From Cellulomonas sp. PhB150 (GTDB lineage: Bacteria; Actinomycetota; Actinomycetes; Actinomycetales; Cellulomonadaceae), in the NCBI RefSeq assembly GCF_003755175.1, contig NZ_RKHX01000004.1, positions 186,001 through 250,000 of the forward strand: 64,000 nt of DNA, read 5' to 3'. Positions 1 through 64,000 of this stretch are shown here, in pieces. A program made the position numbers and the translations under genes. Below the pieces are notes generated by a model. The model did no database searches and was not told the DNA's origin. It saw only the letters and a program-made list of their open reading frames with translations. Each line of letters opens with the position of its first letter. Within the stretch, counting starts at the first letter, position 1.

Positions 1-1422
1 ACCGCGATCGCGTCGGCTGCCGCGGAGCTCGGCATGTCTGCCTCGCAACGATCCTTCGCCGCGTCGGCCGCGACCCTCGCGATGGCCGCCTCGATCCTGA
101 CCGTCGGCACGATCGGCGACCGGCACGGGCGACGGCTGACCCTGATCTGGTGCGCGGTCGCGCTCGTGCTGGGCGGAGTCGTCACCGCTGCGGCAGGCGG
201 GTACGCGGTGTTCGTCCTCGGCCGGGTCATCACCGGCGTCGGCCTGGCCGGGACCCTCGGACTGTCCATGGCCCTCATCCGCACCGTCGCTCCCGACCGC
301 GTGCCCCGGGCGATGTCGCTCTACTTCACCGGCCAGGTCGGGTTCGCGTTGCCGCTGACCATCCTGGGCGGTGCGCTGATCAACGAGTCGTGGCGCCTCG
401 GCTACCTCGTCCTGCCCGTGGTCGGCGCCGCCGCGGCCGTGCTGAACAAGGTGTACACGCCGAAGTCGAAGGCCGTGCACCGTCGGCAGTCCGACCCGGT
501 CGGGCTCGTCCTGGTCGCCGTCGGCCTCGTCGGCGTGATCTGGGGCGTCAGCCAGGCCAGTGGCGGGTGGGGCACGGCACGCGTGCTGGTCCCTCTCCTG
601 GTCGGTGCTGCTGCGCTGGTCGCGTTCCTGCGCTGGGAGATGCACCACGCCGAACCCGCGTTGCCGGTCCGGCTGTTCACCGACCGGCGCCTGGCCGGCG
701 CCCTGTCCGCGGACGTCTCGTTCAACATGTGGCAGGCCGTCATGGTGCTGCAGCTCTCGCTGCTCTGGCAGTACGTGTACGGGTTCTCTCCCCTCGAGGT
801 GACCGTGGGGCAGCTGCCGGCGACGATCGCCATGGCTGTCGGTGCGTTCGCCGCTGGACGCTTCGCCGCGCGCGGTCAGCGCCCGCAGACCCTGGTCGTG
901 GTCGGGCTCGCGGGTGTCGCCACGGCCATGTACGTCTTCGCGATCGGCGGCGCCTCGACGCCGTACTGGGTCTTCGCCGTCGGGCTCGTGCTCGGCGGGT
1001 TCTCCCGGATGCTGACCGAGACCTCGGCCGGCGAGTTCTTCGTCGAGATCCCCCCACCGGACCTCGTGGGCGCGACCGTCGCGAGCAAGCCCGCGATCGG
1101 GCAGGCCTCCTTCGCGCTCGGCCTGTCCCTGAGCTCGACCCTGCTGTACTCGGGCTTCGGCCGAGGACTGGGGAACCGGCTCGACGAGCTCGGGGTGACC
1201 CCGTCGCAGCAGGCGCAGGTCGTGGGCTGGTTCTCCGACGGCACCGTCCCCGAGTGGGCGAAGGGAAACGACCTGTTCGACCAGGTCGTCGGTGCTGCGC
1301 AGGAGGCCTACGTGCACGCGTACCGCACGACGACGCTGACGTTCGCCGTCTTCTTCACGGTCATGGCCGTGGTCACGGCGACATTGCTGCGCGGGCGGAC
1401 CCGCGCCCGCGCGGCCGGCTGA
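1..1422 (+). CDS. MFS drug-efflux transporter, 5' end outside window
   Basis: The reading frame is open from base 1, so the true start lies upstream and 473 residues are visible. The protein has many hydrophobic segments and the MFS loop motif GDRHGRRLTL between early membrane helices, as in 14-helix DHA2-type proton/drug antiporters. It would act in the cytoplasmic membrane; the substrate cannot be read from sequence. It ends in an Arg-rich tail. An internal ATG at base 34 is present but would remove the first helix, so I do not take it as the start. The next gene follows after 86 bases. Confidence 0.85.
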   Translation, partial: TAIASAAAELGMSASQRSFAASAATLAMAASILTVGTIGDRHGRRLTLIWCAVALVLGGVVTAAAGGYAVFVLGRVITGVGLAGTLGLSMALIRTVAPDRVPRAMSLYFTGQVGFALPLTILGGALINESWRLGYLVLPVVGAAAAVLNKVYTPKSKAVHRRQSDPVGLVLVAVGLVGVIWGVSQASGGWGTARVLVPLLVGAAALVAFLRWEMHHAEPALPVRLFTDRRLAGALSADVSFNMWQAVMVLQLSLLWQYVYGFSPLEVTVGQLPATIAMAVGAFAAGRFAARGQRPQTLVVVGLAGVATAMYVFAIGGASTPYWVFAVGLVLGGFSRMLTETSAGEFFVEIPPPDLVGATVASKPAIGQASFALGLSLSSTLLYSGFGRGLGNRLDELGVTPSQQAQVVGWFSDGTVPEWAKGNDLFDQVVGAAQEAYVHAYRTTTLTFAVFFTVMAVVTATLLRGRTRARAAG

Positions 1423-1508
1423 CGCACGCGCCAGCTCGAGTTGGCCAGAGCGCCGAGATTTTCCGTGCTGTTCGTCTGAGCACGACCTTCCCGTGCCATG
1501 CTGGAAGA

Positions 1509-3398
1509 ATGGCCACCACACCGAAGCCCGCATCAGAGACGATCGCCGACCAGCAGGAGGCAGTTCTCAGCAGCCTGCCGTTCTCGGACCGGCAGGACTT
1601 CGAGGACGCGACCCGCGGCCTCGTCGGGCGCCGGGAGCCGAACGCGGTCGCGGCAGAGGACGGCACCGTTCTCTGGGACAACAGCACCTACGCGTTCCTG
1701 CAGGGCGACGCGCCCAGCACCGTGAACCCGAGCCTGTGGCGGGTGTCGCAGCTGGCGGCCGTGGAGGGCCTGTTCGAGGTGGTGCCGGGCATCTACCAGG
1801 TGCGCGGCCAGGACCTGTCGAACACCTCGATCATCGAGGGCGACGAGGGCATCGTCGTCATCGACACCCTGCTCTCCGTGGAGACGGGCGCGGCGGCGCT
1901 GGCGCTGTACCGCGAGCACCGCGGCAACCGCCCCGTCAAGGCCGTGATCTACACGCACTCGCACGCCGACCACTTCGGCGGGGTCAAGGGCTTCGTGACG
2001 CAGGAGGAGGTCGACTCGGGCGCCGTGCGGATCATCGCACCCGAGGGCTTCACCGAGGCGGCCGTCTCCGAGAACGTCTATGCCGGCACGGCCATGAACC
2101 GGCGCGCAGGTTACATGTACGGCGCGGCACTCGCGAAGGGCCCCCAGGGGGGTGTCGGAGCCGGGCTGGGGCAGACGCTGTCCACCGGGCTCGTGTCGCT
2201 GATCGCACCGACACAGCTCATCTCGACGACGGGCCACGAAGAGGTCATCGACGGCGTCCGCCTCGTCTTCCAGATGGCGCCCGGGACCGAGGCGCCGTCG
2301 GAGATGCTGATCTGGCTGCCGGACTTCAAGGCGCTGTGCGCCGCCGAGGACGCGACCCACAACCTCCACAACCTGCTGACGTTGCGTGGCGCGGTGGTCC
2401 GTGACCCGCACGCGTGGGCGAAGTACCTGACCGAGACCGTCGACCTGTTCGGCGCTGACATCGAGGTCGTGTTCGCCTCCCACCACTGGCCCACGTGGGG
2501 CAAGGAGCGCGTCGTCGAGTTCCTCTCGCTCCAGCGTGACCTTTACGCGTACCTCCACGACCAGACGCTCCGACTGCTGAACAAGGGTCTCACCGGCCCG
2601 GAGATCGCTGAGGAGATCACGTTGCCTCCGGCTCTGGAGAACGCGTGGCACACGCGCGGCTACTACGGCTCGGTCAGTCACAACGTCAAGGCGATCTACC
2701 AGCGCTACCTCGGCTGGTTCGACGGCAACCCTGCGCACCTGTGGGAGCACACGCCCGTCGAGCGCGCCAAGCGGTACGTCGAGCTCGGCGGCGGCGCGGA
2801 CGCGGTCGTCGAGAAGGCGCGAACGTCGTTCGACGCCGGCGACTACCGCTGGGTGGCCGAGATCGTCAACCACGTGGTCTTCGCCGAGCCGGATCACGCC
2901 GCTGCGCGGGAGCTGCTGGCCGACACGTACGAGCAGCTGGGGTACGGCGCTGAGAACGGCACGTGGCGCGACTTCTACCTCTCCGGCGCGCTCGAGCTGC
3001 GCGACGGCCAGTTCGGTACCCCGACGGAGACGAACGCGCCGGACGTCATCGGGCAGCTGTCGCCGTCGATGCTCTTCGACGCGATCGCCATCACGGTGAA
3101 CGGCCCGAAGGCGTGGGACCTGAAGCTCTCGATCGACGTGGTCCTGACCGACGTCGACGAGCGCTACCGCCTGAAGCTCTCCAACGGCGTGCTGACGTAC
3201 AGCGCTGCGGCCCAGTCCGGCGACGCAGACGTCACGCTGACCACGACGGGCCGGGCACTGCCCGCGCTGGCCGGTGGGCTGACGGCGGAGGCGCTGGCCG
3301 CTGCTGGCATCGAGGTCGCCGGTGACGCGTCGGTGCTCGGCAAGCTGGGTTCGGTGCTCGACCCGGGCGACAAGAACTTCGCGATCGTCACTCCCTGA
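1509..3398 (+). CDS. Alkyl sulfatase-like metallo-beta-lactamase-fold hydrolase
   Basis: 629 residues, close to the usual size of linear primary-alkylsulfatases (SdsA/BDS1 type), which hydrolyse sulfate esters of fatty alcohols such as SDS. The zinc-binding motif THSHADHFGG is seen with H150, H152, D154 and H155, followed by the family-typical NRRAGYMYG stretch and a second metal region (AAEDATHNLHN). The C-terminal third resembles the dimerisation and SCP2-like lipid-binding domains of that family. I see no clear signal peptide, so it may be cytoplasmic. The ATG was chosen because the conserved protein begins there; the frame is open much further upstream only because of high GC. Substrate is inferred. 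Confidence 0.85.
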   Translation: MATTPKPASETIADQQEAVLSSLPFSDRQDFEDATRGLVGRREPNAVAAEDGTVLWDNSTYAFLQGDAPSTVNPSLWRVSQLAAVEGLFEVVPGIYQVRGQDLSNTSIIEGDEGIVVIDTLLSVETGAAALALYREHRGNRPVKAVIYTHSHADHFGGVKGFVTQEEVDSGAVRIIAPEGFTEAAVSENVYAGTAMNRRAGYMYGAALAKGPQGGVGAGLGQTLSTGLVSLIAPTQLISTTGHEEVIDGVRLVFQMAPGTEAPSEMLIWLPDFKALCAAEDATHNLHNLLTLRGAVVRDPHAWAKYLTETVDLFGADIEVVFASHHWPTWGKERVVEFLSLQRDLYAYLHDQTLRLLNKGLTGPEIAEEITLPPALENAWHTRGYYGSVSHNVKAIYQRYLGWFDGNPAHLWEHTPVERAKRYVELGGGADAVVEKARTSFDAGDYRWVAEIVNHVVFAEPDHAAARELLADTYEQLGYGAENGTWRDFYLSGALELRDGQFGTPTETNAPDVIGQLSPSMLFDAIAITVNGPKAWDLKLSIDVVLTDVDERYRLKLSNGVLTYSAAAQSGDADVTLTTTGRALPALAGGLTAEALAAAGIEVAGDASVLGKLGSVLDPGDKNFAIVTP

Positions 3399-3484
3399 CC
3401 GACCGGAAGCCTGCGGTCGCGGCTCGCCGACACCGCAGTCCACTGCCACTCCCGCACACCCCGACCAGGGGCTAGCGTGCCCAC

Positions 3485-4510
3485 ATGCTCCGCGTCCTCG
3501 CCTCGATCGCCACGCTCGTGATGCTTCTCGTCGGCGCCGCCCCGCGAGCGTCCGCGAGCACGGCGTCGCCCGTGACCTACGTGGGACACGGGACCGCCAG
3601 GTCGTGCACGCCGGCCGCCCTGGCCAAGGCGGTGCGGGGCGGCGGGACCGTGAAGTTCCGCTGCGGCCCGCAGCGCGTCACGATCGTCCTCGACCGCACG
3701 CTCGTCGTGTGCAACACCACGACGTGCCAGCACCCGTTTGCCGACCCGTCCGCCAAGGTCGTCGAGCGGCTGGTGCTCGACGGCGGCGGCAAGGTCACCC
3801 TGTCCGGCGCGAACAAGCGACCGATCCTGTACGCCAACACGTGCCAGGAGTCGTTCGGCTGGCTCGACGCGCACTGCGACACGCAGACGACCCCGCACAT
3901 CGTCGTGAAGAACCTCGTCATGCAGAAGGGCAACGCGACCAAGGCGCCGACCTTCAAGGGCCACAGGCTCGAGAACCTGCGCGGCGGCGGCGCGATCGCG
4001 ATGCGCGGCGGGCACCTGACTGTGCAGCACGTCACCTTCCGCGACAACCGCTGCATCAAGGCTGACTCCGACGCCGGCGGCGGGGCGGTCCGGCTCGTCG
4101 GGCAGCGCGTCCGGTCGAAGCTCGTCGACTCGACGTTCGTGCGCAACCGCTGCGCGAACGGCGGCGCCGTCTCCTCGCTGCAGGCACCGATGCTGCTGAG
4201 CCGCAGCACCCTGACGGACAACGTCGCCACGGGCAGCGGCACATCGTCGGGCAAGGGCGGCAACGGCGGGGCCGTGTACTTCGACGGCACCAAGCAGGCC
4301 GTGACCGTCGACCGCTCGACCATCCAGCGCAACCGCGCGCCGGAGGGCGGCCCGGGCGTCTTCTACGTGAGCAACGACTGGACCGGGACGCTCACGATCA
4401 CGCACTCGAAGGTCACCAAGAACACCGGCGCGAGCTTCTGGACGGGCAAGACCCGCAGCATCTTCTTCCTCGGCAAGCGCTTCGTCCGGTCCGGCTCGAC
4501 GATCACCTGA
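3485..4510 (+). CDS. Secreted right-handed beta-helix protein
   Basis: 341 residues with a clear signal peptide (hydrophobic residues about 5-20, then ASAS). The mature part has short repeated rungs of the style GGGAIAMRGGHLTVQHVTF and repeated asparagine ladder positions (DNRC, RNRC, DNVA, RNRA), typical of parallel beta-helix (pectate-lyase-like or POMP-like) proteins. Several cysteines suggest disulfides outside the cell. No lyase catalytic set is evident, so carbohydrate binding or cleavage is only a guess. It lies 86 bases after the alkylsulfatase gene and 20 bases before the reductase gene. Confidence 0.7.
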   Translation: MLRVLASIATLVMLLVGAAPRASASTASPVTYVGHGTARSCTPAALAKAVRGGGTVKFRCGPQRVTIVLDRTLVVCNTTTCQHPFADPSAKVVERLVLDGGGKVTLSGANKRPILYANTCQESFGWLDAHCDTQTTPHIVVKNLVMQKGNATKAPTFKGHRLENLRGGGAIAMRGGHLTVQHVTFRDNRCIKADSDAGGGAVRLVGQRVRSKLVDSTFVRNRCANGGAVSSLQAPMLLSRSTLTDNVATGSGTSSGKGGNGGAVYFDGTKQAVTVDRSTIQRNRAPEGGPGVFYVSNDWTGTLTITHSKVTKNTGASFWTGKTRSIFFLGKRFVRSGSTIT

Positions 4511-4530
4511 CAATCACGCAGGAGGCACTC

Positions 4531-5112
4531 ATGGGCAAGCTGATCTACGCGGCCAACACCTCGCTCGACGGCTACCTCGAGGACGAGACCGGCGCGTTCG
4601 ACTGGTCGGTTCCCGACGAGGCCGTGCACGCGTTCTGGAACGAGCACGAGCGGACCATCGGCACGTCGCTGTGCGGCCGGCGCATGTACGAGACGATGCG
4701 TGTCTGGGAGGACGACGAGTGGCTGACGGGCGAACCGGACGTCGTCCAGGAGTACGCGGCGATCTGGCGGAACGCCGACAAGGTCGTCTACTCGACCACG
4801 CTCGAGGAGGTGTCGACGGCGCGCACGAGGATCGAGCGGCAGTTCGACCCCGAGGCCGTCCGACGGCTCAAGGAGGAGTCCGACGCGGACCTCAGCATCG
4901 GCGGCGCGACCCTCGGGGCCGAGGCGTTCCGGCACGGGCTCGTCGACGAGTGCGTGCTGCTGCTGTGCCCGGTGCTCGTGGGCGGCGGCAAGCCCGCGCT
5001 GCCGCGGGGCGTCCGCCTCGACCTGGAGCTGCTCGACCACCGACGGTTCGACAACGGCGTGGTCTACGTCCGCCACGCGGTGCGCACCCCCGACGGACCA
5101 TCCGGGCGCTGA
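4531..5112 (+). CDS. Dihydrofolate reductase-family (RibD C-terminal-like) protein
   Basis: 193 residues starting MGKLIYAANTSLDGYLED, the standard opening of the RibD-C/DHFR-like family, followed by GRRMYETMRVW and the nucleotide-binding segment DLSIGGATLGAEAF. Such proteins use NADPH; the physiological substrate of the stand-alone actinobacterial members is mostly unknown. A strong Shine-Dalgarno (GGAGG) sits 6 bases before the ATG. Length is normal for the family. Confidence 0.85.
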   Translation: MGKLIYAANTSLDGYLEDETGAFDWSVPDEAVHAFWNEHERTIGTSLCGRRMYETMRVWEDDEWLTGEPDVVQEYAAIWRNADKVVYSTTLEEVSTARTRIERQFDPEAVRRLKEESDADLSIGGATLGAEAFRHGLVDECVLLLCPVLVGGGKPALPRGVRLDLELLDHRRFDNGVVYVRHAVRTPDGPSGR

Positions 5113-5172
5113 GCGACCGGCCGGCCGCGACCGGCACACTCGACGAGCCACCTGCCAGATCGGAGATCGACC

Positions 5173-5583
5173 GTGCCCAACCTCCCGCTTCCCGCCGACG
5201 TCATCGCGCTGCTCGCGGCGCCGAACCCTGCGGTGATGGCGACCATCCACCCCGACGGGCATCCCGTCACCGTAGCGACCTGGTACCTGGTCGAGGACGA
5301 CGGTCGAGTGCTCCTCAACCTCGACGCCGGACGCGCGCGGCTCAAGCACCTGCGGGCCGACCCGCGCGTCTCGCTCACCGCCCTCGCCGAAGGCGACTGG
5401 TACACGCACGTCAGCCTCCAAGGCCGCGTGGTCGACATCCGCGACGACGTCGACCTCGTGGACATCGACCGGCTCTCGACGCACTACGGCGGCAACCCCT
5501 ACCCGGTCCGTGACCGCCCCCGCGTGAGCGTCCGGGTGGAGGTCGAGCACTGGCACGGCTGGGGAGCCGCGAAGCGCGACTGA
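5173..5583 (+). CDS. Pyridoxamine 5'-phosphate oxidase-like flavin/F420-binding protein
   Basis: 136 residues with the split-barrel pattern of PPOX/F420-dependent families: NPAVMATIHPDGHPVTVATW, then LLNLDAGRARLKHLRADPRVSLTAL. This matches small actinobacterial proteins annotated as PPOX-class F420-dependent enzymes. It probably binds FMN or F420 in the cytoplasm; the substrate is unknown. GTG start chosen, with a purine-rich stretch upstream (GGAGATCGACC). Confidence 0.8.
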   Translation: MPNLPLPADVIALLAAPNPAVMATIHPDGHPVTVATWYLVEDDGRVLLNLDAGRARLKHLRADPRVSLTALAEGDWYTHVSLQGRVVDIRDDVDLVDIDRLSTHYGGNPYPVRDRPRVSVRVEVEHWHGWGAAKRD

Positions 5584-5626
5584 CGCGCTGGTCACGCGCA
5601 CCCGGCCGCAGGACGAAGCGGAGTAC

Positions 5627-5636
5627 GAATCGTTTC
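5627..5636. promoter_or_regulatory. Putative LacI-type operator upstream of CBM2-GH5 cellulase
   Basis: GAATCGTTTC, centre CG, inside a longer imperfect inverted repeat (5623-5640, 7 of 9 base pairs symmetric). It lies about 90 bases upstream of the cellulase start. The same 10-mer pattern GAAWCGWTTC recurs before two other cellulase units (15381 and 20278). LacI-family regulators usually bind such CG-centred sites; CebR-like control is an inference. Confidence 0.5.
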
Positions 5637-5725
5637 GCACGGCTGCGCGGGCCGCGTCGGAGTGGTGGGCTGGGCGTTCCGTCGCCAAGGTCGTCTACGG
5701 CCGCTCCGCCCTGAGAGGGACCTCC

Positions 5726-7339
5726 GTGTTCTCACTACGCAAGGTGCTGACCGCGACCGCGGCCGCCCTCATCGCCGTCACCGGCTCGATCGCCGTCACC
5801 GAGCAGGCGAGCGCCGCCGCCGGGTGCCGCGTCGACTACACGGTGACCAACCAGTGGCCCGGCGGCTTCGGCGCCGACGTCAAGGTGACGAACCTGGGCG
5901 ACCCCATCTCCGGATGGGACCTCCGCTTCTCCTTCGCCGCTGGCCAGACCGTCTCCCAGCTGTGGAACGGCGCCGTCACCCAGTCCGGGGCGGCGGTGTC
6001 CGTCCGCAACGCCGGGTGGAACGGGAACATCGCCACGAACGGCACCGCGTCGTTCGGCTTCAACGGCGCGTACACCTCGACGAATCCCGTGCCGAGCGCC
6101 TTCACGCTCAACGGCGTCGCGTGCACCGGCGCCCCGGTCACCCCGACGAGCTCGCCGACCCCCACACCGACGCCGACCCCCACCCCCACCGCGTCGCCTA
6201 CCCCGACGCCCACCCCGACTCCGACGCCCACACCCACCACCGGCCCGGTCACGGGCACCGCCACCCAGCTCGTCGCCGACCTGGGCAAGGGCTGGAACCT
6301 CGGCAACCAGCTCGAGGCCAACATCAACGGGGTGCCCAGCGAGACGGCTTGGGGCAACCCGGTCATCACGTCGGCGCTCATCGACCGCGTCAAGGCGTCG
6401 GGCTTCAAGACGATCCGCATCCCGGTCTCGTACCTGGGCAAGATCGGCTCGGCACCGAGCTACACCGTCGATGCTGCCTGGCTCAGCCGGATCCAGGCGG
6501 TCGTCAACCTGGCCTACGACCGCGGGCTGCACGTGATCATCAACATGCACGGCGACGGCTACAAGGGCGTCAGCGGCTCGTGGCTCATCTGCGACGCGTC
6601 CGGGCAGGACACGATCAAGGCCAAGTACCAGAAGGTCTGGCAGCAGGTGGCGTCGACGTTCAAGGGCTACGACGGGCGCCTGATCCTCGAGTCGATGAAC
6701 GAGAACTTCGACGGGCAGTACGGCACCCCGACCCAGCCCTGCTACTCCAACATCAACGCCTACAACCAGACGTTCGTCGACACGGTGCGCCAGACCGGCG
6801 GCAACAACACCTCCCGGTGGCTGCTCGTGCCGGGCTGGAACACCAACATCGACTACACGACCGGGAGCTACGGCTTCGTCATCCCGACGGACCAGTACCG
6901 CTCGGCGGCAGTCCCCAGCGCGGAGCGTCGGATCATGATCTCGGTGCACTACTACGACCCGTGGGACTTCACGGGCACCGAGAGCGGCGCGATCACGCAG
7001 TGGGGCCCGAACGCGACCGACGCGTCGAAGAAGTCGACGTGGGGTCAGCAGGACTTCATGGACGCACAGCTGAAGAAGACGTACGACGCGTTCACGGTCA
7101 AGGGATACCCGGTGTTCGTCGGCGAGTACGGCTCGATCGACAAGACCAACTTCGACGCGACGAACAACAAGTACCGCGCCGACTACGCGCGGACCCTGGT
7201 CGCCACGGCGAAGAAGTACGGCGCGGCCACCGCCTACTGGGACAACGGCTACAACGGCCAGTACGGGTTCGCGCTGTTCGACCGGAGCTCCGCGACGGTG
7301 ACCCAGCAGGGCATCATCGACGCGATCATGGCTGGCTGA
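5726..7339 (+). CDS. Secreted endoglucanase: CBM2 + linker + GH5
   Basis: 537 residues. Signal peptide 1-32 (ends TEQASAAAG). Residues about 33-133 form a CBM2 with conserved tryptophans (NQWPGGF, ISGWDLRF, AGWNGN). A Pro-Thr linker follows (about 136-172). The rest is a GH5 catalytic domain that opens GWNLGNQLEA and has the acid/base E326 in SMNENFD and nucleophile E467 in FVGEYGS. It should cleave beta-1,4-glucans outside the cell; I leave the GH5 subfamily open. GTG start fits the GAGAGGGA ribosome-binding site 6 bases upstream. A candidate operator lies upstream and a strong hairpin follows the stop. Confidence 0.93.
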   Translation: MFSLRKVLTATAAALIAVTGSIAVTEQASAAAGCRVDYTVTNQWPGGFGADVKVTNLGDPISGWDLRFSFAAGQTVSQLWNGAVTQSGAAVSVRNAGWNGNIATNGTASFGFNGAYTSTNPVPSAFTLNGVACTGAPVTPTSSPTPTPTPTPTPTASPTPTPTPTPTPTPTTGPVTGTATQLVADLGKGWNLGNQLEANINGVPSETAWGNPVITSALIDRVKASGFKTIRIPVSYLGKIGSAPSYTVDAAWLSRIQAVVNLAYDRGLHVIINMHGDGYKGVSGSWLICDASGQDTIKAKYQKVWQQVASTFKGYDGRLILESMNENFDGQYGTPTQPCYSNINAYNQTFVDTVRQTGGNNTSRWLLVPGWNTNIDYTTGSYGFVIPTDQYRSAAVPSAERRIMISVHYYDPWDFTGTESGAITQWGPNATDASKKSTWGQQDFMDAQLKKTYDAFTVKGYPVFVGEYGSIDKTNFDATNNKYRADYARTLVATAKKYGAATAYWDNGYNGQYGFALFDRSSATVTQQGIIDAIMAG

Positions 7340-7348
7340 GCTCGTCGC

Positions 7349-7383
7349 GACCCGGGTGCGGCCACGCCGGCCGTGCCCGGGTC
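7349..7383. terminator. Bidirectional hairpin between convergent genes
   Basis: Arms 7349-7363 and 7369-7383 form a 15-bp stem with two G-U pairs and a 5-base loop. It sits between the GH5 stop (7339) and the stop of the convergent acetyltransferase gene (7382), so it can end both transcripts. There is no U tract, as is common in actinobacteria. Confidence 0.7.
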
Positions 7384-7960
7384 AGGGGTGCAGCGCGACC
7401 CACTGCTCCCGCGTGATCTCGTACCGGTAGCCGCCGAGCTCGGACCCCTCGACCGCCATCATGTCCTCGGGCGTCTCCACGTCCCGCACGACGACCATCC
7501 CGACCTTCTCCATCACGTGCTGCGACGGCACGTTCAGGGACATCGTCTCGCCCCAGACCGTGCGGACGTCGAGCTCGGTGAACGCCTTCGTGAGCAGGGC
7601 CGACGAGACCTCCGTGGCGTAGCCCTTGCCCCACGCCGCCTGCCGCAGCCGGTAGCCGAGCTCGACCTGGTCCAACGGCCCGTCACGCTCCGGGCGCAGG
7701 CAGAACCACCCGATGAACGTGCCGCTCTCGCTCTCGTACGCCGCGAAGAGCCCGAAGTTCCCGGCCCACCGCTCGTAGGCGGCGACGAAGTGGTGCATGC
7801 CGTCCCGGTACATCTCGGGCGGCGTCGGCTCGCCTCCGGTCAGGTAGCGCATGACCGCGGGATCGCTGTCGAGCTCGACGAGCCGCTCGGCGTCGTCGAG
7901 GCCCAGCTGACGCAGCGTCACCCGGTCGGTCTGGAGGTAGGAGCTCACGGCGGTCAGCAT
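7382..7960 (-). CDS. GNAT N-acetyltransferase (RimJ/RimL-like)
   Basis: 192 residues opening with LQTDRVTLRQLGLDDAERLV, the normal start of RimJ/RimL-type GNAT enzymes, followed by FIGWFCLRP and the acetyl-CoA loop region YRLRQAAWGKGYATE (A/Q-x-x-G-x-G/A-like). It would transfer an acetyl group from acetyl-CoA to a protein N-terminus or small amine; target unknown. Its stop is inside the hairpin shared with the cellulase gene. Confidence 0.85.
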   Translation of the reverse strand: MLTAVSSYLQTDRVTLRQLGLDDAERLVELDSDPAVMRYLTGGEPTPPEMYRDGMHHFVAAYERWAGNFGLFAAYESESGTFIGWFCLRPERDGPLDQVELGYRLRQAAWGKGYATEVSSALLTKAFTELDVRTVWGETMSLNVPSQHVMEKVGMVVVRDVETPEDMMAVEGSELGGYRYEITREQWVALHP

Positions 7961-7996
7961 GCCGGAGCACCCTCGGACCGGCCCAGCTGAATTCGC

Positions 7997-8233
7997 TCAG
8001 ACCCGCTCGGCCGGCTGCTCGTCGATCCGGTGCCGCTCGTCCAGGATCGCGGCGCCGGCCGCGACCAGCTTCGCCTCGTGGTCGCGGAAGTGGTGCCCGC
8101 AGAAGAGCAGCTCCATGCCCTCGCCCATCGGGAGGGTGGCCTTGACGTAGGCCTGCGCGCCGCAGCGGTCGCAACGGTCCTGACGGGTGAGCTGAGCGGT
8201 CGTCGTGGGCTGGTCGAAGGTGGCGACGGTCAT
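7997..8233 (-). CDS. Small DUF7455-type zinc-ribbon-like protein
   Basis: 78 residues. It contains CDRCGAQAYV and LLFCGHHFRDHE, so a CxxC plus C-x-H-H arrangement that could bind one zinc. This small protein is widely conserved in actinobacteria as DUF7455; function is unknown. It lies 36 bases upstream of the acetyltransferase gene in the same direction. Confidence 0.75.
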   Translation of the reverse strand: MTVATFDQPTTTAQLTRQDRCDRCGAQAYVKATLPMGEGMELLFCGHHFRDHEAKLVAAGAAILDERHRIDEQPAERV

Positions 8234-8361
8234 GGGCGGACTCCTCGTCTCGCTCGGAGCGTGCTCGCCGGACGACGAGCACCATCTGCTGCCCGTCCGA
8301 ACCGCCGGCGGAGCCCCACCATTCCGCGTGTTCGCTCAGCGGAGAACCGCGTCCCCCGCGG

Positions 8362-9288
8362 TCACACCAGCTCGACCCCGTCCGCCTGCGGCCCGCGGTC
8401 GCTCTGGCGCACCTTGAACCGGACCCGGTCGCCCTGCTCGAGCGGCTCGGCCCCCCGCACGACCGAGACGTGCACGAACAGGTCCTCGCCGCCGGCGTCC
8501 GGGGTGATGAAGCCGAAGCCGCGCTCCTCGTCGTAGCGCGCGACGACACCCTCGCCGCCGGTCACCGAGCTGCCCGACGACGAGCGGCCACGGTCCGACC
8601 TGGACGCGGGCCCCCCGCGCGACGAGCCGCCCACCACCTGCACGTTGCGGCCGAGCGGTCCCCGGTCGCCGGTGGTGACGTCGAACGTCACGCGGTCGCC
8701 CTCGGACAGCTCGGTCATCCCCCGGGTCAGCTCCTTGACGTGCACGAAGACGTCGTCGCCGCCGGAGTCGGGGACGACGAACCCGAAGCCCTTGACGTCG
8801 TCCCACCAGGACACGGTGCCGTCCGCGCCGTCGGACGACGCCTGGCGGGCGGCCTCCGCGCCGAGCGGCAGCAGGTGGTCCGCCTGCGGGCCCTTCTCCC
8901 CGTCGACGACGAGGAACGCCACGCGCTGCCCGTCCGAGATCACGCCGCCGCCGACGATCGCCGAGCTGTGCACGAAGATCTCGCCGCGGCCGTTGTCGGG
9001 CGTGACGAAGCCGTAGCCCTTGGCCGGCTCGTACCAGGCGACGGTGCCGAGCACGCCCAGGGGCGCGTCGGCGGCCACGTCGCCCGTGACGCGGACGCGC
9101 CGGGCCTGCGGACCGCGATCCCCCTCGCCCAGCTCGTACTCGACGACCTGCCCCTCGCGCAGCTGCTTCATCCCCTCGCCGCCGACGATCTCGGACGCGT
9201 GCACGAACAGGTCCTCGCCGTCAGGACCGAGGTCGAGGAAGCCGAAGCCCCGCTCGGCGTCGAACCAGCGGACAGTCGCCTCAGGCAT
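8362..9288 (-). CDS. Protein with four tandem cold-shock domains
   Basis: 308 residues built almost entirely of four cold-shock domains at about 1-70, 79-143, 158-222 and 243-308. Each keeps an RNP1-like K/R-GFGF or KGYGF and an RNP2-like DLFVH/EIFVH/DVFVH motif, which bind single-stranded RNA or DNA. Usual bacterial Csp proteins have one such domain in about 67 residues. The ATG at 9288 has an AAGGAGT ribosome-binding site; the longer open frame upstream is not protein-like. A low-complexity Ser/Arg-rich spacer (about 226-241) precedes the fourth domain. It probably acts as an RNA chaperone with multivalent binding. Confidence 0.9.
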   Translation of the reverse strand: MPEATVRWFDAERGFGFLDLGPDGEDLFVHASEIVGGEGMKQLREGQVVEYELGEGDRGPQARRVRVTGDVAADAPLGVLGTVAWYEPAKGYGFVTPDNGRGEIFVHSSAIVGGGVISDGQRVAFLVVDGEKGPQADHLLPLGAEAARQASSDGADGTVSWWDDVKGFGFVVPDSGGDDVFVHVKELTRGMTELSEGDRVTFDVTTGDRGPLGRNVQVVGGSSRGGPASRSDRGRSSSGSSVTGGEGVVARYDEERGFGFITPDAGGEDLFVHVSVVRGAEPLEQGDRVRFKVRQSDRGPQADGVELV

Positions 9289-9340
9289 GGTGGACTCCTT
9301 CTCTCGGTTGCTGTCACCCAGTGTCCCTGACGGAACCGCG

Positions 9341-10096
9341 TCAGGCGCCCGCCTGCTGCCGGAGGCCGGCGAGCAGGAGGTCGAGCCCGGCGCGGAACTG
9401 CTCGGCGTCGTCGTGCGCGGCGAACTCGTCGGCGATGTGGTGCAGGAACGGGAAGTCGTGCTCATCCATCGCGAGGATGCTCGCGCGGAACTCGGAGACG
9501 AACTCGTCGACGGGCACGGTGCCGTCCCGGACCTCCGGGGGCGGGTCCTGCCCACGGTCCGCGGCGACGCCGACGACGTACGCCATGACCGCCGACACGG
9601 CGTCGAGCTGCTGCCGGGGCGTCAGGTCCAGCCGCATGAGCTCGCGGCCCACGCGGTCGAAGAACATCAGCCCGTTGGTCTGCGTGCCCGTGTCCTGCAG
9701 GAAGTACGCGCCGAGCCACGGGCGGTTCACGGTCGCGGCGTAGAAGGCGATCGCGAGCTCGCGGACCTCGGCGATCGGGTCCTTCCCGTGCCCCACGTGC
9801 GAGGTCGCCGTGAGGACCCCGCCGAGGACGTGGTCGGCGGCGCGCTCGAGGAGCTCGTCCTTGCTCGAGACGTACCAGTAGATGCTGCCGACCCCGCCGC
9901 CGAGCCGGGCGGCCAGCGCGCGGAACGTCAGGGCCGCCTCGCCGCCCTCGTCGAGCAGCGCGACCGCCTCGGAGACCACGGCGTCCAGCGAGTGCGACGA
10001 GCGTTGCCGGCCGCTCTGTCGTCGTCCCCCGCCCCGGCGCCTGACCAGATCGGCGGGCCCGCGTGACGCATCACTCACTTCGTCGTCCGTCGTCAT
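9341..10096 (-). CDS. TetR-family repressor of the adjacent MFS pump
   Basis: 251 residues. After an Arg-rich N-terminus (RRRGGGRRQSGRQRS) comes a TetR helix-turn-helix (ALTFRALAARLGGGVGSIYW, then YVSSKDELLERAADHVLG). The C-terminal ligand domain is typical in length. It is divergent from an MFS pump, with three matching inverted repeats between them, so it most likely represses both genes until a drug binds. The ligand is unknown. Confidence 0.88.
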   Translation of the reverse strand: MTTDDEVSDASRGPADLVRRRGGGRRQSGRQRSSHSLDAVVSEAVALLDEGGEAALTFRALAARLGGGVGSIYWYVSSKDELLERAADHVLGGVLTATSHVGHGKDPIAEVRELAIAFYAATVNRPWLGAYFLQDTGTQTNGLMFFDRVGRELMRLDLTPRQQLDAVSAVMAYVVGVAADRGQDPPPEVRDGTVPVDEFVSEFRASILAMDEHDFPFLHHIADEFAAHDDAEQFRAGLDLLLAGLRQQAGA

Positions 10097-10110
10097 GGTT
10101 GCACTCTACC

Positions 10111-10159
10111 GAACATCGTTCTAGCGTATGGAACAACGTTCGATGAACGAACACCGTTC
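10111..10159. promoter_or_regulatory. Three GAAC-N3-GTTC operators between tetR and MFS genes
   Basis: Three 11-bp inverted repeats GAACATCGTTC (10111-10121), GAACAACGTTC (10131-10141) and GAACACCGTTC (10149-10159), spaced 20 and 18 bp apart. The first and third are in longer 16-bp near-identical repeats (CGAACAYCGTTCTAGC). They fill the divergent intergenic region, so TetR binding would block both promoters. Confidence 0.8.
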
Positions 10160-10175
10160 TAGCAAGGACCCGATC

Positions 10176-11630
10176 ATGACGACACTCACCGCTCCCTCAC
10201 CCGCACGGACCTACCCGTCCCTGCGTGCGGCCTGGATCCCGATGGCCGCGCTCTGCCTCGCGTTCTTCGTCGAGATGGTGGACAACACCCTCCTGACGAT
10301 CGCGCTGCCGACGATCGGCCGGGACCTCGGCGCCGGCACCACCTCGCTCCAGTGGGTCACCGGGGCGTACTCGCTCACGTTCGGCGGGCTCCTGCTGACC
10401 GCGGGATCGGCGGCGGACCGGATCGGCCGGCGCCGCGTCCTGCTGTACGGGCTCGCCGCGTTCGGGCTCATCAGCCTGCTCGTCCTCGGCGTCTCCACCT
10501 CGGGCGAGCTCATCGCGCTGCGGGCGGCGCTCGGCGTCGCGGCCGCCGCGATGGCGCCGATCACGAACTCGCTGGTCTTCCGCCTGTTCGACGCGCAGGA
10601 GCTCCGGATGCGCGCGATGACGGTGATGATCGTCGTCGGCATGAGCGGGTTCATCCTCGGGCCCCTGCTCGGTGGCACCGCCCTCGCGCACGTCGGCTGG
10701 CAGTGGTTGCTGCTGGTCAACGCGCCCATCGCCCTCATCGCCTGGTTCGGCGTCCGCAAGGGCGTCGCGGCCGACGACCCCGCCGGGCTGACGACGGACC
10801 GCCTCGACCTCCCCGGCTCGGTGCTGAGCATCATGACCATCGGCCTGGCCTGCTACACCGCCACGAGCGGCGTCGAGCACGGCTGGATGTCGGCCTGGAC
10901 GTGGGCCTCGGGCCTCGGCGCGGTGCTCGCGCTCGTCATCTTCGTCCGGCACGAGAACCGCACGGCCGAGCCGATGCTCGACCTCACGATCTTCCGCAAC
11001 GGCATCGTCCGCGGCGCGAGCATCGCCCAGCTCGGCACGTCGATCGCCATGGCCGGCGTGATGTTCGGCCTGATCCTGCACTTCCAGTACGCCTACGGGT
11101 GGAGCCCGGTGCGCGCGGGCCTGGCCAACCTGCCCCTGATCCTCACGATGATCGTCGCCACCCCCTTCTCGGAGGCCCTGGCCAAGCGGTTCGGCCACCG
11201 CGTCGCGTGCCTCGTCGGCGCGGGGCTCCTGGCGGGGTCGCTCGTCGGCCTGGCGTGGGGTGTCGAGCACGGGTACCTGGCCATCGCGTTCTTCATGGTC
11301 ACCTTCACGATGGGCCTGCGGACGGTGATGACGATCTGCGCCGTCGCCCTCGTCGAGGCCGTCCCCGAGAACCGCACCTCGCTCGGTGCCGCCCTGAACG
11401 ACACCGCGCAGGAGGTCGGCACCAGCGTCGGCACGGCGATCGTCGGCACGCTCATCGCCGTGCTCGTCACCACCGTCCTGCCGGACGGCGTGTGGGGCAG
11501 CGACCTCGTGGCGTCGTTCTTCCACGGCGAGCGCGTCGTCTTCGGCACCCTCGCGGTCGTCGTCGGGCTCGCCGTCGGGTTCGGATCGCTGTCCCTGAGC
11601 AGCTCGCGCTCGGTCGACGAGCACGCCTGA
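10176..11630 (+). CDS. MFS drug-efflux transporter (DHA2/EmrB-like, 14 helices)
   Basis: 484 residues with DHA2 hallmarks: MVDNTLLTIALPTIGRDL in helix 1, LQWVTGAYSLTFGGLLLTAG, and the loop motif GSAADRIGRRRVLLYG. It exports drugs or metabolites using the proton gradient. I chose ATG 10176 because AAGGA lies 7 bases upstream; ATGs at 10128 and 10143 fall within the operator repeats. It is divergent from and presumably controlled by the TetR gene. A small hairpin (11665-11682) follows it. Confidence 0.9.
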   Translation: MTTLTAPSPARTYPSLRAAWIPMAALCLAFFVEMVDNTLLTIALPTIGRDLGAGTTSLQWVTGAYSLTFGGLLLTAGSAADRIGRRRVLLYGLAAFGLISLLVLGVSTSGELIALRAALGVAAAAMAPITNSLVFRLFDAQELRMRAMTVMIVVGMSGFILGPLLGGTALAHVGWQWLLLVNAPIALIAWFGVRKGVAADDPAGLTTDRLDLPGSVLSIMTIGLACYTATSGVEHGWMSAWTWASGLGAVLALVIFVRHENRTAEPMLDLTIFRNGIVRGASIAQLGTSIAMAGVMFGLILHFQYAYGWSPVRAGLANLPLILTMIVATPFSEALAKRFGHRVACLVGAGLLAGSLVGLAWGVEHGYLAIAFFMVTFTMGLRTVMTICAVALVEAVPENRTSLGAALNDTAQEVGTSVGTAIVGTLIAVLVTTVLPDGVWGSDLVASFFHGERVVFGTLAVVVGLAVGFGSLSLSSSRSVDEHA

Positions 11631-11664
11631 CGAGTAGCGTGGACATCCAGCCTCGTTCATCGGT

Positions 11665-11682
11665 GGTCGAGGCCCCTCGACC
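11665..11682. terminator. Short intergenic hairpin
   Basis: GGTCGAG/CTCGACC inverted repeat with a four-base loop between the MFS stop and the next start. It could attenuate readthrough; too short to be sure. Confidence 0.4.
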
Positions 11683-11701
11683 CCCTGCGAAGGAGCACGG
11701 A

Positions 11702-12370
11702 ATGAGCGAGTCGACGAACGGCTGGATCTCCGCGGCCGAGTTCCACCGGGCACCGGGCGTCGCCGACTGGCGCGTCACGGGGATCGCGGGGCCGCAGGCC
11801 GTCTTCACCGCGACCTCCCTGGCGCACGCGGCGGGCCTGGTCGCCCCGATCGTCGCCGCGGCCGAGCGGTTCGGCATCCGGCCCGACGTGGACCTCCGGC
11901 CCGAGGGCGTCGTCGTGCGCATCCCGAACCGGAACTGGGACGGCATCCCCGCAGCCGCCGGCCAGTTCGCGGCCGCCGTGTCCCAGGCGGCCGCCGAGCT
12001 GGGGCTGACGCCCGACCCGTCACGCGTGCAGTCCGTCGGCATCTACGTCGCCCAGCACTCCGGGACCGACGCGCGACCGTTCTTCCGGGCCGCGCTGGGC
12101 TACGACGACCTGGGCGACACGGACGCCGTCGACCCGCTGCGGTGCGGGCCGGGGCTCGCCTTCAACCCGATCGCCGGGGACGTGCCGGCGCGCGGCAGGA
12201 CGCACTTCGACGTCTTCGTCCCGGCCGACCAGGCGCAGGCCCGTGTGGAGGCCGCGCTGGCCGCGGGTGGGCGGCTCGCCGACGACTCCTACGCCCCCGC
12301 CTGGTGGTCGCTCGCCTCGCCCGACAACCACGGCGTGGACATCGCGGGCTGGACCGACACCGCCGACTAG
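11702..12370 (+). CDS. Pterin-dehydratase-like plus VOC (glyoxalase-like) fusion protein
   Basis: 222 residues. The first part (about 10-105) resembles pterin-4a-carbinolamine dehydratase: FHRAPGVADWRV, AFT-type segment and the 4a-dehydratase-like RPDVDLRPEGVVVRIPNRN. The second (about 110-222) is a VOC/glyoxalase-like fold ending in ASPDNHGVDIAGW. Such fusions occur in actinobacteria, function unknown. GAAGGAG lies 7 bases before ATG. It starts a tight run of three genes (gaps of 9 and 27 bases). Confidence 0.7.
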   Translation: MSESTNGWISAAEFHRAPGVADWRVTGIAGPQAVFTATSLAHAAGLVAPIVAAAERFGIRPDVDLRPEGVVVRIPNRNWDGIPAAAGQFAAAVSQAAAELGLTPDPSRVQSVGIYVAQHSGTDARPFFRAALGYDDLGDTDAVDPLRCGPGLAFNPIAGDVPARGRTHFDVFVPADQAQARVEAALAAGGRLADDSYAPAWWSLASPDNHGVDIAGWTDTAD

Positions 12371-12379
12371 CGTCGGCCC

Positions 12380-12910
12380 GTGATCATCTGGCTCAACGGG
12401 ACCCACGGGATCGGCAAGACGACGACCAGCGCCCTGGTGCAGCAGCTCGTGCCGGGCTCGCGGGTCTTCGACGCCGAGAAGGTCGGCGAGACGCTGATGG
12501 ACATCAAGCCGGGCCTGCCGGAGACGGACAACTTCCAGCACTGGCCGCCCTGGCGCCCGCTCGTCGTCGACACCGCGCGCCGCGTGCTCGACTACACCGG
12601 CGGCACGCTGGTGATCCCGATGACGGTCCTCGTCGAGCCGTACTGGCGCGAGATCAGCGACGGCCTGGCCGAGCACGGCATCGCGGTGCGGCACTTCGTG
12701 CTGCACGCCGAGCCGGACGTCCTGCGGGCGCGGATCCTGGGCGACACCGTGATGGGCCCGTCCGCGTTCCGCATGCAGTACGTCGAGGCGTACGCCGAGG
12801 CCGCCCGCGCCTGGCTGCACGACGAGGCCGAGGTGGTCGACACGACCGACCGCTCGCCCGCCGAGGCCGCCGGGCAGATCGCGCGGTCCGCCCTGGCCGC
12901 GACGGGCTGA
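12380..12910 (+). CDS. Small P-loop kinase/ATPase (TmrB-like)
   Basis: 176 residues with a Walker A motif GTHGIGKTTT right at the N-terminus after MIIWLN, and a size and layout typical of small nucleoside/antibiotic kinase-like P-loop proteins (tunicamycin-resistance TmrB type). The substrate is unknown. GTG start 9 bases after the previous stop suggests co-transcription. Confidence 0.75.
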   Translation: MIIWLNGTHGIGKTTTSALVQQLVPGSRVFDAEKVGETLMDIKPGLPETDNFQHWPPWRPLVVDTARRVLDYTGGTLVIPMTVLVEPYWREISDGLAEHGIAVRHFVLHAEPDVLRARILGDTVMGPSAFRMQYVEAYAEAARAWLHDEAEVVDTTDRSPAEAAGQIARSALAATG

Positions 12911-12937
12911 GGCACGGGCCTTCGCTAGGTTGGCCCG

Positions 12938-13603
12938 ATGCCGCTCGCTCTCATCACCGGCGCCGCTCGCGCCACCAGCATCGCCGCAGGGATCGTGCCG
13001 CGGCTGACCGCCGACGGTTGGCAGGTGGTCACCAGCGATCTCGCGGACGTCGACTACCCGTGCGACCTGTCGAGGCCGGAGGGGCCCGACGAGCTGATCG
13101 CCGCGGTCGTCCGCGACCGGGGCCCGATCCACGCCCTCGTCCTGAGCCACGCCCACGACGTCGAGAGCGGCATCCTCGACACCACGGCGGAGAGCTTCGA
13201 CAGGCACACGGCGATCAACGCCCGCGCGAGCCTCCTGCTCATCGCGGCGTTCGCACGTCAGACGCCCCCCGAGGGCGGAGCGATCGTCGGGCTCACGAGC
13301 GACCACACGACGGGCAACCTCCCCTACGGGGCGTCGAAGGGCGCGCTCGACCGGATCGTCATCTCGGCAGCGCGCGAGCTCGGCCCGCGGGGCATCTCGG
13401 CCAATGTCGTCAACCCCGGCCCCATCGACACCGGGTGGATCGACGACGACCTCCGGGCGTCGCTGATCCCCGCACATCCGCTCGGACGCCTGGGGACGCC
13501 CGGCGACATCGCGGCGATCGTCTCGTTCCTCGTCTCCGACGAAGGACGCTGGGTCTCGGGCCAGCTCCTCCACACCGACGGCGGCTTCTCGGCCCGATTC
13601 TGA
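12938..13603 (+). CDS. Short-chain dehydrogenase/reductase
   Basis: 221 residues. It shows an SDR Rossmann start (LALITGAARATSIA, a divergent TGxxxGxG), the active-site YGASKGALD (Y-x-x-x-K), and the usual C-terminal NPGPIDTGW and HTDGGFSARF. NAD(P)-dependent oxidoreductase; substrate unknown. The glycine motif is degenerate (G-A-A-R-A-T-S-I), which may alter cofactor binding. Follows the P-loop gene by 27 bases. Confidence 0.85.
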   Translation: MPLALITGAARATSIAAGIVPRLTADGWQVVTSDLADVDYPCDLSRPEGPDELIAAVVRDRGPIHALVLSHAHDVESGILDTTAESFDRHTAINARASLLLIAAFARQTPPEGGAIVGLTSDHTTGNLPYGASKGALDRIVISAARELGPRGISANVVNPGPIDTGWIDDDLRASLIPAHPLGRLGTPGDIAAIVSFLVSDEGRWVSGQLLHTDGGFSARF

Positions 13604-13610
13604 CGCGAGG

Positions 13611-13672
13611 GCGCCGCCGCCGTGGCGGCCGGCGTGGTCAAGCGCCGCCGCCGTGGCGGCCGGCGTGGTCAA
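13611..13672 (+). repeat. Perfect 31-bp tandem duplication
   Basis: Two identical adjacent copies (13611-13641 and 13642-13672) beginning GCGCCGCCGCCGTGGCGG and ending CGTGGTCAA. Each copy contains a GCCGCCgtGGCGGC hairpin. It lies between the SDR stop and the next start, where it may act as a double terminator or a recent replication slippage product. Confidence 0.9.
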
Positions 13673-13692
13673 GCGGCGCCCCCGTGCTGCCG

Positions 13693-14229
13693 ATGACGCT
13701 GTCCATGGGCACGGCGCGCTGGTACGAGAAGCTCGAGTCGCGCTGGGGTGCGCGGCAGAACCCGGTGGCGCCACCAGCGCCCGACCTCTCCCCGATCCAG
13801 ACGCACGCGGCGAGGGACGTCGCCGCGTCGCGGGCCGACGTCTGGGCGGCGTACACCACGCACGGATGCGACGACGAGGCCGGGTGGTGCCAGCACATCG
13901 TCGGAGCGCCCACCAGCGGCGTGGGCGCCAGGCACGTGCACCTCGGTGAGGAGGCACCACCGTACGGGCTGCGGACCGTCGTGTACGTGGAGGTGGTCGC
14001 CCAGCAGGAGGGCCACTGGATCACGCTCCAGGCGCACGCCGGGGCCTGGGACCACGAGGAGACCTGGCAGTTCACCGACACCGGCGACGGCCGCACGACC
14101 GTGACGATCACAGGCCGGCACCGACGCCCGCACCTGCCCGAGCGCAGCGACGTGCTGCGCTCGACGCTCCACCAGGTCGCACTCACGGCGTTGGACGGGC
14201 TGGCTGATCGCGTCGAGGGACGCGCCTGA
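13693..14229 (+). CDS. SRPBCC-type (START-like) protein
   Basis: 178 residues. After a 30-residue lead the sequence ARDVAASRADVWAAYTTHG is the typical first strand and helix of a polyketide-cyclase/START-like fold, and the end (VALTALDGLADRVEGRA) fits the long C-terminal helix. These bind small hydrophobic ligands. Start is uncertain: GTG 13684, ATG 13693 and ATG 13705 are all in frame; no clear ribosome-binding site because the tandem repeat lies just upstream. Confidence 0.6.
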   Translation: MTLSMGTARWYEKLESRWGARQNPVAPPAPDLSPIQTHAARDVAASRADVWAAYTTHGCDDEAGWCQHIVGAPTSGVGARHVHLGEEAPPYGLRTVVYVEVVAQQEGHWITLQAHAGAWDHEETWQFTDTGDGRTTVTITGRHRRPHLPERSDVLRSTLHQVALTALDGLADRVEGRA

Positions 14230-14281
14230 CTCGATCCGGAGCGGCTGCGTCGCCCCGGACGACCGTGGGATCGTGCAGCGT

Positions 14282-14791
14282 ATGACCGAGATCAACCCGA
14301 AGGGCGATGCATCGACCCGAACCGTGGGTGGGTTCGACCGCGCGGGCCGCGTCTGGGTCCTCACGCTCTTCGGGATCGGAGGCATCGCGGTCGGCGCCAT
14401 CCTGCCCCCTCTCGCGCGATGGGCGGCCGAGCTGCCGTGGGTGCCGTTCGAGGGACCGATCCGTCTGCTCGGGTCGTTCGACGATGCGTGGCTCGTGTGG
14501 GGCCGCCCCGTGCTCGGGCTCGTGGCCGGCCTCGCGTTCGCCGCCTGGGTCCTCGTCGACTCCCCGCGGCTCGCGATCAGCCGCGAGCAGGTCGAGGTCC
14601 GGCGCCGCGGGCAGGTCGAGCGGGTGATCGCGCGCGCCACGGTCGCCTCGGTCCGCCCGCGCGGCGCCAAGATCCTCGTCGAGGCCGAGAGCGGACGGAC
14701 GCTCTTCGAGGACGACGTCGAGGGCGACAAGAGCGCGATCCGCAGCGCCTTCGTCGACCTCGGCTACCCGTGGGAAGGCCCGCTCAAGTGA
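14282..14791 (+). CDS. YqeB-like membrane protein
   Basis: 169 residues with two membrane segments (about residues 20-41 and 77-92) followed by a soluble C-terminal domain with SPRLAISREQVEVRRRGQVE and an acidic end. This resembles the YqeB family of unknown function. ATG 14282 preferred over GTG 14273. Confidence 0.65.
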   Translation: MTEINPKGDASTRTVGGFDRAGRVWVLTLFGIGGIAVGAILPPLARWAAELPWVPFEGPIRLLGSFDDAWLVWGRPVLGLVAGLAFAAWVLVDSPRLAISREQVEVRRRGQVERVIARATVASVRPRGAKILVEAESGRTLFEDDVEGDKSAIRSAFVDLGYPWEGPLK

Positions 14792-14906
14792 GGAGAGACC
14801 CCCTAGCGGCGCCGCCGGATCGTCGGCGGCTGTCCGATGCGCGTGGGGCCGTTCGTGGAACAGGTGAGCGGCGGCCGACCGAGGCCGCCCGACGAAGGAG
14901 GCAGAG

Positions 14907-15299
14907 ATGGCCCGGTACGTGATCTCGTTCGACGACGGCGCGATGGACCACATCGCCGACGGGGACTGGCCGCAGGTCGCCGAGGACTCGCACGCGGTGA
15001 TCCGCGAGGCCGTCGAGGCAGGCGTGTGGGTGTTCGCGGCAGGGCTCGAGCGGCAGCGGGCGAGCATCGTGGCCACCGACGGGTCAGTCACCGACGGCCC
15101 GTACCCGGAGACCAAGGAGGTCATCGGGGGGTTCGCCGTCGTCGAGGTGGCCTCACGCGAGGAGGCGCTGGTGTGGGCGGCCAAGATCGCCGCCGGGTGC
15201 CGCTGCGCGCAGGAGGTCCGCGAGCTGATGCCCGACGCCGAGACGGACGCGCTGCTGGCGGCCCGAGGTGCGCCCGTCGGGGCCCAGCCGGGGGTGTGA
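14907..15299 (+). CDS. YCII/DGPF-domain protein
   Basis: 130 residues with the DGPF signature as TDGPYPETKEVIGGFAVVEV and a short length typical for YciI-related proteins. DGPF proteins are often encoded beside ECF42-type sigma factors; here the ECF42-like gene is 37 kb away (52128). GAAGGAGG ribosome-binding site. A strong hairpin follows. Confidence 0.8.
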   Translation: MARYVISFDDGAMDHIADGDWPQVAEDSHAVIREAVEAGVWVFAAGLERQRASIVATDGSVTDGPYPETKEVIGGFAVVEVASREEALVWAAKIAAGCRCAQEVRELMPDAETDALLAARGAPVGAQPGV

Positions 15300-15305
15300 A
15301 CGGAT

Positions 15306-15342
15306 GACGCCGGGCGTCGGCGCGCTCGCGGCGCCCGGCGTC
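15306..15342. terminator. Hairpin terminator after DGPF gene
   Basis: Arms 15306-15319 and 15329-15342 (GACGCCGGGCG paired with CGCCCGGCGTC, extended by three more pairs) with a nine-base loop, 6 bases after the stop codon. No U tract. Confidence 0.7.
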
Positions 15343-15380
15343 GGGCGGCCGGACGACGTCGTCGTATATCGGTAAAGAAC

Positions 15381-15390
15381 GAAACGTTTC
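15381..15390. promoter_or_regulatory. Putative LacI-type operator upstream of GH5_1-GH12 unit
   Basis: GAAACGTTTC, a perfect 10-bp palindrome centred on CG, 153 bases before the GH5_1 start. It matches the GAAWCGWTTC pattern seen before the other two cellulase units. Confidence 0.55.
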
Positions 15391-15543
15391 AGGGGTCGTC
15401 CGCAGTCGGCGGCGGTGCTTGCATGGCAGGTACTCGCCCAGTCCCGCCCCCGGCCCCCCGCACGTCGTCCGCCTCGAGGAAGAGGCCGTCGGCGTCGCGC
15501 CGGCACCAGAGGAGGGTTCGCCGCCTTCTGCCCAGGAGCCCTC

Positions 15544-17220
15544 GTGACACGCACCAGGTCCCACCTCGGATCAAGCCTCTTCGCCCGCGTCCTCGGCATG
15601 CTCGCCGTGCTCGCTCTCGCCGTCTCCACCCTGGTCGCGACGACGCAGAGCAGCGCCGTCGCCGCCACCGCGAACGGCACGGGCACCGGTTACCTCAGCA
15701 CGAAGGGGAACCAGATCGTCGACGCCTCCGGCGCGACGGTGCGCCTGACCGGCATCAACTGGTTCGGCATGGAGACCGACAACAAGACCTTCCACGGACT
15801 GTGGGCGGGCGTCACGTGGAAGTCGATGATCGACCACATGGCCCAGCTCGGGTACAACACGATCCGGGTCCCCTACGCCGGCGACGCGTTGAAGCCGGGC
15901 GCAGTGGCGTCGAGCGTGAACACCAACACCAACCCGGACCTCGTCGGGCTCTCGCCGCTGGAGATCCTGGACAAGGTCGTCGACTACGCGGGCTCGCTCG
16001 GGATGCGCATCATCCTGGACCGGCACCGGCCGACGTCCGCGGGCCAGACCGCGCTCTGGTACACACCGGCGGTCTCCGAGGCGAGCATGATCGCCGACTG
16101 GCAGCTGCTGGCGAAGCGCTACGCGGGCAACCCGACCGTCGTGGGCGCCGACCTGTTCAACGAGCCCCACGCCGAGGGCACGTACCCCAACGGGACGGGC
16201 TCCTGCTGGGGGTGCGGTGACACGGCACGCGACTGGCGCCTGGCTGCCGAGCGCATCGGCAACGCCGTGCACGCCGCGAACCCCAGCTGGCTCGTGCTGG
16301 TCGAGGGTGTCAGCTGCCTGGACGGCAGCGTCGCGAACACGTGGGACGCCATCCCCGACGACCCCAACGCGTGCAGCTGGTGGGGCGGCAACCTCTCGGG
16401 CGTGGCGAAGAACCCGGTGCGGCTGAACGTCGCGAACAAGCTCGTCTACTCCGCGCACGACTACGGCATCTCCGTCTACGACCACCAGGACTGGTTCGAC
16501 ACCGTCAAGCACCCGGACTTCCCGGCGAACCTCCCGGCGACCTGGGACTACTACTGGGGCTACATCTACAAGCAGAACATCGCGCCGGTGCTGGTGGGCG
16601 AGTTCGGCAGCACGCTGCGCGACCCGCGCGACGTGCAGTGGATGAACGCGCTGGTCAAGTACATGGGGACCGGCTCGAGCGGCATGTCCTTCACGTACTG
16701 GTCCTGGAACCCGGACTCCGGTGACACCGGCGGGATCGTGCAGGACGACTGGGTCACCGTGAACACCAACAAGCAGTCGATCCTGCAGCCGGCGCTGGTG
16801 CCGCCGGTCAAGCCGGGCAGCACGCCGACGAGCACCCCGACGAGCACCCCGACGACGACCTCCAGCCCGACGACGACCCCGACGCCCACTCCGACCCCGA
16901 CGGCGACCGGGAAGTGCACCGCGACGGTCGCGCTCACGAACTCCTGGTCCACCGGCTTCCAGGCCGCGGTCACCGCCAAGAACACGGGCAGCACGGCGCT
17001 CAGCCCGTGGGTCGTCTCCTTCACCGTCCCCGCCGGCGTCACCATCGGCAGCGGCTGGAACGGCACCTTCACCCAGAGCGGCACCACCGTCACCGTGACC
17101 GCGCCGAGCTGGAACGCCTCGCTCGCAGCCGGCGCGACGGCGAGCGTCGGCTTCACCGCCAACGGGACGTCGACCCCGCCGCCCGGCGCCATCAAGCTCA
17201 ACGGAGCCATCTGCTCCTGA
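15544..17220 (+). CDS. Secreted endoglucanase GH5_1 + CBM2
   Basis: 558 residues. Long signal peptide (to about residue 41, SSAVAATA). The catalytic domain closely follows the Acidothermus E1 endoglucanase as I recall it: GINWFGMET, SLGMRIILDRHRP, DLFNEPH (acid/base E207), WGCGDTARDWRLAAER, LVGEFGSTL (nucleophile E353), YWSWNPDSGDTGGI. A Thr/Pro linker precedes a C-terminal CBM2 (457-558, starting KCTATVAL). It cleaves internal beta-1,4 bonds of cellulose. GTG 15544 has AGGAG 5 bases upstream; the open frame before it is not protein-like. Co-oriented with the GH12 gene 72 bases downstream. Confidence 0.95.
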   Translation: MTRTRSHLGSSLFARVLGMLAVLALAVSTLVATTQSSAVAATANGTGTGYLSTKGNQIVDASGATVRLTGINWFGMETDNKTFHGLWAGVTWKSMIDHMAQLGYNTIRVPYAGDALKPGAVASSVNTNTNPDLVGLSPLEILDKVVDYAGSLGMRIILDRHRPTSAGQTALWYTPAVSEASMIADWQLLAKRYAGNPTVVGADLFNEPHAEGTYPNGTGSCWGCGDTARDWRLAAERIGNAVHAANPSWLVLVEGVSCLDGSVANTWDAIPDDPNACSWWGGNLSGVAKNPVRLNVANKLVYSAHDYGISVYDHQDWFDTVKHPDFPANLPATWDYYWGYIYKQNIAPVLVGEFGSTLRDPRDVQWMNALVKYMGTGSSGMSFTYWSWNPDSGDTGGIVQDDWVTVNTNKQSILQPALVPPVKPGSTPTSTPTSTPTTTSSPTTTPTPTPTPTATGKCTATVALTNSWSTGFQAAVTAKNTGSTALSPWVVSFTVPAGVTIGSGWNGTFTQSGTTVTVTAPSWNASLAAGATASVGFTANGTSTPPPGAIKLNGAICS

Positions 17221-17227
17221 GAGAGAG

Positions 17228-17260
17228 CCTGCCGGGTCCCTCCCCTCAGGACCCGGCAGG
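17228..17260. terminator. Perfect 12-bp hairpin between GH5_1 and GH12 genes
   Basis: CCTGCCGGGTCC (17228-17239) and GGACCCGGCAGG (17249-17260), loop of nine. It starts 8 bases after the GH5_1 stop and lies 33 bases before the GH12 start. It may be a terminator with readthrough, or an RNA-stability hairpin that sets the ratio of the two enzymes. Confidence 0.65.
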
Positions 17261-17292
17261 CACGTCCGTGCCCGCCCCAGCCAAGGAGAGTC

Positions 17293-18468
17293 ATGCCTCG
17301 TCCTCGCATCGTCGCGCTGATCGCGCTGCTCTGCTCGTTGCTCGGCCTGTCGGGGGTCGCAGGCGCCCAGGTCGCGACCGCCGCGCCGGTCCTCTGCGAC
17401 CAGTACGCCAGCACGTCCATCCAGGGCGGCCGGTACGTCGTCGGCAACAACCGCTGGGGGACCAGCGCCACCCAGTGCATCGACGTCTCGGGCACCGGCT
17501 TCACCATCACCCAGGCCGACGGCTCCACCGCGACCAACGGCGCACCCAAGTCGTACCCGACCGTGTACTACGGCTGCCACTACGGGATCTGCAGCACGAG
17601 CGACAACATCCTGAGCCCCAACGGCCTCCAGGCCTCCGACCCCCAGTTCGCCTCGGTCGCGACGAGCGTGAGCATGACGTACCCCGGCAGCGGGACCTAC
17701 GACGCGGCGTACGACATCTGGTTCAACAAGTCGAGGCCGAGCACGACGACCGGGCAGAACGACGGGGCCGAGCTCATGGTGTGGCTCAACCACACGGGCG
17801 CGATCCAGCCGATCGGCTCGAAGATCGGCACGGCGAGCATCGCCGGTGCGACGTGGGACGTCTGGTCGGGCAACACCGGGTGGAACGTCATCTCCTACGT
17901 GCGCCAGCAGACGACCTCGTCGGCGAGCTTCCTGGTGAACGACTTCTGGAAGGACGTCGTCAGCCGCGGCCTGGGCTCGACCAGCTGGTACCTGACCAGC
18001 ATCCAGGCCGGCTTCGAGCCGTGGGTCGGCGGCACGGGGCTCGCGGTCAACAGCTTCTCCGTCACCACCGGCGGCACCCAGCCGACGCAGTCGCCGTCCC
18101 CGACGCAGTCGCCGACCCCGACGACGAGTCCCACGTCGACGCCGACCACGCCGCCCGCCACGGGCAGCGCGGGCTGCACCGCCACCGCGGCGGTCACCGG
18201 CTCGTGGGGCGGTGGCTTCCAGGCCACCGTCACGGTGAAGAACACCGGCTCGGCCGCGCTCAGCCGCTGGTCGGTGCGATGGGCCTTCCCCGGTGGTCAG
18301 ACGGTCAACAACCTCTGGAACGGGGTCGCCTCGTCGTCCGGCGCGAACGTGACCGTCGCGAACGCTCCGTACAACGGGCAGCTGGGGGGCGGCGGGTCGA
18401 CGAGCTTCGGGTTCGTCGGCAACGGCTCCGCGCCGGGCTCGCTGGCGCTCACCTGCACCGCATCCTGA
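17293..18468 (+). CDS. Secreted endoglucanase GH12 + CBM2
   Basis: 391 residues. Signal peptide 1-33 (GAQVATAAP). The GH12 domain (about 34-260) shows YGCHYGICS, DGAELMVWLN with nucleophile E160 and AGFEPWVGG with acid/base E242. A Pro/Ser/Thr linker leads to a CBM2 (about 294-391, conserved W in GSWGGGF, SRWSVRW, NLWNGV). It hydrolyses beta-1,4-glucan, possibly xyloglucan. AAGGAGAG lies just before the ATG. It probably shares transcription with the upstream GH5_1 gene, giving a two-enzyme cellulase unit. Confidence 0.95.
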   Translation: MPRPRIVALIALLCSLLGLSGVAGAQVATAAPVLCDQYASTSIQGGRYVVGNNRWGTSATQCIDVSGTGFTITQADGSTATNGAPKSYPTVYYGCHYGICSTSDNILSPNGLQASDPQFASVATSVSMTYPGSGTYDAAYDIWFNKSRPSTTTGQNDGAELMVWLNHTGAIQPIGSKIGTASIAGATWDVWSGNTGWNVISYVRQQTTSSASFLVNDFWKDVVSRGLGSTSWYLTSIQAGFEPWVGGTGLAVNSFSVTTGGTQPTQSPSPTQSPTPTTSPTSTPTTPPATGSAGCTATAAVTGSWGGGFQATVTVKNTGSAALSRWSVRWAFPGGQTVNNLWNGVASSSGANVTVANAPYNGQLGGGGSTSFGFVGNGSAPGSLALTCTAS

Positions 18469-18479
18469 CGAGCGGTACC

Positions 18480-18517
18480 GACGCCGGTCCGCGCCCCCTC
18501 GGGCGCGGGCCGGCGTC
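18480..18517. terminator. Strong 17-bp hairpin terminator after GH12 gene
   Basis: Arms 18480-18496 and 18501-18517 pair along their whole length with a single G-U pair and a four-base loop. It starts 12 bases after the GH12 stop and ends the cellulase unit. Confidence 0.8.
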
Positions 18518-18536
18518 CTCGCGTCGGTCCCGACCC

Positions 18537-18564
18537 TTGACGGGGCACTTGTTTTTTGCAAGTG
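18537..18564 (+). promoter_or_regulatory. Promoter/operator of the VOC-HxlR pair
   Basis: TTGACG (18537-18542, possible -35) is followed by CACTTG-N7-CAAGTG (18546-18551 and 18559-18564), an inverted repeat with an unusual run of six T in a GC-rich context. HxlR-type regulators often control their own operon through ACTTGC-like repeats, so the downstream regulator is the likely binder. Confidence 0.6.
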
Positions 18565-18606
18565 TGGAGACGTCAACGAGCCGAGCCCCACGAGAGCGAG
18601 ACCATC

Positions 18607-19041
18607 ATGACCGCGATGTTCGTCAACCTGCCGGTGACCGACCTGGAGCGCGCCAAGGCGTTCTACACGGCGATCGGTTTCACCATCAACCCCCAGTTCA
18701 CCGACCACAACGCGGCCTGCGTGATCGTGGAGGAGGACCACAGCTACTTCATGATCCTGGTCCGCGAGTACTTCCAGACGTTCACCGACCTGCCGATCGG
18801 CGACCCGAAGGTGAACCCCTCGGTCTCGACCGCGATCTTCCTCGACAGCCGCGAGGCCGTCGACTCGACCGTCACCGACGGGCTCGCCGCCGGCGGCGCG
18901 GAGGACCGGCCCGCCTCGGACTACGGCTTCATGTACCAGCGCCAGCTGGCCGACCCCGACGGCAACATCCTCGAGTTCGGCTGGATGGACCCGGTCGCCG
19001 CCTCGCAGGGCCCCGAGGCGTTCGCCGCCCAGCAGGCCTGA
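18607..19041 (+). CDS. VOC family protein (glyoxalase/bleomycin-resistance fold)
   Basis: 144 residues starting MTAMFVNLPVTDLERAKAFY, and ending with the paired VOC motif DPDGNILEFGWMDP. Metal-binding VOC proteins include glyoxalases, dioxygenases and antibiotic-binding proteins; the exact role is unknown. It overlaps the HxlR gene by one base (TGATG), so the two are translationally coupled. The inverted repeat upstream suggests control by that regulator. Confidence 0.85.
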   Translation: MTAMFVNLPVTDLERAKAFYTAIGFTINPQFTDHNAACVIVEEDHSYFMILVREYFQTFTDLPIGDPKVNPSVSTAIFLDSREAVDSTVTDGLAAGGAEDRPASDYGFMYQRQLADPDGNILEFGWMDPVAASQGPEAFAAQQA

Positions 19042-19682
19042 TGGCCGCACGCGAGTACGGCCAGTACTGCGGTGTCACGCGGGCGCTGGAGCTCGTGGGA
19101 GAGCGCTGGTCGCTGCTCGTCGTGCGCGACCTGCTCGTCGGGCCGCGCCGCTACGGAGAGCTCGCCGCGGGGCTGCCGCGCATCCCGAGCAACATCCTGG
19201 CGGCGCGGCTCAAGGATCTGCAGGCCGCCGGCATCATCCGGCGGGTGCCCCGCTCGCGCGTCATCATCTACGAGCTGACCCCCTACGGCCACGAGCTCGA
19301 GCCCGTCGTGCTCGCGCTCGGGGCCTGGGGGTTCAAGGCGATGGGTGAGCCACGCGAGGAGCAGGTCATCACGCCCGACTCGATGACCATGGCGCTGCGG
19401 ACCGCCTTCCGGCCGCAGGTCGCCGCAGCGCTGCCCGCGACGTCGTACGTGGCGCAGCTCGGCCCGGCCGAGCTGCTCGTCCGCGTCGACGGCGCCCGTC
19501 TCGAGGTGACGCGCGGCGACGGGCCGGCGGACCTCGCGTTCGCCGCGGGACCGGACATCCGCCGGCTCATCTCCGGCGAGCTCGCGCCGGACCGCGCGAT
19601 CGCGACGGGGGTCGTGGAGGTCCTCCGCGGACGGGGCGACCTCCTCGACCGGTTCGCGAGCACGTTCCACCTGGCAGCCTGA
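19041..19682 (+). CDS. HxlR-family winged-helix regulator
   Basis: 213 residues. The first 100 show the HxlR fold: YCGVTRALELVGERWSLLVV, RDLLVGPRRYGELAAGLPRI, then LKDLQAAGIIRR and a YELTPYGHELEPVVLALGAW wing. Unlike the usual 110-residue HxlR proteins it has an extra 110-residue C-terminal domain resembling SCP2/sterol-carrier-like ligand domains, which may sense a small molecule. ATG overlaps the VOC stop by one base. Confidence 0.85.
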   Translation: MAAREYGQYCGVTRALELVGERWSLLVVRDLLVGPRRYGELAAGLPRIPSNILAARLKDLQAAGIIRRVPRSRVIIYELTPYGHELEPVVLALGAWGFKAMGEPREEQVITPDSMTMALRTAFRPQVAAALPATSYVAQLGPAELLVRVDGARLEVTRGDGPADLAFAAGPDIRRLISGELAPDRAIATGVVEVLRGRGDLLDRFASTFHLAA

Positions 19683-19709
19683 GGCGGGAGCGCAGGGCAG
19701 GATCGAGGC

Positions 19710-20252
19710 ATGTCCGACGACCGGCTCATGCGCATCCACAGCCCCGAGTTCCAGGCCATGGCCGACAGGGTCCTGCAGGTCACGGCGCTGACCTCGCGGT
19801 TGAACGTCCTGCCGTTCGACGACGAGGAGGGGCGGGCGGCCCTGCTCGAGCAGATCCTGGGCCGGCCGGTGCCGGCGCGGACGACGATCTACCCGCCGTT
19901 CTACACCGACCACGGCCTGCACCTGGAGCTCGGCGAGCGCGTCTTCGTCAACCAGGGCTGCACGTTCCTCGACTACGCCGGGATCCGCCTCGCGGACCGC
20001 GTGATGGTCGGCCCCCAGGTCACGTTCATCACGGGCGGCCACCCGGTCGATCCCGCCGACCGGAAGCTGTACCTCACCGGTGAGCCGATCGACGTGGCGG
20101 AGAACGTGTGGATCGGGGCGGGCGCCACGATCCTGCCCGGGGTCAGCATCGGGCGGGACGCGGTGATCGCGGCCGGGGCTGTCGTGGCTGACGACGTCCC
20201 CGCGTCGACGCTCGTCGCCGGTCCCAAGGCGAGCGTGCGCCGGCAGTGGTGA
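19710..20252 (+). CDS. Sugar O-acetyltransferase (maltose/galactoside acetyltransferase-like)
   Basis: 180 residues with a left-handed beta-helix of hexapeptide repeats (VFVNQGCTFLDYAGIRLADR, NVWIGAGATILPGVSIGRDA, VIAAGAVVADDVPAS) typical of LacA/Maa-like trimers. The N-terminal helix pair precedes the helix. It acetylates a sugar from acetyl-CoA; in this cellulase neighbourhood the acceptor might be a glucose-derived sugar (inference). Starts 28 bases after the HxlR gene. Confidence 0.85.
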   Translation: MSDDRLMRIHSPEFQAMADRVLQVTALTSRLNVLPFDDEEGRAALLEQILGRPVPARTTIYPPFYTDHGLHLELGERVFVNQGCTFLDYAGIRLADRVMVGPQVTFITGGHPVDPADRKLYLTGEPIDVAENVWIGAGATILPGVSIGRDAVIAAGAVVADDVPASTLVAGPKASVRRQW

Positions 20253-20277
20253 ACGCCGAGGTCACCTGATCGAGTGT

Positions 20278-20287
20278 TAAACGATTC
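20278..20287. promoter_or_regulatory. Putative LacI-type operator upstream of CBM2-GH5_2 cellulase
   Basis: TAAACGATTC, one base off GAAWCGWTTC and 9/10 identical to the reverse complement of the site at 5627. It lies 123 bases before the cellulase start. Confidence 0.4.
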
Positions 20288-20410
20288 GCCGCCCGAACCT
20301 CGTGCCCGGACCGGTGGCGAGGGTGCGGGATCCGGCGCACTGTGGCTCGAGCCGGACGGCCCCGCGCCCCCAGCGAGGGCTGGTTCGCTCACTCAACGAC
20401 GAGGAGACCC

Positions 20411-21850
20411 ATGTCCCAGCGGATCCGGGCGACCGCCCTCCTGGCCGCGGCCACACTGGCCATGGCTGGAATCGGCACGATCGCCAGCACGTCAGCCCAG
20501 GCAGCCACCGGCTGCAAGGTGGACTACGCCATCAGCAGCCAGTGGGGCGGGGGCTTCGGCGCCAACGTCACTGTGACGAATCTCGGCGACCCCCTGACGA
20601 GCTGGACGGTCGGCTGGACGTTCACGTCCGGCCAGAAGCTCACGCAGGCGTGGAACGCGACCGCGACCCAGACCGGGAGCACGGTCTCGGCGCGCGACGT
20701 CGGCTACAACGGGGCACTGCGCACGGGTGGCACCGCGAGCTTCGGCTTCAACGCCTCGTGGAGCGGCAGCAACCCGGTCCCGGCCCAGTTCACCGTCAAC
20801 GGCGTCGCGTGCACGGGGTCGGCAGGGACGTCGACCCCGACGCCCACGCAGACCCCCACGCAGACCCCCACCCCCACGCCGACCACGACCACCACGCCGC
20901 CGCCCCCCACCGGCACGACCCCGTTGGCCATCAACGGCCAGCTCAAGGTCTGCGGCGTGAACCTGTGCAACCAGTACGGCAAGCCGATCCAGCTGCGCGG
21001 CGTGAGCACCCACGGGCTGCAGTGGTTCCCGGCCTGCTACAACACGACCTCGCTGAACACGCTCGCGAACGACTGGAAGGCCGACGTCCTGCGCATCGCG
21101 ATGTACGTCAACGAGGACGGCTACGTCACGAACCCGGCCGGCTTCACGGCGAAGGTGAACGACCTCGTCGACCAGGCGGAGTCGCGCGGCATGTACTCGA
21201 TCATCGACTTCCACACCCTGACGCCGGGCGACCCGAACGCCAACCTGCAGAACGCCAAGACGTTCTTCGCCAACGTGGCCGCGCGCAACTCCGCGAAGAA
21301 GAACGTCATCTACGAGATCGCCAACGAGCCCAACGGCGTCTCCTGGGACCAGATCCGCACCTACGCGAACCAGGTCATCCCGATCATCCGGGCGGCTGAC
21401 CCGGACGCGGTGATCATCGTCGGCACGCGCGGCTGGTCCTCGCTCGGGGTGTCGAACGGGTCGAGCTCGGCGGAGATCGTCGCGAACCCGATCGCCTTCT
21501 CGAACATCATGTACACGTTCCACTTCTACGCGGCGTCGCACTACGACAACTACCGCAACGAGGTCCGGAACGCGGCGAGCAAGCTGCCGATCTTCGTCAC
21601 CGAGTTCGGCACGACGAGCGCCACGGGCGGAGGCACCGTCGACATCGGCAGCTCCACGACGTGGCTCGACCTGCTCGACTCGCTGAAGATCAGCTACGTG
21701 AACTGGACGTACTCCGACGCCGACGAGAGCAGCGCTGCCTTCAAGCCCGGCACGTGCTCCGGGAGCAGCTACGGAACCGGCCAGCTCACGCAGTCCGGCC
21801 AGTTCGTCCGCAGCCGCATCATGACGGCGGACAGCTTCCCGACGAGCTGA
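20411..21850 (+). CDS. Secreted endoglucanase: CBM2 + linker + GH5_2
   Basis: 479 residues. Signal peptide 1-36 (TSAQAAT). CBM2 about 37-137 (SSQWGGGFGANV, LTSWTVGWTF, GYNGAL). A Thr/Pro linker follows (about 138-172). The catalytic domain resembles Bacillus Cel5A-type GH5_2: QYGKPIQLRGVSTHGLQW, IYEIANEPNG (acid/base E306) and PIFVTEFGTT (nucleophile E398). It cleaves cellulose internally. GAGGAG precedes the ATG by 4 bases. A candidate operator is upstream and a perfect 14-bp hairpin follows the stop. Confidence 0.95.
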   Translation: MSQRIRATALLAAATLAMAGIGTIASTSAQAATGCKVDYAISSQWGGGFGANVTVTNLGDPLTSWTVGWTFTSGQKLTQAWNATATQTGSTVSARDVGYNGALRTGGTASFGFNASWSGSNPVPAQFTVNGVACTGSAGTSTPTPTQTPTQTPTPTPTTTTTPPPPTGTTPLAINGQLKVCGVNLCNQYGKPIQLRGVSTHGLQWFPACYNTTSLNTLANDWKADVLRIAMYVNEDGYVTNPAGFTAKVNDLVDQAESRGMYSIIDFHTLTPGDPNANLQNAKTFFANVAARNSAKKNVIYEIANEPNGVSWDQIRTYANQVIPIIRAADPDAVIIVGTRGWSSLGVSNGSSSAEIVANPIAFSNIMYTFHFYAASHYDNYRNEVRNAASKLPIFVTEFGTTSATGGGTVDIGSSTTWLDLLDSLKISYVNWTYSDADESSAAFKPGTCSGSSYGTGQLTQSGQFVRSRIMTADSFPTS

Positions 21851-21860
21851 CCCACGCGCC

Positions 21861-21894
21861 CGCTGCCCCGGGGGCCACTCCCCCCGGGGCAGCG
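21861..21894. terminator. Perfect 14-bp hairpin terminator after GH5_2 gene
   Basis: Arms 21861-21874 (CGCTGCCCCGGGGG) and 21881-21894 with a six-base loop, 10 bases after the stop. Confidence 0.8.
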
Positions 21895-21913
21895 TTGCGC
21901 CTACGATCGACCG

Positions 21914-22300
21914 ATGCCCCCGCAGGACTGGATCGAGCACCGCCGCCCGGGCGACCGCGAGCGCCTCGGCTGGATCCGGCCCGAGGGCGACGGGTTCGTC
22001 GCCCTCGACGCCCTGGGCCGCGAGGCGAGCGGCACGGTCGACTGGCTGGAGGCCGAGGAAGCCCTCGAGGAGCGCGGCCTGCGGTGGCTCGCCGACATCT
22101 GGCGGCTCGAGCTGCCGGACGGGACCCGCGAGCGCGTGCGGATCGTCGAGGTCACGCCCGAGCGGGTGGTCGTCAAGGGCGACGACTTCGGCGCCGTCGA
22201 CGTGATCACCCAGACGTACGTGCTCCCGTTCCCCGCGCCCGGCACGCTGCTGCCTTTCGAGGGCGATCCCTCCACGATCGACCGGCAGGTCGGCGCCTAG
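21914..22300 (+). CDS. Conserved hypothetical protein
   Basis: 128 residues, acidic, starting MPPQDWIEHRRPGDRERLGW. Two small beta-rich halves can be guessed (GWIRPEGDGFVALDALG; VRIVEVTPERVVVKGDDFGA). No catalytic motif or signal peptide is seen. I do not recognise the family. It overlaps the convergent membrane-protein gene by four bases. Confidence 0.65.
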   Translation: MPPQDWIEHRRPGDRERLGWIRPEGDGFVALDALGREASGTVDWLEAEEALEERGLRWLADIWRLELPDGTRERVRIVEVTPERVVVKGDDFGAVDVITQTYVLPFPAPGTLLPFEGDPSTIDRQVGA

Positions 22301-22947
22301 ACCAGCTTCGGGTAGGCGATCAGGAGCGACGCAGCGATCACGAAGAGCACCAGGCCGAGCCCGAGCAGCACGTCCCCGGCCCTCCTCGAGCTCATGCGCC
22401 CCGACATCGCCGCGAAGAACAGCACCGCCGCGAAGGCCACCGTCAGGACGGTGTAGTTGTCCCCCCGCTGGTTGTCCTTCAGAGCTTCGGCGAACTTCGC
22501 GTCCGCCCGGGCGTCCGCGGCCTGGGCCAGTGCGAGCTCGGGGATGCGGTACTCGGGCAGGTCGAAGGGAGACGCGGCGGCAGCGGGGTTCTGCAGGGGC
22601 TTCGAGTCGAGCCAGACAGGGAAAGCGGTGGCCAAGGGCTCCGGGAAGCGGTCCTGGAGGAAGTCCGCGAGCTCCTCGTCATCGGCCGAGTAGGCGGCCG
22701 CCCACTGGGCGAACAGCGTGGCCTGCAGGTTGAGCTTGCGGTTGGCGACACCCTCTTGGCGCGATGCCTCGATCCGGGCGCTGGACGCCTGGCTGAACGA
22801 GATGGACATCGCGCCGCCCCACTTGCTCGCCTGGAAGCCGACCCACGCCGTGACGATCGTCGTCACCGAGAGCAGCACGACCACCACGACCTCGCGCGCC
22901 CCGATCCTCGCGCCACGCTCGCTCGCCGCCGCGTCAGGCACGACCAC
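22297..22947 (-). CDS. Membrane protein of unknown function (three helices)
   Basis: 216 residues with one membrane helix near the N-terminus (about 20-40, VVVVLLSVTTIVTAWVGF) and two at the C-terminus (about 160-180, 190-212). The middle 100 residues are soluble and rich in Ala/Glu/Gln (helical). This layout resembles DUF4337-like proteins, but I am not sure. GTG start; it overlaps the 3' end of the giant adhesin gene by 14 bases in the same direction, so it may be co-transcribed. Confidence 0.65.
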   Translation of the reverse strand: MVVPDAAASERGARIGAREVVVVVLLSVTTIVTAWVGFQASKWGGAMSISFSQASSARIEASRQEGVANRKLNLQATLFAQWAAAYSADDEELADFLQDRFPEPLATAFPVWLDSKPLQNPAAAASPFDLPEYRIPELALAQAADARADAKFAEALKDNQRGDNYTVLTVAFAAVLFFAAMSGRMSSRRAGDVLLGLGLVLFVIAASLLIAYPKLV

Positions 22948-25900
22948 GCTGCCTCAGCCGCACGAGGATGATGCCGCTCGCCGTCAGCAACGCCATCCAC
23001 CCGAGCACCACGAGGGCGTCGATCCCGGTGATGGCGATGCCTCCCGACGCAGGGCCGCCACCGGCGTCGTCACAGCCGTCCGCCGCACCCGGATCCCCGG
23101 CCGCGGCCGAGGACCCGCCGCCGCCCGTGCCTGTCCCGCCACCCGCCGACCAGGTGTTGACCACGTCGACCGGTGCGCACACGTCGTCACCGACCGGCAG
23201 GGCGAACGAGGCGGACTGCGGAGTCTCCACGTCCGGGTCGGTCACGGTGCTCTGGCCGGCGACGACGATCTCGACGCTGTCCGCGCTGCCGGCGTCCGTC
23301 TCGGCGACCACGCAGTCCGCGCCCTGCGGCACGTCCTCGTAGACCGCCACCCAGTCGTCGTCGTCCGAGAGCGTCCTGGTGGCGCCGCCCGGGATGTCGA
23401 CGGCGACGTCCTCGCCGTCCACGTCCTGCGTGCACGCCAGCGTCACCGTGAAGGTGTCCCCGACGTGCGCCGCGGCGTCGTTCCCGGAGAGGGTCTTGAC
23501 GACCCGGACCTCGCCGACGTCGAACGTGTTGGTGACCGTGACGGTCGCGGGGTCACCCTCGGGCACGACGACCGCCCCGGCCGCCCCGTCACCGACGGAC
23601 GAGACCACAGTGCTCGTCGCGCCGCCGGTCGCAGTCTCGGTGACCGTGCAGTCGGCCCCGACGGGCAGCCCGTCGTAGGTCACGGGCGTCCCGGGGACGA
23701 GCTCGCGCTCGGCCCCGTCGGGGATGTCGACGTCGTTCCCGTCGAACGTGCACGCGAGGCTCACCTCGAACGGGCCGCTCCCGTAGAGGCTCGCCCCGTC
23801 GCCGTCCACGACCTTGTCCACGGTGACCGCGCCGTCGTCGAAGGTGTTCGTCGCGACCACCGCGACCGCGGTGGCCTCGCCGTCGACGTTCGGGGGGACG
23901 ACGACGTCGGCCGACGTGCCGTCGGTGACGACCGGGTCGTCGTCGCCGGTGGTGACGGCGATGCTCGTCGACGACGCCTCCCCGTCGACCGTCTCCTCGA
24001 CGGTGCACTGCGCTCCGACAGGCAGGTCGGAGTACACGAGCTGCTCGCCGGGCACGAGCGGGCGGGTCGCGCCGCCGGGGATGCCGATCGCCTCGCCGTC
24101 GTAGGTGCACGCGACCGAGACCTCGAACGGGCCGGCGCCGAAGTCCTCACCGCCCTGACCCGCCACGACCTTGTCGACCGTGATGCCGCCGAGGTCGAAC
24201 GTGTTGGTGGCGGTGACCTCGACGGGGTCGCCCGAGCCGATGCGGACCACCGCCGGGCGGATCGTCGTGGTCGTGGCGCCGCCGTCGTCGGGCTCGGTGA
24301 CGCGGCACAGAGCGCCGACCGGCAGGTCCGGGATCTGCGCGTCGAGCGGTCCGGCGCCCCCCAGGACGACCGGGCTGTCGTACACCACGCGGGGCGGATC
24401 GGACCCGATGCCGTCGTCGTCGAAGGTGCAGCGCACGTTCAACCTGAACGGCCCGGCCCCGTACCGCTCGACGCCGTCGCCCGTGACGACCTTCGTGAGG
24501 TCGAGGCCCCCGACGTCGTAGGTGTTGACCAGGTCGGCGGTGTTGCGCGGGCCGCCGGCGAGGTCGCCGACGAGGGTCACGTCGCCCTGGGGGCCGTCGA
24601 AGTGCACGGGGTCCCTCGAGCCCTCCTGCACGGTGACGTCGACCTCGGTGGCGTTGCCCGTGCCCGTCTCGGTGACCGTGCAGTCCGCGCCGACCGGCAG
24701 GCCGGTCAGCGTGATCTCGTCGCCGTCCTCGATCGTCAGGTCCATGGGGTCGTCCGGCCCGTAACCGTCGGCGTAGACCGGGTTGCCCAGGAACGTGCAG
24801 CGGACCTGGACGTCGAACGGACCGAAGGAGATCGGGTCGCCGTTCTGGTCCGCCGCGTCGGAGACGACCTCCTTGGAGACGACGAGGCTCGCCAGGTCGT
24901 ACCGGTTCACGGCGACCAGGTCGACGATCTCCGGGTCCTCACCGATCGTCTTACTGCCGACGATCAGCTGGGTCTGGCCGTTGCTCGCGTTCTCGGTGAT
25001 CGTGCACTCCGCCCCGTAGGGCAGGTCGGGCACGATCACCGGCGTCCCTGGCGTGACGTCGATGGGGATCGGCTCGAGGGCCGTCTCGAGGAACGTCCCC
25101 ACGGCGGACGTGCAGGCCACCTCGAGGTGGAAGACGTCCGGGGCGTACTCGGCGCCGTCGCCGATGACCTGCTTCTCGACGCGCAGCGAGCCGCTCGCGG
25201 ATGCCACGCCGACCTTGGTGCCCTCGGTGGGCAGCAGGTCGATCGAGCCCTGGGTGCCCTGCGCCACACCGCTCACCGCGGCGGAGTTCCATGCGATCGA
25301 GTGGTCACCCTCGGGCGGCACGACCGCCGGCGTCGCCGTCGTGCCCTCGACCGCGATGACCTGCGTCGGCTGGAAGAGGCTGTCCGGCTCGAAGGTCACG
25401 ACGACCTTGAGGGCCGTCATCTCCCGGTAGACGTCCTCCGTGGTGCCCGGGGTGATCGCAACCCACCCCGTGGTCGGGTCGTCCGTCGGGCAGACGGGCT
25501 CGTCCGAGGGGTTCTCGATGTCGTCCATGCAGTAGTCCTGCACGGTGGAGTAGTAGAACGTGGCGGTGGCGCCGTCGGGTGCGTTCACGAGCGTCGGGGG
25601 GTGCGCGGCGTCGCCGATGGGCCGCCACTGCGAGCCGCGCGGGTCGTCGCCGATCGAGCCCGTGTCACCGGGCGCCGGCAGGCGGTCGTACATGACCAGC
25701 TTGCTCAGCGGCAGGTTGCCGACGTTCTCGACGCGGACCTGCCACGTCTCGTCGTGCCCAGGAGCGATCACCGGCGTGCACGGGTAGGCGTAGAAGCCCA
25801 GGACGTCCCGCGAGTCCTGCGTGCAGGAGACGCTCGGGTCAGGCGCGTCGGGGTCCGTGATCACGCCGAGCTCGTCGTCGTCGATCGTCGGCTTGACCAC

Positions 25901-28900
25901 CTTGGTCTGCGCCAGCACCGCCGACGGCAGCGGCGTGATGTCGGCGTCCGCCTCGCACGCACCGGTGTCGTCGTCGAGCCGGGCGGCACACCCGTCCCAC
26001 GGGCGGTCGCCGGTGACGGCCGCGGTGTTGCGGACGACCGTGCCCGACGCCAGGCCGACGCGGAACTCCACCTGAACCGTGATCGTGTACGACTGTTCGA
26101 CCTCGAGGACCGTGCCGGCCGGGAAGGTGAACGTGAGACCGAAGATGTTGCCGGTGCGGTCGACGTCGACGTCGTCCGGGTCGGTCGGCATCGCGGGGCC
26201 GTTGGTCGGGCTCGGCGCGGCGCCCGTCAGCGCGTAGGAGTAGGGCTGGTCGACATCGGCGAGCCGGAGCAGCGGCCCGTCGGGGTCGCTCGGCATGGGG
26301 TCGTCGACGATGACCGGGTCGTAGATGGGGCGGTTGCCGGTGTTGGTGACGGTGATGTTCATCGGCACCACCGCGCCCGCGTTCGCCGTGCCCCCCGTGA
26401 CCGTGCCGTTGAAGTCCTTGACGATCTCCACCGAGTTCTCGGTGTGCTGGTACGTGATCGTCGCGGAGGTGTCGTCGTCGCTCGAGACCGGCTCCGTGCC
26501 GCCCTGCCCGTCGGAGACCAGGTCAGCGCCCGTGACCGTCGAGGTCACGTCGTTGGTCGCCAGGCCCGGGGCGTCCTCGCCGGGTGCGGGGTCGTTGGTG
26601 GTCAGGTCGCTCGGCACCGGCGTGCCGGGGTCGGAGCGCAACGCGTCCCGGACCTGGACCTCGAGGTTGACGGGCTGCACCGGGTTCGCCGGGTTCTCCC
26701 AGATGGCACCGTCGGCGCGCGTGAAGGTGAAGCGCAGGCCCGTGACGTCGGCCGCGTCCACCCCGTCGGGCAGCGCGAACGTCCCCGCCGGGTCGCCCTC
26801 GGTCCAAGTCCCGCCCGTGAAGGTGTCCGTCGCCTCGGAGTAGGTCCCGCCCGTGTAGGCGTCGACCTGGACCTGGTCGATCGGCGCGGTCAGTGCCGAC
26901 GCGTCGAAGCCCACGAGGTCGTACTGGTTCCAGAAGCTGCCGTCGACGTCCGTGAGGGTCATCTCGACCGCACGCGACGGACCTGTCGGCTGCCCGGTGA
27001 TCGTGAGCGTCGAGATCGGGTTCGGCTCCGCGTCGGACCCCGGCTCGACGATCGTCGACGGGGCGAACGACTTGGTCTCCTCCAGGGAGATCTCGGCGTC
27101 GTCGAGGACCATCTGCGCGTCGTCCCAGGCCACGGGGGCGTCTGCGGTCGTGCCGCCGGGATCGGTGACCTCGGCGCCCGCACTGTTGGGCACGGGCGAG
27201 TAGCCCGCCACGTCGACGCGCGTGGTCGGCTCGTAGCGGTCGAACTCGCGCAGCCGCAGGGTGAGGTCGAGGGCCCCCTCGGCCTGCGACTCCACCCGCC
27301 CGTCGAACGTCGCCTCGACGCCGACGACGTCCGCGAGCTGGGCGGCGGTGAGGGCTTCGGCCTCTGCCTCCGTGTAGTCCGCCGTGCCGCCGCCGACGGA
27401 GGTGAGCGTGATGGTCGTCGTCGCCGTGCCGTCGGGGACGGTGACGTCGATCGCGGTGAGGGTGAAGGCGTCGAACGGCGCGGTCCCCGGGGCGACGTCG
27501 GGTTCCACGACGTTGTCGTCGTTCTCGCTCGACGGCTCGGCGATGGCCAGGGTGTCGACCCGGGCGACGGAGTTGTTCGTCGCCGTGATGATCGCGTGCG
27601 TCGACGGGTACGCCCCCGCCGGGGTGCCGTCGGGCGGGACCGAGAGCGGACCGCCGGTCCACTCCTTGGTGATCCCCACGTTGATCGGCTCGTCGAGGAT
27701 GAGGACGTCGTCGCCGTCCACGTCGGTCCGCTCGGTCCCCTGGAACGTGGCCGTGGCGCTCGCGGTGTCGTTGACCAGCCCGGCCTCGCCGGCGTTGTAG
27801 ATCGTGCCGTTGGTGGTGCCGAGCACCGGGGAGCCGTCGCTGCGCTTGTCGTCACGCACCTGGAAGGTCAGGTCCAGGTGGCGACCGTCGGCCTGCGTCG
27901 ACCGGGCGACGCCGTCACCTGCGGCTGGCACGGTCGGGTCGGACGGGAACTGGGCGCGGCTCGGCGACGCCGTGTAGGTGAGCCGGACCGACGTCGCGCT
28001 GGCGCTCTCGTCGTCGGTGAGGGTGTAGCCCGGGAAGGATCCGACGCAGGGCGCGGCCACGCTGCACGGGTCCGCCACCGCGTCCACCCAAGCGCCGGCG
28101 ACATAGAGCTCGACGCCCGTGATCGCGTCGTACTGCATGAGCGGGTCGACCGAGCCGTCGATCGGCTGGACGCGCACGAGGTCGAACGCGTCGTAGAACG
28201 AGTCTGCAATCGGCGTGCCCGCGGGGTCGGAGATGTCGCTGAGGACCATCGGGTCGACGCCGTCGAACCCGTTCGTGGACCAGGTCAGCTGCGCGGTGAG
28301 CTGGTCCTCGGTGCGCGCCCGGACGCTGTACGGAGCGCCCGACTGGCCGGCCGGCGGGAGGAACGTCTTGTCGAGGAAGTCGAGGTCGCCCGGGTCGGTC
28401 GGCACCGGGAACGGGTCGACCGTGTCGCAGCCCTCCGCGGGGGTGGTCGGCGCCACCGTGCCGGCGGACGCGCTGGACGCACCGCAGTTCGCGATGGGGT
28501 CGTCGCGGTCCTCCGGGCCGTCGTAGGCCGCGACGAAGTTGGGCTGGAACGACGTGCCCGGCGGGAACCCGTCATCGGAGTGGTAGGAGAACTGCACGCC
28601 CTGGGCGTCGGCCGGAAGGTCGCAGTTGACCGTCGTCGGGCCGGTGAACGTGCCGCAGTCGGGGTCGGTCACCCACTCCGTGCCGTTCCAGTAGCTGATG
28701 GTCAGCGTCGACCCGGCGGGCACGTCGGTCGAGCGGACCGACGTCGCGGTGAAGTCGGACCAGAACTCGCCGGGGTCGGCCGGGTCGGTCGGGTCCTGGA
28801 TCACGACGTCGTTCGCGTCGGTCGTCGAGCCGTCGGGGCCGAACGGCTCCAGCTGGCTCGGGAGCTGGACCACGACGGTCTGGCCGGGAAGCGCCGGGAT

Positions 28901-30490
28901 CGTCGACGGCGAGATGCTCTTGGTGGTGTTCGTCGCGAGCCGGTCGGTCAGGGTCGTCAGCGTCGCGTCCGCGGTGTCGTCCGCGTTCGGGATCTCGGCG
29001 GCGATCTCGTTCGGGTGATCCACGTCGTCGACGGTCTGGTCGGGGTCGGTGTCGGCCGTGAACGGGATCGACGCCTCCGCGCCGGTGACGAGGTCGCCGG
29101 TGAACTCGATGCTGAAGCCGGTGACGTCGCACCCGGCAGGCGGGTCCGGGAGGGTGTCGGGCGTCGTGCTCGTCTCCTCGGGCGTCGAGCCGTCGGCGCA
29201 CGTGAACGTCACCACCGCGGTGTCCGCGTCCGCCGGCCACTGCACCCCGGCCCCGTCGCCGTCGGAGCCGAACCCGGTGAAGGTCAGGGGGTCGTCGCCC
29301 TCGAACGGGCTGTCCGTCCCCGGGGCGGGCTCGGTGATGGTCATCGAGGTCGTCGGGTCGCCGTCGTTCGTCGCCCCGATCGTCACCGTCGTGGGGTCGC
29401 CCGCGCTCACCGTCGGCGGGTCGAAGGACTTCGACGCGGTGACGCTGTTGTTCGGCGGGGTGATGACGTAGGTGTCATCGGCCGTGGTCGGGGTGGACTC
29501 GTCGTCGTCGTGCGTCACGTACGACGAGGCGTCGTTGGTGACCGTCGTCGCGTCCGTCAGGTCCGTGACCGCGTCGGACTGCTCGACCTGGACCGGGATC
29601 GTGGCGGTCGCCCCGGGCTGGATGTCACCGCTGAACGTGTACCGCACGCCCTGCACGTCCTCGGGCGGCGTCGCGTCGGTGAGCGGCTCCCACGAGTCGC
29701 CGTCCCAGTACTCCTCGTCCACGTCGGTGGCGTTCGGCGGCAGGACGACGTCGCCGGTGCCCGTGTACTGGAGGTACGTGAACGGGTTGGGGTCAGCGGT
29801 CGGGTCCACCGGGTCCTGGACGACGAGCGTGTCGGCCGGGTCGTTCGACGTGTTGGTGGCGCCGATCGTGACCGTCGCCGGGGTCCCGGGCGAGGCGATG
29901 GCACCGGCCGGGGCGATCGACTTCGTGGTGTCGGAGTCGAGCACGAGCGGGACGACGGGCGTGATGTCGTCGGAGTCCGACGCGGCGGACGCGTTGTCGG
30001 CCGTCACGGTCGCCGTGTTGGTGATCGGGACGCCGTTCTCGCTGTACGGCAGGTCGGGGTCCACCTGCGCGGTGACGATGATCTCCGCGTTCGTGCCGTT
30101 GGGGATGCTGGGCCAGTTCACGGTCGCCGTGTTGTCGGCGTCGCTCGTCGTCCCGCCTGCCGGGCTCTGGATCGAGACGTCCACGAGATCGAGTCCCGGC
30201 GGCATCGGGTCCGTGATGGTCGAGTTGGCGCACGCGACGCCGTTCGGGTCGGAGCAGGAGACCTCGATGCCCCACTGGACGGTGTCGCCGGGCTCGTAGG
30301 GGCCGTCGCTCAGCTCGACCTTCTGGATCCCCCAGGCCGCGGCGGACGCCGACGTCGCGGGGATGACGGCGAGCGGGACTGCGACGAGCACGGCGGCCGC
30401 GAGGGTGGAGACCCATCGCATGATCCCGGGGCGCTCGTGGCGCCGGCGGGCGTGCCGCATGCCCTGTGTCGATCCGGCCCGAATCCCCAT
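22934..30490 (-). CDS. Giant secreted, wall-anchored adhesin-like protein with DUF5979 modules
   Basis: 2518 residues. A long n-region leads to a signal peptide (MRWVSTLAAAVLVAVPLAVI, cleavage near residue 51). Residues to about 1750 are acidic beta-sandwich repeats, each reusing KSxxP, VTIGATN, DPxDPxxxNPF, YWDGxxW and VQGVRxTFxG. From about 1765 come six tandem DUF5979-type modules, each ending xNTFD and restarting VDKVV-like, with GADCTVTE motifs. The end has a Gly/Ser spacer, IAITG, a membrane helix and RLRQRGRA, like a sortase signal of LAxTG/LPxTG type. It was probably built for surface adhesion. ATG 30490 has AGGAGG seven bases upstream. Ends with a 14-base overlap into the next gene. 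Confidence 0.85.
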   Translation of the reverse strand: MGIRAGSTQGMRHARRRHERPGIMRWVSTLAAAVLVAVPLAVIPATSASAAAWGIQKVELSDGPYEPGDTVQWGIEVSCSDPNGVACANSTITDPMPPGLDLVDVSIQSPAGGTTSDADNTATVNWPSIPNGTNAEIIVTAQVDPDLPYSENGVPITNTATVTADNASAASDSDDITPVVPLVLDSDTTKSIAPAGAIASPGTPATVTIGATNTSNDPADTLVVQDPVDPTADPNPFTYLQYTGTGDVVLPPNATDVDEEYWDGDSWEPLTDATPPEDVQGVRYTFSGDIQPGATATIPVQVEQSDAVTDLTDATTVTNDASSYVTHDDDESTPTTADDTYVITPPNNSVTASKSFDPPTVSAGDPTTVTIGATNDGDPTTSMTITEPAPGTDSPFEGDDPLTFTGFGSDGDGAGVQWPADADTAVVTFTCADGSTPEETSTTPDTLPDPPAGCDVTGFSIEFTGDLVTGAEASIPFTADTDPDQTVDDVDHPNEIAAEIPNADDTADATLTTLTDRLATNTTKSISPSTIPALPGQTVVVQLPSQLEPFGPDGSTTDANDVVIQDPTDPADPGEFWSDFTATSVRSTDVPAGSTLTISYWNGTEWVTDPDCGTFTGPTTVNCDLPADAQGVQFSYHSDDGFPPGTSFQPNFVAAYDGPEDRDDPIANCGASSASAGTVAPTTPAEGCDTVDPFPVPTDPGDLDFLDKTFLPPAGQSGAPYSVRARTEDQLTAQLTWSTNGFDGVDPMVLSDISDPAGTPIADSFYDAFDLVRVQPIDGSVDPLMQYDAITGVELYVAGAWVDAVADPCSVAAPCVGSFPGYTLTDDESASATSVRLTYTASPSRAQFPSDPTVPAAGDGVARSTQADGRHLDLTFQVRDDKRSDGSPVLGTTNGTIYNAGEAGLVNDTASATATFQGTERTDVDGDDVLILDEPINVGITKEWTGGPLSVPPDGTPAGAYPSTHAIITATNNSVARVDTLAIAEPSSENDDNVVEPDVAPGTAPFDAFTLTAIDVTVPDGTATTTITLTSVGGGTADYTEAEAEALTAAQLADVVGVEATFDGRVESQAEGALDLTLRLREFDRYEPTTRVDVAGYSPVPNSAGAEVTDPGGTTADAPVAWDDAQMVLDDAEISLEETKSFAPSTIVEPGSDAEPNPISTLTITGQPTGPSRAVEMTLTDVDGSFWNQYDLVGFDASALTAPIDQVQVDAYTGGTYSEATDTFTGGTWTEGDPAGTFALPDGVDAADVTGLRFTFTRADGAIWENPANPVQPVNLEVQVRDALRSDPGTPVPSDLTTNDPAPGEDAPGLATNDVTSTVTGADLVSDGQGGTEPVSSDDDTSATITYQHTENSVEIVKDFNGTVTGGTANAGAVVPMNITVTNTGNRPIYDPVIVDDPMPSDPDGPLLRLADVDQPYSYALTGAAPSPTNGPAMPTDPDDVDVDRTGNIFGLTFTFPAGTVLEVEQSYTITVQVEFRVGLASGTVVRNTAAVTGDRPWDGCAARLDDDTGACEADADITPLPSAVLAQTKVVKPTIDDDELGVITDPDAPDPSVSCTQDSRDVLGFYAYPCTPVIAPGHDETWQVRVENVGNLPLSKLVMYDRLPAPGDTGSIGDDPRGSQWRPIGDAAHPPTLVNAPDGATATFYYSTVQDYCMDDIENPSDEPVCPTDDPTTGWVAITPGTTEDVYREMTALKVVVTFEPDSLFQPTQVIAVEGTTATPAVVPPEGDHSIAWNSAAVSGVAQGTQGSIDLLPTEGTKVGVASASGSLRVEKQVIGDGAEYAPDVFHLEVACTSAVGTFLETALEPIPIDVTPGTPVIVPDLPYGAECTITENASNGQTQLIVGSKTIGEDPEIVDLVAVNRYDLASLVVSKEVVSDAADQNGDPISFGPFDVQVRCTFLGNPVYADGYGPDDPMDLTIEDGDEITLTGLPVGADCTVTETGTGNATEVDVTVQEGSRDPVHFDGPQGDVTLVGDLAGGPRNTADLVNTYDVGGLDLTKVVTGDGVERYGAGPFRLNVRCTFDDDGIGSDPPRVVYDSPVVLGGAGPLDAQIPDLPVGALCRVTEPDDGGATTTTIRPAVVRIGSGDPVEVTATNTFDLGGITVDKVVAGQGGEDFGAGPFEVSVACTYDGEAIGIPGGATRPLVPGEQLVYSDLPVGAQCTVEETVDGEASSTSIAVTTGDDDPVVTDGTSADVVVPPNVDGEATAVAVVATNTFDDGAVTVDKVVDGDGASLYGSGPFEVSLACTFDGNDVDIPDGAERELVPGTPVTYDGLPVGADCTVTETATGGATSTVVSSVGDGAAGAVVVPEGDPATVTVTNTFDVGEVRVVKTLSGNDAAAHVGDTFTVTLACTQDVDGEDVAVDIPGGATRTLSDDDDWVAVYEDVPQGADCVVAETDAGSADSVEIVVAGQSTVTDPDVETPQSASFALPVGDDVCAPVDVVNTWSAGGGTGTGGGGSSAAAGDPGAADGCDDAGGGPASGGIAITGIDALVVLGWMALLTASGIILVRLRQRGRA

Positions 30491-30803
30491 CGCGGTGCCT
30501 CCTGCTCGCCCGTCACGTCCCACACCCCGTCGTGCGAGCCGCCGGATCGACCCTCCCACAGGGTCGAGATCGCGGCGCTCCGGGAGCACGGCACCAACCC
30601 GATCCGGCCGACTGCACCGCAGCTACCGAGCCGTCGAGCGGTTCGGAGTGGATTGTCCGATGCTCGCTGACCTGCGGGTCTACCGTCAACCCTTCCCGGG
30701 TGACGGGTTGGCGCAGGATCGGGCCGCCCTTCTCCGGGTGCTGCGTCGTCGTGCGGCCGCGTGCGTCCCCCACCGACGCCCCGCGCCGCCCTACCCTCGG
30801 CAC
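30491..30803. other. Divergent intergenic region with a palindrome
   Basis: 313 bases between the giant adhesin gene (leftward) and the TerD-vWA gene (rightward). It holds TCGACCCT-CCCAC-AGGGTCGA (30547-30567), a perfect 8-bp inverted repeat in the adhesin leader, and a weaker CAACCC/GGGTTG pair (30687-30692, 30705-30710). Both promoters should be here; I see no clear -10/-35 pair and no ORF worth calling. Confidence 0.5.
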
Positions 30804-32027
30804 GTGACCGTCCTGAGTCCCGGCCAGAACCTCGCGCTGCCCGCGTCCAGCGTCCGGGTGGAGGCCAGCGGTGCCGTGGACCTCACCGCGCTGGTGCTCG
30901 GCGCGTCCGGCACCGTCGACGGCGACGCCGACATGGTGTTCTTCAACCAGCCCTCGGCACCGGGCGCGCGGCTCACCGGGAGCACGCTCGAGGTCGAGCT
31001 CAGCGCCCTGCGCGCCGGCGCCGAGCGGGTCGTGCTGATCGCCTCGCCCGCGGTCGAGGGCCGGACGTTCGGCCAGGTCGACGGGGTGGGGATCGGCATC
31101 GCGTCGGGCTCGCTGACCGCCTCGTTCGCTCCCGGCGCCTCGACGACCGAGACCGCCCTCGTGCTGTGCGAGCTCTACCTGCGCAACGGCGCGTGGAAGG
31201 TGCGGGCCGTCGGCCAGGGCTACTCCGACGGGCTGGCCGGCCTCGCGCGCGACTTCGGTGTCGACGTGGCCGACGAGCCATCCCCGGCACCCTCGCCCGT
31301 GAACCTCATCAAGGGCGCCGAGAGGCTCCCCCCGGAGATGCGCGAGACGCTCAGCCTGCGCAAGGACCTCGTCACCGTCTCCCTCCGCAAGCGCGGCGCG
31401 TCGGGGCTCCGCGCCCGGGTGATCGGTGTGCTCGACGTCAGCGGGTCGACCGCCGGCATGTACAGGCGAGGCGTGTTCACGCGCGCCGTGGAGCGCATCA
31501 TGCCGGTCGCGGCGGCGATGGACGACGACGCCGAGATGCAGATGTTCCTGATGGGCGCTCGCACGGTGCGGGTGGACGACCTCCAGGTCGGCGACCTGCC
31601 GCAGTGGCTCGCGACCTACACGGCCAAACGCCCCGGTGAGGCGGGCGGCACCAACAACGAGCCCGCCGCGATCGACGAGGTCCTGGCCTTCGTCGCGACC
31701 CAGTCGCCCGACGTCCCCACCCTGGTGCTCTTCTTCCACGACGGCGGCGTCACCGACAACCGTCGCACCGAGGCAGCGATCCGCGCCGCGGTCCCGGCAC
31801 CCGTGTTCTGGCAGTTCATCGGGCTGGGTCGGTCGAGCTACGGCATCCTCGCGCGGCTCGACGACCTGGCCGGGCGCGCGGTCGACAACACCGGCTTCTT
31901 CGCCCTCGACGACATCGACGCGGTTCCCGACGCCGAGCTCTACGACCGGCTCGTGCACGAGTTCCCCGACTGGGTGCGCGCGTACTACCCGGCAGGCCAC
32001 CCTGCGCGGACGTCGGCGGGCGCCTGA
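30804..32027 (+). CDS. TerD-domain plus vWA-domain protein (tellurium-resistance/stress type)
   Basis: 407 residues. The first about 170 residues are TerD-like (calcium-binding stress family), with DADMVFFNQP and ELYLRNGAWKVRAVGQGY as in TerD proteins. Residues about 205-400 form a vWA domain with the metal-site motif DVSGS (D211, S213, S215) and a later FFHDGG segment. TerD-vWA proteins (TerF/TerY type) work in tellurite and envelope-stress systems; here no other ter gene is in view. GTG start chosen where the TerD homology begins. Confidence 0.88.
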   Translation: MTVLSPGQNLALPASSVRVEASGAVDLTALVLGASGTVDGDADMVFFNQPSAPGARLTGSTLEVELSALRAGAERVVLIASPAVEGRTFGQVDGVGIGIASGSLTASFAPGASTTETALVLCELYLRNGAWKVRAVGQGYSDGLAGLARDFGVDVADEPSPAPSPVNLIKGAERLPPEMRETLSLRKDLVTVSLRKRGASGLRARVIGVLDVSGSTAGMYRRGVFTRAVERIMPVAAAMDDDAEMQMFLMGARTVRVDDLQVGDLPQWLATYTAKRPGEAGGTNNEPAAIDEVLAFVATQSPDVPTLVLFFHDGGVTDNRRTEAAIRAAVPAPVFWQFIGLGRSSYGILARLDDLAGRAVDNTGFFALDDIDAVPDAELYDRLVHEFPDWVRAYYPAGHPARTSAGA

Positions 32028-32034
32028 GCGGGTC

Positions 32035-32385
32035 TCAGGCCCGCCGGCGCGGCCAGTCGAGCATGACGAACAGGTCGCGCTGCCCGACGGGCCCCTCGAG
32101 CACCGCGCGAGCGAGCGCGGGCTCGCCGGCCTGCTCGCACGACCACAGCTCGAAGTCGACGAGCTCGGACCAGGCCGGCGGGAGGAAGCCGAGGACCGTG
32201 GCACCGTCGAGCACCTTCACGACGTCGTGCTCGGTGCGGGCCAGGACCACGGCGAACCCTCGGTCGGCGTGCGCGGCACGCGCCGGCGCCGACGCGTCGA
32301 GGAAACCGCGGACGCGCACGGGCACGTGCCCGCCGCTCGCGGGCACGAACCGGCCAGGCATCCGGGTCGAGGACGAAGGGTCCAT
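32035..32385 (-). CDS. Hypothetical protein
   Basis: 116 residues, Ala/Arg-rich, with a plausible beta-alpha fold (RVRGFLDASAPARAAHADRG; VVKVLDGATVLGFLPPAW). No motif I recognise. Convergent with the TerD-vWA gene (7-base gap). The coding call rests on codon pattern and the absence of a better frame. Confidence 0.55.
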   Translation of the reverse strand: MDPSSSTRMPGRFVPASGGHVPVRVRGFLDASAPARAAHADRGFAVVLARTEHDVVKVLDGATVLGFLPPAWSELVDFELWSCEQAGEPALARAVLEGPVGQRDLFVMLDWPRRRA

Positions 32386-32423
32386 GCGCGGAACCTACTC
32401 CCGGAACCTGCGCGGCGGAACGC

Positions 32424-32816
32424 TCAGGCCTTCGGGTCCTCCGGCTCGAGCCTGGCCTCGCGCTCGCGCAGCTGACGCTCCCAGTCGCGCAGCATCTGCT
32501 CGTGGTCCTGGTCGGACTTCTTCATCGTCGCGAGGAACTCCGCGTCGTCGTCGGGCGAGGACGCCCGCGGCCGCTCGTACTCCGGGAACCCGGCGGTCTG
32601 CGTCGAGGGCCAGGCGACCTGGCGGCCGCGCGAGGCACCCTCGGGCCGTCCCGCGACGAGCCACGCGATCCCGCCCACGAGAGGCAGGACCACGATGAGG
32701 ATCACCCAGCCGGCCTTCGGCAGGTTGCGCACGAGCGACGAGTCCGTCTGGATGCAGTCGATCAGGCAGTAGACGAGCAGGCCGAGCTCGATGAGGAACG
32801 GCAGGTAGCGCACCAC
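32424..32816 (-). CDS. PLDc_N-type membrane protein
   Basis: 130 residues. Two membrane helices (about 4-20 and 36-58) carry the PLD-nuclease N-terminal family pattern (YCLIDCIQTD, LPKAGWVILIVVLPLVGGIAW). The cytoplasmic C-terminus is charged and probably coiled (DQDHEQMLRDWERQLREREA). Function unknown; such proteins are common single genes in actinobacteria. Confidence 0.8.
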   Translation of the reverse strand: MVRYLPFLIELGLLVYCLIDCIQTDSSLVRNLPKAGWVILIVVLPLVGGIAWLVAGRPEGASRGRQVAWPSTQTAGFPEYERPRASSPDDDAEFLATMKKSDQDHEQMLRDWERQLREREARLEPEDPKA

Positions 32817-32906
32817 GGGGCCCCCTTGGGCAGTCGTCGGCGCGTCCGTCGGCCGAGCACAGCGGAAAACTAGCGGACCGCGGGGGCCGCTGTCCGGCGT
32901 TCGGGG

Positions 32907-33629
32907 CTACGGCCGCGGCCCGATCGCGATCGGCTGCGGCTCACGGCCCGGCACCGGTGTCACGCCGGGCCGGGTCCACTGGGGGATGGGCCGGCCGGCA
33001 CGCCGGAACCAGCTCTGCGTCGGGTCCTGCGGCCACCCCTCGGGCGAGTCCTCCCACTCCTCCTGCCGTCCGTACACGGTCATGTCCAGCAGCTGCAGCG
33101 CGGGCATCATCGCCTCGCACCCGCGGCCGTCGGTGTCGTAGGTCAGGAAGATGCGGTCGCCGACCCGCAGGTAGGCGCTCAGCCAGCCGTCGGAGATGCC
33201 GGGCGAGTCGATCCCGTCGAGCGAGTACCAGGGCGCGGAGTAGCCCATGAACTCCCGGAACGGCGCGAACTCGTCGTAGGGTCCCTCGCACCAGACCGCG
33301 AACGTGACGCCGCGCGCCTCGAGGTACGTGGCGTCCTGGAAGTTCCAGACCGTCGCGGTGCAGCCGCGGCACTGGCCCTCGAAGCCCTCGCCGCGGTGCC
33401 ACATGTGCCGGCAGACCAGGAGCTGGTCGCGGCCCTCGAACATGTCGGCCAGCGCTGTCGGGCCGTGCGCGCCGACGAGACGGACGCTCGCGTCGACCTT
33501 TACCATCGGCAGCCGGCGGCGGGCGGCGGCCAGCGCGTCGCCGGCGCGGGTGTGCGCCTTCTCCCGGACGAGCAGGGCGTTGCGGTCCGCCAGCCAGGTC
33601 TCGCGGTCGACGATCTCGGGGACGTTCAT
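32907..33629 (-). CDS. DUF899 (thioredoxin-like) family protein
   Basis: 240 residues starting MNVPEIVDRETWLADRNALL, with RRLPMVKVD and the later MWHRGEGFEGQCRGCT, which is the usual DUF899 layout including the C-x-x-C-like centre (QCRGC). Thioredoxin-fold family of unclear reaction. The ATG has AAGGAGC just upstream; the longer open frame before it is not protein-like. It is divergent from an ECF sigma factor gene, 86 bases away. Confidence 0.85.
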   Translation of the reverse strand: MNVPEIVDRETWLADRNALLVREKAHTRAGDALAAARRRLPMVKVDASVRLVGAHGPTALADMFEGRDQLLVCRHMWHRGEGFEGQCRGCTATVWNFQDATYLEARGVTFAVWCEGPYDEFAPFREFMGYSAPWYSLDGIDSPGISDGWLSAYLRVGDRIFLTYDTDGRGCEAMMPALQLLDMTVYGRQEEWEDSPEGWPQDPTQSWFRRAGRPIPQWTRPGVTPVPGREPQPIAIGPRP

Positions 33630-33715
33630 CGGGGCTCCTTCGTGCGTGCGGTCTCCCCGGTACCGACGAGGCAGCGCCCGATCGTCATCGGTGTGGCCGT
33701 GGCTAGGGTGCTGCG

Positions 33716-34588
33716 ATGGCCGCCTTCGACGAGCACCTCGCCGACCACCAGCGCGAGCTGCGCGCCCACGGCTACCGGCTGACCGGCAACGTCGCCGACG
33801 CCGACGACCTCGTGCAGGAGACCTTCCTGCGCGCCTGGCGGGCCCGCGACCGCTTCGAGGGCCGGGCATCGGTGCGCACCTGGCTCTACCGGATCGCCAC
33901 CAACGTCTTCCTCGACTCCCAGAAGTCGGCGGCTCGGCGCACGGTGCCCGTGGGCGACGTCCTCGAGACAAGCACGACGATCGGCCCGTACCCCACGCTG
34001 GATGAAAGGGTCGCGGCCGACGAGGTCGTGGAGCTCGCGCTGATCGCGGCGCTCATGCACCTGCCGCCGCGGCAGCGCGCCGCCTTCGTCCTGCGCGACG
34101 TCAACGGGTGGACGCCGGCGGAGATCGCCGCGGTGCTCGACGCGTCCGTCGCCACCGCGAACAGCCTGGTCCAGCGCGCCCGGGCCACCGTCCGGCAGCA
34201 CGCGCCCGCCGACCCGCAGGACTGGCGCCGCCCCGCGCTCACCGCCGCCGACGAGGAGATCCTGCGCCGCTACGCCACGGCCTCGGACGCCGGGGCCCTC
34301 GCGCTGCTCCTGGCCGACGACGTGCGGATCACCATGCCGCCCGACGAGGCCGTCGTCGGGCTCGGCGCCGTCGCGGAGTTCCTCGCGCGGCCGCTGGACT
34401 GGCGGACGGTGCCCACCCGCGCGAACGGCCGGCCCGCCCTGGCGAACTACCTGCGCGGGCCCGATGCCTACGACGCGCTCGTCGTCGACGTCCTGCGGGT
34501 CGTCGACGGCCGCATCGCCGAGATCAACGCGTTCGTGGGCGCCCACCACGTCGCCGCACTCGACCTGCCGCTGACCCTCACGCCGTGA
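33716..34588 (+). CDS. ECF sigma factor with SnoaL-like C-terminal domain
   Basis: 290 residues. Sigma region 2 (HGYRLTGNVADADDLVQETF, FEGRASVRTWLYRIATNVFL) and region 4 (LPPRQRAAFVLRDVNGWTPA, EIAAVLDASVATANSLVQRA) are clear. The last about 110 residues form a SnoaL/NTF2-like domain, as in ECF families that carry a fused regulatory domain (TIGR02960-like). There is no anti-sigma gene next door, which fits self-regulation by that domain. Target promoters unknown. Confidence 0.9.
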   Translation: MAAFDEHLADHQRELRAHGYRLTGNVADADDLVQETFLRAWRARDRFEGRASVRTWLYRIATNVFLDSQKSAARRTVPVGDVLETSTTIGPYPTLDERVAADEVVELALIAALMHLPPRQRAAFVLRDVNGWTPAEIAAVLDASVATANSLVQRARATVRQHAPADPQDWRRPALTAADEEILRRYATASDAGALALLLADDVRITMPPDEAVVGLGAVAEFLARPLDWRTVPTRANGRPALANYLRGPDAYDALVVDVLRVVDGRIAEINAFVGAHHVAALDLPLTLTP

Positions 34589-34604
34589 CGAAGGTTGCCG
34601 GATC

Positions 34605-34642
34605 TATCGTCGGGCGATACTTTTCTATCGTTTCTCGATAGA
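34605..34642. promoter_or_regulatory. Double TATCG-N5-CGATA operator before DUF2975/XRE pair
   Basis: Inverted repeats TATCG-N5-CGATA at 34605-34619 and TCTATCG-N5-CGATAGA at 34624-34642, with the half sites exactly 21 bp apart (two helical turns). The second abuts the ribosome-binding site of the membrane gene. Best explained as the autoregulatory site of the XRE regulator encoded by the same unit. Confidence 0.75.
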
Positions 34643-34653
34643 TAGGAGCGCCC

Positions 34654-35151
34654 ATGCGTCACGCCACCGTCCTCGTTCTGCGCGGACTCATCGCGCTGCT
34701 GCTCGTCGGCCTCGTCCTCGTCCAGGTGATGATCCTGCCGCTGCTCGGCGTCGACATCGCCGAGGAGCACCCCGACCTGACCTTCCTGCGCTGGGCGGTC
34801 GTCGTCCTCGGCATCCTCGGGGTCCTCACCGTCGAGGTCGCGCTCGTGTGCATCTGGCGGCTGCTGACGATGGTCGACCGGGACACCGTGTTCAGCTCGG
34901 CTGCATTCCGCTACGTCGACGTCGTGATCGGTGCTGCCGTGGCCGCGACGCTGCTGGCGGTGGTGCTGTCGTTCGTGCTGGCGCCGGGCGAGACGGTCGC
35001 ACCGGGGCTCGTGCTGCTGGTGGTCACGGGTGGCGTCGGCACGGCGGGGATCGCCCTGCTCGTCGTCGTGCTGCGGGCCCTGCTGGTCAAGGCGGTCGCG
35101 CTCGACACCACGGCCACCACGCTGCGGGCCGAGCTCGACGAGGTCATCTGA
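34654..35151 (+). CDS. DUF2975 membrane protein
   Basis: 165 residues with four membrane helices (about 6-26, 42-66, 89-112, 122-146) and the family's LLTMVDRDTVFSSAAFRYVD loop. DUF2975 proteins are nearly always paired with a small Cro/C1-type regulator, as here with a one-base TGATG overlap. Role unknown. AGGAG lies 5 bases before ATG. Confidence 0.9.
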   Translation: MRHATVLVLRGLIALLLVGLVLVQVMILPLLGVDIAEEHPDLTFLRWAVVVLGILGVLTVEVALVCIWRLLTMVDRDTVFSSAAFRYVDVVIGAAVAATLLAVVLSFVLAPGETVAPGLVLLVVTGGVGTAGIALLVVVLRALLVKAVALDTTATTLRAELDEVI

Positions 35152-35363
35152 TGCCGATCGTCGTCGACATCGACGTCATGCTCGCGCGCCGGCGGATGTC
35201 CGTGGGCGAGCTCGCGGAGCGCATCGGCATCACGCCCGCCAACCTCGCGGTGCTCAAGAACGGTCGGGCGAAGGCCGTGCGGTTCAGCACCCTCGAGGCG
35301 CTCTGCGAGGCGCTCGACTGCCAGCCCGCGGACCTGCTGCGGCACGAGCCTGCCGACAGCTAG
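35151..35363 (+). CDS. Cro/C1 (XRE, YozG-like) regulator
   Basis: 70 residues: a single helix-turn-helix domain (MLARRRMSVGELAERIGITP, ANLAVLKNGRAKAVRFSTLE, ALCDALxCxPADLL-type end). Overlaps the DUF2975 stop by one base, so translation is coupled. It probably binds the double repeat upstream of the pair. Its end overlaps the convergent gene by four bases. Confidence 0.9.
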   Translation: MPIVVDIDVMLARRRMSVGELAERIGITPANLAVLKNGRAKAVRFSTLEALCEALDCQPADLLRHEPADS

Positions 35364-36496
35364 CGCAACCCGCGCATCGCCTCGCGGACCTCGGCGAAGC
35401 ACAGCCTCCGGTCGACGGCGCCACTGGCGAGGCACTCGGCGGCGCCGGCCGCGGCCTGTGCGGAGTCGCCGTGCCCGGCCGCCTGGACCGTGCTGATCGC
35501 CGCGGCGCGCGGGTCGAGCGAGAGATCGGGCTCGGCGCCGCCGCCGATCACCAGGACGGCGACCCGCTCGGAGGCTTCCGCGGGGTGCCGGTCGAAGGCC
35601 GCCCACATCGTCGACCAGTCCTGCCAGCGCTCCGGTGCCGGCAGCCCCCGCGCGATGCGGTCGAGCGCCTCGCCCACCCACGGGTGGTCACGGACTCCCG
35701 CGAGCTCGCACGCACGGGTTGCCGCCCAGGTCGCGAGGTGACGTTGCCGCTCCGCAGGCAGCTCCACGATCTCGTCCACCAGCAGCCGATCGGACCTGCC
35801 CAGCTGCACGGCGGGCCAGTCCCAGGCGCGGACCTCGTCGGAGGGGAGGCGCCCGTTCCAGTCCTCCAGCTCGTCCTCGTCGCGGCCCGCCTGCTCCTCC
35901 TCGGGCGTCATCGGGCGAAGACTGAAGGGACCGACGTCCTCGGGCTCCTCGGACGGTTCGTACGGCTGCGTATCGGCAGCGGCCTCGTGCCAGTACGCCG
36001 CGGCTTCACTCGTCTGGCGCACCACGACGTCCGGCTGCCACGGGCCGGGCCACAGCTGCAGGAGGTAGCGGTCGGGTGCACTCTGGCCGTCGCCAGGGTT
36101 GTCCATCGCCCGGCCCGCGTCCATCCCCGAAGCCGACCATCGTGCTCGGTACCGGCCCGGCTGCGGCGTCACGACGCGGTGGACGTCCTCGAAGGCCGTG
36201 ACGGCGTAGTCGCCGACGAGCACCTCGAACGAGGCCTCGACCACGTCCTGCCAGTCCGGACCAAGCTCCGGTGCCTCCTCGTGGGACTCGACCCGGACCG
36301 GCACGTCACCCGTGTGCAGGCCCGTCACCATCGACAGACAACCGGGCACAGCGGCACCGCACAGTCCGTTGGCCTGCCCACCCCGCGCCTCGAGAAGGAA
36401 GCCGGAGCTGGGCGCCTCCTCGGGCTCGAACGCGAGGAAGCCGTAGTGCACCCGCACCGGGCCGTCGAAGAGCACCCGCATGTCATCCCCCTGCAC
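35360..36496 (-). CDS. Hypothetical protein, acidic
   Basis: 378 residues, acidic, with no membrane helix or signal peptide. The N-terminal half has a beta-rich look (MRVLFDGPVRVHYGFLAFEP; ASFEVLVGDYAVTAF) and the C-terminal half is helical. Not recognised; the layout with a separate body ending in repeated Ala-rich helices resembles immunity-like or stress proteins but I cannot support that. The second ATG (36481, MRVLFDG) is an equally good start. Confidence 0.6.
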   Translation of the reverse strand: MQGDDMRVLFDGPVRVHYGFLAFEPEEAPSSGFLLEARGGQANGLCGAAVPGCLSMVTGLHTGDVPVRVESHEEAPELGPDWQDVVEASFEVLVGDYAVTAFEDVHRVVTPQPGRYRARWSASGMDAGRAMDNPGDGQSAPDRYLLQLWPGPWQPDVVVRQTSEAAAYWHEAAADTQPYEPSEEPEDVGPFSLRPMTPEEEQAGRDEDELEDWNGRLPSDEVRAWDWPAVQLGRSDRLLVDEIVELPAERQRHLATWAATRACELAGVRDHPWVGEALDRIARGLPAPERWQDWSTMWAAFDRHPAEASERVAVLVIGGGAEPDLSLDPRAAAISTVQAAGHGDSAQAAAGAAECLASGAVDRRLCFAEVREAMRGLR

Positions 36497-36551
36497 GTGG
36501 CCGGTCAGCTGATGGCCATCATGTCGGGGCGCGCCCCGCGGCGCTGGGGTT

Positions 36552-36812
36552 TCAGGCGGCCTTGCGGCCCCGGCTCCAGCGCCAGATCGCGGTCACGATG
36601 ATCGCGCCGACGATGGATCCGATGATGCCGCTCGGGTGGATCTCGAGGCCGTCGCCCGCGAGCAGGCTGAACAGCAGGCCGCCGATGAACGAGCCGACGA
36701 GGCCCGCGACGATAGCCATCGTCCAGTCGATGCTCTTGCCCTCCCTGCCGAGGATGAGCTGCGCCGCCGCACCGATGAGCATGCCGAAGAGGATCAGGCC
36801 GAGAATGAGCAT
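36552..36812 (-). CDS. GlsB/YeaQ/YmgE-family stress membrane protein
   Basis: 86 residues with three short membrane helices and the family pattern LILFGMLIGAAAQLILGRE, then GLVGSFIGGLLFSL and IIGSIVGAIIVTAIWRW. These small transglycosylase-associated proteins are induced by general stress; biochemical role unknown. Confidence 0.9.
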   Translation of the reverse strand: MLILGLILFGMLIGAAAQLILGREGKSIDWTMAIVAGLVGSFIGGLLFSLLAGDGLEIHPSGIIGSIVGAIIVTAIWRWSRGRKAA

Positions 36813-36903
36813 GGCCAGAGACTAGGGCACCACGTCGCGACGCACCTACGACGGCCCGCGAGAGCCGCTCGACAGCCTCCCGCCGCGGTGGCACGGTGCC
36901 GGG

Positions 36904-37533
36904 ATGAGCAGCGCCGCGTACTGGGACCGGGAGGCCGCGAGCTACGACCGGCGGACCGCATTCCTCGAGCGCCGGCTGCTCGCACCGGCCCGCGCGTGGG
37001 CAGCCGAGAGGGTCCGAGGGCGGACGCTCGAGGTCGCGATCGGCACCGGCGCGAACCTGCCGTACTACGCCGCGCGCGCGACGAGCGTGACGGGGGTCGA
37101 CCTCAGCGCGGAGATGCTCGCCGCGAGCGCTCGTCGGGCAGCGGACCTCGACGTCAGCATCGAGCTGCTTCGGGCCGACGTGGCGGCGCTGCCGTTCGAG
37201 CCCGCCTCGTTCGACACCGTGCTGTGCACGTTCGCCCTCTGCGGCGTGGACGACGAGCGGGCCGCGCTGCGCGAGATGGGGCGCGTGCTGCGGCCCGGGG
37301 GCCGAGTCGTGGTAGCCGACCACGTGGTCTCGTCGGCCGCGGCCTTCCGCCTGCTGCAGCGCCTGCTCGACGCGACCGCCGCGCGCGAGTCGGGCGAGCA
37401 CCACCGGCGCCGCCCGGTTCTCGTCGTGCCGGACGCCGGACTCGTCGTGCAGGAGCAGGAGGCCGGCCGGTTCCGCCTCGTCGAGCGGTTCGTCGCGGTC
37501 AGGCAGCCGGCTCCAGGAGCACCACCGGGATGA
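36904..37533 (+). CDS. Class I SAM-dependent methyltransferase
   Basis: 209 residues with motif I TLEVAIGTGANLPYY, motif II VTGVDLSAEMLA, and LPFEPASFDTVLCTFALC, as in UbiE/PmtA-like small-molecule or phospholipid methyltransferases. Acceptor unknown. Its 3' end overlaps the convergent deazaflavin-reductase gene by 35 bases. Confidence 0.88.
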   Translation: MSSAAYWDREAASYDRRTAFLERRLLAPARAWAAERVRGRTLEVAIGTGANLPYYAARATSVTGVDLSAEMLAASARRAADLDVSIELLRADVAALPFEPASFDTVLCTFALCGVDDERAALREMGRVLRPGGRVVVADHVVSSAAAFRLLQRLLDATAARESGEHHRRRPVLVVPDAGLVVQEQEAGRFRLVERFVAVRQPAPGAPPG

Positions 37534-37930
37534 CCCGCGACGTCCGCGACTGGTACTCGGCGTAGTTCGACAGGGCGGCGGTGATCTGCGGCCAGAGCCG
37601 CTCCCGCTCGTCGGGCTCGGCGATCCGCGCCAGCATCGGGCGCCGCGGGCCACCCGCGAGCGCGACCTGCACGTGCGGGTCGTCGCGCAGGTTGAGGAAC
37701 CAGGCGGGGTCGAAGTCGTCGCCACCGCGCGACGCGACGACGACCAGCGCCTCCCCGACCTGAACCGGAGAGGTGAGCATCGAGACGCGCGGCTTGCCGG
37801 TGCGCCGGCCCGTGGTGGTGAGCTCGAGCGAGGGGTTGCCGCCCAGCGCTGCGCCCAGTCGGCCGCCGCTCAGCTTGAGCGCCGCACGGTGCAGCCCACT
37901 GAGCGACTTCATGAGCAGGGTGCTGGGCAT
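37499..37930 (-). CDS. Deazaflavin (F420)-dependent nitroreductase-family protein
   Basis: 143 residues. The split-barrel pattern LELTTTGRRTGKPRVSMLTS followed by VVVASRGGDDFDPAWFLNLR matches Ddn-like F420-dependent reductases (DUF385). Converts small substrates with F420H2; substrate unknown. ATG 37930 chosen by family alignment. Convergent overlap with the methyltransferase gene. Confidence 0.88.
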   Translation of the reverse strand: MPSTLLMKSLSGLHRAALKLSGGRLGAALGGNPSLELTTTGRRTGKPRVSMLTSPVQVGEALVVVASRGGDDFDPAWFLNLRDDPHVQVALAGGPRRPMLARIAEPDERERLWPQITAALSNYAEYQSRTSRVIPVVLLEPAA

Positions 37931-37979
37931 GGGGCGATCGTCGCACCGATGTCGGTTGCTCGCGCTAGCGTCGGTCGGC

Positions 37980-38381
37980 ATGACCAGATTCGTGATCGAC
38001 GCCGGGGTCGCGCTGCGGCTGGCGGCCACCGACGCCGTCGTCCCGCACGAGCTGCTCGCGCCCACGCTGCTGCGCTCGCAGGTGCTCTCGACGATGCACG
38101 AGGCCGTGCACCGCGGCGAGCTCTCGTCGTCGGAGGCCCGCAAGCGAGTCTCCGCCGTGGGTCGGATGCGGATCCGGCTGCTCGGCGACGCCGTGCTGCG
38201 CGGGCAGGCGTGGAAGTTCGCCGACGAGCTCGGGGTCGCCTCGACGTATGACGCGGAGTACGTCGCACTGACGCGGCTGCAGGGCGACTACCTCGTGACC
38301 CTCGACGAGGACCTCGCGCGCGCCGCCGCGCGCCTGGTGCCGGTCGCGCCGTTCGAGTCGTTGCTGGACCCGTCGGCCTGA
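37980..38381 (+). CDS. PIN-domain protein (VapC-like), no visible antitoxin
   Basis: 133 residues with PIN acidic positions: D near the start (FVIDAGVALRLA), E in EAVHRGELS, D in STYDAEYVALTRL and a final D in LVTLDEDLARAA. PIN proteins cleave RNA. Type II partners normally sit directly upstream; here the upstream gene points away and is a reductase, so this is an orphan. It is 17 bases before a MazF-like gene. Confidence 0.8.
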   Translation: MTRFVIDAGVALRLAATDAVVPHELLAPTLLRSQVLSTMHEAVHRGELSSSEARKRVSAVGRMRIRLLGDAVLRGQAWKFADELGVASTYDAEYVALTRLQGDYLVTLDEDLARAAARLVPVAPFESLLDPSA

Positions 38382-38398
38382 GCCCTATGCTCCCGCGC

Positions 38399-38782
38399 AT
38401 GGGTGACATCTCCTGGACGTGGTGGGCCGTCTGCGCCGTCGTCGTGCTGGCCCTGCTCTGGGGCTCACGCCGGCCGCGACCGCGCGTCGGCGAGGTCTGG
38501 TTCGCGCAGGTGCCGTTCGAGGACGGGACCGGCAGCAAGGACCGTCCGGTGCTCGTGCTCTCGGTCTCCGGACGGACGTGCGAGGTCGCCCGGTTCACGT
38601 CGCAGAACCGCGACGCCCGGCGCGACCACGAGCGGGTTCCGGTCGGTGTGACGGGCCTGCCGAAGGGCAGCTGGATCAACCTGCGGCCGACGACCCTGCG
38701 GCGCTCGGCGTTCCGCCGCCGGACCGGGAAGCCGGGCAAGGCGTACGTCGCCTGGTACCGGGAGGCGGCGGTGACCCGTTGA
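38399..38782 (+). CDS. MazF/PemK-like protein with an N-terminal membrane helix
   Basis: 127 residues. A hydrophobic helix (about 4-22, WTWWAVCAVVVLALLWGS) precedes a MazF/PemK-like barrel (RVGEVWFAQVPFEDGTGSKD, RPVLVLSVSG, GLPKGSWINLRP). MazF toxins are normally soluble ribonucleases; the added anchor is unusual. ATG 38387 is also possible. The adjacent PIN gene makes two RNase-like genes in a row. Confidence 0.75.
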   Translation: MGDISWTWWAVCAVVVLALLWGSRRPRPRVGEVWFAQVPFEDGTGSKDRPVLVLSVSGRTCEVARFTSQNRDARRDHERVPVGVTGLPKGSWINLRPTTLRRSAFRRRTGKPGKAYVAWYREAAVTR

Positions 38783-38813
38783 CCCGCCGCGCGGGCCGGG
38801 CCATGATCCGGGC

Positions 38814-39077
38814 ATGACTGACTCGCGAACCCGGCTGACCCTGCCCGCGGTCGCCGTGCTGGCGGGACTGCTCGTCGTCGGCGGTGGCTGGCTCGTCTGG
38901 CACTCGTCCCGCACTGCGACGTTCGGCTGGTTCGCCTACGCGCCGATGTCGGAGACGGTCTACTCGCCGGGCATCCTCACGACGACGGACTGGGTCGGGC
39001 TCGCGCTCGTCGCCGTCGGGCTGCTGGCCCTCGGTGCCGTCGGCGGGCACGCGCTCGGGCGGCGCCGCCGCGCCTGA
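38814..39077 (+). CDS. Small two-helix membrane protein
   Basis: 87 residues with two membrane helices (about 8-26 and 55-78) and an external loop with a Tyr/Pro-rich stretch (FGWFAYAPMSETVYSPG). Not recognised. Ends 2 bases from the convergent VOC gene's stop. Confidence 0.7.
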   Translation: MTDSRTRLTLPAVAVLAGLLVVGGGWLVWHSSRTATFGWFAYAPMSETVYSPGILTTTDWVGLALVAVGLLALGAVGGHALGRRRRA

Positions 39078-39079
39078 CC

Positions 39080-39508
39080 TCACTCCCCGAACCGACCGCG
39101 AGCCTCGAGCGGGATCAGCGGCTTGTCCGCGCGGGCGCGGATCTGCTGGACCGCCCACGTGTTCCCGTCCGGGTCGGCGAAGCCGAAGAACGTGCCGCCG
39201 TCGCGCTCGTCGAACACCGTGATCTCGGAGGCCTCGACCCCCCGTCCGAGCAGCTCCGCGCGGGCGGCCTCTGCGTCCGCGACGACAAGCTGCAGCGCCT
39301 TGAGCGAGCCCGGCGCCATCTCGTTCTGCGAGGGCAGGTTGCCGATCACGATCGAGCAGCCCGACCCAGGAGGGGTCAGCTGGGCGACGTGCATGAACTC
39401 GTTCTCGGTGTCGTGGTCGAGGTGGAAGCCGACCTGGTCGCGGTAGAACGCGATCGAGGCGGCCAGGTCGCTGACGGGGACGACGACGACTTCCAGGGTC
39501 CAGTCCAT
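39080..39508 (-). CDS. VOC family protein
   Basis: 142 residues beginning MDWTLEVVVVPVSDLAASIA and carrying GGTFFGFADPDGNTWAVQQI, the two VOC half-motifs. Glyoxalase/bleomycin-resistance fold; ligand unknown. A GTG at 39514 gives a GTGA overlap with the upstream stop and is an alternative start. Confidence 0.85.
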   Translation of the reverse strand: MDWTLEVVVVPVSDLAASIAFYRDQVGFHLDHDTENEFMHVAQLTPPGSGCSIVIGNLPSQNEMAPGSLKALQLVVADAEAARAELLGRGVEASEITVFDERDGGTFFGFADPDGNTWAVQQIRARADKPLIPLEARGRFGE

Positions 39509-39510
39509 GG

Positions 39511-40125
39511 TCACTCGCTCTCGTGGTCGAACCAGCCGCCGGGCGGCGGCGTGGGGCGCGGGGGTGGTTCGTGGCTGTCGGGCGGGTCCGGGACCCAGGG
39601 CCAGAGCTCGACGACGCGGGACCGGGCTGCCGCGAGGTCGTCGGCGGCCAGGACGGCGCGACCCTCGGGCAGGCCGTGGTCGACCGCGTGCACGACGACG
39701 GTGAGGTCGCCCGCCGGCGGCGCCGGGCTGAGCCAGTACGAGAACGCGAACGATCGGCCGCCACCGCCACCGCCCTGCGCCGTCATCACCACACCGTCGT
39801 CCCTCTCGTCGAGCCGGTAGGTGTCCACCGCGACACGTCGGCCGTCCGCCAGCTCCACCCCGACCAGTGGCTCGTCCGGCATGCCACGGCCGTACCTCGC
39901 ACCGCGCGCCTCCTGGCGCCGACTGAGCTGCACCGAGAGCAGGACGCCCGCGCTGTAGTGCACCGCGGACCCGAGCACCGCGGCGGCGTCGTCGGTCGCG
40001 ACGATCACCACGGGTCCCCGGACCAGCGCACCGACCTCGTTCTCCGGCGGCGACCAGCGCACCCGCACGGCGCGCTGCTGCTCCGGGTCCGGCTCACCGT
40101 CGTCGCCTACCACCACCGAGTGCAT
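39511..40125 (-). CDS. Hypothetical protein
   Basis: 204 residues, proline-rich at the C-terminus (HEPPPRPTPPPGGWFDHESE). A beta-rich body (VVIVATDDAAAVLGSAVHY, VGVELADGRRVAVDTYRLD) is visible but no family is recognised. Same strand and nearly overlapping with the VOC gene, so co-transcribed. Start chosen at the ATG where protein-like sequence begins. Confidence 0.6.
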   Translation of the reverse strand: MHSVVVGDDGEPDPEQQRAVRVRWSPPENEVGALVRGPVVIVATDDAAAVLGSAVHYSAGVLLSVQLSRRQEARGARYGRGMPDEPLVGVELADGRRVAVDTYRLDERDDGVVMTAQGGGGGGRSFAFSYWLSPAPPAGDLTVVVHAVDHGLPEGRAVLAADDLAAARSRVVELWPWVPDPPDSHEPPPRPTPPPGGWFDHESE

Positions 40126-40166
40126 CGCCCCAGAGTGGCGGACCGCCGGTCCGCGCACAACGCCCC

Positions 40167-40562
40167 TCAGTCGCCCGCGACCAGCTCGACCTCGAAGCCG
40201 GCCGCGTCCTCGAGGTACGCGGCGTAGTGCTGCGGGCCCCCGGCGAACGGGTGCCGGTCGGCGAACAGGAGCGACCAGCCGTGCTGGCCGGCCGCGGCCA
40301 CGAGGTCGTCGACCTCCGCGCGCGTGCCCGCGTGGAACGCGAGGTGGTTGACGCCGGGACGGGTCCGGTCGTGCCGTTCGTCGCGCACGTCCGGCCCGGC
40401 CTCCAGCACGACGTAGGCGTCGCCGAGCCGCCAGCTCTCGCCGCGCGGCCAGGTATCGGTCCGGGCGTACCCGAGCTCGCCGAGGAGCCACCCCCACGGG
40501 CCTGCGGCCGACGCCAGGTCCTCGACCCAGATCTCGACGTGGTGCAGCGCTCCGCGGTTCAC
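40167..40562 (-). CDS. VOC family protein
   Basis: 131 residues: VNRGALHHVEIWVEDLASAA at the start, NHLAFHAG in the middle, and HYAAYLEDAAGFEVELVAG at the end, with Glu/His metal ligands of the VOC family. GTG start overlaps the stop of a truncated DinB-like ORF (GTGA), which would give translational coupling. Confidence 0.82.
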   Translation of the reverse strand: MNRGALHHVEIWVEDLASAAGPWGWLLGELGYARTDTWPRGESWRLGDAYVVLEAGPDVRDERHDRTRPGVNHLAFHAGTRAEVDDLVAAAGQHGWSLLFADRHPFAGGPQHYAAYLEDAAGFEVELVAGD

Positions 40563-40690
40563 CTGCTCATCGTGCCGGGTCCGGCGTCGCGGTACAGGTC
40601 GCGCAGCAGGCACGTCTCACCGCCGTGGTGCATCGCCTCGCGGTCGAGGTGCAGCGCGAGGCCGCCCATCGTGTCGTCCGCGGACGCCCC
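40559..40690 (-). pseudogene. C-terminal fragment of a DinB-superfamily protein
   Basis: The last about 40 codons read ADDTMGGLALHLDREAMHHG then GETCLLRDLYRDA, which is the typical C-terminal helix of DinB/DUF664 proteins (E-x-x-H-H-G-G-E). The N-terminal three quarters are missing: upstream on this strand the frame runs into C-rich low-complexity sequence and then the left palindrome of the nuclease cassette. No other part of the gene is seen beyond the cassette (41910-42014). Confidence 0.7.
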
Positions 40691-40734
40691 GCCGCGTGGC
40701 GCTCCCGCGCGCCGCCCTCCCCCCCCCGCCCCCC

Positions 40735-40801
40735 GAGAACGACCCTCGCGTCCGAGGGCGACCGTTCGGGGCGGTCGTTCTCGAGCGCAGGGGTCGTTCT
40801 C
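40735..40801. repeat. Left 67-bp palindrome of cassette A
   Basis: Outer arms GAGAACGACCC (40735-40745) and GGGTCGTTCTC (40791-40801); the inner half is also self-complementary, including CCCTCG/CGAGGG (40743-40758) and CGACCG/CGGTCG (40759-40777). Same length as the right copy; 51/67 identical. Confidence 0.85.
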
Positions 40802-40819
40802 GAGGACGGGCGGCGGGGG

Positions 40820-40828
40820 TTGTCCACA
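40820..40828 (+). promoter_or_regulatory. DnaA-box-like TTGTCCACA upstream of the nuclease gene
   Basis: TTGTCCACA matches the actinobacterial DnaA-box consensus, 52 bases before the ATG. A degenerate form (GTGTCCCCA, followed by the same AGAT) lies at 53618 in cassette B at the equivalent place. May be chance or a shared promoter feature. Confidence 0.35.
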
Positions 40829-40879
40829 GATCGGCGTGAGGGCCGCCACGGCTGGCGCCGGCGCGCCACGCTGACGGGC

Positions 40880-41817
40880 ATGCCTCGTCGTCCTGGGTCG
40901 TCGTCCGGCCTCAATCCCCGAGCGGGCCGCCGCGCGTCTTCCTGGCCCGTGACCATCCACGGGAACTCATCGCCCGGATGGTCGCCAAGGGCGCTGCGGT
41001 CCCCGTGCATCGAGGTGCCTATCGACGTCCAGGGGACGACGACACGCCGCGCGACGTGGCGCTCGCCCGGATCGTCGCGGCGCACCACCAGCTCCGGGGC
41101 GAGCACGTCTTCAGCCATACGTCCGCGGCACTCCTGCATGGCCTGACGACGTGGCGCACCGCCGCGAAGGCCGAGATCTACCAAACGACGTCGCGGAGCG
41201 GTCACGGGTCCTCCCACCTGCTCCGGCACGTCCCGATGCCCCCGGTCGCGGACCGCGCCACGGTCGTCGGCCTGCCCGCCACGACCCTGGCACGGACGGC
41301 GTGGGACTGCATGTGCGTCCTGCCCGCCGGGGACGCGCTCGTCGTCGCGGATGCAGCGCTGCACGCAGGAGTCACGGCGGCCGAGCTCGGCGCTTTCGCC
41401 AGGCGCGGCGGGCGCGGTCACTCGCGAGCCATGCGCATCCTCGACGTCGCCGACGACGGGCCCGAGTCGGCGCCCGAGTCGATGTGCCGGTACCGGCTCC
41501 TGGTTGCCGGGTACCCGCCGCTGACCACCCAGATCCCGGTCGAGACGCGATTCGGCACCTACTTCGGGGATCTCGGCTGGCCCGAGTGGAGGGTGCTGTT
41601 CGAGTACGACGGCAGAGTGAAGTACGAGGGGAACGCGACGGAGACCTTCATGGCCGAGAAGCGTCGCCACGACGCTGTCGTCGAGAAGGGCTGGCGCGTG
41701 CTGCGGGTGACCAAGGAGGACCTCGCGACCCGGCGGGCCTTCGAGACGCGCGTCGCGAAGCTCGTCCCAGGGGGAGCGGCGGCCGCGCTCCACCCCCGTC
41801 GCGAGCTGCGCTGGTGA
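40880..41817 (+). pseudogene. AbiEi-like/DUF559-like nuclease gene of cassette A, N-terminal frameshift
   Basis: ATG 40880 opens MPRRPGSSSGLNP, matching the paralogue's MPRRPGARAHIEP, but the conserved body (VFLARDHPRELIARMVAKGA onward) is in another frame; the shift falls about 40919-40935 (17 bases where the paralogue has 15). No ATG/GTG/TTG exists in the body frame between the stop at 40837 and ATG 40978, which would delete half the winged helix. The body keeps HVFSHTSAALLHGL, LPATTLARTAWDC, FGDLGWPEWRVLFEYDGRVK (D, E-x-D-x-x-x-K nuclease core) and RVLRVTKEDL. Either inactive, expressed from 40978 as a 279-residue protein, or a sequencing error. Confidence 0.7.
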
Positions 41818-41842
41818 CCCGCGCCGGCAGCGACTGCTGCTC

Positions 41843-41909
41843 GAGAACGACCCTCCGGTGTGAGAGCGACCGTCCCGGAGGGTCGGTCTCACACCGGGGG
41901 GTCGTTCTC
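41843..41909. repeat. Right 67-bp palindrome of cassette A
   Basis: Arms pair over about 33 bp (41843-41875 with 41877-41909) with only two clear mismatches and a G-U pair; the outer 11 bp equal those of the left copy. It begins 25 bases after the nuclease stop. A run of G/C-only sequence (41930-42005) follows. Confidence 0.88.
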
Positions 41910-42014
41910 AGCGAGGCGATGGGCGCGCGGGCGGGGAAGCGCGGGCGGAGGGGCGGCGCGGGTCGGGGCGGGGCCGGGCGGGCCGGGGGGCGGCGGGGGC
42001 CGGCGGGGGTGGCG

Positions 42015-42671
42015 TCAGGTGGGGATGCGGCCTGTTTCGTAGGCCCACATGGCTATCTCGACGCGGTTCCGGGCGCCCAGCTTGGCCATCAGGCTCTGGA
42101 GGTGGGTCTTGACGGTGCTGAGGCTGATGAACAGCTCGGCGGCGATCTCCACGTTGGTCAGGCCGCGCGCGACGGTGAGGAGCACCTCCTCCTCGCGGGC
42201 GGTCAGCGGGTCGAGCGGCTGGGCCGGCGGGCGGGCGGAGCGGGCGGCGGCGAACGCGGACAGCAGGCGGACCGTGACGTTGGGGGCGATGAGGGCTTCG
42301 CCGTTGGCGGCCGCGTGCACGGCCTGGGTCAGCAGCTCGGGGCCGGCGTCCTTCAGGAGGAAGCCGCGGGCGCCCGCCTTGAGCGCGCCGTGCACGTACT
42401 CGTCGAGGTCGAAGGTGGTGATGACGACGACCGCCATCGGGTTCTCGACGCCCGGGCCGGCGAGCACGCGGGTGGCCTCGAGGCCGTCCACGTCGGGCAT
42501 GCGGATGTCGAACAGGCAGACGTCGGGCCGCAGCTCGCGCGCCAGCCGGATCGCCGCCCGGCCGTCGGCCGCCTCGCCGACGACCTCGATGCCCGGCTGC
42601 GCGTCGAGGATCATCCGCAGCCCGGTGCGGATCATCTCCTGGTCGTCGGCGACCAGCACGCGGATGGTCAT
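42015..42671 (-). CDS. NarL/LuxR-type response regulator
   Basis: 218 residues. Receiver domain with acidic pocket (VLVADDQEMIRTGL), phospho-acceptor D in CLFDIRMPDVDGLEAT, T in VVVITTFDLDEYV and K in GFLLKDA. C-terminal LuxR helix-turn-helix (LTAREEEVLLTVARGLTNVE, IAAELFISLSTVKTHLQSLM). Partner of the histidine kinase with an ATGA overlap. Regulates genes unknown, possibly the divergent MMPL exporter. Confidence 0.93.
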   Translation of the reverse strand: MTIRVLVADDQEMIRTGLRMILDAQPGIEVVGEAADGRAAIRLARELRPDVCLFDIRMPDVDGLEATRVLAGPGVENPMAVVVITTFDLDEYVHGALKAGARGFLLKDAGPELLTQAVHAAANGEALIAPNVTVRLLSAFAAARSARPPAQPLDPLTAREEEVLLTVARGLTNVEIAAELFISLSTVKTHLQSLMAKLGARNRVEIAMWAYETGRIPT

Positions 42672-43804
42672 GCGACCGCGCCGCGCGGGATGACGGCCTC
42701 GACGACCCAACCCCGCGACGGCCCCGGTGCGGCAGCGATCGAGCCGCCGAGCAGGGCCGCTCGCTCGGTCATCCCGACGATGCCGTACCCCGCCGACCGG
42801 GGCGCGAAGACGGTGTCGCCGTCGTCGGTCACCGTGCATCGGACCTCGTCGGGCGATCCGGTGACGGCGACGACGATGCGCGTGGCTCCCCGCGAGTGGC
42901 GCACGGCGTTGGTCACGGACTCCTGCGCGATGCGGAAGACCGCCGCGCCGACGGCCGGGCCCAGCTCGTCGAGCTCGCCCGCGAGCCGGACGTCCACGCG
43001 CGGGTCGGCCGCGGACAGCGACGGGACGTCGGACACGTCGCGCGCCGGGGCCAGCGATGCGTCGTCGCTGTCCCGCAGCGCGCCGACGAGCACGCGCATC
43101 TCGGCGAGGGTGCGCGAGCCCTCGGCCTCGATGACGGCCAGCGCCTCTGCCGCGGCCTCCGGGCGGGCCGCCGCCACGACGCGGCCCGCCTGCGCGCGGA
43201 TCACCATCGCTGAGACGTGGTGGGCGACGGTGTCGTGCAGCTCGCGCGCCAGCTGCTCCCGCTCGCGCAGTCGCACCTGGTCGAGCTCCCGGGCACGGGA
43301 CTGCGCCACGACGCGGACGGCGACGCCGATGACCAGGGGGGACGCCATGAAGATGAACGCGCCCGCCGCCTCGCCGAGCGTCGTGTAGTCGGTGCTCATG
43401 CCGAGCGCGAAGGCGACGAGCACGACCGCGGTGCCGAGCACGATCTCGCGTCCCGAGCCCCAGCGGTACAGCGCGTACCCCAGCACCAGGACGAAGGCCA
43501 TCGCGCCCAGGCCGATGGACTGCTGCTCGCCGAGCGCGACGCCGGCGAGCGACACGACGATGACCAGCCCGAAGGTCCAGGCGACCATCGCCAGCGGCCG
43601 GGTCCGCCGCCACAGCATCGTCAGGCTGAGGCCGAGGGCCATGGCCAACGAGACGGCGGGCCACACGACGTCCTCGCGCAGCGTCACCTCGAGCACCGAG
43701 ATCCCGACGATGACGACGACGAGCACCCAGTCGCGCCACACCCGCGCCGGTGCGTGCGGCGCGCGCGGCTCCGCCCACAGCCGTCGCACCGCTCCGAGGA
43801 TCAC
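42668..43804 (-). CDS. NarL-type sensor histidine kinase
   Basis: 378 residues. About six N-terminal membrane helices, then a HisKA_3 H-box (RELHDTVAHHVSAMVIRAQA, phospho-His in HD), and an ATPase domain with N-box RIAQESVTNAVRHSRG and G-box TDDGD...GYGIVGMTERAALLG. Membrane-sensing kinase of the LiaS/DesK type. GTG start. Divergent from the MMPL gene (160 bases), so the two-component system may control that exporter. Confidence 0.93.
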   Translation of the reverse strand: MILGAVRRLWAEPRAPHAPARVWRDWVLVVVIVGISVLEVTLREDVVWPAVSLAMALGLSLTMLWRRTRPLAMVAWTFGLVIVVSLAGVALGEQQSIGLGAMAFVLVLGYALYRWGSGREIVLGTAVVLVAFALGMSTDYTTLGEAAGAFIFMASPLVIGVAVRVVAQSRARELDQVRLREREQLARELHDTVAHHVSAMVIRAQAGRVVAAARPEAAAEALAVIEAEGSRTLAEMRVLVGALRDSDDASLAPARDVSDVPSLSAADPRVDVRLAGELDELGPAVGAAVFRIAQESVTNAVRHSRGATRIVVAVTGSPDEVRCTVTDDGDTVFAPRSAGYGIVGMTERAALLGGSIAAAPGPSRGWVVEAVIPRGAVA

Positions 43805-43964
43805 GGGCCCAGCCTAGGGATCGCCCTCACGCACCGGATCGGCCGAAAGGTCCACGCGTTCCCCCGCCGTCCGGCCGGGCCGACGACCGCTCTGCGGCCG
43901 ATGCGGCGCGCACGGCCCCGCCGCCACGCTCGGAGCGACCGACCACCCCACCTGGAGGCACCCG

Positions 43965-46106
43965 ATGCTGTCGCAGACCCTGTACCGACTCGGCCGCCTC
44001 GCGGCCCGCCGCCCGTGGGCGGTCATCACGTCCTGGCTCGTGCTCGCCGCGCTCGTCGTCGGCGCGTCCAGCGCGTTCGGAGCGAAGCTCGAGGACTCGT
44101 TCCGCGTGCCCGGCCTCGACTCGCAGCAGGCGAACGACCTGCTGGAGGCCGCCGGCTCCGGGCAGGCGGGCGTCACCGCGGTGGTCGCCGTGACGTCCGC
44201 GGACGGCGGCGTGCTCGACGCGGGAGCCGTCGCGCGCCTCCAGCGGGACCTCGCAGGGCTCCCGCACGTTCTCGGCACCACCGACCCGGCAGGCGTGCTC
44301 GCCGGGACGAGCGACGAGCCGGGGGTCGTCTCGCCCGACGACCGCGTCGCGCTGATCCGCGTCCAGTACCCCACTCTCGACGAGCTCAGCCCTGCCGATC
44401 TCGCCGCGCTCAAGGCGGTCGAGGGCGATCCGTCGCTGCGGGTCGAGAAGGGCGGCGACCTCTACTTCGCGTACGAGGAGTCGGCCGCGAACGCCGGCGA
44501 GCTCGTCGGGATCCTCGCGGCGCTGGCGATCTTGCTCCTGGCCTTCGGGTCGTTCGTCGCCGCCGCGCTGCCGATCGGGATGGCCGTCCTCGGCTTGGCG
44601 ATCGGGGTCAGCGCGATGCCGCTGCTCGGTCAGCTCATGGTCATCCCGTCCTACGCGCCGGTGCTCGGGGCGATGGTGGGGCTCGGCGTGGGGATCGACT
44701 ACGCGCTGTTCGTCGTGACGCGCCACCGGGAGCACCTGGCCCGCGGCGTTCCGGTCGAGGAGTCGATCGCCCGGTCGATGGCGACGGCCGGGCGGCCCGT
44801 GGTGTTCGCGGGGGGCATCGTCGTCGTCTCGATCCTGGGCCTGGCCGTCGCCCAGGTGCCGTTCATGACCGCCGGTGGCGTCGCCATCGCGCTCGTCGTG
44901 CTGATCATGGTCGCGGCGTCCGTGACGCTGCTGCCCGCGCTGCTCGCGGTGGCGGGCCGACGAGTCGTGGGTCGCCGACCCGCGGTCGCCGCCAGCCCGG
45001 GCTGGGCGCGCTGGACCCGGCACGTGACGCGCCACCCGCGCGCCTACCTGGTCGCCGGCACCGCGCTGCTCCTGGCGCTCGCCGCACCCGTCGTCGCGCT
45101 GCGGGTCGGCATCCCCGACGACGGTGCGCTGCCGCCGAGCCGGACGGAACGGCAGGCGTACGACCTCGTCGCGCAGGGCTTCGGACCGGGCCACAACGGG
45201 CCTCTCGTCGTGGCGGTGGAGGGCGACGCGAGCATCCTCCCGACCCTGGCCGCGGCCATCGCGGACGACCCGGGAGTCGCCGACGTCGACCCCCCGGTGG
45301 TGCGCGGCGACATCGGGACGATCGTCGCGTACCCGACCACGGGACCGCAGGAGAAGGCGACCTACGACACGGTCGAGCGGCTGCGGGCCGAGGTCTTCCC
45401 CGCGGCGCTCGCCGGCACGGGCGCCCAGGCCCACGTCGGCGGCCAGGCCGCGAACTTCGCCGACGTCGGCGTCCGCGTGAACGACCGGCTCCCCGCCTTC
45501 GTCGGCGCCGTGCTGGCCATGTCCTTCCTGCTGCTCATGCTCGTGTTCCGGTCGGTGCTCGTGCCGCTCAAGGCGGTGCTGCTCAACCTGCTGAGCATCG
45601 GGGCGTCGTACGGCGTGATGGTCATGGTGTTCCAGTGGGGCTGGGGCGCGGACCTGATCGGGCTCGAGGCGACCGTGCCGATCGTGTCGTTCATCCCGAT
45701 GTTCATGTTCGCGATCCTGTTCGGGCTCTCGATGGACTACGAGGTGTTCCTGCTGTCCCGGGTGCGCGAGGAGTACGCGGCGACGGGATCGAGCACCGAG
45801 GCGGTGGTCTCGGGGGTCGCGAAGACCGGGCGCGTCATCACGTCGGCCGCGCTCATCATGGGCAGCGTGTTCCTGGCGTTCGTCCTGGGCGAGGACGCGG
45901 CGACCAAGATGTTCGGCGTCGGGCTCGCTACCGCGATCCTCCTCGACGCGACGCTGGTCCGGATGGTGCTGGTCCCCGCGACGATGACGCTGCTCGGCCG
46001 CGCCAACTGGTGGCTGCCGGGCTGGCTCGACCGCCTGCTGCCCCGGGTCGACGTGGACGCCGAGGACCGGCTGCCCGAGCTAGCCGTGGTCCGGGTGGGG
46101 GGCTGA
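43965..46106 (+). CDS. MMPL-family RND-type transporter
   Basis: 713 residues with two repeats, each of one helix, a large extracytoplasmic loop and five helices. GVGIDYALFVVTRHREHLA and LFGLSMDYEVFLLSRVREEY are the matching D-Y motifs in helix 4 and its repeat, which carry protons. MMPL pumps export lipids or drugs. CTGGAGG lies before ATG. Opposite the two-component genes; 27-base convergent overlap with the glutaminase gene. Confidence 0.92.
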   Translation: MLSQTLYRLGRLAARRPWAVITSWLVLAALVVGASSAFGAKLEDSFRVPGLDSQQANDLLEAAGSGQAGVTAVVAVTSADGGVLDAGAVARLQRDLAGLPHVLGTTDPAGVLAGTSDEPGVVSPDDRVALIRVQYPTLDELSPADLAALKAVEGDPSLRVEKGGDLYFAYEESAANAGELVGILAALAILLLAFGSFVAAALPIGMAVLGLAIGVSAMPLLGQLMVIPSYAPVLGAMVGLGVGIDYALFVVTRHREHLARGVPVEESIARSMATAGRPVVFAGGIVVVSILGLAVAQVPFMTAGGVAIALVVLIMVAASVTLLPALLAVAGRRVVGRRPAVAASPGWARWTRHVTRHPRAYLVAGTALLLALAAPVVALRVGIPDDGALPPSRTERQAYDLVAQGFGPGHNGPLVVAVEGDASILPTLAAAIADDPGVADVDPPVVRGDIGTIVAYPTTGPQEKATYDTVERLRAEVFPAALAGTGAQAHVGGQAANFADVGVRVNDRLPAFVGAVLAMSFLLLMLVFRSVLVPLKAVLLNLLSIGASYGVMVMVFQWGWGADLIGLEATVPIVSFIPMFMFAILFGLSMDYEVFLLSRVREEYAATGSSTEAVVSGVAKTGRVITSAALIMGSVFLAFVLGEDAATKMFGVGLATAILLDATLVRMVLVPATMTLLGRANWWLPGWLDRLLPRVDVDAEDRLPELAVVRVGG

Positions 46107-47060
46107 CGCGAAGATGTTCAGCCCGAGCGCCTGGGACAGGTGGTGCGTCGCCAGCCGGCCGCGCACGCTGTTGCCCGCGACGTCCAGCGGCGGGGAGAAC
46201 GTCGCGAGACCGCCCTTGCCCGGCGCGATCGTGATGATGCCTCCGGACACGCCGCTCTTGCCGGGCAGCCCGATCGTCGCCAGCCACTGGCCGGACTGCT
46301 CGTAGAGACCAGCGGTGGCGAGCGCGGCGAGCACGTCGAGGCAGACCGCGGCGTCCACGACCCGCTCGTGGGTGATGGGGTTGACGCCGCCGTCGGCCAA
46401 CGTCGCGGCCATGACGCCGAGGTCGTGCGTGGTGACGAGCAGCGAGCACTGGCGGGTGTAGACGTCGGTGGTCTCCAACGGGTCGGCGTAGATCGTGCCG
46501 TAGCTCTGCAGCAGGCGGGCGATCGCCTGGTTGCGGCGGTTCGTGGCGGCCTCGGAGGCGTAGACGCCCTCGTCGACCTCGAGCCGCCGTCCGGCGAACG
46601 CCGAGAGCCCGTCGACGACGGCCTCCCAGCCTCCGGCGACCAGGCTCGTGGTGGCCAGGGCGCCCGCGTTGACCATCGGGTTCATCGGGGCGCCGCGGTT
46701 GAGCTCGAGCGCCATGACCGAGTCGAACGGCAGCCCGGTCCCGTCCACGCCGATCCGGCGCAGCACCTCGTCGTGCCCGAGGTCCTGGCAGACGAGCGCG
46801 TAGACGAACGCCTTGGAGATGGACTGGATGGAGAACGGGTGGTCGGTGTCACCCACGTCGTGGGACGCGCCGTCGACCGCGACCATGCTCAGTCCGAACA
46901 GGCCCGGGTCGGCCGACGCCAGGGCGGGGATGTAGTCGGCCACGCGGCCCTCGTCGACGCCGGCGAACCGCGCGTGGGCGTCGTCGACGATGCGGCGGAC
47001 GCGGTCGCGGTCAGGGAGCCGGCCGGTGGAGACGGCGGTGAGGTCGGTCACGGCACCCAC
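46080..47060 (-). CDS. glsA: Glutaminase A
   Basis: 326 residues, typical for the serine-dependent GlsA family, which hydrolyses glutamine to glutamate and ammonia. The S-x-x-K catalytic pair is in FSIQSISKAFVYALV (SISK); NPMVNAGAL, and YTRQCSLLVTTHDLGVMAAT are conserved, with the C-terminal SGVSGGIITIAPGKGGLATF. GTG start is assigned by length. Cytoplasmic. Confidence 0.95.
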   Translation of the reverse strand: MGAVTDLTAVSTGRLPDRDRVRRIVDDAHARFAGVDEGRVADYIPALASADPGLFGLSMVAVDGASHDVGDTDHPFSIQSISKAFVYALVCQDLGHDEVLRRIGVDGTGLPFDSVMALELNRGAPMNPMVNAGALATTSLVAGGWEAVVDGLSAFAGRRLEVDEGVYASEAATNRRNQAIARLLQSYGTIYADPLETTDVYTRQCSLLVTTHDLGVMAATLADGGVNPITHERVVDAAVCLDVLAALATAGLYEQSGQWLATIGLPGKSGVSGGIITIAPGKGGLATFSPPLDVAGNSVRGRLATHHLSQALGLNIFASAPHPDHG

Positions 47061-47112
47061 CTTGGCACGCGCTCACCGCGCGCGGACCGGGGCTCACCTG
47101 AATACTCGGCCC

Positions 47113-48075
47113 GTGACCGAACCAGCCTCCGCCCAGCGCCACGGGAGCGGCCCCCTGCGCTCCGCCCTGATCGTCAACACCAACCGTGTCGAGGGCTGGG
47201 AGAAGCTGCGGGAGGACATCACCGCACAGCTGGCCGGGGCCGGCTGGCCCGAGCCCGCGTGGTTCGAGACGTCCGCGGAGGACCCGGGGCGCGGGCAGGC
47301 CGAGCAGGCCGTGGCCGACGGCGCCGAGGTCGTGTTCGTCTGCGGCGGCGACGGGACGGTCCGATCGGCCATCGAGGGCCTCGTCGGGACCGACGCCGCG
47401 CTCGCGGTGCTGCCGGGCGGGACGGGCAACCTGCTCGCCGCGAACCTCGACGTCCCGACGAACGTGCCCGACGGCGTCGACACCGCGATCCGTCGCGGCC
47501 GGCGCTGCATCGACGTCGGCGAGGTCGAGGGCCAGTCGTTCGCGATCATGGCCGGGATGGGCCTGGACGCGGCGATGGTCGACGACGCCCCGACGGCCCT
47601 CAAGGCCAAGGCCGGATCGGTCGCCTACGTCTTCTCCGCGCTCCGGCACGCCTTCGACTCGGAGATGCTGCTCGAGGTGACCATCGACGACGCCCCGGCG
47701 CTGCGGCGGCACGCGCGCACGATCCTCGTCGGGAACGTCGGACGCCTGCAGGGCGGGGTCAACGTGCTGCCCGACGCCGAGCCCGACAGCGGGAAGATGG
47801 ACGTCGCGATCATCGCGCCGCGCAACCTCGGCCACTGGATCCAGATCCTGTTCGGCGTGCTCCGCGGCCGCAAGAAGCTGCCGCGCGTGGAGTACCTGCG
47901 CGGCGAGCACGTGGTCATCCACTCCGAGAAGTCGCAGCCGCGTCAGCTCGACGGCGACGTCATCGACCCGGGCACGACGCTCGAGGTCACCGTGCGGCCG
48001 TCGGCGCTGTGGGTGTGCGTGCACCAGCCGGACACGGCCGACGACCTCACCGAGGGCGGTCCGTCGTCACGCTGA
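47113..48075 (+). CDS. Diacylglycerol/sphingosine-kinase-like protein
   Basis: 320 residues of the DAGK catalytic fold: VFVCGGDGTVRSAIEGLVGT (GGDGT motif), AVLPGGTGNLLAANL, then the double-psi C-terminal half. These lipid kinases phosphorylate diacylglycerol or related lipids. GTG start follows the last upstream stop by family alignment; it is divergent from the glutaminase gene. Confidence 0.9.
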   Translation: MTEPASAQRHGSGPLRSALIVNTNRVEGWEKLREDITAQLAGAGWPEPAWFETSAEDPGRGQAEQAVADGAEVVFVCGGDGTVRSAIEGLVGTDAALAVLPGGTGNLLAANLDVPTNVPDGVDTAIRRGRRCIDVGEVEGQSFAIMAGMGLDAAMVDDAPTALKAKAGSVAYVFSALRHAFDSEMLLEVTIDDAPALRRHARTILVGNVGRLQGGVNVLPDAEPDSGKMDVAIIAPRNLGHWIQILFGVLRGRKKLPRVEYLRGEHVVIHSEKSQPRQLDGDVIDPGTTLEVTVRPSALWVCVHQPDTADDLTEGGPSSR

Positions 48076-48076
48076 G

Positions 48077-48658
48077 TCAGGCGGGTCGGTCCCACTCCAG
48101 GGACCAGCGCCAGTACAGGTGCCGGCGGAACGTCGCACCGGGCAGGACGTCACGCACGATCGCGCGCATGCCTCTGTAGGTCTCGGGCGACGGCCAGACC
48201 TGCGGCGCGGAGTGCTCCCAGTAGCCGCGCCGACGGACCGCGACAGCGTTCGCCAGCACGGCTACGGCCTCGCGCGGGGCGTCGACGGCGCCGTCGGAGC
48301 GCGCCAGCCCGACGACGACGAGCCGCCCTCCCGGCGCCACGAGCTCGGCCATCCGGCGCAGCCCCGCCCGGGCGTCGAGGTGGTGAAGGGTCGCCACGGA
48401 CGCGACGAGGTCGACCTGCGGGAGGTCCGCCGTGAGCACGTCGGCGAGGACGTAGGCCACGTCCCCGCCGGCGGCGCGGGCCAGCTCGAGCTGCGGCGCG
48501 TCGACGTCCACTCCGGTCACCTGCGGCACGCGATCCCGCAGCTCGCGCGCCAGGATGCCCTCGCCGCAGCCCACGTCGAGGGCCGTCCGCGCACCGACCG
48601 GCACCGCGTCGAGGACGAGGCGGTGGTAGTGCAGGTTGTGGTCCCAGCGCGTCTGCAT
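48077..48658 (-). CDS. Class I SAM-dependent methyltransferase
   Basis: 193 residues beginning MQTRWDHNLHYHRLVLDAVP, with motif I ALDVGCGEGILARELR, VTGVDVDAPQLELA and LHHLDARAGLRRMAELVAPG. Ubi-like small-molecule methyltransferase; acceptor unknown. An upstream ATG adds three residues. Ends one base after the lipid-kinase stop, convergent. Confidence 0.87.
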   Translation of the reverse strand: MQTRWDHNLHYHRLVLDAVPVGARTALDVGCGEGILARELRDRVPQVTGVDVDAPQLELARAAGGDVAYVLADVLTADLPQVDLVASVATLHHLDARAGLRRMAELVAPGGRLVVVGLARSDGAVDAPREAVAVLANAVAVRRRGYWEHSAPQVWPSPETYRGMRAIVRDVLPGATFRRHLYWRWSLEWDRPA

Positions 48659-48722
48659 CGCCCGCAATCATGGCGCCCCGGGTCGCGCGGTGCGACTAAG
48701 GTCTCCGCCTTGTGAGTCGCTC

Positions 48723-49961
48723 GTGAGTCAGCTCGTCGAGAAGGTGGTGCCGCGCCGGCTGGGCGTGCCGTTCCGCTGGGTGCTCGCGTCGTCGTGGACG
48801 ACGAACCTCGGCGATGGGATCCTCATCGCGGCAGGGCCTCTGCTCGTGGCCGCGCGCACGCACGACCCGTTCGTCGTCGCGCTGGCCGCGACGCTGCAGT
48901 GGCTGCCGCCCCTGCTGTTCGGGCTGGTGGCCGGTGCGATCACCGATCGCGTCGACCGTCGGCGCCTCGTCATGGTCGTCGACCTGCTGCGCGCGCTCGT
49001 GCTCGCGGCGCTGGCCACCGCCGTCGTGGTCGACAGCGCACCGGTGTGGGTGGTGCTGGTCGCGATGTTCGTCCTCGGGACGGCCGAGACGTTCGCGGAC
49101 AACGCGTCCTCGACGCTGGTCCCGATGCTCGTCGCGCGCGACGACCTGGCCCTGGGCAACGCCCGCATCCAGGCCGGCTTCATCACGGTCAACCAGCTCG
49201 CCGGTCCCCCGATCGGCGCCGCGCTGTTCGCCGCCGGGCAGGCGTGGCCGATGGCCGTCGACGCCGTCCTCGTCGCGGCCGGCGTCGTGCTGATCTCCCG
49301 CGTGGTCCTGCCCGCGCACGGCCCCGAGCGCGCCGAGCGGACGCACATCCGGGCCGACATCGCCGAGGGCTGCCGGTGGGTCTGGCACCACGCGGCCGTC
49401 CGCACCCTGGTGCTCACGATCTTCATCTTCAACGTCACGTTCGGCGCCGCGTGGTCGGTGCTCGTGCTGTACGCGACGCAGCGCTTGGGCCTCGGGGCCG
49501 TCGGCTTCGGGCTGATCACCACGGTCGGGGCGGTCGGCGGGCTCGTCGGCATCGCCTGCTACGGCTGGCTCACCGCGCGGATCAGCCTGGGCAACCTGCT
49601 GCGCATCGGCCTGATCATCGAGACCCTCACGCACCTGGCCCTCGCGCTGACCACGACGCCCTGGGTCGCGCTGCTCGTGTTCTTCGTGTTCGGTGCGCAC
49701 GCGTTCGTCTGGGGGGCGACCTCGGTGACCGTGCGGCAGCGCGCGGTGCCGATGGAGCTGCAGGGGCGGGTCGGGTCCGTGAACCTCGTCGGGGTGTTCG
49801 GCGGGCTCGTCATCGGATCGACGATCGGCGGGATCCTGGCCCAGCACCACGGGGTGACGGCTCCGTTCTGGTTCGCGTTCGTGGGCTCGGCGATCTTCGT
49901 CGTGCTCATCTGGAACCAGCTCCGGCACGTCGCGCACGCCGACGCGGAGCCCGACGTCTGA
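48723..49961 (+). CDS. MFS transporter (enterobactin-exporter-like, DHA3)
   Basis: 412 residues with twelve predicted membrane helices, starting VSQLVEKVVPRRLGVPF and FRWVLASSWTTNLGDGILIA, and the loop GAITDRVDRRRLVMVVDLLR typical of DHA3 exporters. Substrate unknown. GTG 48723 is the in-frame start closest to the conserved region. It lies 65 bases after the divergent methyltransferase gene and 21 bases before the phosphatase gene. Confidence 0.88.
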   Translation: MSQLVEKVVPRRLGVPFRWVLASSWTTNLGDGILIAAGPLLVAARTHDPFVVALAATLQWLPPLLFGLVAGAITDRVDRRRLVMVVDLLRALVLAALATAVVVDSAPVWVVLVAMFVLGTAETFADNASSTLVPMLVARDDLALGNARIQAGFITVNQLAGPPIGAALFAAGQAWPMAVDAVLVAAGVVLISRVVLPAHGPERAERTHIRADIAEGCRWVWHHAAVRTLVLTIFIFNVTFGAAWSVLVLYATQRLGLGAVGFGLITTVGAVGGLVGIACYGWLTARISLGNLLRIGLIIETLTHLALALTTTPWVALLVFFVFGAHAFVWGATSVTVRQRAVPMELQGRVGSVNLVGVFGGLVIGSTIGGILAQHHGVTAPFWFAFVGSAIFVVLIWNQLRHVAHADAEPDV

Positions 49962-49982
49962 CCCGCGTGTCATCATTCGCAG

Positions 49983-51686
49983 GTGGCTGATCTCGGACCG
50001 ACGACGGCGTCCGACCCGACGTACGAGCGGTTCGCGCGCCTGGTGCAGGCGTACCTCGGCGTGCCGGTCGCGCTGGTGAGCTTCGTGGGCGACGACGGCC
50101 AGCGACTGCCCGGAGCGCTCGGGCTGCCCGAGCCGTGGCAGTCGCGGCGCGGGACGCCGCTGTCGCACTCGTTCTGCAAGCACGTCGTCGCCGAGGACCG
50201 GCCCCTGGTGGTCAGCGACTCGCGCACGGTCGACCTCCTGCGCGACAACCTCGCGATCCCCGACCTCAACGTCATCGCCTACGCGGGCTACCCGCTGCAC
50301 GACCTGCAGGGCCGGGCCGTGGGATCCCTGTGCGCGATCGACGGCAAGCCGCGCACGTGGACCGAGCACGAGCTCGCCGTCCTCGAGGACCTCGCGCTCG
50401 CGTGCGCGTCCGAGGTCCAGCTGCGCGAGTCCGGCGAGACCGCGACGAAGGCGGTGGCCGCAGCGACGCGGCGGGAGGCCCACGCGCAGATCCTGCTCGC
50501 GCTGTCGGACGCGTTCACGCAGACCCGGACGCCCGACGACGTGCTCGACGCCGTGCAGCGCGCGGCGGCCGACGTCGCCGGCGCGGCCCGCTCGTCGGTC
50601 GCGCTGGCGCACCCCGAGCGAGGCTCGCTCGCCTGGGTGCGGCACGCGGTGGTGCCCGGTGCGCCGGAGACGATCTGGGCCGACGAGCCGCTCAACCGGA
50701 CGGAGTCGCCGGCGGTGCGCGCGGTCGTCTCGGGTCGGCCGCTCTTCTTCGACGACGCCGAGGCGATGGGGGCCGCGTTCCCCCGGGTCGCTGGCGTCGG
50801 AGGCCCCGGTGCCGCTGCGTTCCTGCCCCTGACCACGTCGACCGCGACCCTCGGCGCGATCCTGCTGCGCTGGCACGAGCCCCGCGCCCTGACGGGCTCG
50901 ATCCGCGACCTGCTCGTCACCCTCGCGAGCGACGCGTCGACCGCCCTCGAGCGCGCCCAGCTGCTGCAGAGCCGCTCGGACGTGGCGCGGACGCTGCAGG
51001 CAGCCATGCTCTCGCAGCTCCCGGAGCCCGCCGGCGTCGACCTGGACGCGGTGTACCTGCCCGCGGAGGTCACCGAGCAGGTCGGCGGCGACTGGTACGA
51101 CGCGATGGAGCTGGCCGACGCCGGCTTCGCGCTCGTCGTCGGCGACGTGACCGGTCACGACATGCCCGCCGCGACGCGGATGGGGCAGCTCCGCTCCATG
51201 CTGCGCGCGCTGCTGTGGGAGCACGACAAGCCGCCGTCCCTGGTCCTCGAGCTGCTCGACCAGGCGAACGTCGGGACCGGTCTGGAGGCGACCGCCACCG
51301 CGTTCCTCGCACGCCTCGAGCCGCCGACGACGAGCGGGATCCGACGACTGACCTGGGCCTCGGCCGGGCACCCGCCCGCGTTCGTCCGGCGTGCGGGCGG
51401 CTCCTGCATCGTGCTCGACGCACGGCCCGGGCTGCCCCTGGGATTCATCCCCGAGCGCCAGCGGCACGACCACGTCGTCGAGCTGGCCCCCGGGGACACC
51501 CTGGTCGTCTACACCGACGGGCTGCTCGAGCGGCGGGCCGAGTCGCTGCGCGACGGCATCGCCGGTGCCGCCACGGTCGTCTCCGAGCTCACCGATCTCG
51601 GGGCGGCGGCCGTCGTCGAGGCGCTCGGCCCGACCGGGGACCGGCGCGACGACGTCGTCGTGCTGACCCTCGCGATCCACGCCTGA
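49983..51686 (+). CDS. GAF-GAF-PP2C (SpoIIE-like) phosphatase
   Basis: 567 residues. Two GAF-type sensing domains (about 12-155, 175-325), then an SpoIIE/RsbU-like PP2C phosphatase (about 345-567) with EVTEQVGGDWYDAMEL, LVVGDVTGHDMPAATRMGQL, WASAGHPPAF and LVVYTDGLLERRAESL metal-site segments. Such enzymes dephosphorylate anti-sigma-antagonists in stress signalling; no cognate antagonist gene is nearby. GTG start. Confidence 0.93.
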   Translation: MADLGPTTASDPTYERFARLVQAYLGVPVALVSFVGDDGQRLPGALGLPEPWQSRRGTPLSHSFCKHVVAEDRPLVVSDSRTVDLLRDNLAIPDLNVIAYAGYPLHDLQGRAVGSLCAIDGKPRTWTEHELAVLEDLALACASEVQLRESGETATKAVAAATRREAHAQILLALSDAFTQTRTPDDVLDAVQRAAADVAGAARSSVALAHPERGSLAWVRHAVVPGAPETIWADEPLNRTESPAVRAVVSGRPLFFDDAEAMGAAFPRVAGVGGPGAAAFLPLTTSTATLGAILLRWHEPRALTGSIRDLLVTLASDASTALERAQLLQSRSDVARTLQAAMLSQLPEPAGVDLDAVYLPAEVTEQVGGDWYDAMELADAGFALVVGDVTGHDMPAATRMGQLRSMLRALLWEHDKPPSLVLELLDQANVGTGLEATATAFLARLEPPTTSGIRRLTWASAGHPPAFVRRAGGSCIVLDARPGLPLGFIPERQRHDHVVELAPGDTLVVYTDGLLERRAESLRDGIAGAATVVSELTDLGAAAVVEALGPTGDRRDDVVVLTLAIHA

Positions 51687-51763
51687 CCACCTGTCGATCC
51701 GCGGGGGTCTCGCGCGTCACCAGGGGGAACGGGCACAGTGGGTGACCGGACGGGAGGACGACG

Positions 51764-51907
51764 ATGAGCACCTACCTGGTACTGCTGCACGAGGACGCCG
51801 CGTGCGAGGCCATCGAGCAGCTCAGCGGGGCCGTGCACGACCTGGCCGGCCTCGTCTCCGGCATGCTCGGGTCCGGGTGCGCCGAGCTGTCGCCGGTCGC
51901 GGCATGA
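51764..51907 (+). CDS. 47-residue YCII-like remnant ORF
   Basis: Starts MSTYLVLLHEDAACEAIEQL, the usual beginning of YCII/DGPF proteins, but stops after 47 codons without the DGPF segment. It overlaps the next start by four bases (ATGA), so translation may be coupled. GGGAGG lies 6 bases before ATG. It looks like a shortened relative of the DGPF proteins that go with ECF42 sigma factors. Confidence 0.55.
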   Translation: MSTYLVLLHEDAACEAIEQLSGAVHDLAGLVSGMLGSGCAELSPVAA

Positions 51908-52131
51908 GGCAGTTCGTCGTGCTCGGGTACGGCGGCTCCGCGCCCGGGTGCCTCGAGCTCTCGTCGGCCGACGCGGCGACGACCGTGCGGGACGGGGAGC
52001 TCGCACCGGGCTCGCTGGCCCCTGAGCTGTCGTCGGTCGCGGTCGTCGACGCGCCCGACCTCGACACGGTCACCGAGTCCCTCCGCGGGCTCGCAGGTGT
52101 GTTCGAGATCCGCCCCGCGGAGCTGCGGTGA
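51904..52131 (+). CDS. 75-residue YCII-like protein preceding an ECF42-type sigma factor
   Basis: Starts MRQFVVLGYGGSAPGCLELS and continues SADAATTVRDGELAPG and a C-terminal APDLDTVTESLRGLAGVFEI that matches the end of YCII-type proteins (..E-I-R-P). The DGPF motif itself is missing. It overlaps the previous ORF (ATGA) and the sigma gene (GTGA) by four bases each, so all three are translated as a chain. Confidence 0.7.
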   Translation: MRQFVVLGYGGSAPGCLELSSADAATTVRDGELAPGSLAPELSSVAVVDAPDLDTVTESLRGLAGVFEIRPAELR

Positions 52132-53396
52132 CTGCACCCGTCGACGCCGCGCTCGCCGACGCGTGGCAGACCAGCTGGAGCCGGATCGTCGGGCTCCTCA
52201 TCGGCCAGTACCAGCGGCCGGACCTCGCCGAGGACGCCGTCGCGGACGCGTTCGAGTCCGCCGCGCGCCACTGGCCGACCGACGGCGTGCCCACCAACAC
52301 CGGCGCGTGGCTGCTGACAGCGGCCCGCCGCCGCGTCCTCGACCGCCTGCGCACGGAGGCGGTCCACCGCCGGAAGGAACCCCTCATGGCCGTCGACGAC
52401 GAGATGCGCGCCGCGGCCGCGGCCGTCGTCGACCCCTTCGACGGCGCGCACGTGGCCGACGAGCAGCTCCGCCTCGTGTTCGCGTGCTGCCACCCCGCGC
52501 TGGCGGCCGACGACCGGGTCGCGCTGACCCTGCGCTTCGTCGTCGGGCTCACCACCGGCGAGATCGCGCGCCTGCTGCTCGTGCAGGAGACCGCGATGGC
52601 CGCGCGGCTGACCCGGGCCAAGAAGCGGCTGGCGTCGTCGGGCATCCCGTTCGCGGTGCCGCCCCCCGGCGAGCTGGACTCCCGGCTCGATGCGGTGGCG
52701 ACCGTGCTGTACCTGATGTTCACCTCGGGGTACCAGCCCGGTTCGGGGCCGGCGACGCTGCGGATGGACCTGGGCGACGAGGCGATCCGGCTGGTGCGGC
52801 AGCTCTCCCTCCTGCTGCCCGGGCGATCGGTGCTCTCGTCGCTGCTCGCGTTGATGCTGCTGCAGCACTCCCGCCGGGACACCCGGCTGTCGTCGTCGGG
52901 CGAGATCGTGCTGCTGCCGGACCAGGACCGCTCGCGGTGGCACGGTGCCGAGATCGCGGAGGCGGTCGCGCTGCTGGCGGCTCGGCCGGTGCCCGACGAC
53001 GCAGCGACCGCTGGCTCGCAGCTCGCGCAGGAGTACCGGCTCCAGGCCCTGATCGCGGCGGAGCACGCGACCGCCCCCTCGTCGGCCGACACCCGCTGGG
53101 CCCGCATCTGCACCCTGTACGCCTCGCTGGAGGACCTGACCGGCTCCCCGGTGGTCCGCCTGGCGCGCGCGGTCGCCGTCGCCGAGGCGTACGGCCCGGG
53201 CGCGGGTCTCGCCCTCCTCGACGGACTCGACGAGGCACTGCCCCGCCACCACCGCCTCCCCGCGGTCCGCGCCGAGCTCCTGGTCCGCGCCGGCGACCTC
53301 ACGGCGGCGGCGGCCGAGTACGAGCGAGCCCTCACCCTGGTCACCAACGACGCCGAACGCACCCACCTCATCGCCCGCCTCTCCACCCTCCCCTGA
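52128..53396 (+). CDS. ECF42-type sigma factor with helical-repeat C-terminal domain
   Basis: 422 residues. Sigma region 2 (RPDLAEDAVADAFESAARHW, TNTGAWLLTAARRRVLDRLR) and region 4 (DRVALTLRFVVGLTTGEIAR, LLLVQETAMAARLTRAKKRL), then a long helical domain of the DUF6596/TPR type that ends RHHRLPAVRAELLVRAGDL. ECF42 factors are known for such C-terminal domains and for neighbouring DGPF/YCII genes, seen here directly upstream with a GTGA overlap. No anti-sigma is present. Confidence 0.92.
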   Translation: MTAPVDAALADAWQTSWSRIVGLLIGQYQRPDLAEDAVADAFESAARHWPTDGVPTNTGAWLLTAARRRVLDRLRTEAVHRRKEPLMAVDDEMRAAAAAVVDPFDGAHVADEQLRLVFACCHPALAADDRVALTLRFVVGLTTGEIARLLLVQETAMAARLTRAKKRLASSGIPFAVPPPGELDSRLDAVATVLYLMFTSGYQPGSGPATLRMDLGDEAIRLVRQLSLLLPGRSVLSSLLALMLLQHSRRDTRLSSSGEIVLLPDQDRSRWHGAEIAEAVALLAARPVPDDAATAGSQLAQEYRLQALIAAEHATAPSSADTRWARICTLYASLEDLTGSPVVRLARAVAVAEAYGPGAGLALLDGLDEALPRHHRLPAVRAELLVRAGDLTAAAAEYERALTLVTNDAERTHLIARLSTLP

Positions 53397-53484
53397 CGCC
53401 CGGCCCGGCCCGGCCGCCCCGGCCCGGCCGCCCCGCCCCGGCCGCCCCGGCCCGGCCCGGCGCCTCGCCACGCGCGTGCCCCGG

Positions 53485-53552
53485 CCAGGTAGTCGGTTCG
53501 GTGACGGGTAGTCGGTTGCAATCGACTACCCGTCACCAACGCGACTACCTGG
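53485..53552. repeat. Left 68-bp palindrome of cassette B
   Basis: CCAGGTAGTCG (53485-53495) pairs with CGACTACCTGG (53542-53552); the inner GGTGACGGGTAGTCG arm pairs with the matching stretch to the centre at 53518/53519. Over 34 positions only three mismatches occur. The upstream sigma gene ends 88 bases before it. Confidence 0.9.
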
Positions 53553-53677
53553 CGCCGAGCGGTCGAGGGTGGCCCCCGATCGGGTCGAGGCGACCACAGG
53601 GTTGCGTGTGCGGCGGGGTGTCCCCAGATGGCGCATCGACGGCGCTTGCTGCCTGACGGCTCGGCCAATCTGGCTCG

Positions 53678-54622
53678 ATGCCACGTCGCCCGGGAGCGAG
53701 AGCCCATATCGAACCCGCTTTCCTGCCCGAGGTGTGGCTCGCTCGGGACCGCCCGCCGGACGTGGTGCGCGAACTGGTCCGCTCCGGCCGGTGGGCGCGA
53801 GTCGCACGTGGCATCTACCTGGCGGCGAAGGGCCCTGACGGCGAGCTTCCGATCGAGCGCGCGCGCCGGCACGCACTCGGGGTGATCGTCGGCAGCCATC
53901 GCCGCCTGAACTGCGACCACTGGTTCTCGCACACGTCGGCGGCGCTCGTCTGGGGGCTGCCGACCTGGCGGTTGCCGAGCAGCGCCCACGTCTTGTGCAG
54001 AGAACGCGCCGGAAGCCAAAGGGCCTCGTGGCTGACCAGTCATCACGGCGAGGTCGTCGACAGCGAGGTCACCGAGGTGAGCGGCCTGCCTGTGACGACG
54101 TTGGCGCGAACGGTCGCGGACTGCCTCATGACCCTTCCCCCGCTCGATGCCCTCGTCGTGGCAGATGCCGCGCTCCATCGCGGACTCACCCTGGAGTCCC
54201 TCGAGTCGACACTTCGTGCCCGCAGGGGACGCGCCGGCTCCACACGGGCTCGCGCCGTGCTCGATGTGGCCGACGACGGAGCCGAGTCCTCTGGCGAGTC
54301 AGCCAGCCGATTCGTGCTGCTGCGGGACGGGTTGCCCGCGCCCACGACGCAGATCCCTGTCAGCACGCGGCTGGGCACGTACTGGGTCGATCTGGGGTGG
54401 GAGGAGTGGGGGCTGCTCCTCGAGTACGACGGCCGCGTCAAGTACGCGTCGCGAGCCGATCTGATGCAGGAGAAGCGCCGCGGCGACGCACTTGTCGAGG
54501 CGGGTGGCACGGTGCTTCGCGTGACCCACGAGGACCTCGCGACTCTCTCGCGCAGAGTTCTGCCTCATCTGCCGCGCTCGGTGCAACGGTCAGTCCAGCC
54601 CCGCCGCGCACTCGCGGCATGA
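53678..54622 (+). CDS. AbiEi-like winged-helix plus Vsr/DUF559-like nuclease of cassette B
   Basis: 314 residues. N-terminal winged helix (about 12-50, LARDRPPDVVRELVRSGRWA, RVARGIYLA) of the AbiEi type; middle part with DHWFSHTSAALVWGLPTWR and GLPVTTLARTVADCLMTLPP; C-terminal PD-(D/E)XK-like core with acidic VADDGAESSGES, YWVDLGWEEWGLLLEYDGRV (D, E-x-D-x-x-x-K) and TVLRVTHEDLATL. Full-length homologue of the broken copy at 40880. It may cut or bind DNA at its own palindromes; no AbiEii toxin is present, so a type IV toxin-antitoxin role is unsupported. ATG 53678 gives the family start MPRRPG. Confidence 0.8.
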   Translation: MPRRPGARAHIEPAFLPEVWLARDRPPDVVRELVRSGRWARVARGIYLAAKGPDGELPIERARRHALGVIVGSHRRLNCDHWFSHTSAALVWGLPTWRLPSSAHVLCRERAGSQRASWLTSHHGEVVDSEVTEVSGLPVTTLARTVADCLMTLPPLDALVVADAALHRGLTLESLESTLRARRGRAGSTRARAVLDVADDGAESSGESASRFVLLRDGLPAPTTQIPVSTRLGTYWVDLGWEEWGLLLEYDGRVKYASRADLMQEKRRGDALVEAGGTVLRVTHEDLATLSRRVLPHLPRSVQRSVQPRRALAA

Positions 54623-54634
54623 CGACTCACCTCG

Positions 54635-54702
54635 CCAGGTAGTCGAATCGGTGACGGGTAGTCGGTTGTAACCGACTACCCGTCACCAGACCCACTACCG
54701 CG
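54635..54702. repeat. Right 68-bp palindrome of cassette B
   Basis: Starts CCAGGTAGTCGAATCGGTGA; inner arms GGTGACGGGTAGTCGGTT and its complement meet at 54668/54669. 58/68 identical to the left copy; the outermost right arm has drifted (CACTACCGCG). It begins 12 bases after the nuclease stop. Confidence 0.9.
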
Positions 54703-54734
54703 GCGGGGGCGAGTGGGGGGCGGCACAGGCGGCG

Positions 54735-55970
54735 TCAGGTTGTCAGGAGGAGGGTGAGGAGGGTGAGGTTGAGGGCGACGACCAGGGTCACCACCGTCAC
54801 GAGGACCGCGTGGAGGCGGGGGCCGTTGCGGGCGTCGCCCATGAGGGAGCGGGACCGCGTGTAGGCCACCAGCGGGATCACGGCGAACGGGATGCCGAAG
54901 CTCAGCACCACCTGGCTCACGACGAGGGTCCAGGTCGGGTCGGCGCCGAGGGCCAGGAGCAGCACCGCGGGGATCAGGGTCACCACGCGCCGCACCAGGA
55001 GCGGCACCCGGCGGTGCAGCAGTCCCTCCATGATCGTCGCGCCGGCGTACGCGCCCACGGACGTGGACGCGAGGCCCGAGGCGAGCAGCCCGACCGCGAA
55101 GGCGATGCCGATCCCCACCCCGAGCACGGAGACGATCGCCGCGTACGCACCCTCGATCGAGTCGGTCCCGGACACGCCGCGCAGCCCCGAGGCCGCGAGC
55201 AGGAGCAGCCCGATGTTCACCAGCCCGGCGACGACGAGCGCCACCCCCACGTCCCACCGCGTGGCGCGCAGCAGCCGGCCCAGCGAGACCGCGTCGGGGG
55301 CCCGGCCGTGCCGGTCGCGGGCCAGCGCGGAGTGCACGTAGATCGCGTGCGGCATCACGGTCGCGCCGAGCATGCTCGCGGCGAGGAGGACCGAGTCCGG
55401 CCCGTCGAACCGCGGCACGAGCCCGGACAGCACGCCCCGGGCCGAGGGCGGGCTCACGACCAGGCCCGCGAGGAAGCCGAGAGCGATGACGGCGAGCAGC
55501 GCGACGACGACGTACTCGAACCGCCGCTGCCCGTACCGGTTCTGCGTCGAGAGCAGCCCCATCGACACGGCCCCGACGATGACGCCCCCGAGCGGCAGCG
55601 GCACCCCGAACAGCAGATGGAGCGCGATCGCCCCGCCGACCACCTCGGCGATGTCGGTCGCCGCCGCGACCAGCTCCGCCTGCGCCCAGAACGCGAGCCG
55701 CGAGCGTCGTCCGAGCCGTGCTCCGAGGACTCCGGGCAGGGACTGCCCCGTGACGAGCCCGAGCTTCGCGGACTGGTACTGCACGAGGACGGCCATGGCG
55801 TTCGCGACGACGAGCACCCACAGCAGCAGGTACCCGTAACGCGACCCCGCCGTGAGGTTGGCCGCCACGTTGCCGGGGTCGACGTACGCGATCGCGGCGA
55901 CGAACGCAGGACCGAGCAGCAGCGGACCGCGACGCGTCGCGCGCCGGATCCCCGCAGCGCCGACCGCCAT
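54735..55970 (-). CDS. mntH: Nramp-type divalent metal (manganese) transporter
   Basis: 411 residues with eleven membrane helices. The metal-binding DPGN of helix 1 (VAAIAYVDPGNVAANLTAG) and MPH of helix 6 (GATVMPHAIYVHSALARDR) are present, as is typical for H+-coupled Mn2+ uptake by MntH. ATG 55970 gives a normal length; the TTG at 55988 is an alternative. An 18-bp palindrome just upstream suggests metal-responsive control. Confidence 0.93.
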   Translation of the reverse strand: MAVGAAGIRRATRRGPLLLGPAFVAAIAYVDPGNVAANLTAGSRYGYLLLWVLVVANAMAVLVQYQSAKLGLVTGQSLPGVLGARLGRRSRLAFWAQAELVAAATDIAEVVGGAIALHLLFGVPLPLGGVIVGAVSMGLLSTQNRYGQRRFEYVVVALLAVIALGFLAGLVVSPPSARGVLSGLVPRFDGPDSVLLAASMLGATVMPHAIYVHSALARDRHGRAPDAVSLGRLLRATRWDVGVALVVAGLVNIGLLLLAASGLRGVSGTDSIEGAYAAIVSVLGVGIGIAFAVGLLASGLASTSVGAYAGATIMEGLLHRRVPLLVRRVVTLIPAVLLLALGADPTWTLVVSQVVLSFGIPFAVIPLVAYTRSRSLMGDARNGPRLHAVLVTVVTLVVALNLTLLTLLLTT

Positions 55971-55992
55971 GATCCGTCCGACCGCCAATCAA

Positions 55993-56010
55993 AGTTCGGA
56001 AGCCCGAACT
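55993..56010. promoter_or_regulatory. Putative MntR/DtxR-type operator of the Nramp gene
   Basis: AGTTCGG-AAGC-CCGAACT, a perfect 7-bp inverted repeat, 23 bases upstream of the mntH ATG. A TATAGA -10-like box lies next to it on the minus strand (56011-56016). Its place and shape suit a manganese regulator; the regulator is not in the window. Confidence 0.6.
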
Positions 56011-56056
56011 CTATATCCGCTGGACGCAGGACGCGGGTCAGGCGCACGGTGAGGCC

Positions 56057-57121
56057 ATGTGGACGCTGCGCGAGGTCGACGGCCGGGACCCGCGGCTGCT
56101 CGACGCGTACGTCGAGGCGGCGAACACCGTCGTCGTCGACACGTGGGGCGTGACGGACTTCTGCCGGAACGCTCGCGAGGTCGCCGGCAGCCTCCGCGAC
56201 CAGCAGTACGAGCTCAAGTGGCGCCGGGTCGCGCTCGACGAGGACGGCAACCCCGTCGGGTACGCCGCGCTCAACCTCCCGCAGCAGGACAACACCCACA
56301 CCGGCTACCTCGAGGTCGGCACGGTCCCGGGCGCACGACGACAGGGCATCGGCTCAGCCCTCTACGGCGAGGTCATCGCCGCCGCCCGGGCAGCGGGCCG
56401 CACCAAGGTCCTGGCGTCCACCGACCAGGCCGTCGAGCCTCCCGCCGGCCCCGGCACGCTCACGGCGCCGACGGGCGAGGGCCGCGTCGCGACCGATGCC
56501 GCGCCCGTGCGGTTCGCGACGAGCCGCGGCTGGCGGCTGGAGCAGGTCGAGCGGCGCTCGGTCCTCGACGTCCCCCTCGACCCCGACGTCCTGGCCGAGC
56601 ACCGGATGAAGGCGGAGCAGGTCGGGGGCGACGAGTACCGCGTGATCACGTGGACCGACCGCTGCCCCGACGAGTGGCTCGACCAGTTCGCGATCCTGCA
56701 GACCCGGATGAGCACCGACGTGCCGACCGCGGGGCTGGACTGGGGAGAGGAGTCCTGGGACGGCCCGCGCGTGCGGGCTCGCGAGGCGGAGTTCGCCGAC
56801 CGCGGGATGTCGTACCCCACGGTGGCCGCCGAGCACGTCCCGACCGGCACGCTCGTCGGGTACTCGAGCTTCCTCGTCGTCCCGCACACCGACGAGTACG
56901 TGCACCAGCACGACACCCTGGTGGTCCGCGAGCACCGCGGCCGCCGGCTCGGCATGCTGCTCAAGGCGGCGAACCTGCAGCGTCTCCCGCAGGAGCTGCC
57001 GAACGTCCGCCGCATCGGCACGTGGAACGCCGAGGAGAACGCGCCCATGCTGTCCATCAACATCGAGCTCGGCTTCCGCCCCGCCGGCGGGGCGGGCGAG
57101 TGGCAGCTGGACCTGGCCTGA
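56057..57121 (+). CDS. GNAT acetyltransferase with two GNAT-like halves
   Basis: 354 residues, twice a normal GNAT. The first half contains TGYLEVGTVPGARRQGIGSA (acetyl-CoA loop R-x-x-G-I-G-S), the second VVREHRGRRLGMLLKAANLQ (R-G-x-R-L-G). Such tandem GNATs (Eis-like or related) occur in actinobacteria; substrate unknown. Starts 47 bases from the mntH operator, oppositely oriented. Confidence 0.85.
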   Translation: MWTLREVDGRDPRLLDAYVEAANTVVVDTWGVTDFCRNAREVAGSLRDQQYELKWRRVALDEDGNPVGYAALNLPQQDNTHTGYLEVGTVPGARRQGIGSALYGEVIAAARAAGRTKVLASTDQAVEPPAGPGTLTAPTGEGRVATDAAPVRFATSRGWRLEQVERRSVLDVPLDPDVLAEHRMKAEQVGGDEYRVITWTDRCPDEWLDQFAILQTRMSTDVPTAGLDWGEESWDGPRVRAREAEFADRGMSYPTVAAEHVPTGTLVGYSSFLVVPHTDEYVHQHDTLVVREHRGRRLGMLLKAANLQRLPQELPNVRRIGTWNAEENAPMLSINIELGFRPAGGAGEWQLDLA

Positions 57122-57122
57122 C

Positions 57123-57177
57123 GCGCTCACGCAGCGCCCCGCGCTCACGCAGCGCCTCCGCGCTAACGCAGCGCCCC
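57123..57177. repeat. Three imperfect 18-19-bp tandem repeats at a convergent junction
   Basis: GCGCTCACGCAGCGCC repeats at 57123, 57141 and (as GCGCTAACGCAGCGCC) 57160. Each copy can form a GCGCT/AGCGC hairpin. They start 2 bases after the GNAT stop and run into the end of the convergent gene. Possible tandem terminator. Confidence 0.75.
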
Positions 57178-57891
57178 GCGCCACCACCCGGTCCACCGCT
57201 CACGGACCTGCTCGAACGTCGCGTCGTCCAGCCCGTAGGTCGAGAGCACCGCGCCCACGGTGCCGTGCGGCGGCGCGCTGGCGGCGGGCGTCTCGAAGAG
57301 CACGAGCATCGCCTCGGTGATCCCGTGCAGGTGCAGCACGATCAGGTCGTCGCTCTTGCGCACGAGCGTCCCGCCGAGGAGCGTCCCGTCGGGCCGACGC
57401 GCCTGCACGTTCCCTCCGATGGGCACGCCGCGGATCCCGTGCAGCCCGGCCCGGTCGAGCAGGCGGTCGCGCAGGTCGCCCGCGTCGAGGCCGAACACCG
57501 ACAGCGTGCGGCGGGGCTGCGTGTTCTGCACGGTCACGGCGAACCGCAGCTGTTCGGCGGACGCGCCCCACACGGCGTCCGCGTGGTCGTGCACGCCGTC
57601 GTAGCCGGCGAGGTCATGGCTGCTGCGGGTGACCGTCAGGTGCGCGGCGGACGGACGTCCGGGCGCGGGACCCACGGTGAGGACGTCGTGGTTGTGCCAC
57701 GTCAGGGTGTGGTTCGTGGCGTCGTCACGCCCCTCGCTCGCGGCGACGAAGTCGCGCACCTCGTCGTCCAGGGTGGGCGAGTCCCAGCGGTACCAGCGGC
57801 GGACGAGGTCGGGCTGGCGGAGGTGCTGCCAGACGGTGGCGGGCGGGGCGGAGATGTCCAGCGCGACGACCTCGCGGCGGTCCAGCGTCAT
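57163..57891 (-). CDS. SRPBCC (START-like) protein
   Basis: 242 residues starting MTLDRREVVALDISAPPATV, the first strand and helix of a START/polyketide-cyclase fold, followed by a long body with ATNHTLTWHNHDVLTVGPAP. Binds a small ligand by family inference; no function known. A C-terminal segment past residue 150 has no family I recognise. Confidence 0.7.
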   Translation of the reverse strand: MTLDRREVVALDISAPPATVWQHLRQPDLVRRWYRWDSPTLDDEVRDFVAASEGRDDATNHTLTWHNHDVLTVGPAPGRPSAAHLTVTRSSHDLAGYDGVHDHADAVWGASAEQLRFAVTVQNTQPRRTLSVFGLDAGDLRDRLLDRAGLHGIRGVPIGGNVQARRPDGTLLGGTLVRKSDDLIVLHLHGITEAMLVLFETPAASAPPHGTVGAVLSTYGLDDATFEQVRERWTGWWRGALR

Positions 57892-57941
57892 CGCTCATCA
57901 CCTCGGTGTGCTCGGCGGCTGACCCGTCGACCGTAGCAACG

Positions 57942-58931
57942 TCAGTCGAGCGCCGCGACAGCGTCCCCGTCGACGCCGAGCCCGACGACGTCCCCGGCGG
58001 CCCAGCGCGCACCGACCGGACCCAGCGCGGTGACGGGCCCGATGCCCGGCACGTCGACCCGTACCTCGGACCGCCCGCGCCGCGACGTGATCCCCACGAC
58101 GGTCCCCTTGGCGACCGGCGCCACGGGGTCGACGACGAACGCCCCCTCGGCGAGTGCGAGCACGGAGCCGGAGCCCGGTGGCACGAGATCGCGCAGGGGC
58201 GCGGCCGCCGCGGACGATGCCGGCACGAACGCCTCGTACCCGAGGAACCGCGCGACCTCGCGCGAGGCGGGCCGACGCCACAGGTCGGGCGGCGACGCGA
58301 CCTGCAGGAGCACCCCGGCGGCGATCACCGCCACGCGGTCGGCCACCGCGAACGCCTCGTCCTGGTCGTGCGTGACGAGCACGGCGGTCGTGCCGGTCGC
58401 GACGAGCACCGCGCGCAGGTCGACGGCGAGCCGCTCCCGCAGCGAGCGGTCGAGCGCGGACAGGGGCTCGTCGAGCAGCAGGAGCCGCGGCGAGGGCGCC
58501 AGCGCACGGGCCAGCGCGACCCGCTGCCGCTCCCCGCCGGACAGCGTCGCGACGGCCCGCCGCTCGTACCCCGCCAGGCCGACGAGCTCGAGCAGCTCGG
58601 AGACCCGAGCCTGCCCGGACCCGCGAAGTCCGTACGCGACGTTCCCGAGCACGTCCCGGTGCGTGAACAGCTGACCGTCCTGGAACACGAGCCCGAACCC
58701 ACGTCGGTGCACCGGCACGTCCGCCACGGAGACGCCGTCCCAGGTCACCGAGCCCGAGGCCAGCGGCTCGAGGCCCGCGACCGCGCGCAGCAGGGACGAC
58801 TTGCCGCACCCGGACGGGCCGAGCAGCGCGAGCACCTCCCCCGGGGCGACGTCCACCGACACGCGATCCACCGCGGGCGCGTCGAGCCCGGGGTAGCGCA
58901 CGACCACGTCGTGCAGTCCGAGACCGATCAC
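57942..58931 (-). CDS. ABC transporter ATPase of the thiamine uptake operon (ThiQ-like)
   Basis: 329 residues, with Walker A LLGPSGCGKSSLLRAVAGLE, signature TLSGGERQRVALARALAPSP, Walker B LLLLDEPLSALDRSLRERLA and H-loop TAVLVTHDQDEAFAVAD. A C-terminal TOBE-like domain makes it longer than E. coli ThiQ (232 residues). GTG start, overlapping the permease stop by four bases. The TPP riboswitch and the ThiB/ThiP neighbours set its role. Confidence 0.93.
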   Translation of the reverse strand: MIGLGLHDVVVRYPGLDAPAVDRVSVDVAPGEVLALLGPSGCGKSSLLRAVAGLEPLASGSVTWDGVSVADVPVHRRGFGLVFQDGQLFTHRDVLGNVAYGLRGSGQARVSELLELVGLAGYERRAVATLSGGERQRVALARALAPSPRLLLLDEPLSALDRSLRERLAVDLRAVLVATGTTAVLVTHDQDEAFAVADRVAVIAAGVLLQVASPPDLWRRPASREVARFLGYEAFVPASSAAAAPLRDLVPPGSGSVLALAEGAFVVDPVAPVAKGTVVGITSRRGRSEVRVDVPGIGPVTALGPVGARWAAGDVVGLGVDGDAVAALD

Positions 58932-60685
58932 CAGTCACCTCCAGAACCAGGGGCACGCAGCCGTTCGCACGCGGCCACGATCCCGGCGGTCAGCACCGCG
59001 AGCACCACGGACGCCGCGAGCGCCATGCCGTAGCTGTCCGGCCCGGGTCGGCCGATCAGCCGGAAGATCAGGACGGGCAGGGTGGGGTCGTCGGGCCGCG
59101 CGAGGAACGACGTCGCACCGAACTCCCCCAGCGAGGCCGCGAACGCGAACCCGACCGCGAGCCCGATGGACCGGGTCGCGAGCGCGAGGTCCACCGACCG
59201 CAGCACGCGCCCCGGCGACGCCCCCAGGGTCGCGGCGGCCTGCTTCAGCCGCGGGTCGATGGCCCGCAGGACGGGCAGCACGGTCCGCACGACGAGGGGC
59301 ACCGCGACGACGGCCTGGGCGATCGGCACCAGCACCCCGGACGTCCGCAGGTCGATCGGCAGCCCGAACGGCTCGTGCATCGAGAGCAGGAACCCGAACC
59401 CGACCGTGACGGCCGAGACCCCGAGCGGCAGCATGAACAGCGCGTCCAGCCCTGCGACGGCTCGTCGGCCGGCCACCGCCCGCGGCCGCCGCGAGACGAC
59501 GAGTGCGACGAGCCCGCCCACCACCAGCGCCAGCACGGTCGCGACGAGCGCGGTCCGCAGCGACGTCAGCGTCGCGGTCCACACCGAGACGGTCATGCCC
59601 CCGCTGGTCGACCCGAGCGCCGCGTAGTGGTCGAGCCCCCACCCGTCCCCCACGTGCAGCGACCGCACCACGAGGTTGACCAGCGGGAGGCACAGCAGCA
59701 CGACGACGAGCGCGGTGACCCCCGCGGCCGCGAGCGCGAGCCCGTGCCCGTCGCGCGGCGGGGTCCCGGGCGCGCGCCGCAGGGTCAGGGGCCGGACGGA
59801 CGACGCCGACGACGAGAGCGCCAGCGCCCGCTCCCGCCGGGACCGCGCACGCCCCGCCAGGCTCAGCGCGGCGCCCACGATCACGAGCTGCACCACGGAC
59901 AGCACGGCCGCCGCCCGCAGGTCGAGGAACTGCGTGGTCTGCACCCAGATCTCGGTCTCGATCGTGCCGAACTGCAGCCCGCCGAGGACGAGGACGGTGC
60001 CGAACGCGGTCGCGCAGAACAGGAACACGAGCGACGCCGACGAGGCGATGGCCGGCGTCAGCGCGGGCAGCGTGACGGTGCGGAACGCGCGCCACGGCGA
60101 GGCGCCGAGCGCCCGGGCCGCCTGCTCCGCACGCGGGTCGAGCCGCTCCCACATCCCGCCGACGCCGCGCACGACGACCGCGTAGTCGAAGAACACCAGC
60201 GCGGCGATGATGGCGACCAGGGTGCCGTCCAGGTGCAGGAACCCGAGCGGCCCGCCCGAGACGAGCAGCGAGCGGAACGCGACGCCGACCACGACGGTCG
60301 GCAGCACGAACGGCACCGTGACCAGCGCGCGCACGAAGGCGCGCCCGCGCCACCGGCGCCGGTAGAGCACGTAGGCACCCGGGACGCCGAGCAGCACCGC
60401 GATCGTCGTCGCGACCGTCGCCTGCAGGATCGTCAGCCCGACGATGCGCCACGTGCGCGGCCGGGAGAACACGTCGGCGAAACCCGACAGGTCCAGCGAC
60501 CCGTCGACGACGAACCCGCGCGAGATCATCGCGACCACGGGCCAGGCGAAGAACAGCCCGAGGAAGACGAGCGGCAGCGCGACGGCCACCACCCAGAACC
60601 ACGCCAACCCGCCCCGCCGGCCACGCACGGGCGCGCCCGAGGGCGCCGCCGCGGGGGCGGGACGGGTCAGCGTCGGGGCGGACAC
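58928..60685 (-). CDS. thiP: ABC transporter permease, fused two-domain (ThiP-like)
   Basis: 585 residues with about twelve membrane helices in two halves, each ending with the permease EAA loop (EQAARALGASPWRAFRTVTL; KQAAATLGASPGRVLRSVDL). This is the usual layout of ThiP-type permeases. GTG 60685 is 3 bases past the ThiB stop (60688); the long open frame before it is the shadow of thiB. Confidence 0.9.
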   Translation of the reverse strand: MSAPTLTRPAPAAAPSGAPVRGRRGGLAWFWVVAVALPLVFLGLFFAWPVVAMISRGFVVDGSLDLSGFADVFSRPRTWRIVGLTILQATVATTIAVLLGVPGAYVLYRRRWRGRAFVRALVTVPFVLPTVVVGVAFRSLLVSGGPLGFLHLDGTLVAIIAALVFFDYAVVVRGVGGMWERLDPRAEQAARALGASPWRAFRTVTLPALTPAIASSASLVFLFCATAFGTVLVLGGLQFGTIETEIWVQTTQFLDLRAAAVLSVVQLVIVGAALSLAGRARSRRERALALSSSASSVRPLTLRRAPGTPPRDGHGLALAAAGVTALVVVLLCLPLVNLVVRSLHVGDGWGLDHYAALGSTSGGMTVSVWTATLTSLRTALVATVLALVVGGLVALVVSRRPRAVAGRRAVAGLDALFMLPLGVSAVTVGFGFLLSMHEPFGLPIDLRTSGVLVPIAQAVVAVPLVVRTVLPVLRAIDPRLKQAAATLGASPGRVLRSVDLALATRSIGLAVGFAFAASLGEFGATSFLARPDDPTLPVLIFRLIGRPGPDSYGMALAASVVLAVLTAGIVAACERLRAPGSGGDW

Positions 60686-60687
60686 CG

Positions 60688-61770
60688 TCAGCCGATCACC
60701 GTCTGCGACCAGTCGGCGAGCCACGTCGCGCGGTTCGCCGCGATCGCCGCGGGGTCGACGTCGAACGGCGTCGTCGCGAGCGGTGCGAACTTCTCCCAGT
60801 CGGCGGGGATCGCGACGGCCTTGCTGACCGGGTACATGTACATCGACCCGGGGATGTCGGCCTGGACCTCGTCGGACAGCAGGAAGTCGATGAGCTTCTC
60901 GGCGCCGGCGGGGTTCTTCGCGCCGGCGAGGACGCCGGCGTACTCGGTCTGCCGGAAGCAGGTGTCGAGCAGCGCGCCGGTCGTCGCGTCGCCGCCGCCC
61001 TTCGGGACGGTCGACGGGGGCGAGGACGCGTAGGACAGCACGATGGGCCGCGGGCCGTCGGCGCCGCCGCCGCTGAAGTCGGTGAAGTAGGCGTCCGACC
61101 AGCCGTCGGCGACCTTGAGGCCGTTCTTCTTCAGCGCCTCCCAGTAGGCCTGCCAGCCGTCGTCGCCCTTGGCGCCGATCGTCGCCAGCAGGAACGCGAA
61201 CCCGGGCGACGAGGTCACCGCGTTCGGGACGACGAGCAGGTCCTTGTACCTCGGGTCGGTCAGGTCGTCGAGGCTCGTGGGCTCGGCCAGCTTCTTCTTG
61301 GTGAACCAGGCGTGGTCGACGTTGATGCAGACGTCGCCGTAGTCGACCGCGGTCAGGCCGTCGCCGACGGAGTGCTGGGCGGCGTCGGCAGCGGCGGGTG
61401 CGGCCGACGTGTAGGGCACGACGACGCCCTCGTCGATCGCCCGCGACGCGAACGTGTTGTCGATGCCGAACGTCGCGTCGCCCAGCGGCGCGTCCTTGGT
61501 GAGCACGAGCTGGTTGACCAGCGCGCCCGCGTCGCCCTGCTGGACGACCTTGACCGTGATGCCGGTCTGCGCGGTGAAGTCGTCGAGGATCCCGTCGGAC
61601 AGCGCGAAGCTGTCGTGGGTCACGAGCGTGACGGACCCGGGTGCCGCGCTCGTCGTCCCGCCGGCGGCCGGGTCCGGGTCGTCGGACGACGACGAGCATG
61701 CGGCGAGCGAGGCCGCCGCGAGGGTCGCCATCAGGGCGGTCGTGGCGACCACCGAGATCTTCTTCGGCAT
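60688..61770 (-). CDS. thiB: Thiamine ABC transporter substrate-binding lipoprotein (ThiB-like)
   Basis: 360 residues with a lipoprotein signal peptide (LAAASLAACSSS, Cys at the lipobox) and a ThiB-type body: SVTLVTHDSFALSDGILDDF, DATFGIDNTFASRAIDEGVV and VDYGDVCINVDHAWF. Binds thiamine outside the membrane for the permease. First gene of the operon, 94 bases after a TPP riboswitch. Confidence 0.92.
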   Translation of the reverse strand: MPKKISVVATTALMATLAAASLAACSSSSDDPDPAAGGTTSAAPGSVTLVTHDSFALSDGILDDFTAQTGITVKVVQQGDAGALVNQLVLTKDAPLGDATFGIDNTFASRAIDEGVVVPYTSAAPAAADAAQHSVGDGLTAVDYGDVCINVDHAWFTKKKLAEPTSLDDLTDPRYKDLLVVPNAVTSSPGFAFLLATIGAKGDDGWQAYWEALKKNGLKVADGWSDAYFTDFSGGGADGPRPIVLSYASSPPSTVPKGGGDATTGALLDTCFRQTEYAGVLAGAKNPAGAEKLIDFLLSDEVQADIPGSMYMYPVSKAVAIPADWEKFAPLATTPFDVDPAAIAANRATWLADWSQTVIG

Positions 61771-61863
61771 GGTGCGTGTTCCTCCATCGTCTGGAGGGGT
61801 CTCCGCGCTCGTCGTCGGTGACCTGCAGGCGCCCGACGACGACCACGGAGATGAGAAGCCCGA

Positions 61864-61955
61864 CTCCCTACGCCGGTGCAAACCGGATCAGGTTCGAGGG
61901 TCTGCGGTTGTCCGCACTCTCAGCGTCCAGGCACCTGGCCTGACGCTCCCCTGTC
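61864..61955 (-). promoter_or_regulatory. TPP riboswitch (thi-box) of the thiamine transport operon
   Basis: Read on the minus strand, it starts CAGGGGAGCGTC and has CTGAGAGTGCGG, CCGCAGACCCTCGAACCTGA and TCCGGTTTGCACCGGCGTAG ending GGGA, which is the thi-box consensus (CUGAGA and ACCUGAUCY...GUUACACCGGCGUAGGGA-like). It binds thiamine pyrophosphate and turns thiB-thiP-ATPase off when the cofactor is plentiful. Confidence 0.95.
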
Positions 61956-62063
61956 GTTCGTCGCCCATCGTAGCTCCGACCAGCTCCAACCGGCTCCAAC
62001 CAGCACCGACGCCCGCCGGACGATACGGTCGGAGCAGACCCCGTTCGTCACCAGGAGGCACCC

Positions 62064-62348
62064 GTGTCCGACAAGAAGAGCCAGACGATGGTCGCGCGCC
62101 TCGTCGGCACCGCCACCGCGCTCGGTGCCGCCTGGATCGTGCAGCAGGCCATCGCGCAGGGCTGGAAGGCCAAGACGGGTCACAAGCCCCCGAAGCCCGA
62201 CGACGACAGCGACGCCGGCGTCGCCGAGCTGGTGGCCGCCGCCGCGCTGACCGGCGCTCTCGTCGCCGTCGCCCGCGTGCTCGCGACCCGCGGCACCGCC
62301 CGGTTCACGGCGAAGCACGACGACAAGGACCTCAACCCGCTCGACTGA
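62064..62348 (+). CDS. DUF4235 membrane-associated protein
   Basis: 94 residues: VARLVGTATALGAAWIVQQA with a membrane helix, then GHKPPKPDDDSDAGVAELVA and a second helix (ALTGALVAVARVLATRG), as in DUF4235. Function unknown. GTG start with CAGGAGG upstream. Overlaps the convergent VOC gene. Confidence 0.85.
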   Translation: MSDKKSQTMVARLVGTATALGAAWIVQQAIAQGWKAKTGHKPPKPDDDSDAGVAELVAAAALTGALVAVARVLATRGTARFTAKHDDKDLNPLD

Positions 62349-62721
62349 GCTCCTGCACGACCTGGACGGGCTGCCCGTCGGGGTCCGCGACCCAGGCGAT
62401 GAGCAACCGGCCGAGCCACTCGTGGGGCTCCTTGAGCACGACCGCGCCGAGCTCGGCCAGCGCGGCCACGACGTCGTCGGTCCACACCACGACGGCCGCG
62501 CGCTGACCCGACTCGACCGGGGACAGTCCGTGGTCGTCGCGCGTGGACGCGACCGAGGCGATCCCGAGCGTGCAGCCGTCCAGCCGCAGGTCGACGTGGA
62601 TCGGGTCGCCCTCGGTGGGCACGCGGAACGTCTCGACGAACCCGAGCCGCGCGTAGAACGCCGCCGAGCGCTCGACGTCGGTGCTGAACAGGACGACCTG
62701 CGGGTCGCGGAACCGGTTCAC
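62332..62721 (-). CDS. VOC family protein
   Basis: 129 residues beginning MNRFRDPQVVLFSTDVERSA, with FYARLGFVETFRVPTEGDPI and WVADPDGQPVQVVQEL. Glyoxalase-like; GTG start overlaps the upstream flavoprotein's stop (GTGA), so it is co-transcribed with it. Confidence 0.85.
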   Translation of the reverse strand: MNRFRDPQVVLFSTDVERSAAFYARLGFVETFRVPTEGDPIHVDLRLDGCTLGIASVASTRDDHGLSPVESGQRAAVVVWTDDVVAALAELGAVVLKEPHEWLGRLLIAWVADPDGQPVQVVQELSRAG

Positions 62722-64000
62722 GCCGCCGGTCCCAGCGCGGGTGCCTCCGTGATCGAGAAGGCCTCGCGCAGCGCGCGCCGCGCCGCGTACCAGCCGCTCA
62801 GCCCGTGCACGCCGGGCCCGGGAGGCGTCGACGCGGAGCAGAGGTACACGCCGTCGCGGCCGGTCGAGTACGGCTCCCAGGACGCGGTGGGCCGCGCGAA
62901 CATCTGCTTGATGGTCGCCGCCCCAGCTGAGATGTCGCCGCCCACGTAGTTCTCGTTGTGCTCGCTCATGTGCGCCGCGGGGATGCAGCGGCTCGCGACG
63001 ACCACGTCGCGGAACCCGGGCGCGTACCGCTCGATGTGCGCGGTGACCGCCTCGGTGACGTCGACGTCCGAGCCCGACGGGACGTGCGCGTAGGTCCACA
63101 GCGGGCGCCGTCCGCCCACCCGGCGCGTCTCGTCGACCACGCTCGGGTCGCTGAGCAGGAGCATCGGGCGTTCGGCGTGCCGTCCGGCCGCGACCTCGGA
63201 CTCCGCGTGGGCCATCTCCGCACGGGTGCCGCCGACGTGCACCGTGCCGGCGCGGCCGACGTCGGGCACCGTCCAGGGCACGGGACCGTCGAGCACGAAG
63301 TCGACCTTGGCCGCGGCGTTGCCGTACTCGAACGCGTCGAGCCGCTGCCGCGCGCGCGGGGGGAGCCGGTCGCCGAGGACGGTGGTCAGGGTGCGGGGCG
63401 TGGTGTCGAACAGGTAGCAGTGCGCGGGTGGCAGGTCCTCCCACCGGGCGACGCGCAGGTCGGTGACGATCTCCCCGCCGTGCGCGAGCAGGTCGGCGAC
63501 GAGGGCCGCGGTGATCGCGCCCGAGCCTCCCCGAGGGATCGGCCAGCCGTCACCGGCATGCCCGAGCGACGCGAGCAGCAGCGCGGTCCCGGCGGCGGCG
63601 AACGAGGGCAGCGGGGTGATCGCGTGCGCCGCGACGCCGGTCAGCAGCGCGGGCGCGACGTCGTCGACGAACCGCCGGTCCCACGCCCGGGTCCCCTGCT
63701 CGAGCACGGCCAGCCCGAACGCCGTCGCGGTGCCGAACCCAGCCGGGAGCAGGCCCGACGGGATCGACCGCTTGTCCCCCAGGGCCACCGCGACCGTGTG
63801 CTCGTGGTGCTCGGCGAGCCGCCCGACGAGCGAGCGCCACGCCCCGCCGTCGACCCCCAGCGCGTCGACCGTGCGGTCGAGGGACCGGTAGGACAGGCCC
63901 GCCCGGCCGTCCGGCAGCGGCTGCGCGAAGGAGACGTCGGGCGAGAGCAGCTCGACGCCCCGCGCCCGCAGGTCGAACTCGGCGAAGAACGGCGACGCCC
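62718..64000 (-). CDS. FAD-dependent oxidoreductase of the phytoene-desaturase type, 5' end outside window
   Basis: The frame is open through the right window edge, so the N-terminus with the FAD-binding site is missing; 426 codons are seen. It shows GAG-type SPFFAEFDLRARGVEL, RGGSGAITAALVADLLAHGG (CrtI-like G-G), AHMSEHNENYVGGDISAGAA and the C-terminal LCSASTPPGPGVHGLSGWYA. These NAD(P)/FAD oxidoreductases act on polyisoprenoids or related compounds. Substrate unknown. Confidence 0.85.
   Translation of the reverse strand, partial: ASPFFAEFDLRARGVELLSPDVSFAQPLPDGRAGLSYRSLDRTVDALGVDGGAWRSLVGRLAEHHEHTVAVALGDKRSIPSGLLPAGFGTATAFGLAVLEQGTRAWDRRFVDDVAPALLTGVAAHAITPLPSFAAAGTALLLASLGHAGDGWPIPRGGSGAITAALVADLLAHGGEIVTDLRVARWEDLPPAHCYLFDTTPRTLTTVLGDRLPPRARQRLDAFEYGNAAAKVDFVLDGPVPWTVPDVGRAGTVHVGGTRAEMAHAESEVAAGRHAERPMLLLSDPSVVDETRRVGGRRPLWTYAHVPSGSDVDVTEAVTAHIERYAPGFRDVVVASRCIPAAHMSEHNENYVGGDISAGAATIKQMFARPTASWEPYSTGRDGVYLCSASTPPGPGVHGLSGWYAARRALREAFSITEAPALGPAA

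Follow-up and report, generated by a model that had tools for sequence, protein, structure and literature searches.

Two cassettes of one design lie in the window, as we call the whole 64-kb stretch of DNA analyzed here from Cellulomonas sp. PhB150 (genome G000), and at both A and B a single gene is enclosed between two palindromes (Table 1). The initial annotation had described the palindromes of cassette A as a 67-bp pair (40735-40801 and 41843-41909) that is identical at 51/67 positions and has perfect outer arms of 11 bp, all of which proved exact on recomputation. Within the arms, 25/33 positions are paired in the upstream copy and 30/33 in the downstream one, and if the symmetric outer C/G is counted, the upstream palindrome reaches 69 bp, the length of the dispersed (solo) copies discussed below. 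The two genes had also been called paralogues on the same strand, and their palindromes had been said to have no resemblance to each other; indeed, the proteins are 50% identical, both genes read in the plus direction, and the A and B palindromes agree at 23 positions in their best ungapped match, where shuffled B averages 22.6. Both genes are intergenic, and the presumed target on each side of them is complete and uninterrupted.

Table 1. Positions of the features of cassettes A and B within the window
Feature	Position	Strand	Description
Upstream palindrome A	40734..40802	.	Half-site type GAGAACGACC; half-sites 40735-40744, 40754-40763; inverted 40773-40782, 40792-40801
DnaA-box-like element TTGTCCACAG	40820..40829	+	TCCACAG starts 57 nt 5' of the ATG
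Gene A	40880..41817	+	Predicted AbiEi-type DNA-binding fold and Vsr-like nuclease domain, assigned via homology to B
Downstream palindrome A	41842..41910	.	Half-sites 41843-41852, 41862-41871; inverted 41881-41890, 41900-41909
Upstream palindrome B	53484..53553	.	Half-site type GGTAGTCG
Gene B	53678..54622	+	Intact paralogue of gene A; predicted model with mean pLDDT 94.1
Downstream palindrome B	about 54637..54700	.	

Unlike as they are in sequence, the A and B palindromes are alike in design, which becomes visible only when many palindromes are compared. Specifically, each arm carries a half-site of about 12 nt twice, 19 bp from start to start, and inversion of the arms around the center brings the total to four copies. 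Seven spacer positions between the half-sites also pair (0.69 versus approximately 0.33 expected, across 103 palindromes, leaving out L014, L018, L034, and palindromes that score below 64 or have a period other than 19), so the whole unit is palindromic, beyond four separate sites. A gap-free palindrome scan of the window returned seven matches with scores of at least 13.5, the top four of which (18.6 to 26.4) are those of the two cassettes, against a maximum of 15.0 in three second-order Markov controls. A scan for the four-half-site design returned five matches of at least 60, namely, the four cassette palindromes and a low-complexity CCCGG repeat at 53398-53461. Chance palindromes at the cassettes are ruled out by these scans, together with the nearly empty flank controls described below. 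Elsewhere in the window, another palindrome at 61800-61851 scores 15.0 (21/26 paired), equal to the control maximum, and is not of the four-half-site kind.

Gene A measures 938 nt from ATG to stop and is thus frameshifted near its start (40880-40978), with an intact downstream ORF at 40978-41817. In L048, a close A-type homologue, the frame stays open at the point where it breaks here, and the frame of gene A is also shifted relative to that of L014. From its sequence, gene A looks inactivated in PhB150, unless a misassembly produced the frameshift. The element between the upstream palindrome and the gene, with its core TCCACAG, resembles a DnaA box.

Profile searches with 36 family members gave weak Pfam matches to AbiEi_4 (11/36), REase_MTES_1575 (8/36), AbiEi_1 (4/36), and DUF559 (2/36), while PADLOC AbiEi profiles matched all 36 and NCBIfam gave no match for the protein. 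The structure of protein B was considered as a model, predicted from 36 homologues. In this model, residues 17-199 resemble the AbiEi antitoxin 6y8q (Z 10.7, rmsd 6.2 over 165), residues 204-303 resemble the catalytic domain of I-Bth0305I, 3r3p (Z 10.2, rmsd 2.7 over 91), and residues 202-300 resemble Vsr, 1cw0 (Z 8.4, rmsd 2.5 over 94). Taken together, the AbiEi and Vsr-like matches indicate that the protein, as modeled, combines a DNA-binding part with the AbiEi-type fold and a nuclease-like part, the fold of which is of the Vsr/homing-endonuclease type. Twenty-seven alignment columns are invariant, including D238, E249, D251, and K255 (36/36 members). Because of the fold, we read these four residues as presumably catalytic, and their invariance is consistent with active cleavage or nicking.

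Homologues occur in at least 171 of the 221 genomes of the window's family (E <= 1e-20, among the matches listed) and in 82 of 396 genomes of the phylum, with PhB150 counted. We analyzed 80 loci, 79 of them distinct (78 from the window's family and one from a MAG); these 79 are high-ranking matches to protein B with a few lower ones, amounting to about half of the matches listed, and thus form a non-random sample. A single-protein scan of genome contigs returned four loci only. With L014 (on the same contig as L048) left out of the flank scores, a four-half-site palindrome scoring at least 60 was found upstream at 67/79 loci and downstream at 63/78, on both sides at 55/78, and on at least one side at 75/79, compared with 4/145 control windows further out. 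At a stricter cut-off of 64, the counts were 56/79 upstream, 55/78 downstream, 42 on both sides, and 69 on at least one. The four control windows (L044, L081, L047, and L074) score 67 to 79 and so are probably real palindromes further out. Neither flank reached 60 at L033, L040, L046, and L063, where palindrome scores stayed below the null maximum of 14.2; the alignment of upstream against downstream flank scored 52.0 at L033 and 43.5 at L040, where the 99th percentile of the controls was 48.7. From the end of the upstream palindrome to the ATG, the median distance is 103 nt (56 loci), and from the stop codon to the start of the downstream one, it is 16 nt (54 loci). TCCACAG occurs on either strand 40-100 nt before the start codon at 45/77 loci versus 3/2,972 background windows, most commonly at -58/-57 (23 loci); L013, L014, and one locus short of upstream DNA are left out of these start-distance counts. 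The flanks of L023 hold extended tandem arrays of half-sites, with more than four copies, beside the gene.

The pairing extends beyond the window's family. Among 29 loci that the phylum search returned automatically from other families and classes, 24 have upstream and downstream repeats that match each other better than 99% of 812 mismatched pairings. In the five that fall short, two palindromes are visible at L203 and at L208, at least one at L200 and at L202, and none at L205. Many of the flanking repeats outside the window's family are without the 19-bp four-site design.

The initial annotation had proposed that each protein keeps its own cognate palindrome, in the manner of RAYT-REP pairs, and that the type of palindrome follows the clade of the protein. 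The best match of the upstream palindrome was the downstream palindrome of the same locus at 37/52 loci, and it ranked in the top three at 48/52 (L014 left out and L018 entered with its downstream palindrome only). Between loci, the half-site was shared, counted as a motif similarity over 7, by 24 of the 27 protein pairs with at least 67% identity and by 6 of the 2,674 pairs below it; this comparison covers 74 of the 80 loci, leaving out L014 and five loci without a palindrome of at least 62. By identity bin, sharing fell from 13/14 (at least 75%) and 11/13 (67-75%) to 0/26 (60-67%), 6/353 (50-60%), and 0/2,295 (below 50%). When all pairs are ranked together, the correlation is weak (Mantel r 0.20, a value that 0/499 permutations reach), probably because the motifs saturate. 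Windowed correlations between protein and motif ranged from r 0.02 to 0.19 (-0.03 in one window), with partial r of at most 0.10, and were slightly higher in the nuclease half. Half-sites that follow protein identity in this way rule out a single repeat family that came by chance to surround unrelated genes, and the proposal of cognate pairs is borne out by the flanking pairs, by the match to protein clade, and by dispersed copies that go with the gene.

Comparison with other genomes, among which G055 is the closest relative seen, places cassette A at the orthologous position in G032 and G055 and cassette B in G032, G055, and G079. Given these orthologous loci, the gene looks inherited, without visible hopping. 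The half-site type nevertheless differs at the same locus: at the B locus, it is GGTAGTCG in PhB150, TCGCCGA in G055 and G032, and GTCGCGGGT in G079, and at the A locus, it is GAGAACGACC in PhB150 and G055 versus GAGACCGTTAC in G032, where only the downstream palindrome was found. G079 also has an A-like homologue with GAGACAGACC, the neighbors of which did not match those of A. Between PhB150 and G032, proteins A and B are 61% and 63% identical, while four neighbors are 80-91% identical; between PhB150 and G055, B is 63% and A is 87% identical, while five neighbors are 81-95% identical. As judged from these identities, the gene mostly evolves faster than its neighbors, the exception being A between PhB150 and G055.

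The solo sites, for their part, come and go. Site L088 has no counterpart in G032, the first site of L095 has none in G032, G055, or G079, the second has none in G055, and the double site L090 has none in G055 or G032; the same test recovers the own copies of L090 and the first L095 site in PhB150. L086 and L096 are common to PhB150 and G055, and one G055 contig begins inside L087. All of these presence/absence comparisons are between species, and the empty sites appear as ragged intergenic replacements, in which no clean junction, insertion, or target duplication was seen.

Dispersed copies of four types were followed. In PhB150, 13 solo type-A palindromes of 69 bp each were found, and across 15 type-A copies, column conservation averages 0.86 within the 69 bp and 0.54-0.57 in the 25 bp outside. 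Among 81 genomes of the genus, only PhB150 and G055 have type A, and both carry an A-type gene. Type B is present in PhB150 as the cassette and four solo sites and in G079 as two partial matches, with no four-half-site palindrome of at least 61 there. The TCGCCGATT type, which is that of the B-locus cassette in G032 and of L018, occurs in G032, in G055, whose cassette is also of this type, and five times in PhB150, where no such cassette was found. These five copies have 7-11 mismatches to the four-half-site consensus, versus 2-7 in eight solo copies from G032 and G055, although the consensus was drawn from the best-scoring genomes themselves. For two of the five, G055 has an aligning copy at the corresponding position. 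To judge from this decay, the TCGCCGATT-type copies in PhB150 look like fossils of the B-locus type before its switch. When 400 kb of G032 were scanned without bias, nine matches scored at least 64, against a peak of 61.8 in two Markov controls: seven are of the type of the B-locus cassette, one is the A-locus palindrome, and one is of another type. A strong four-half-site palindrome of type CCGACCGCGGGT lies at the start of a G032 contig (G032:C1:49-120), with no cassette known to adjoin it.

The fourth type, CGCTGCGT, was found in 10 of the 17 genomes of another genus (g5). It is carried by 5/5 genomes with a close protein (at least 69% identity) and by 5/12 without one. Among the latter, G113 retains a decayed cassette in which two palindromes enclose a gene remnant of some 30 codons (L159, 3484-3828), G123, a genome 75% complete, has two bare palindromes 26 bp apart (L167, 3350-3511), and three have a few CGCTGCGT sites that are unexplained. 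Nine solo copies were counted in G112. Several g5 genomes also encode a second, more distant homologue, with a stop codon inside the match in 6 of 35 cases (G112:C1:3695097, G113:C11:80500, G121:C1:1992889, G113:C13:35193, G116:C1:4271361, and G124:C7:20390), which may reflect repeated decay. Across the four types tested, the genomic distribution indicates that dispersed copies are concentrated in genomes with the matching gene or its traces; the exceptions to a strict link are the decayed copies in PhB150, the gene remnant, the two bare palindromes, and the three g5 genomes with few sites. Some solo copies lie in pairs with 94-151 bp between them (L090 2505-2738, G032:C1 63790-64072, and G032:C1 318074-318301), and these three pairs may be cassette remnants or BIME-like doublets.

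We consider it probable that the cassette is a nuclease-driven, REP-like element that works much as RAYT-REP does but is of independent origin, with an AbiEi-Vsr gene between its cognate palindromes and copies scattered over the genome. At the level of sequence comparison, this reading builds on palindromes that flank the gene in pairs and have the four-half-site design, on half-sites that go with the clade of the protein, on dispersed copies that, for the four types tested, are concentrated in genomes with the matching gene or its traces, on the presence and absence of copies between species, on a gene that mostly diverges faster than its neighbors, and on the change of type at orthologous loci. 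In the mechanism we envisage, the AbiEi part would recognize the half-sites, with several protomers assembling on one palindrome, and the Vsr-like domain would nick or cut the palindrome, either as duplex or as extruded hairpin. Repair or strand transfer could then copy the palindrome to new sites and keep the copies alike, and upon gene death or a change of specificity, the copies would be expected to decay. Several points count against this explanation: no transposition event was caught, the gene looks inherited at fixed loci, solo copies are few, gene A has diverged no more than its neighbors between PhB150 and G055, five g5 genomes have the palindrome but no close protein, and the A locus of G032 yielded a downstream palindrome only. 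A broader form of the proposal, which to us is evenly balanced between true and false, holds that there is a phylum-wide REP-like class run by an AbiEi-Vsr fusion nuclease and independent of RAYTs, in which recognition is switched in place and both flanks follow, old copies fossilize while new ones appear, and the DnaA-box-like site ties activity to replication.

Alternatively, the protein could be a self-regulating transcription factor, with the AbiEi-type domain repressing its own gene via the upstream palindrome, the solo copies serving as operators of a small regulon, and the nuclease-like domain having some other job. AbiEi and Rv2827c do bind and repress their own promoters, at two and four inverted 23-bp repeats, respectively (PMC7319586, as excerpted here), and the four half-sites per palindrome and the position of the upstream palindrome relative to the ATG would suit such a role. 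We nonetheless regard this as unlikely, given that the palindrome downstream of the gene is just as strong, that the sites come and go between close species, and that the presumed catalytic residues are invariant. In addition, the surroundings of 22 solo copies were tandem in 10 cases, convergent in 6, divergent in 2, and of no called arrangement in 4, by a rough ORF calling that put two copies inside an ORF. Slightly less probable again is a chromosome-organizing or repair system (parS-, matS-, or Chi-like), for which the palindromes would be host sites of a protein acting in replication or recombination. Inheritance at fixed loci, the enrichment of TCCACAG upstream of the gene, and the clustering of 6/13 solo type-A sites on the 484-kb contig C4 that bears the cassette (binomial P 0.003, post hoc, in one genome) speak for it, whereas housekeeping systems would not be expected to differ in site sequence and gene between sister species or to be without a match in 50 of 221 family genomes (E <= 1e-20, among the matches listed). 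Against both of these main rivals speak the palindrome downstream of the gene, the turnover of sites between species, and the switching of types.

A role in defense or self/non-self marking, in which the nuclease attacks DNA without, or with, its palindrome, seems to us a slim prospect. AbiE is a phage-defense family, and both the PADLOC matches and the nuclease fold point in this direction, but no toxin partner was found among the scanned neighbors of A and B, and the model gives no need for two flanking copies. Further, relatives of protein B were absent from 72,556 plasmid records (E <= 1e-10) and 50,697 phage records (E <= 1e-5), and a pattern scan with alignment A1 matched no viral contig; for these queries, protein B and alignment A1 only, carriage of the cassettes by phages or plasmids is thereby rejected. 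Finally, intergenic palindromes are common in GC-rich genomes, but that these are passive repeats, whether ordinary terminators or REPs spread by other means with the gene among them by chance, is very hard to credit in light of the protein-specific half-sites, the matched pairs at most of the phylum loci, and the almost empty controls.

If the reading of the cassette as a nuclease-driven, REP-like element is correct, then it bears on how such repeats arise. The best-known account of REP-type palindromes involves a single family of enzymes, the RAYTs; if an unrelated protein behaves likewise, then cognate palindrome-nuclease pairs arose more than once. Such a protein would also provide a functional lead for many actinobacterial genes now annotated as AbiEi-like or DUF559, and the many natural pairs of protein and target would be material with which to decode DNA recognition. 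Specificity switching and fossil copies could likewise be traced across sister species. The interpretation offered in the initial annotation is supported by these sequence data, which carry it beyond a single window to the phylum.

Several known systems share features with the one described here. The closest in habit is RAYT/TnpA-REP (the REPtron), for which a flanking palindrome pair, co-evolution of palindrome and protein, a fast-evolving gene, and a correlation of copies with the gene are described in the portion of PMC2817692 used here. Likewise, two cognate palindromes flank the gene of our family, on both sides at most loci, palindrome and protein co-evolve, the gene mostly outpaces its neighbors in divergence, and dispersed copies go with the gene in four types; the likeness to RAYT-REP thus reaches further than had been claimed from the window. 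In contrast, the protein here is predicted to combine an AbiEi fold with a Vsr-like nuclease, and the HUH/Y1 transposase domain (PF01797) had no Pfam match in 36 members (E <= 0.01) or in protein B (E <= 10). The palindrome is approximately 68 bp with four half-sites, and inspection revealed no common GT(A/G)G head beside it (GTAG/GTGG in RAYT-REP), as half-sites vary by locus and B contains GGTAG while A does not. Solo copies number 4-13 where counted, versus usually over 100 for RAYT-REP, and the hosts are Actinomycetota, whereas suitable RAYT homologues were found only in gammaproteobacteria according to the same portion of PMC2817692. Because there is neither an HUH match nor a GTAG head, RAYT-REP does not provide a home for the family.

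AbiE type IV toxin-antitoxin systems share the N-terminal two-domain fold, as predicted by the model, and their AbiEi and Rv2827c are known to bind inverted-repeat arrays, which the protein here would do by analogy of fold. They differ in that our protein has a nuclease fusion and its repeats flank the gene on both sides and are dispersed. Because the toxin gene is missing, AbiE is no home for the family either: no gene for an AbiEii nucleotidyltransferase was found among the seven ORFs scanned beside A and B, six of which have a Pfam family and one of which has none. Vsr endonuclease and I-Bth0305I share the fold of the catalytic domain, again in the predicted model; here, the gene stands alone between chromosomal genes, and its two presumed targets flank it unsplit. 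REase_MTES_1575 (PF18741) and DUF559 (PF04480) match the family weakly; the former has been termed a novel Vsr REase (PMC3710099), and the excerpt of that paper places it within a large HEPN-associated protein, as one of its domains, and mentions no palindrome association. RepRanger reports REPs in three Actinomycetota, with no mention of a RAYT or nuclease in the excerpted text (PMC12306157), and no such palindrome-nuclease pair was recognized in the open-licence literature, taken mostly as titles and abstract openings (including PMC3733652 and PMC8266576). The system corresponds in full to no known family, although its working principle resembles that of RAYT-REP.
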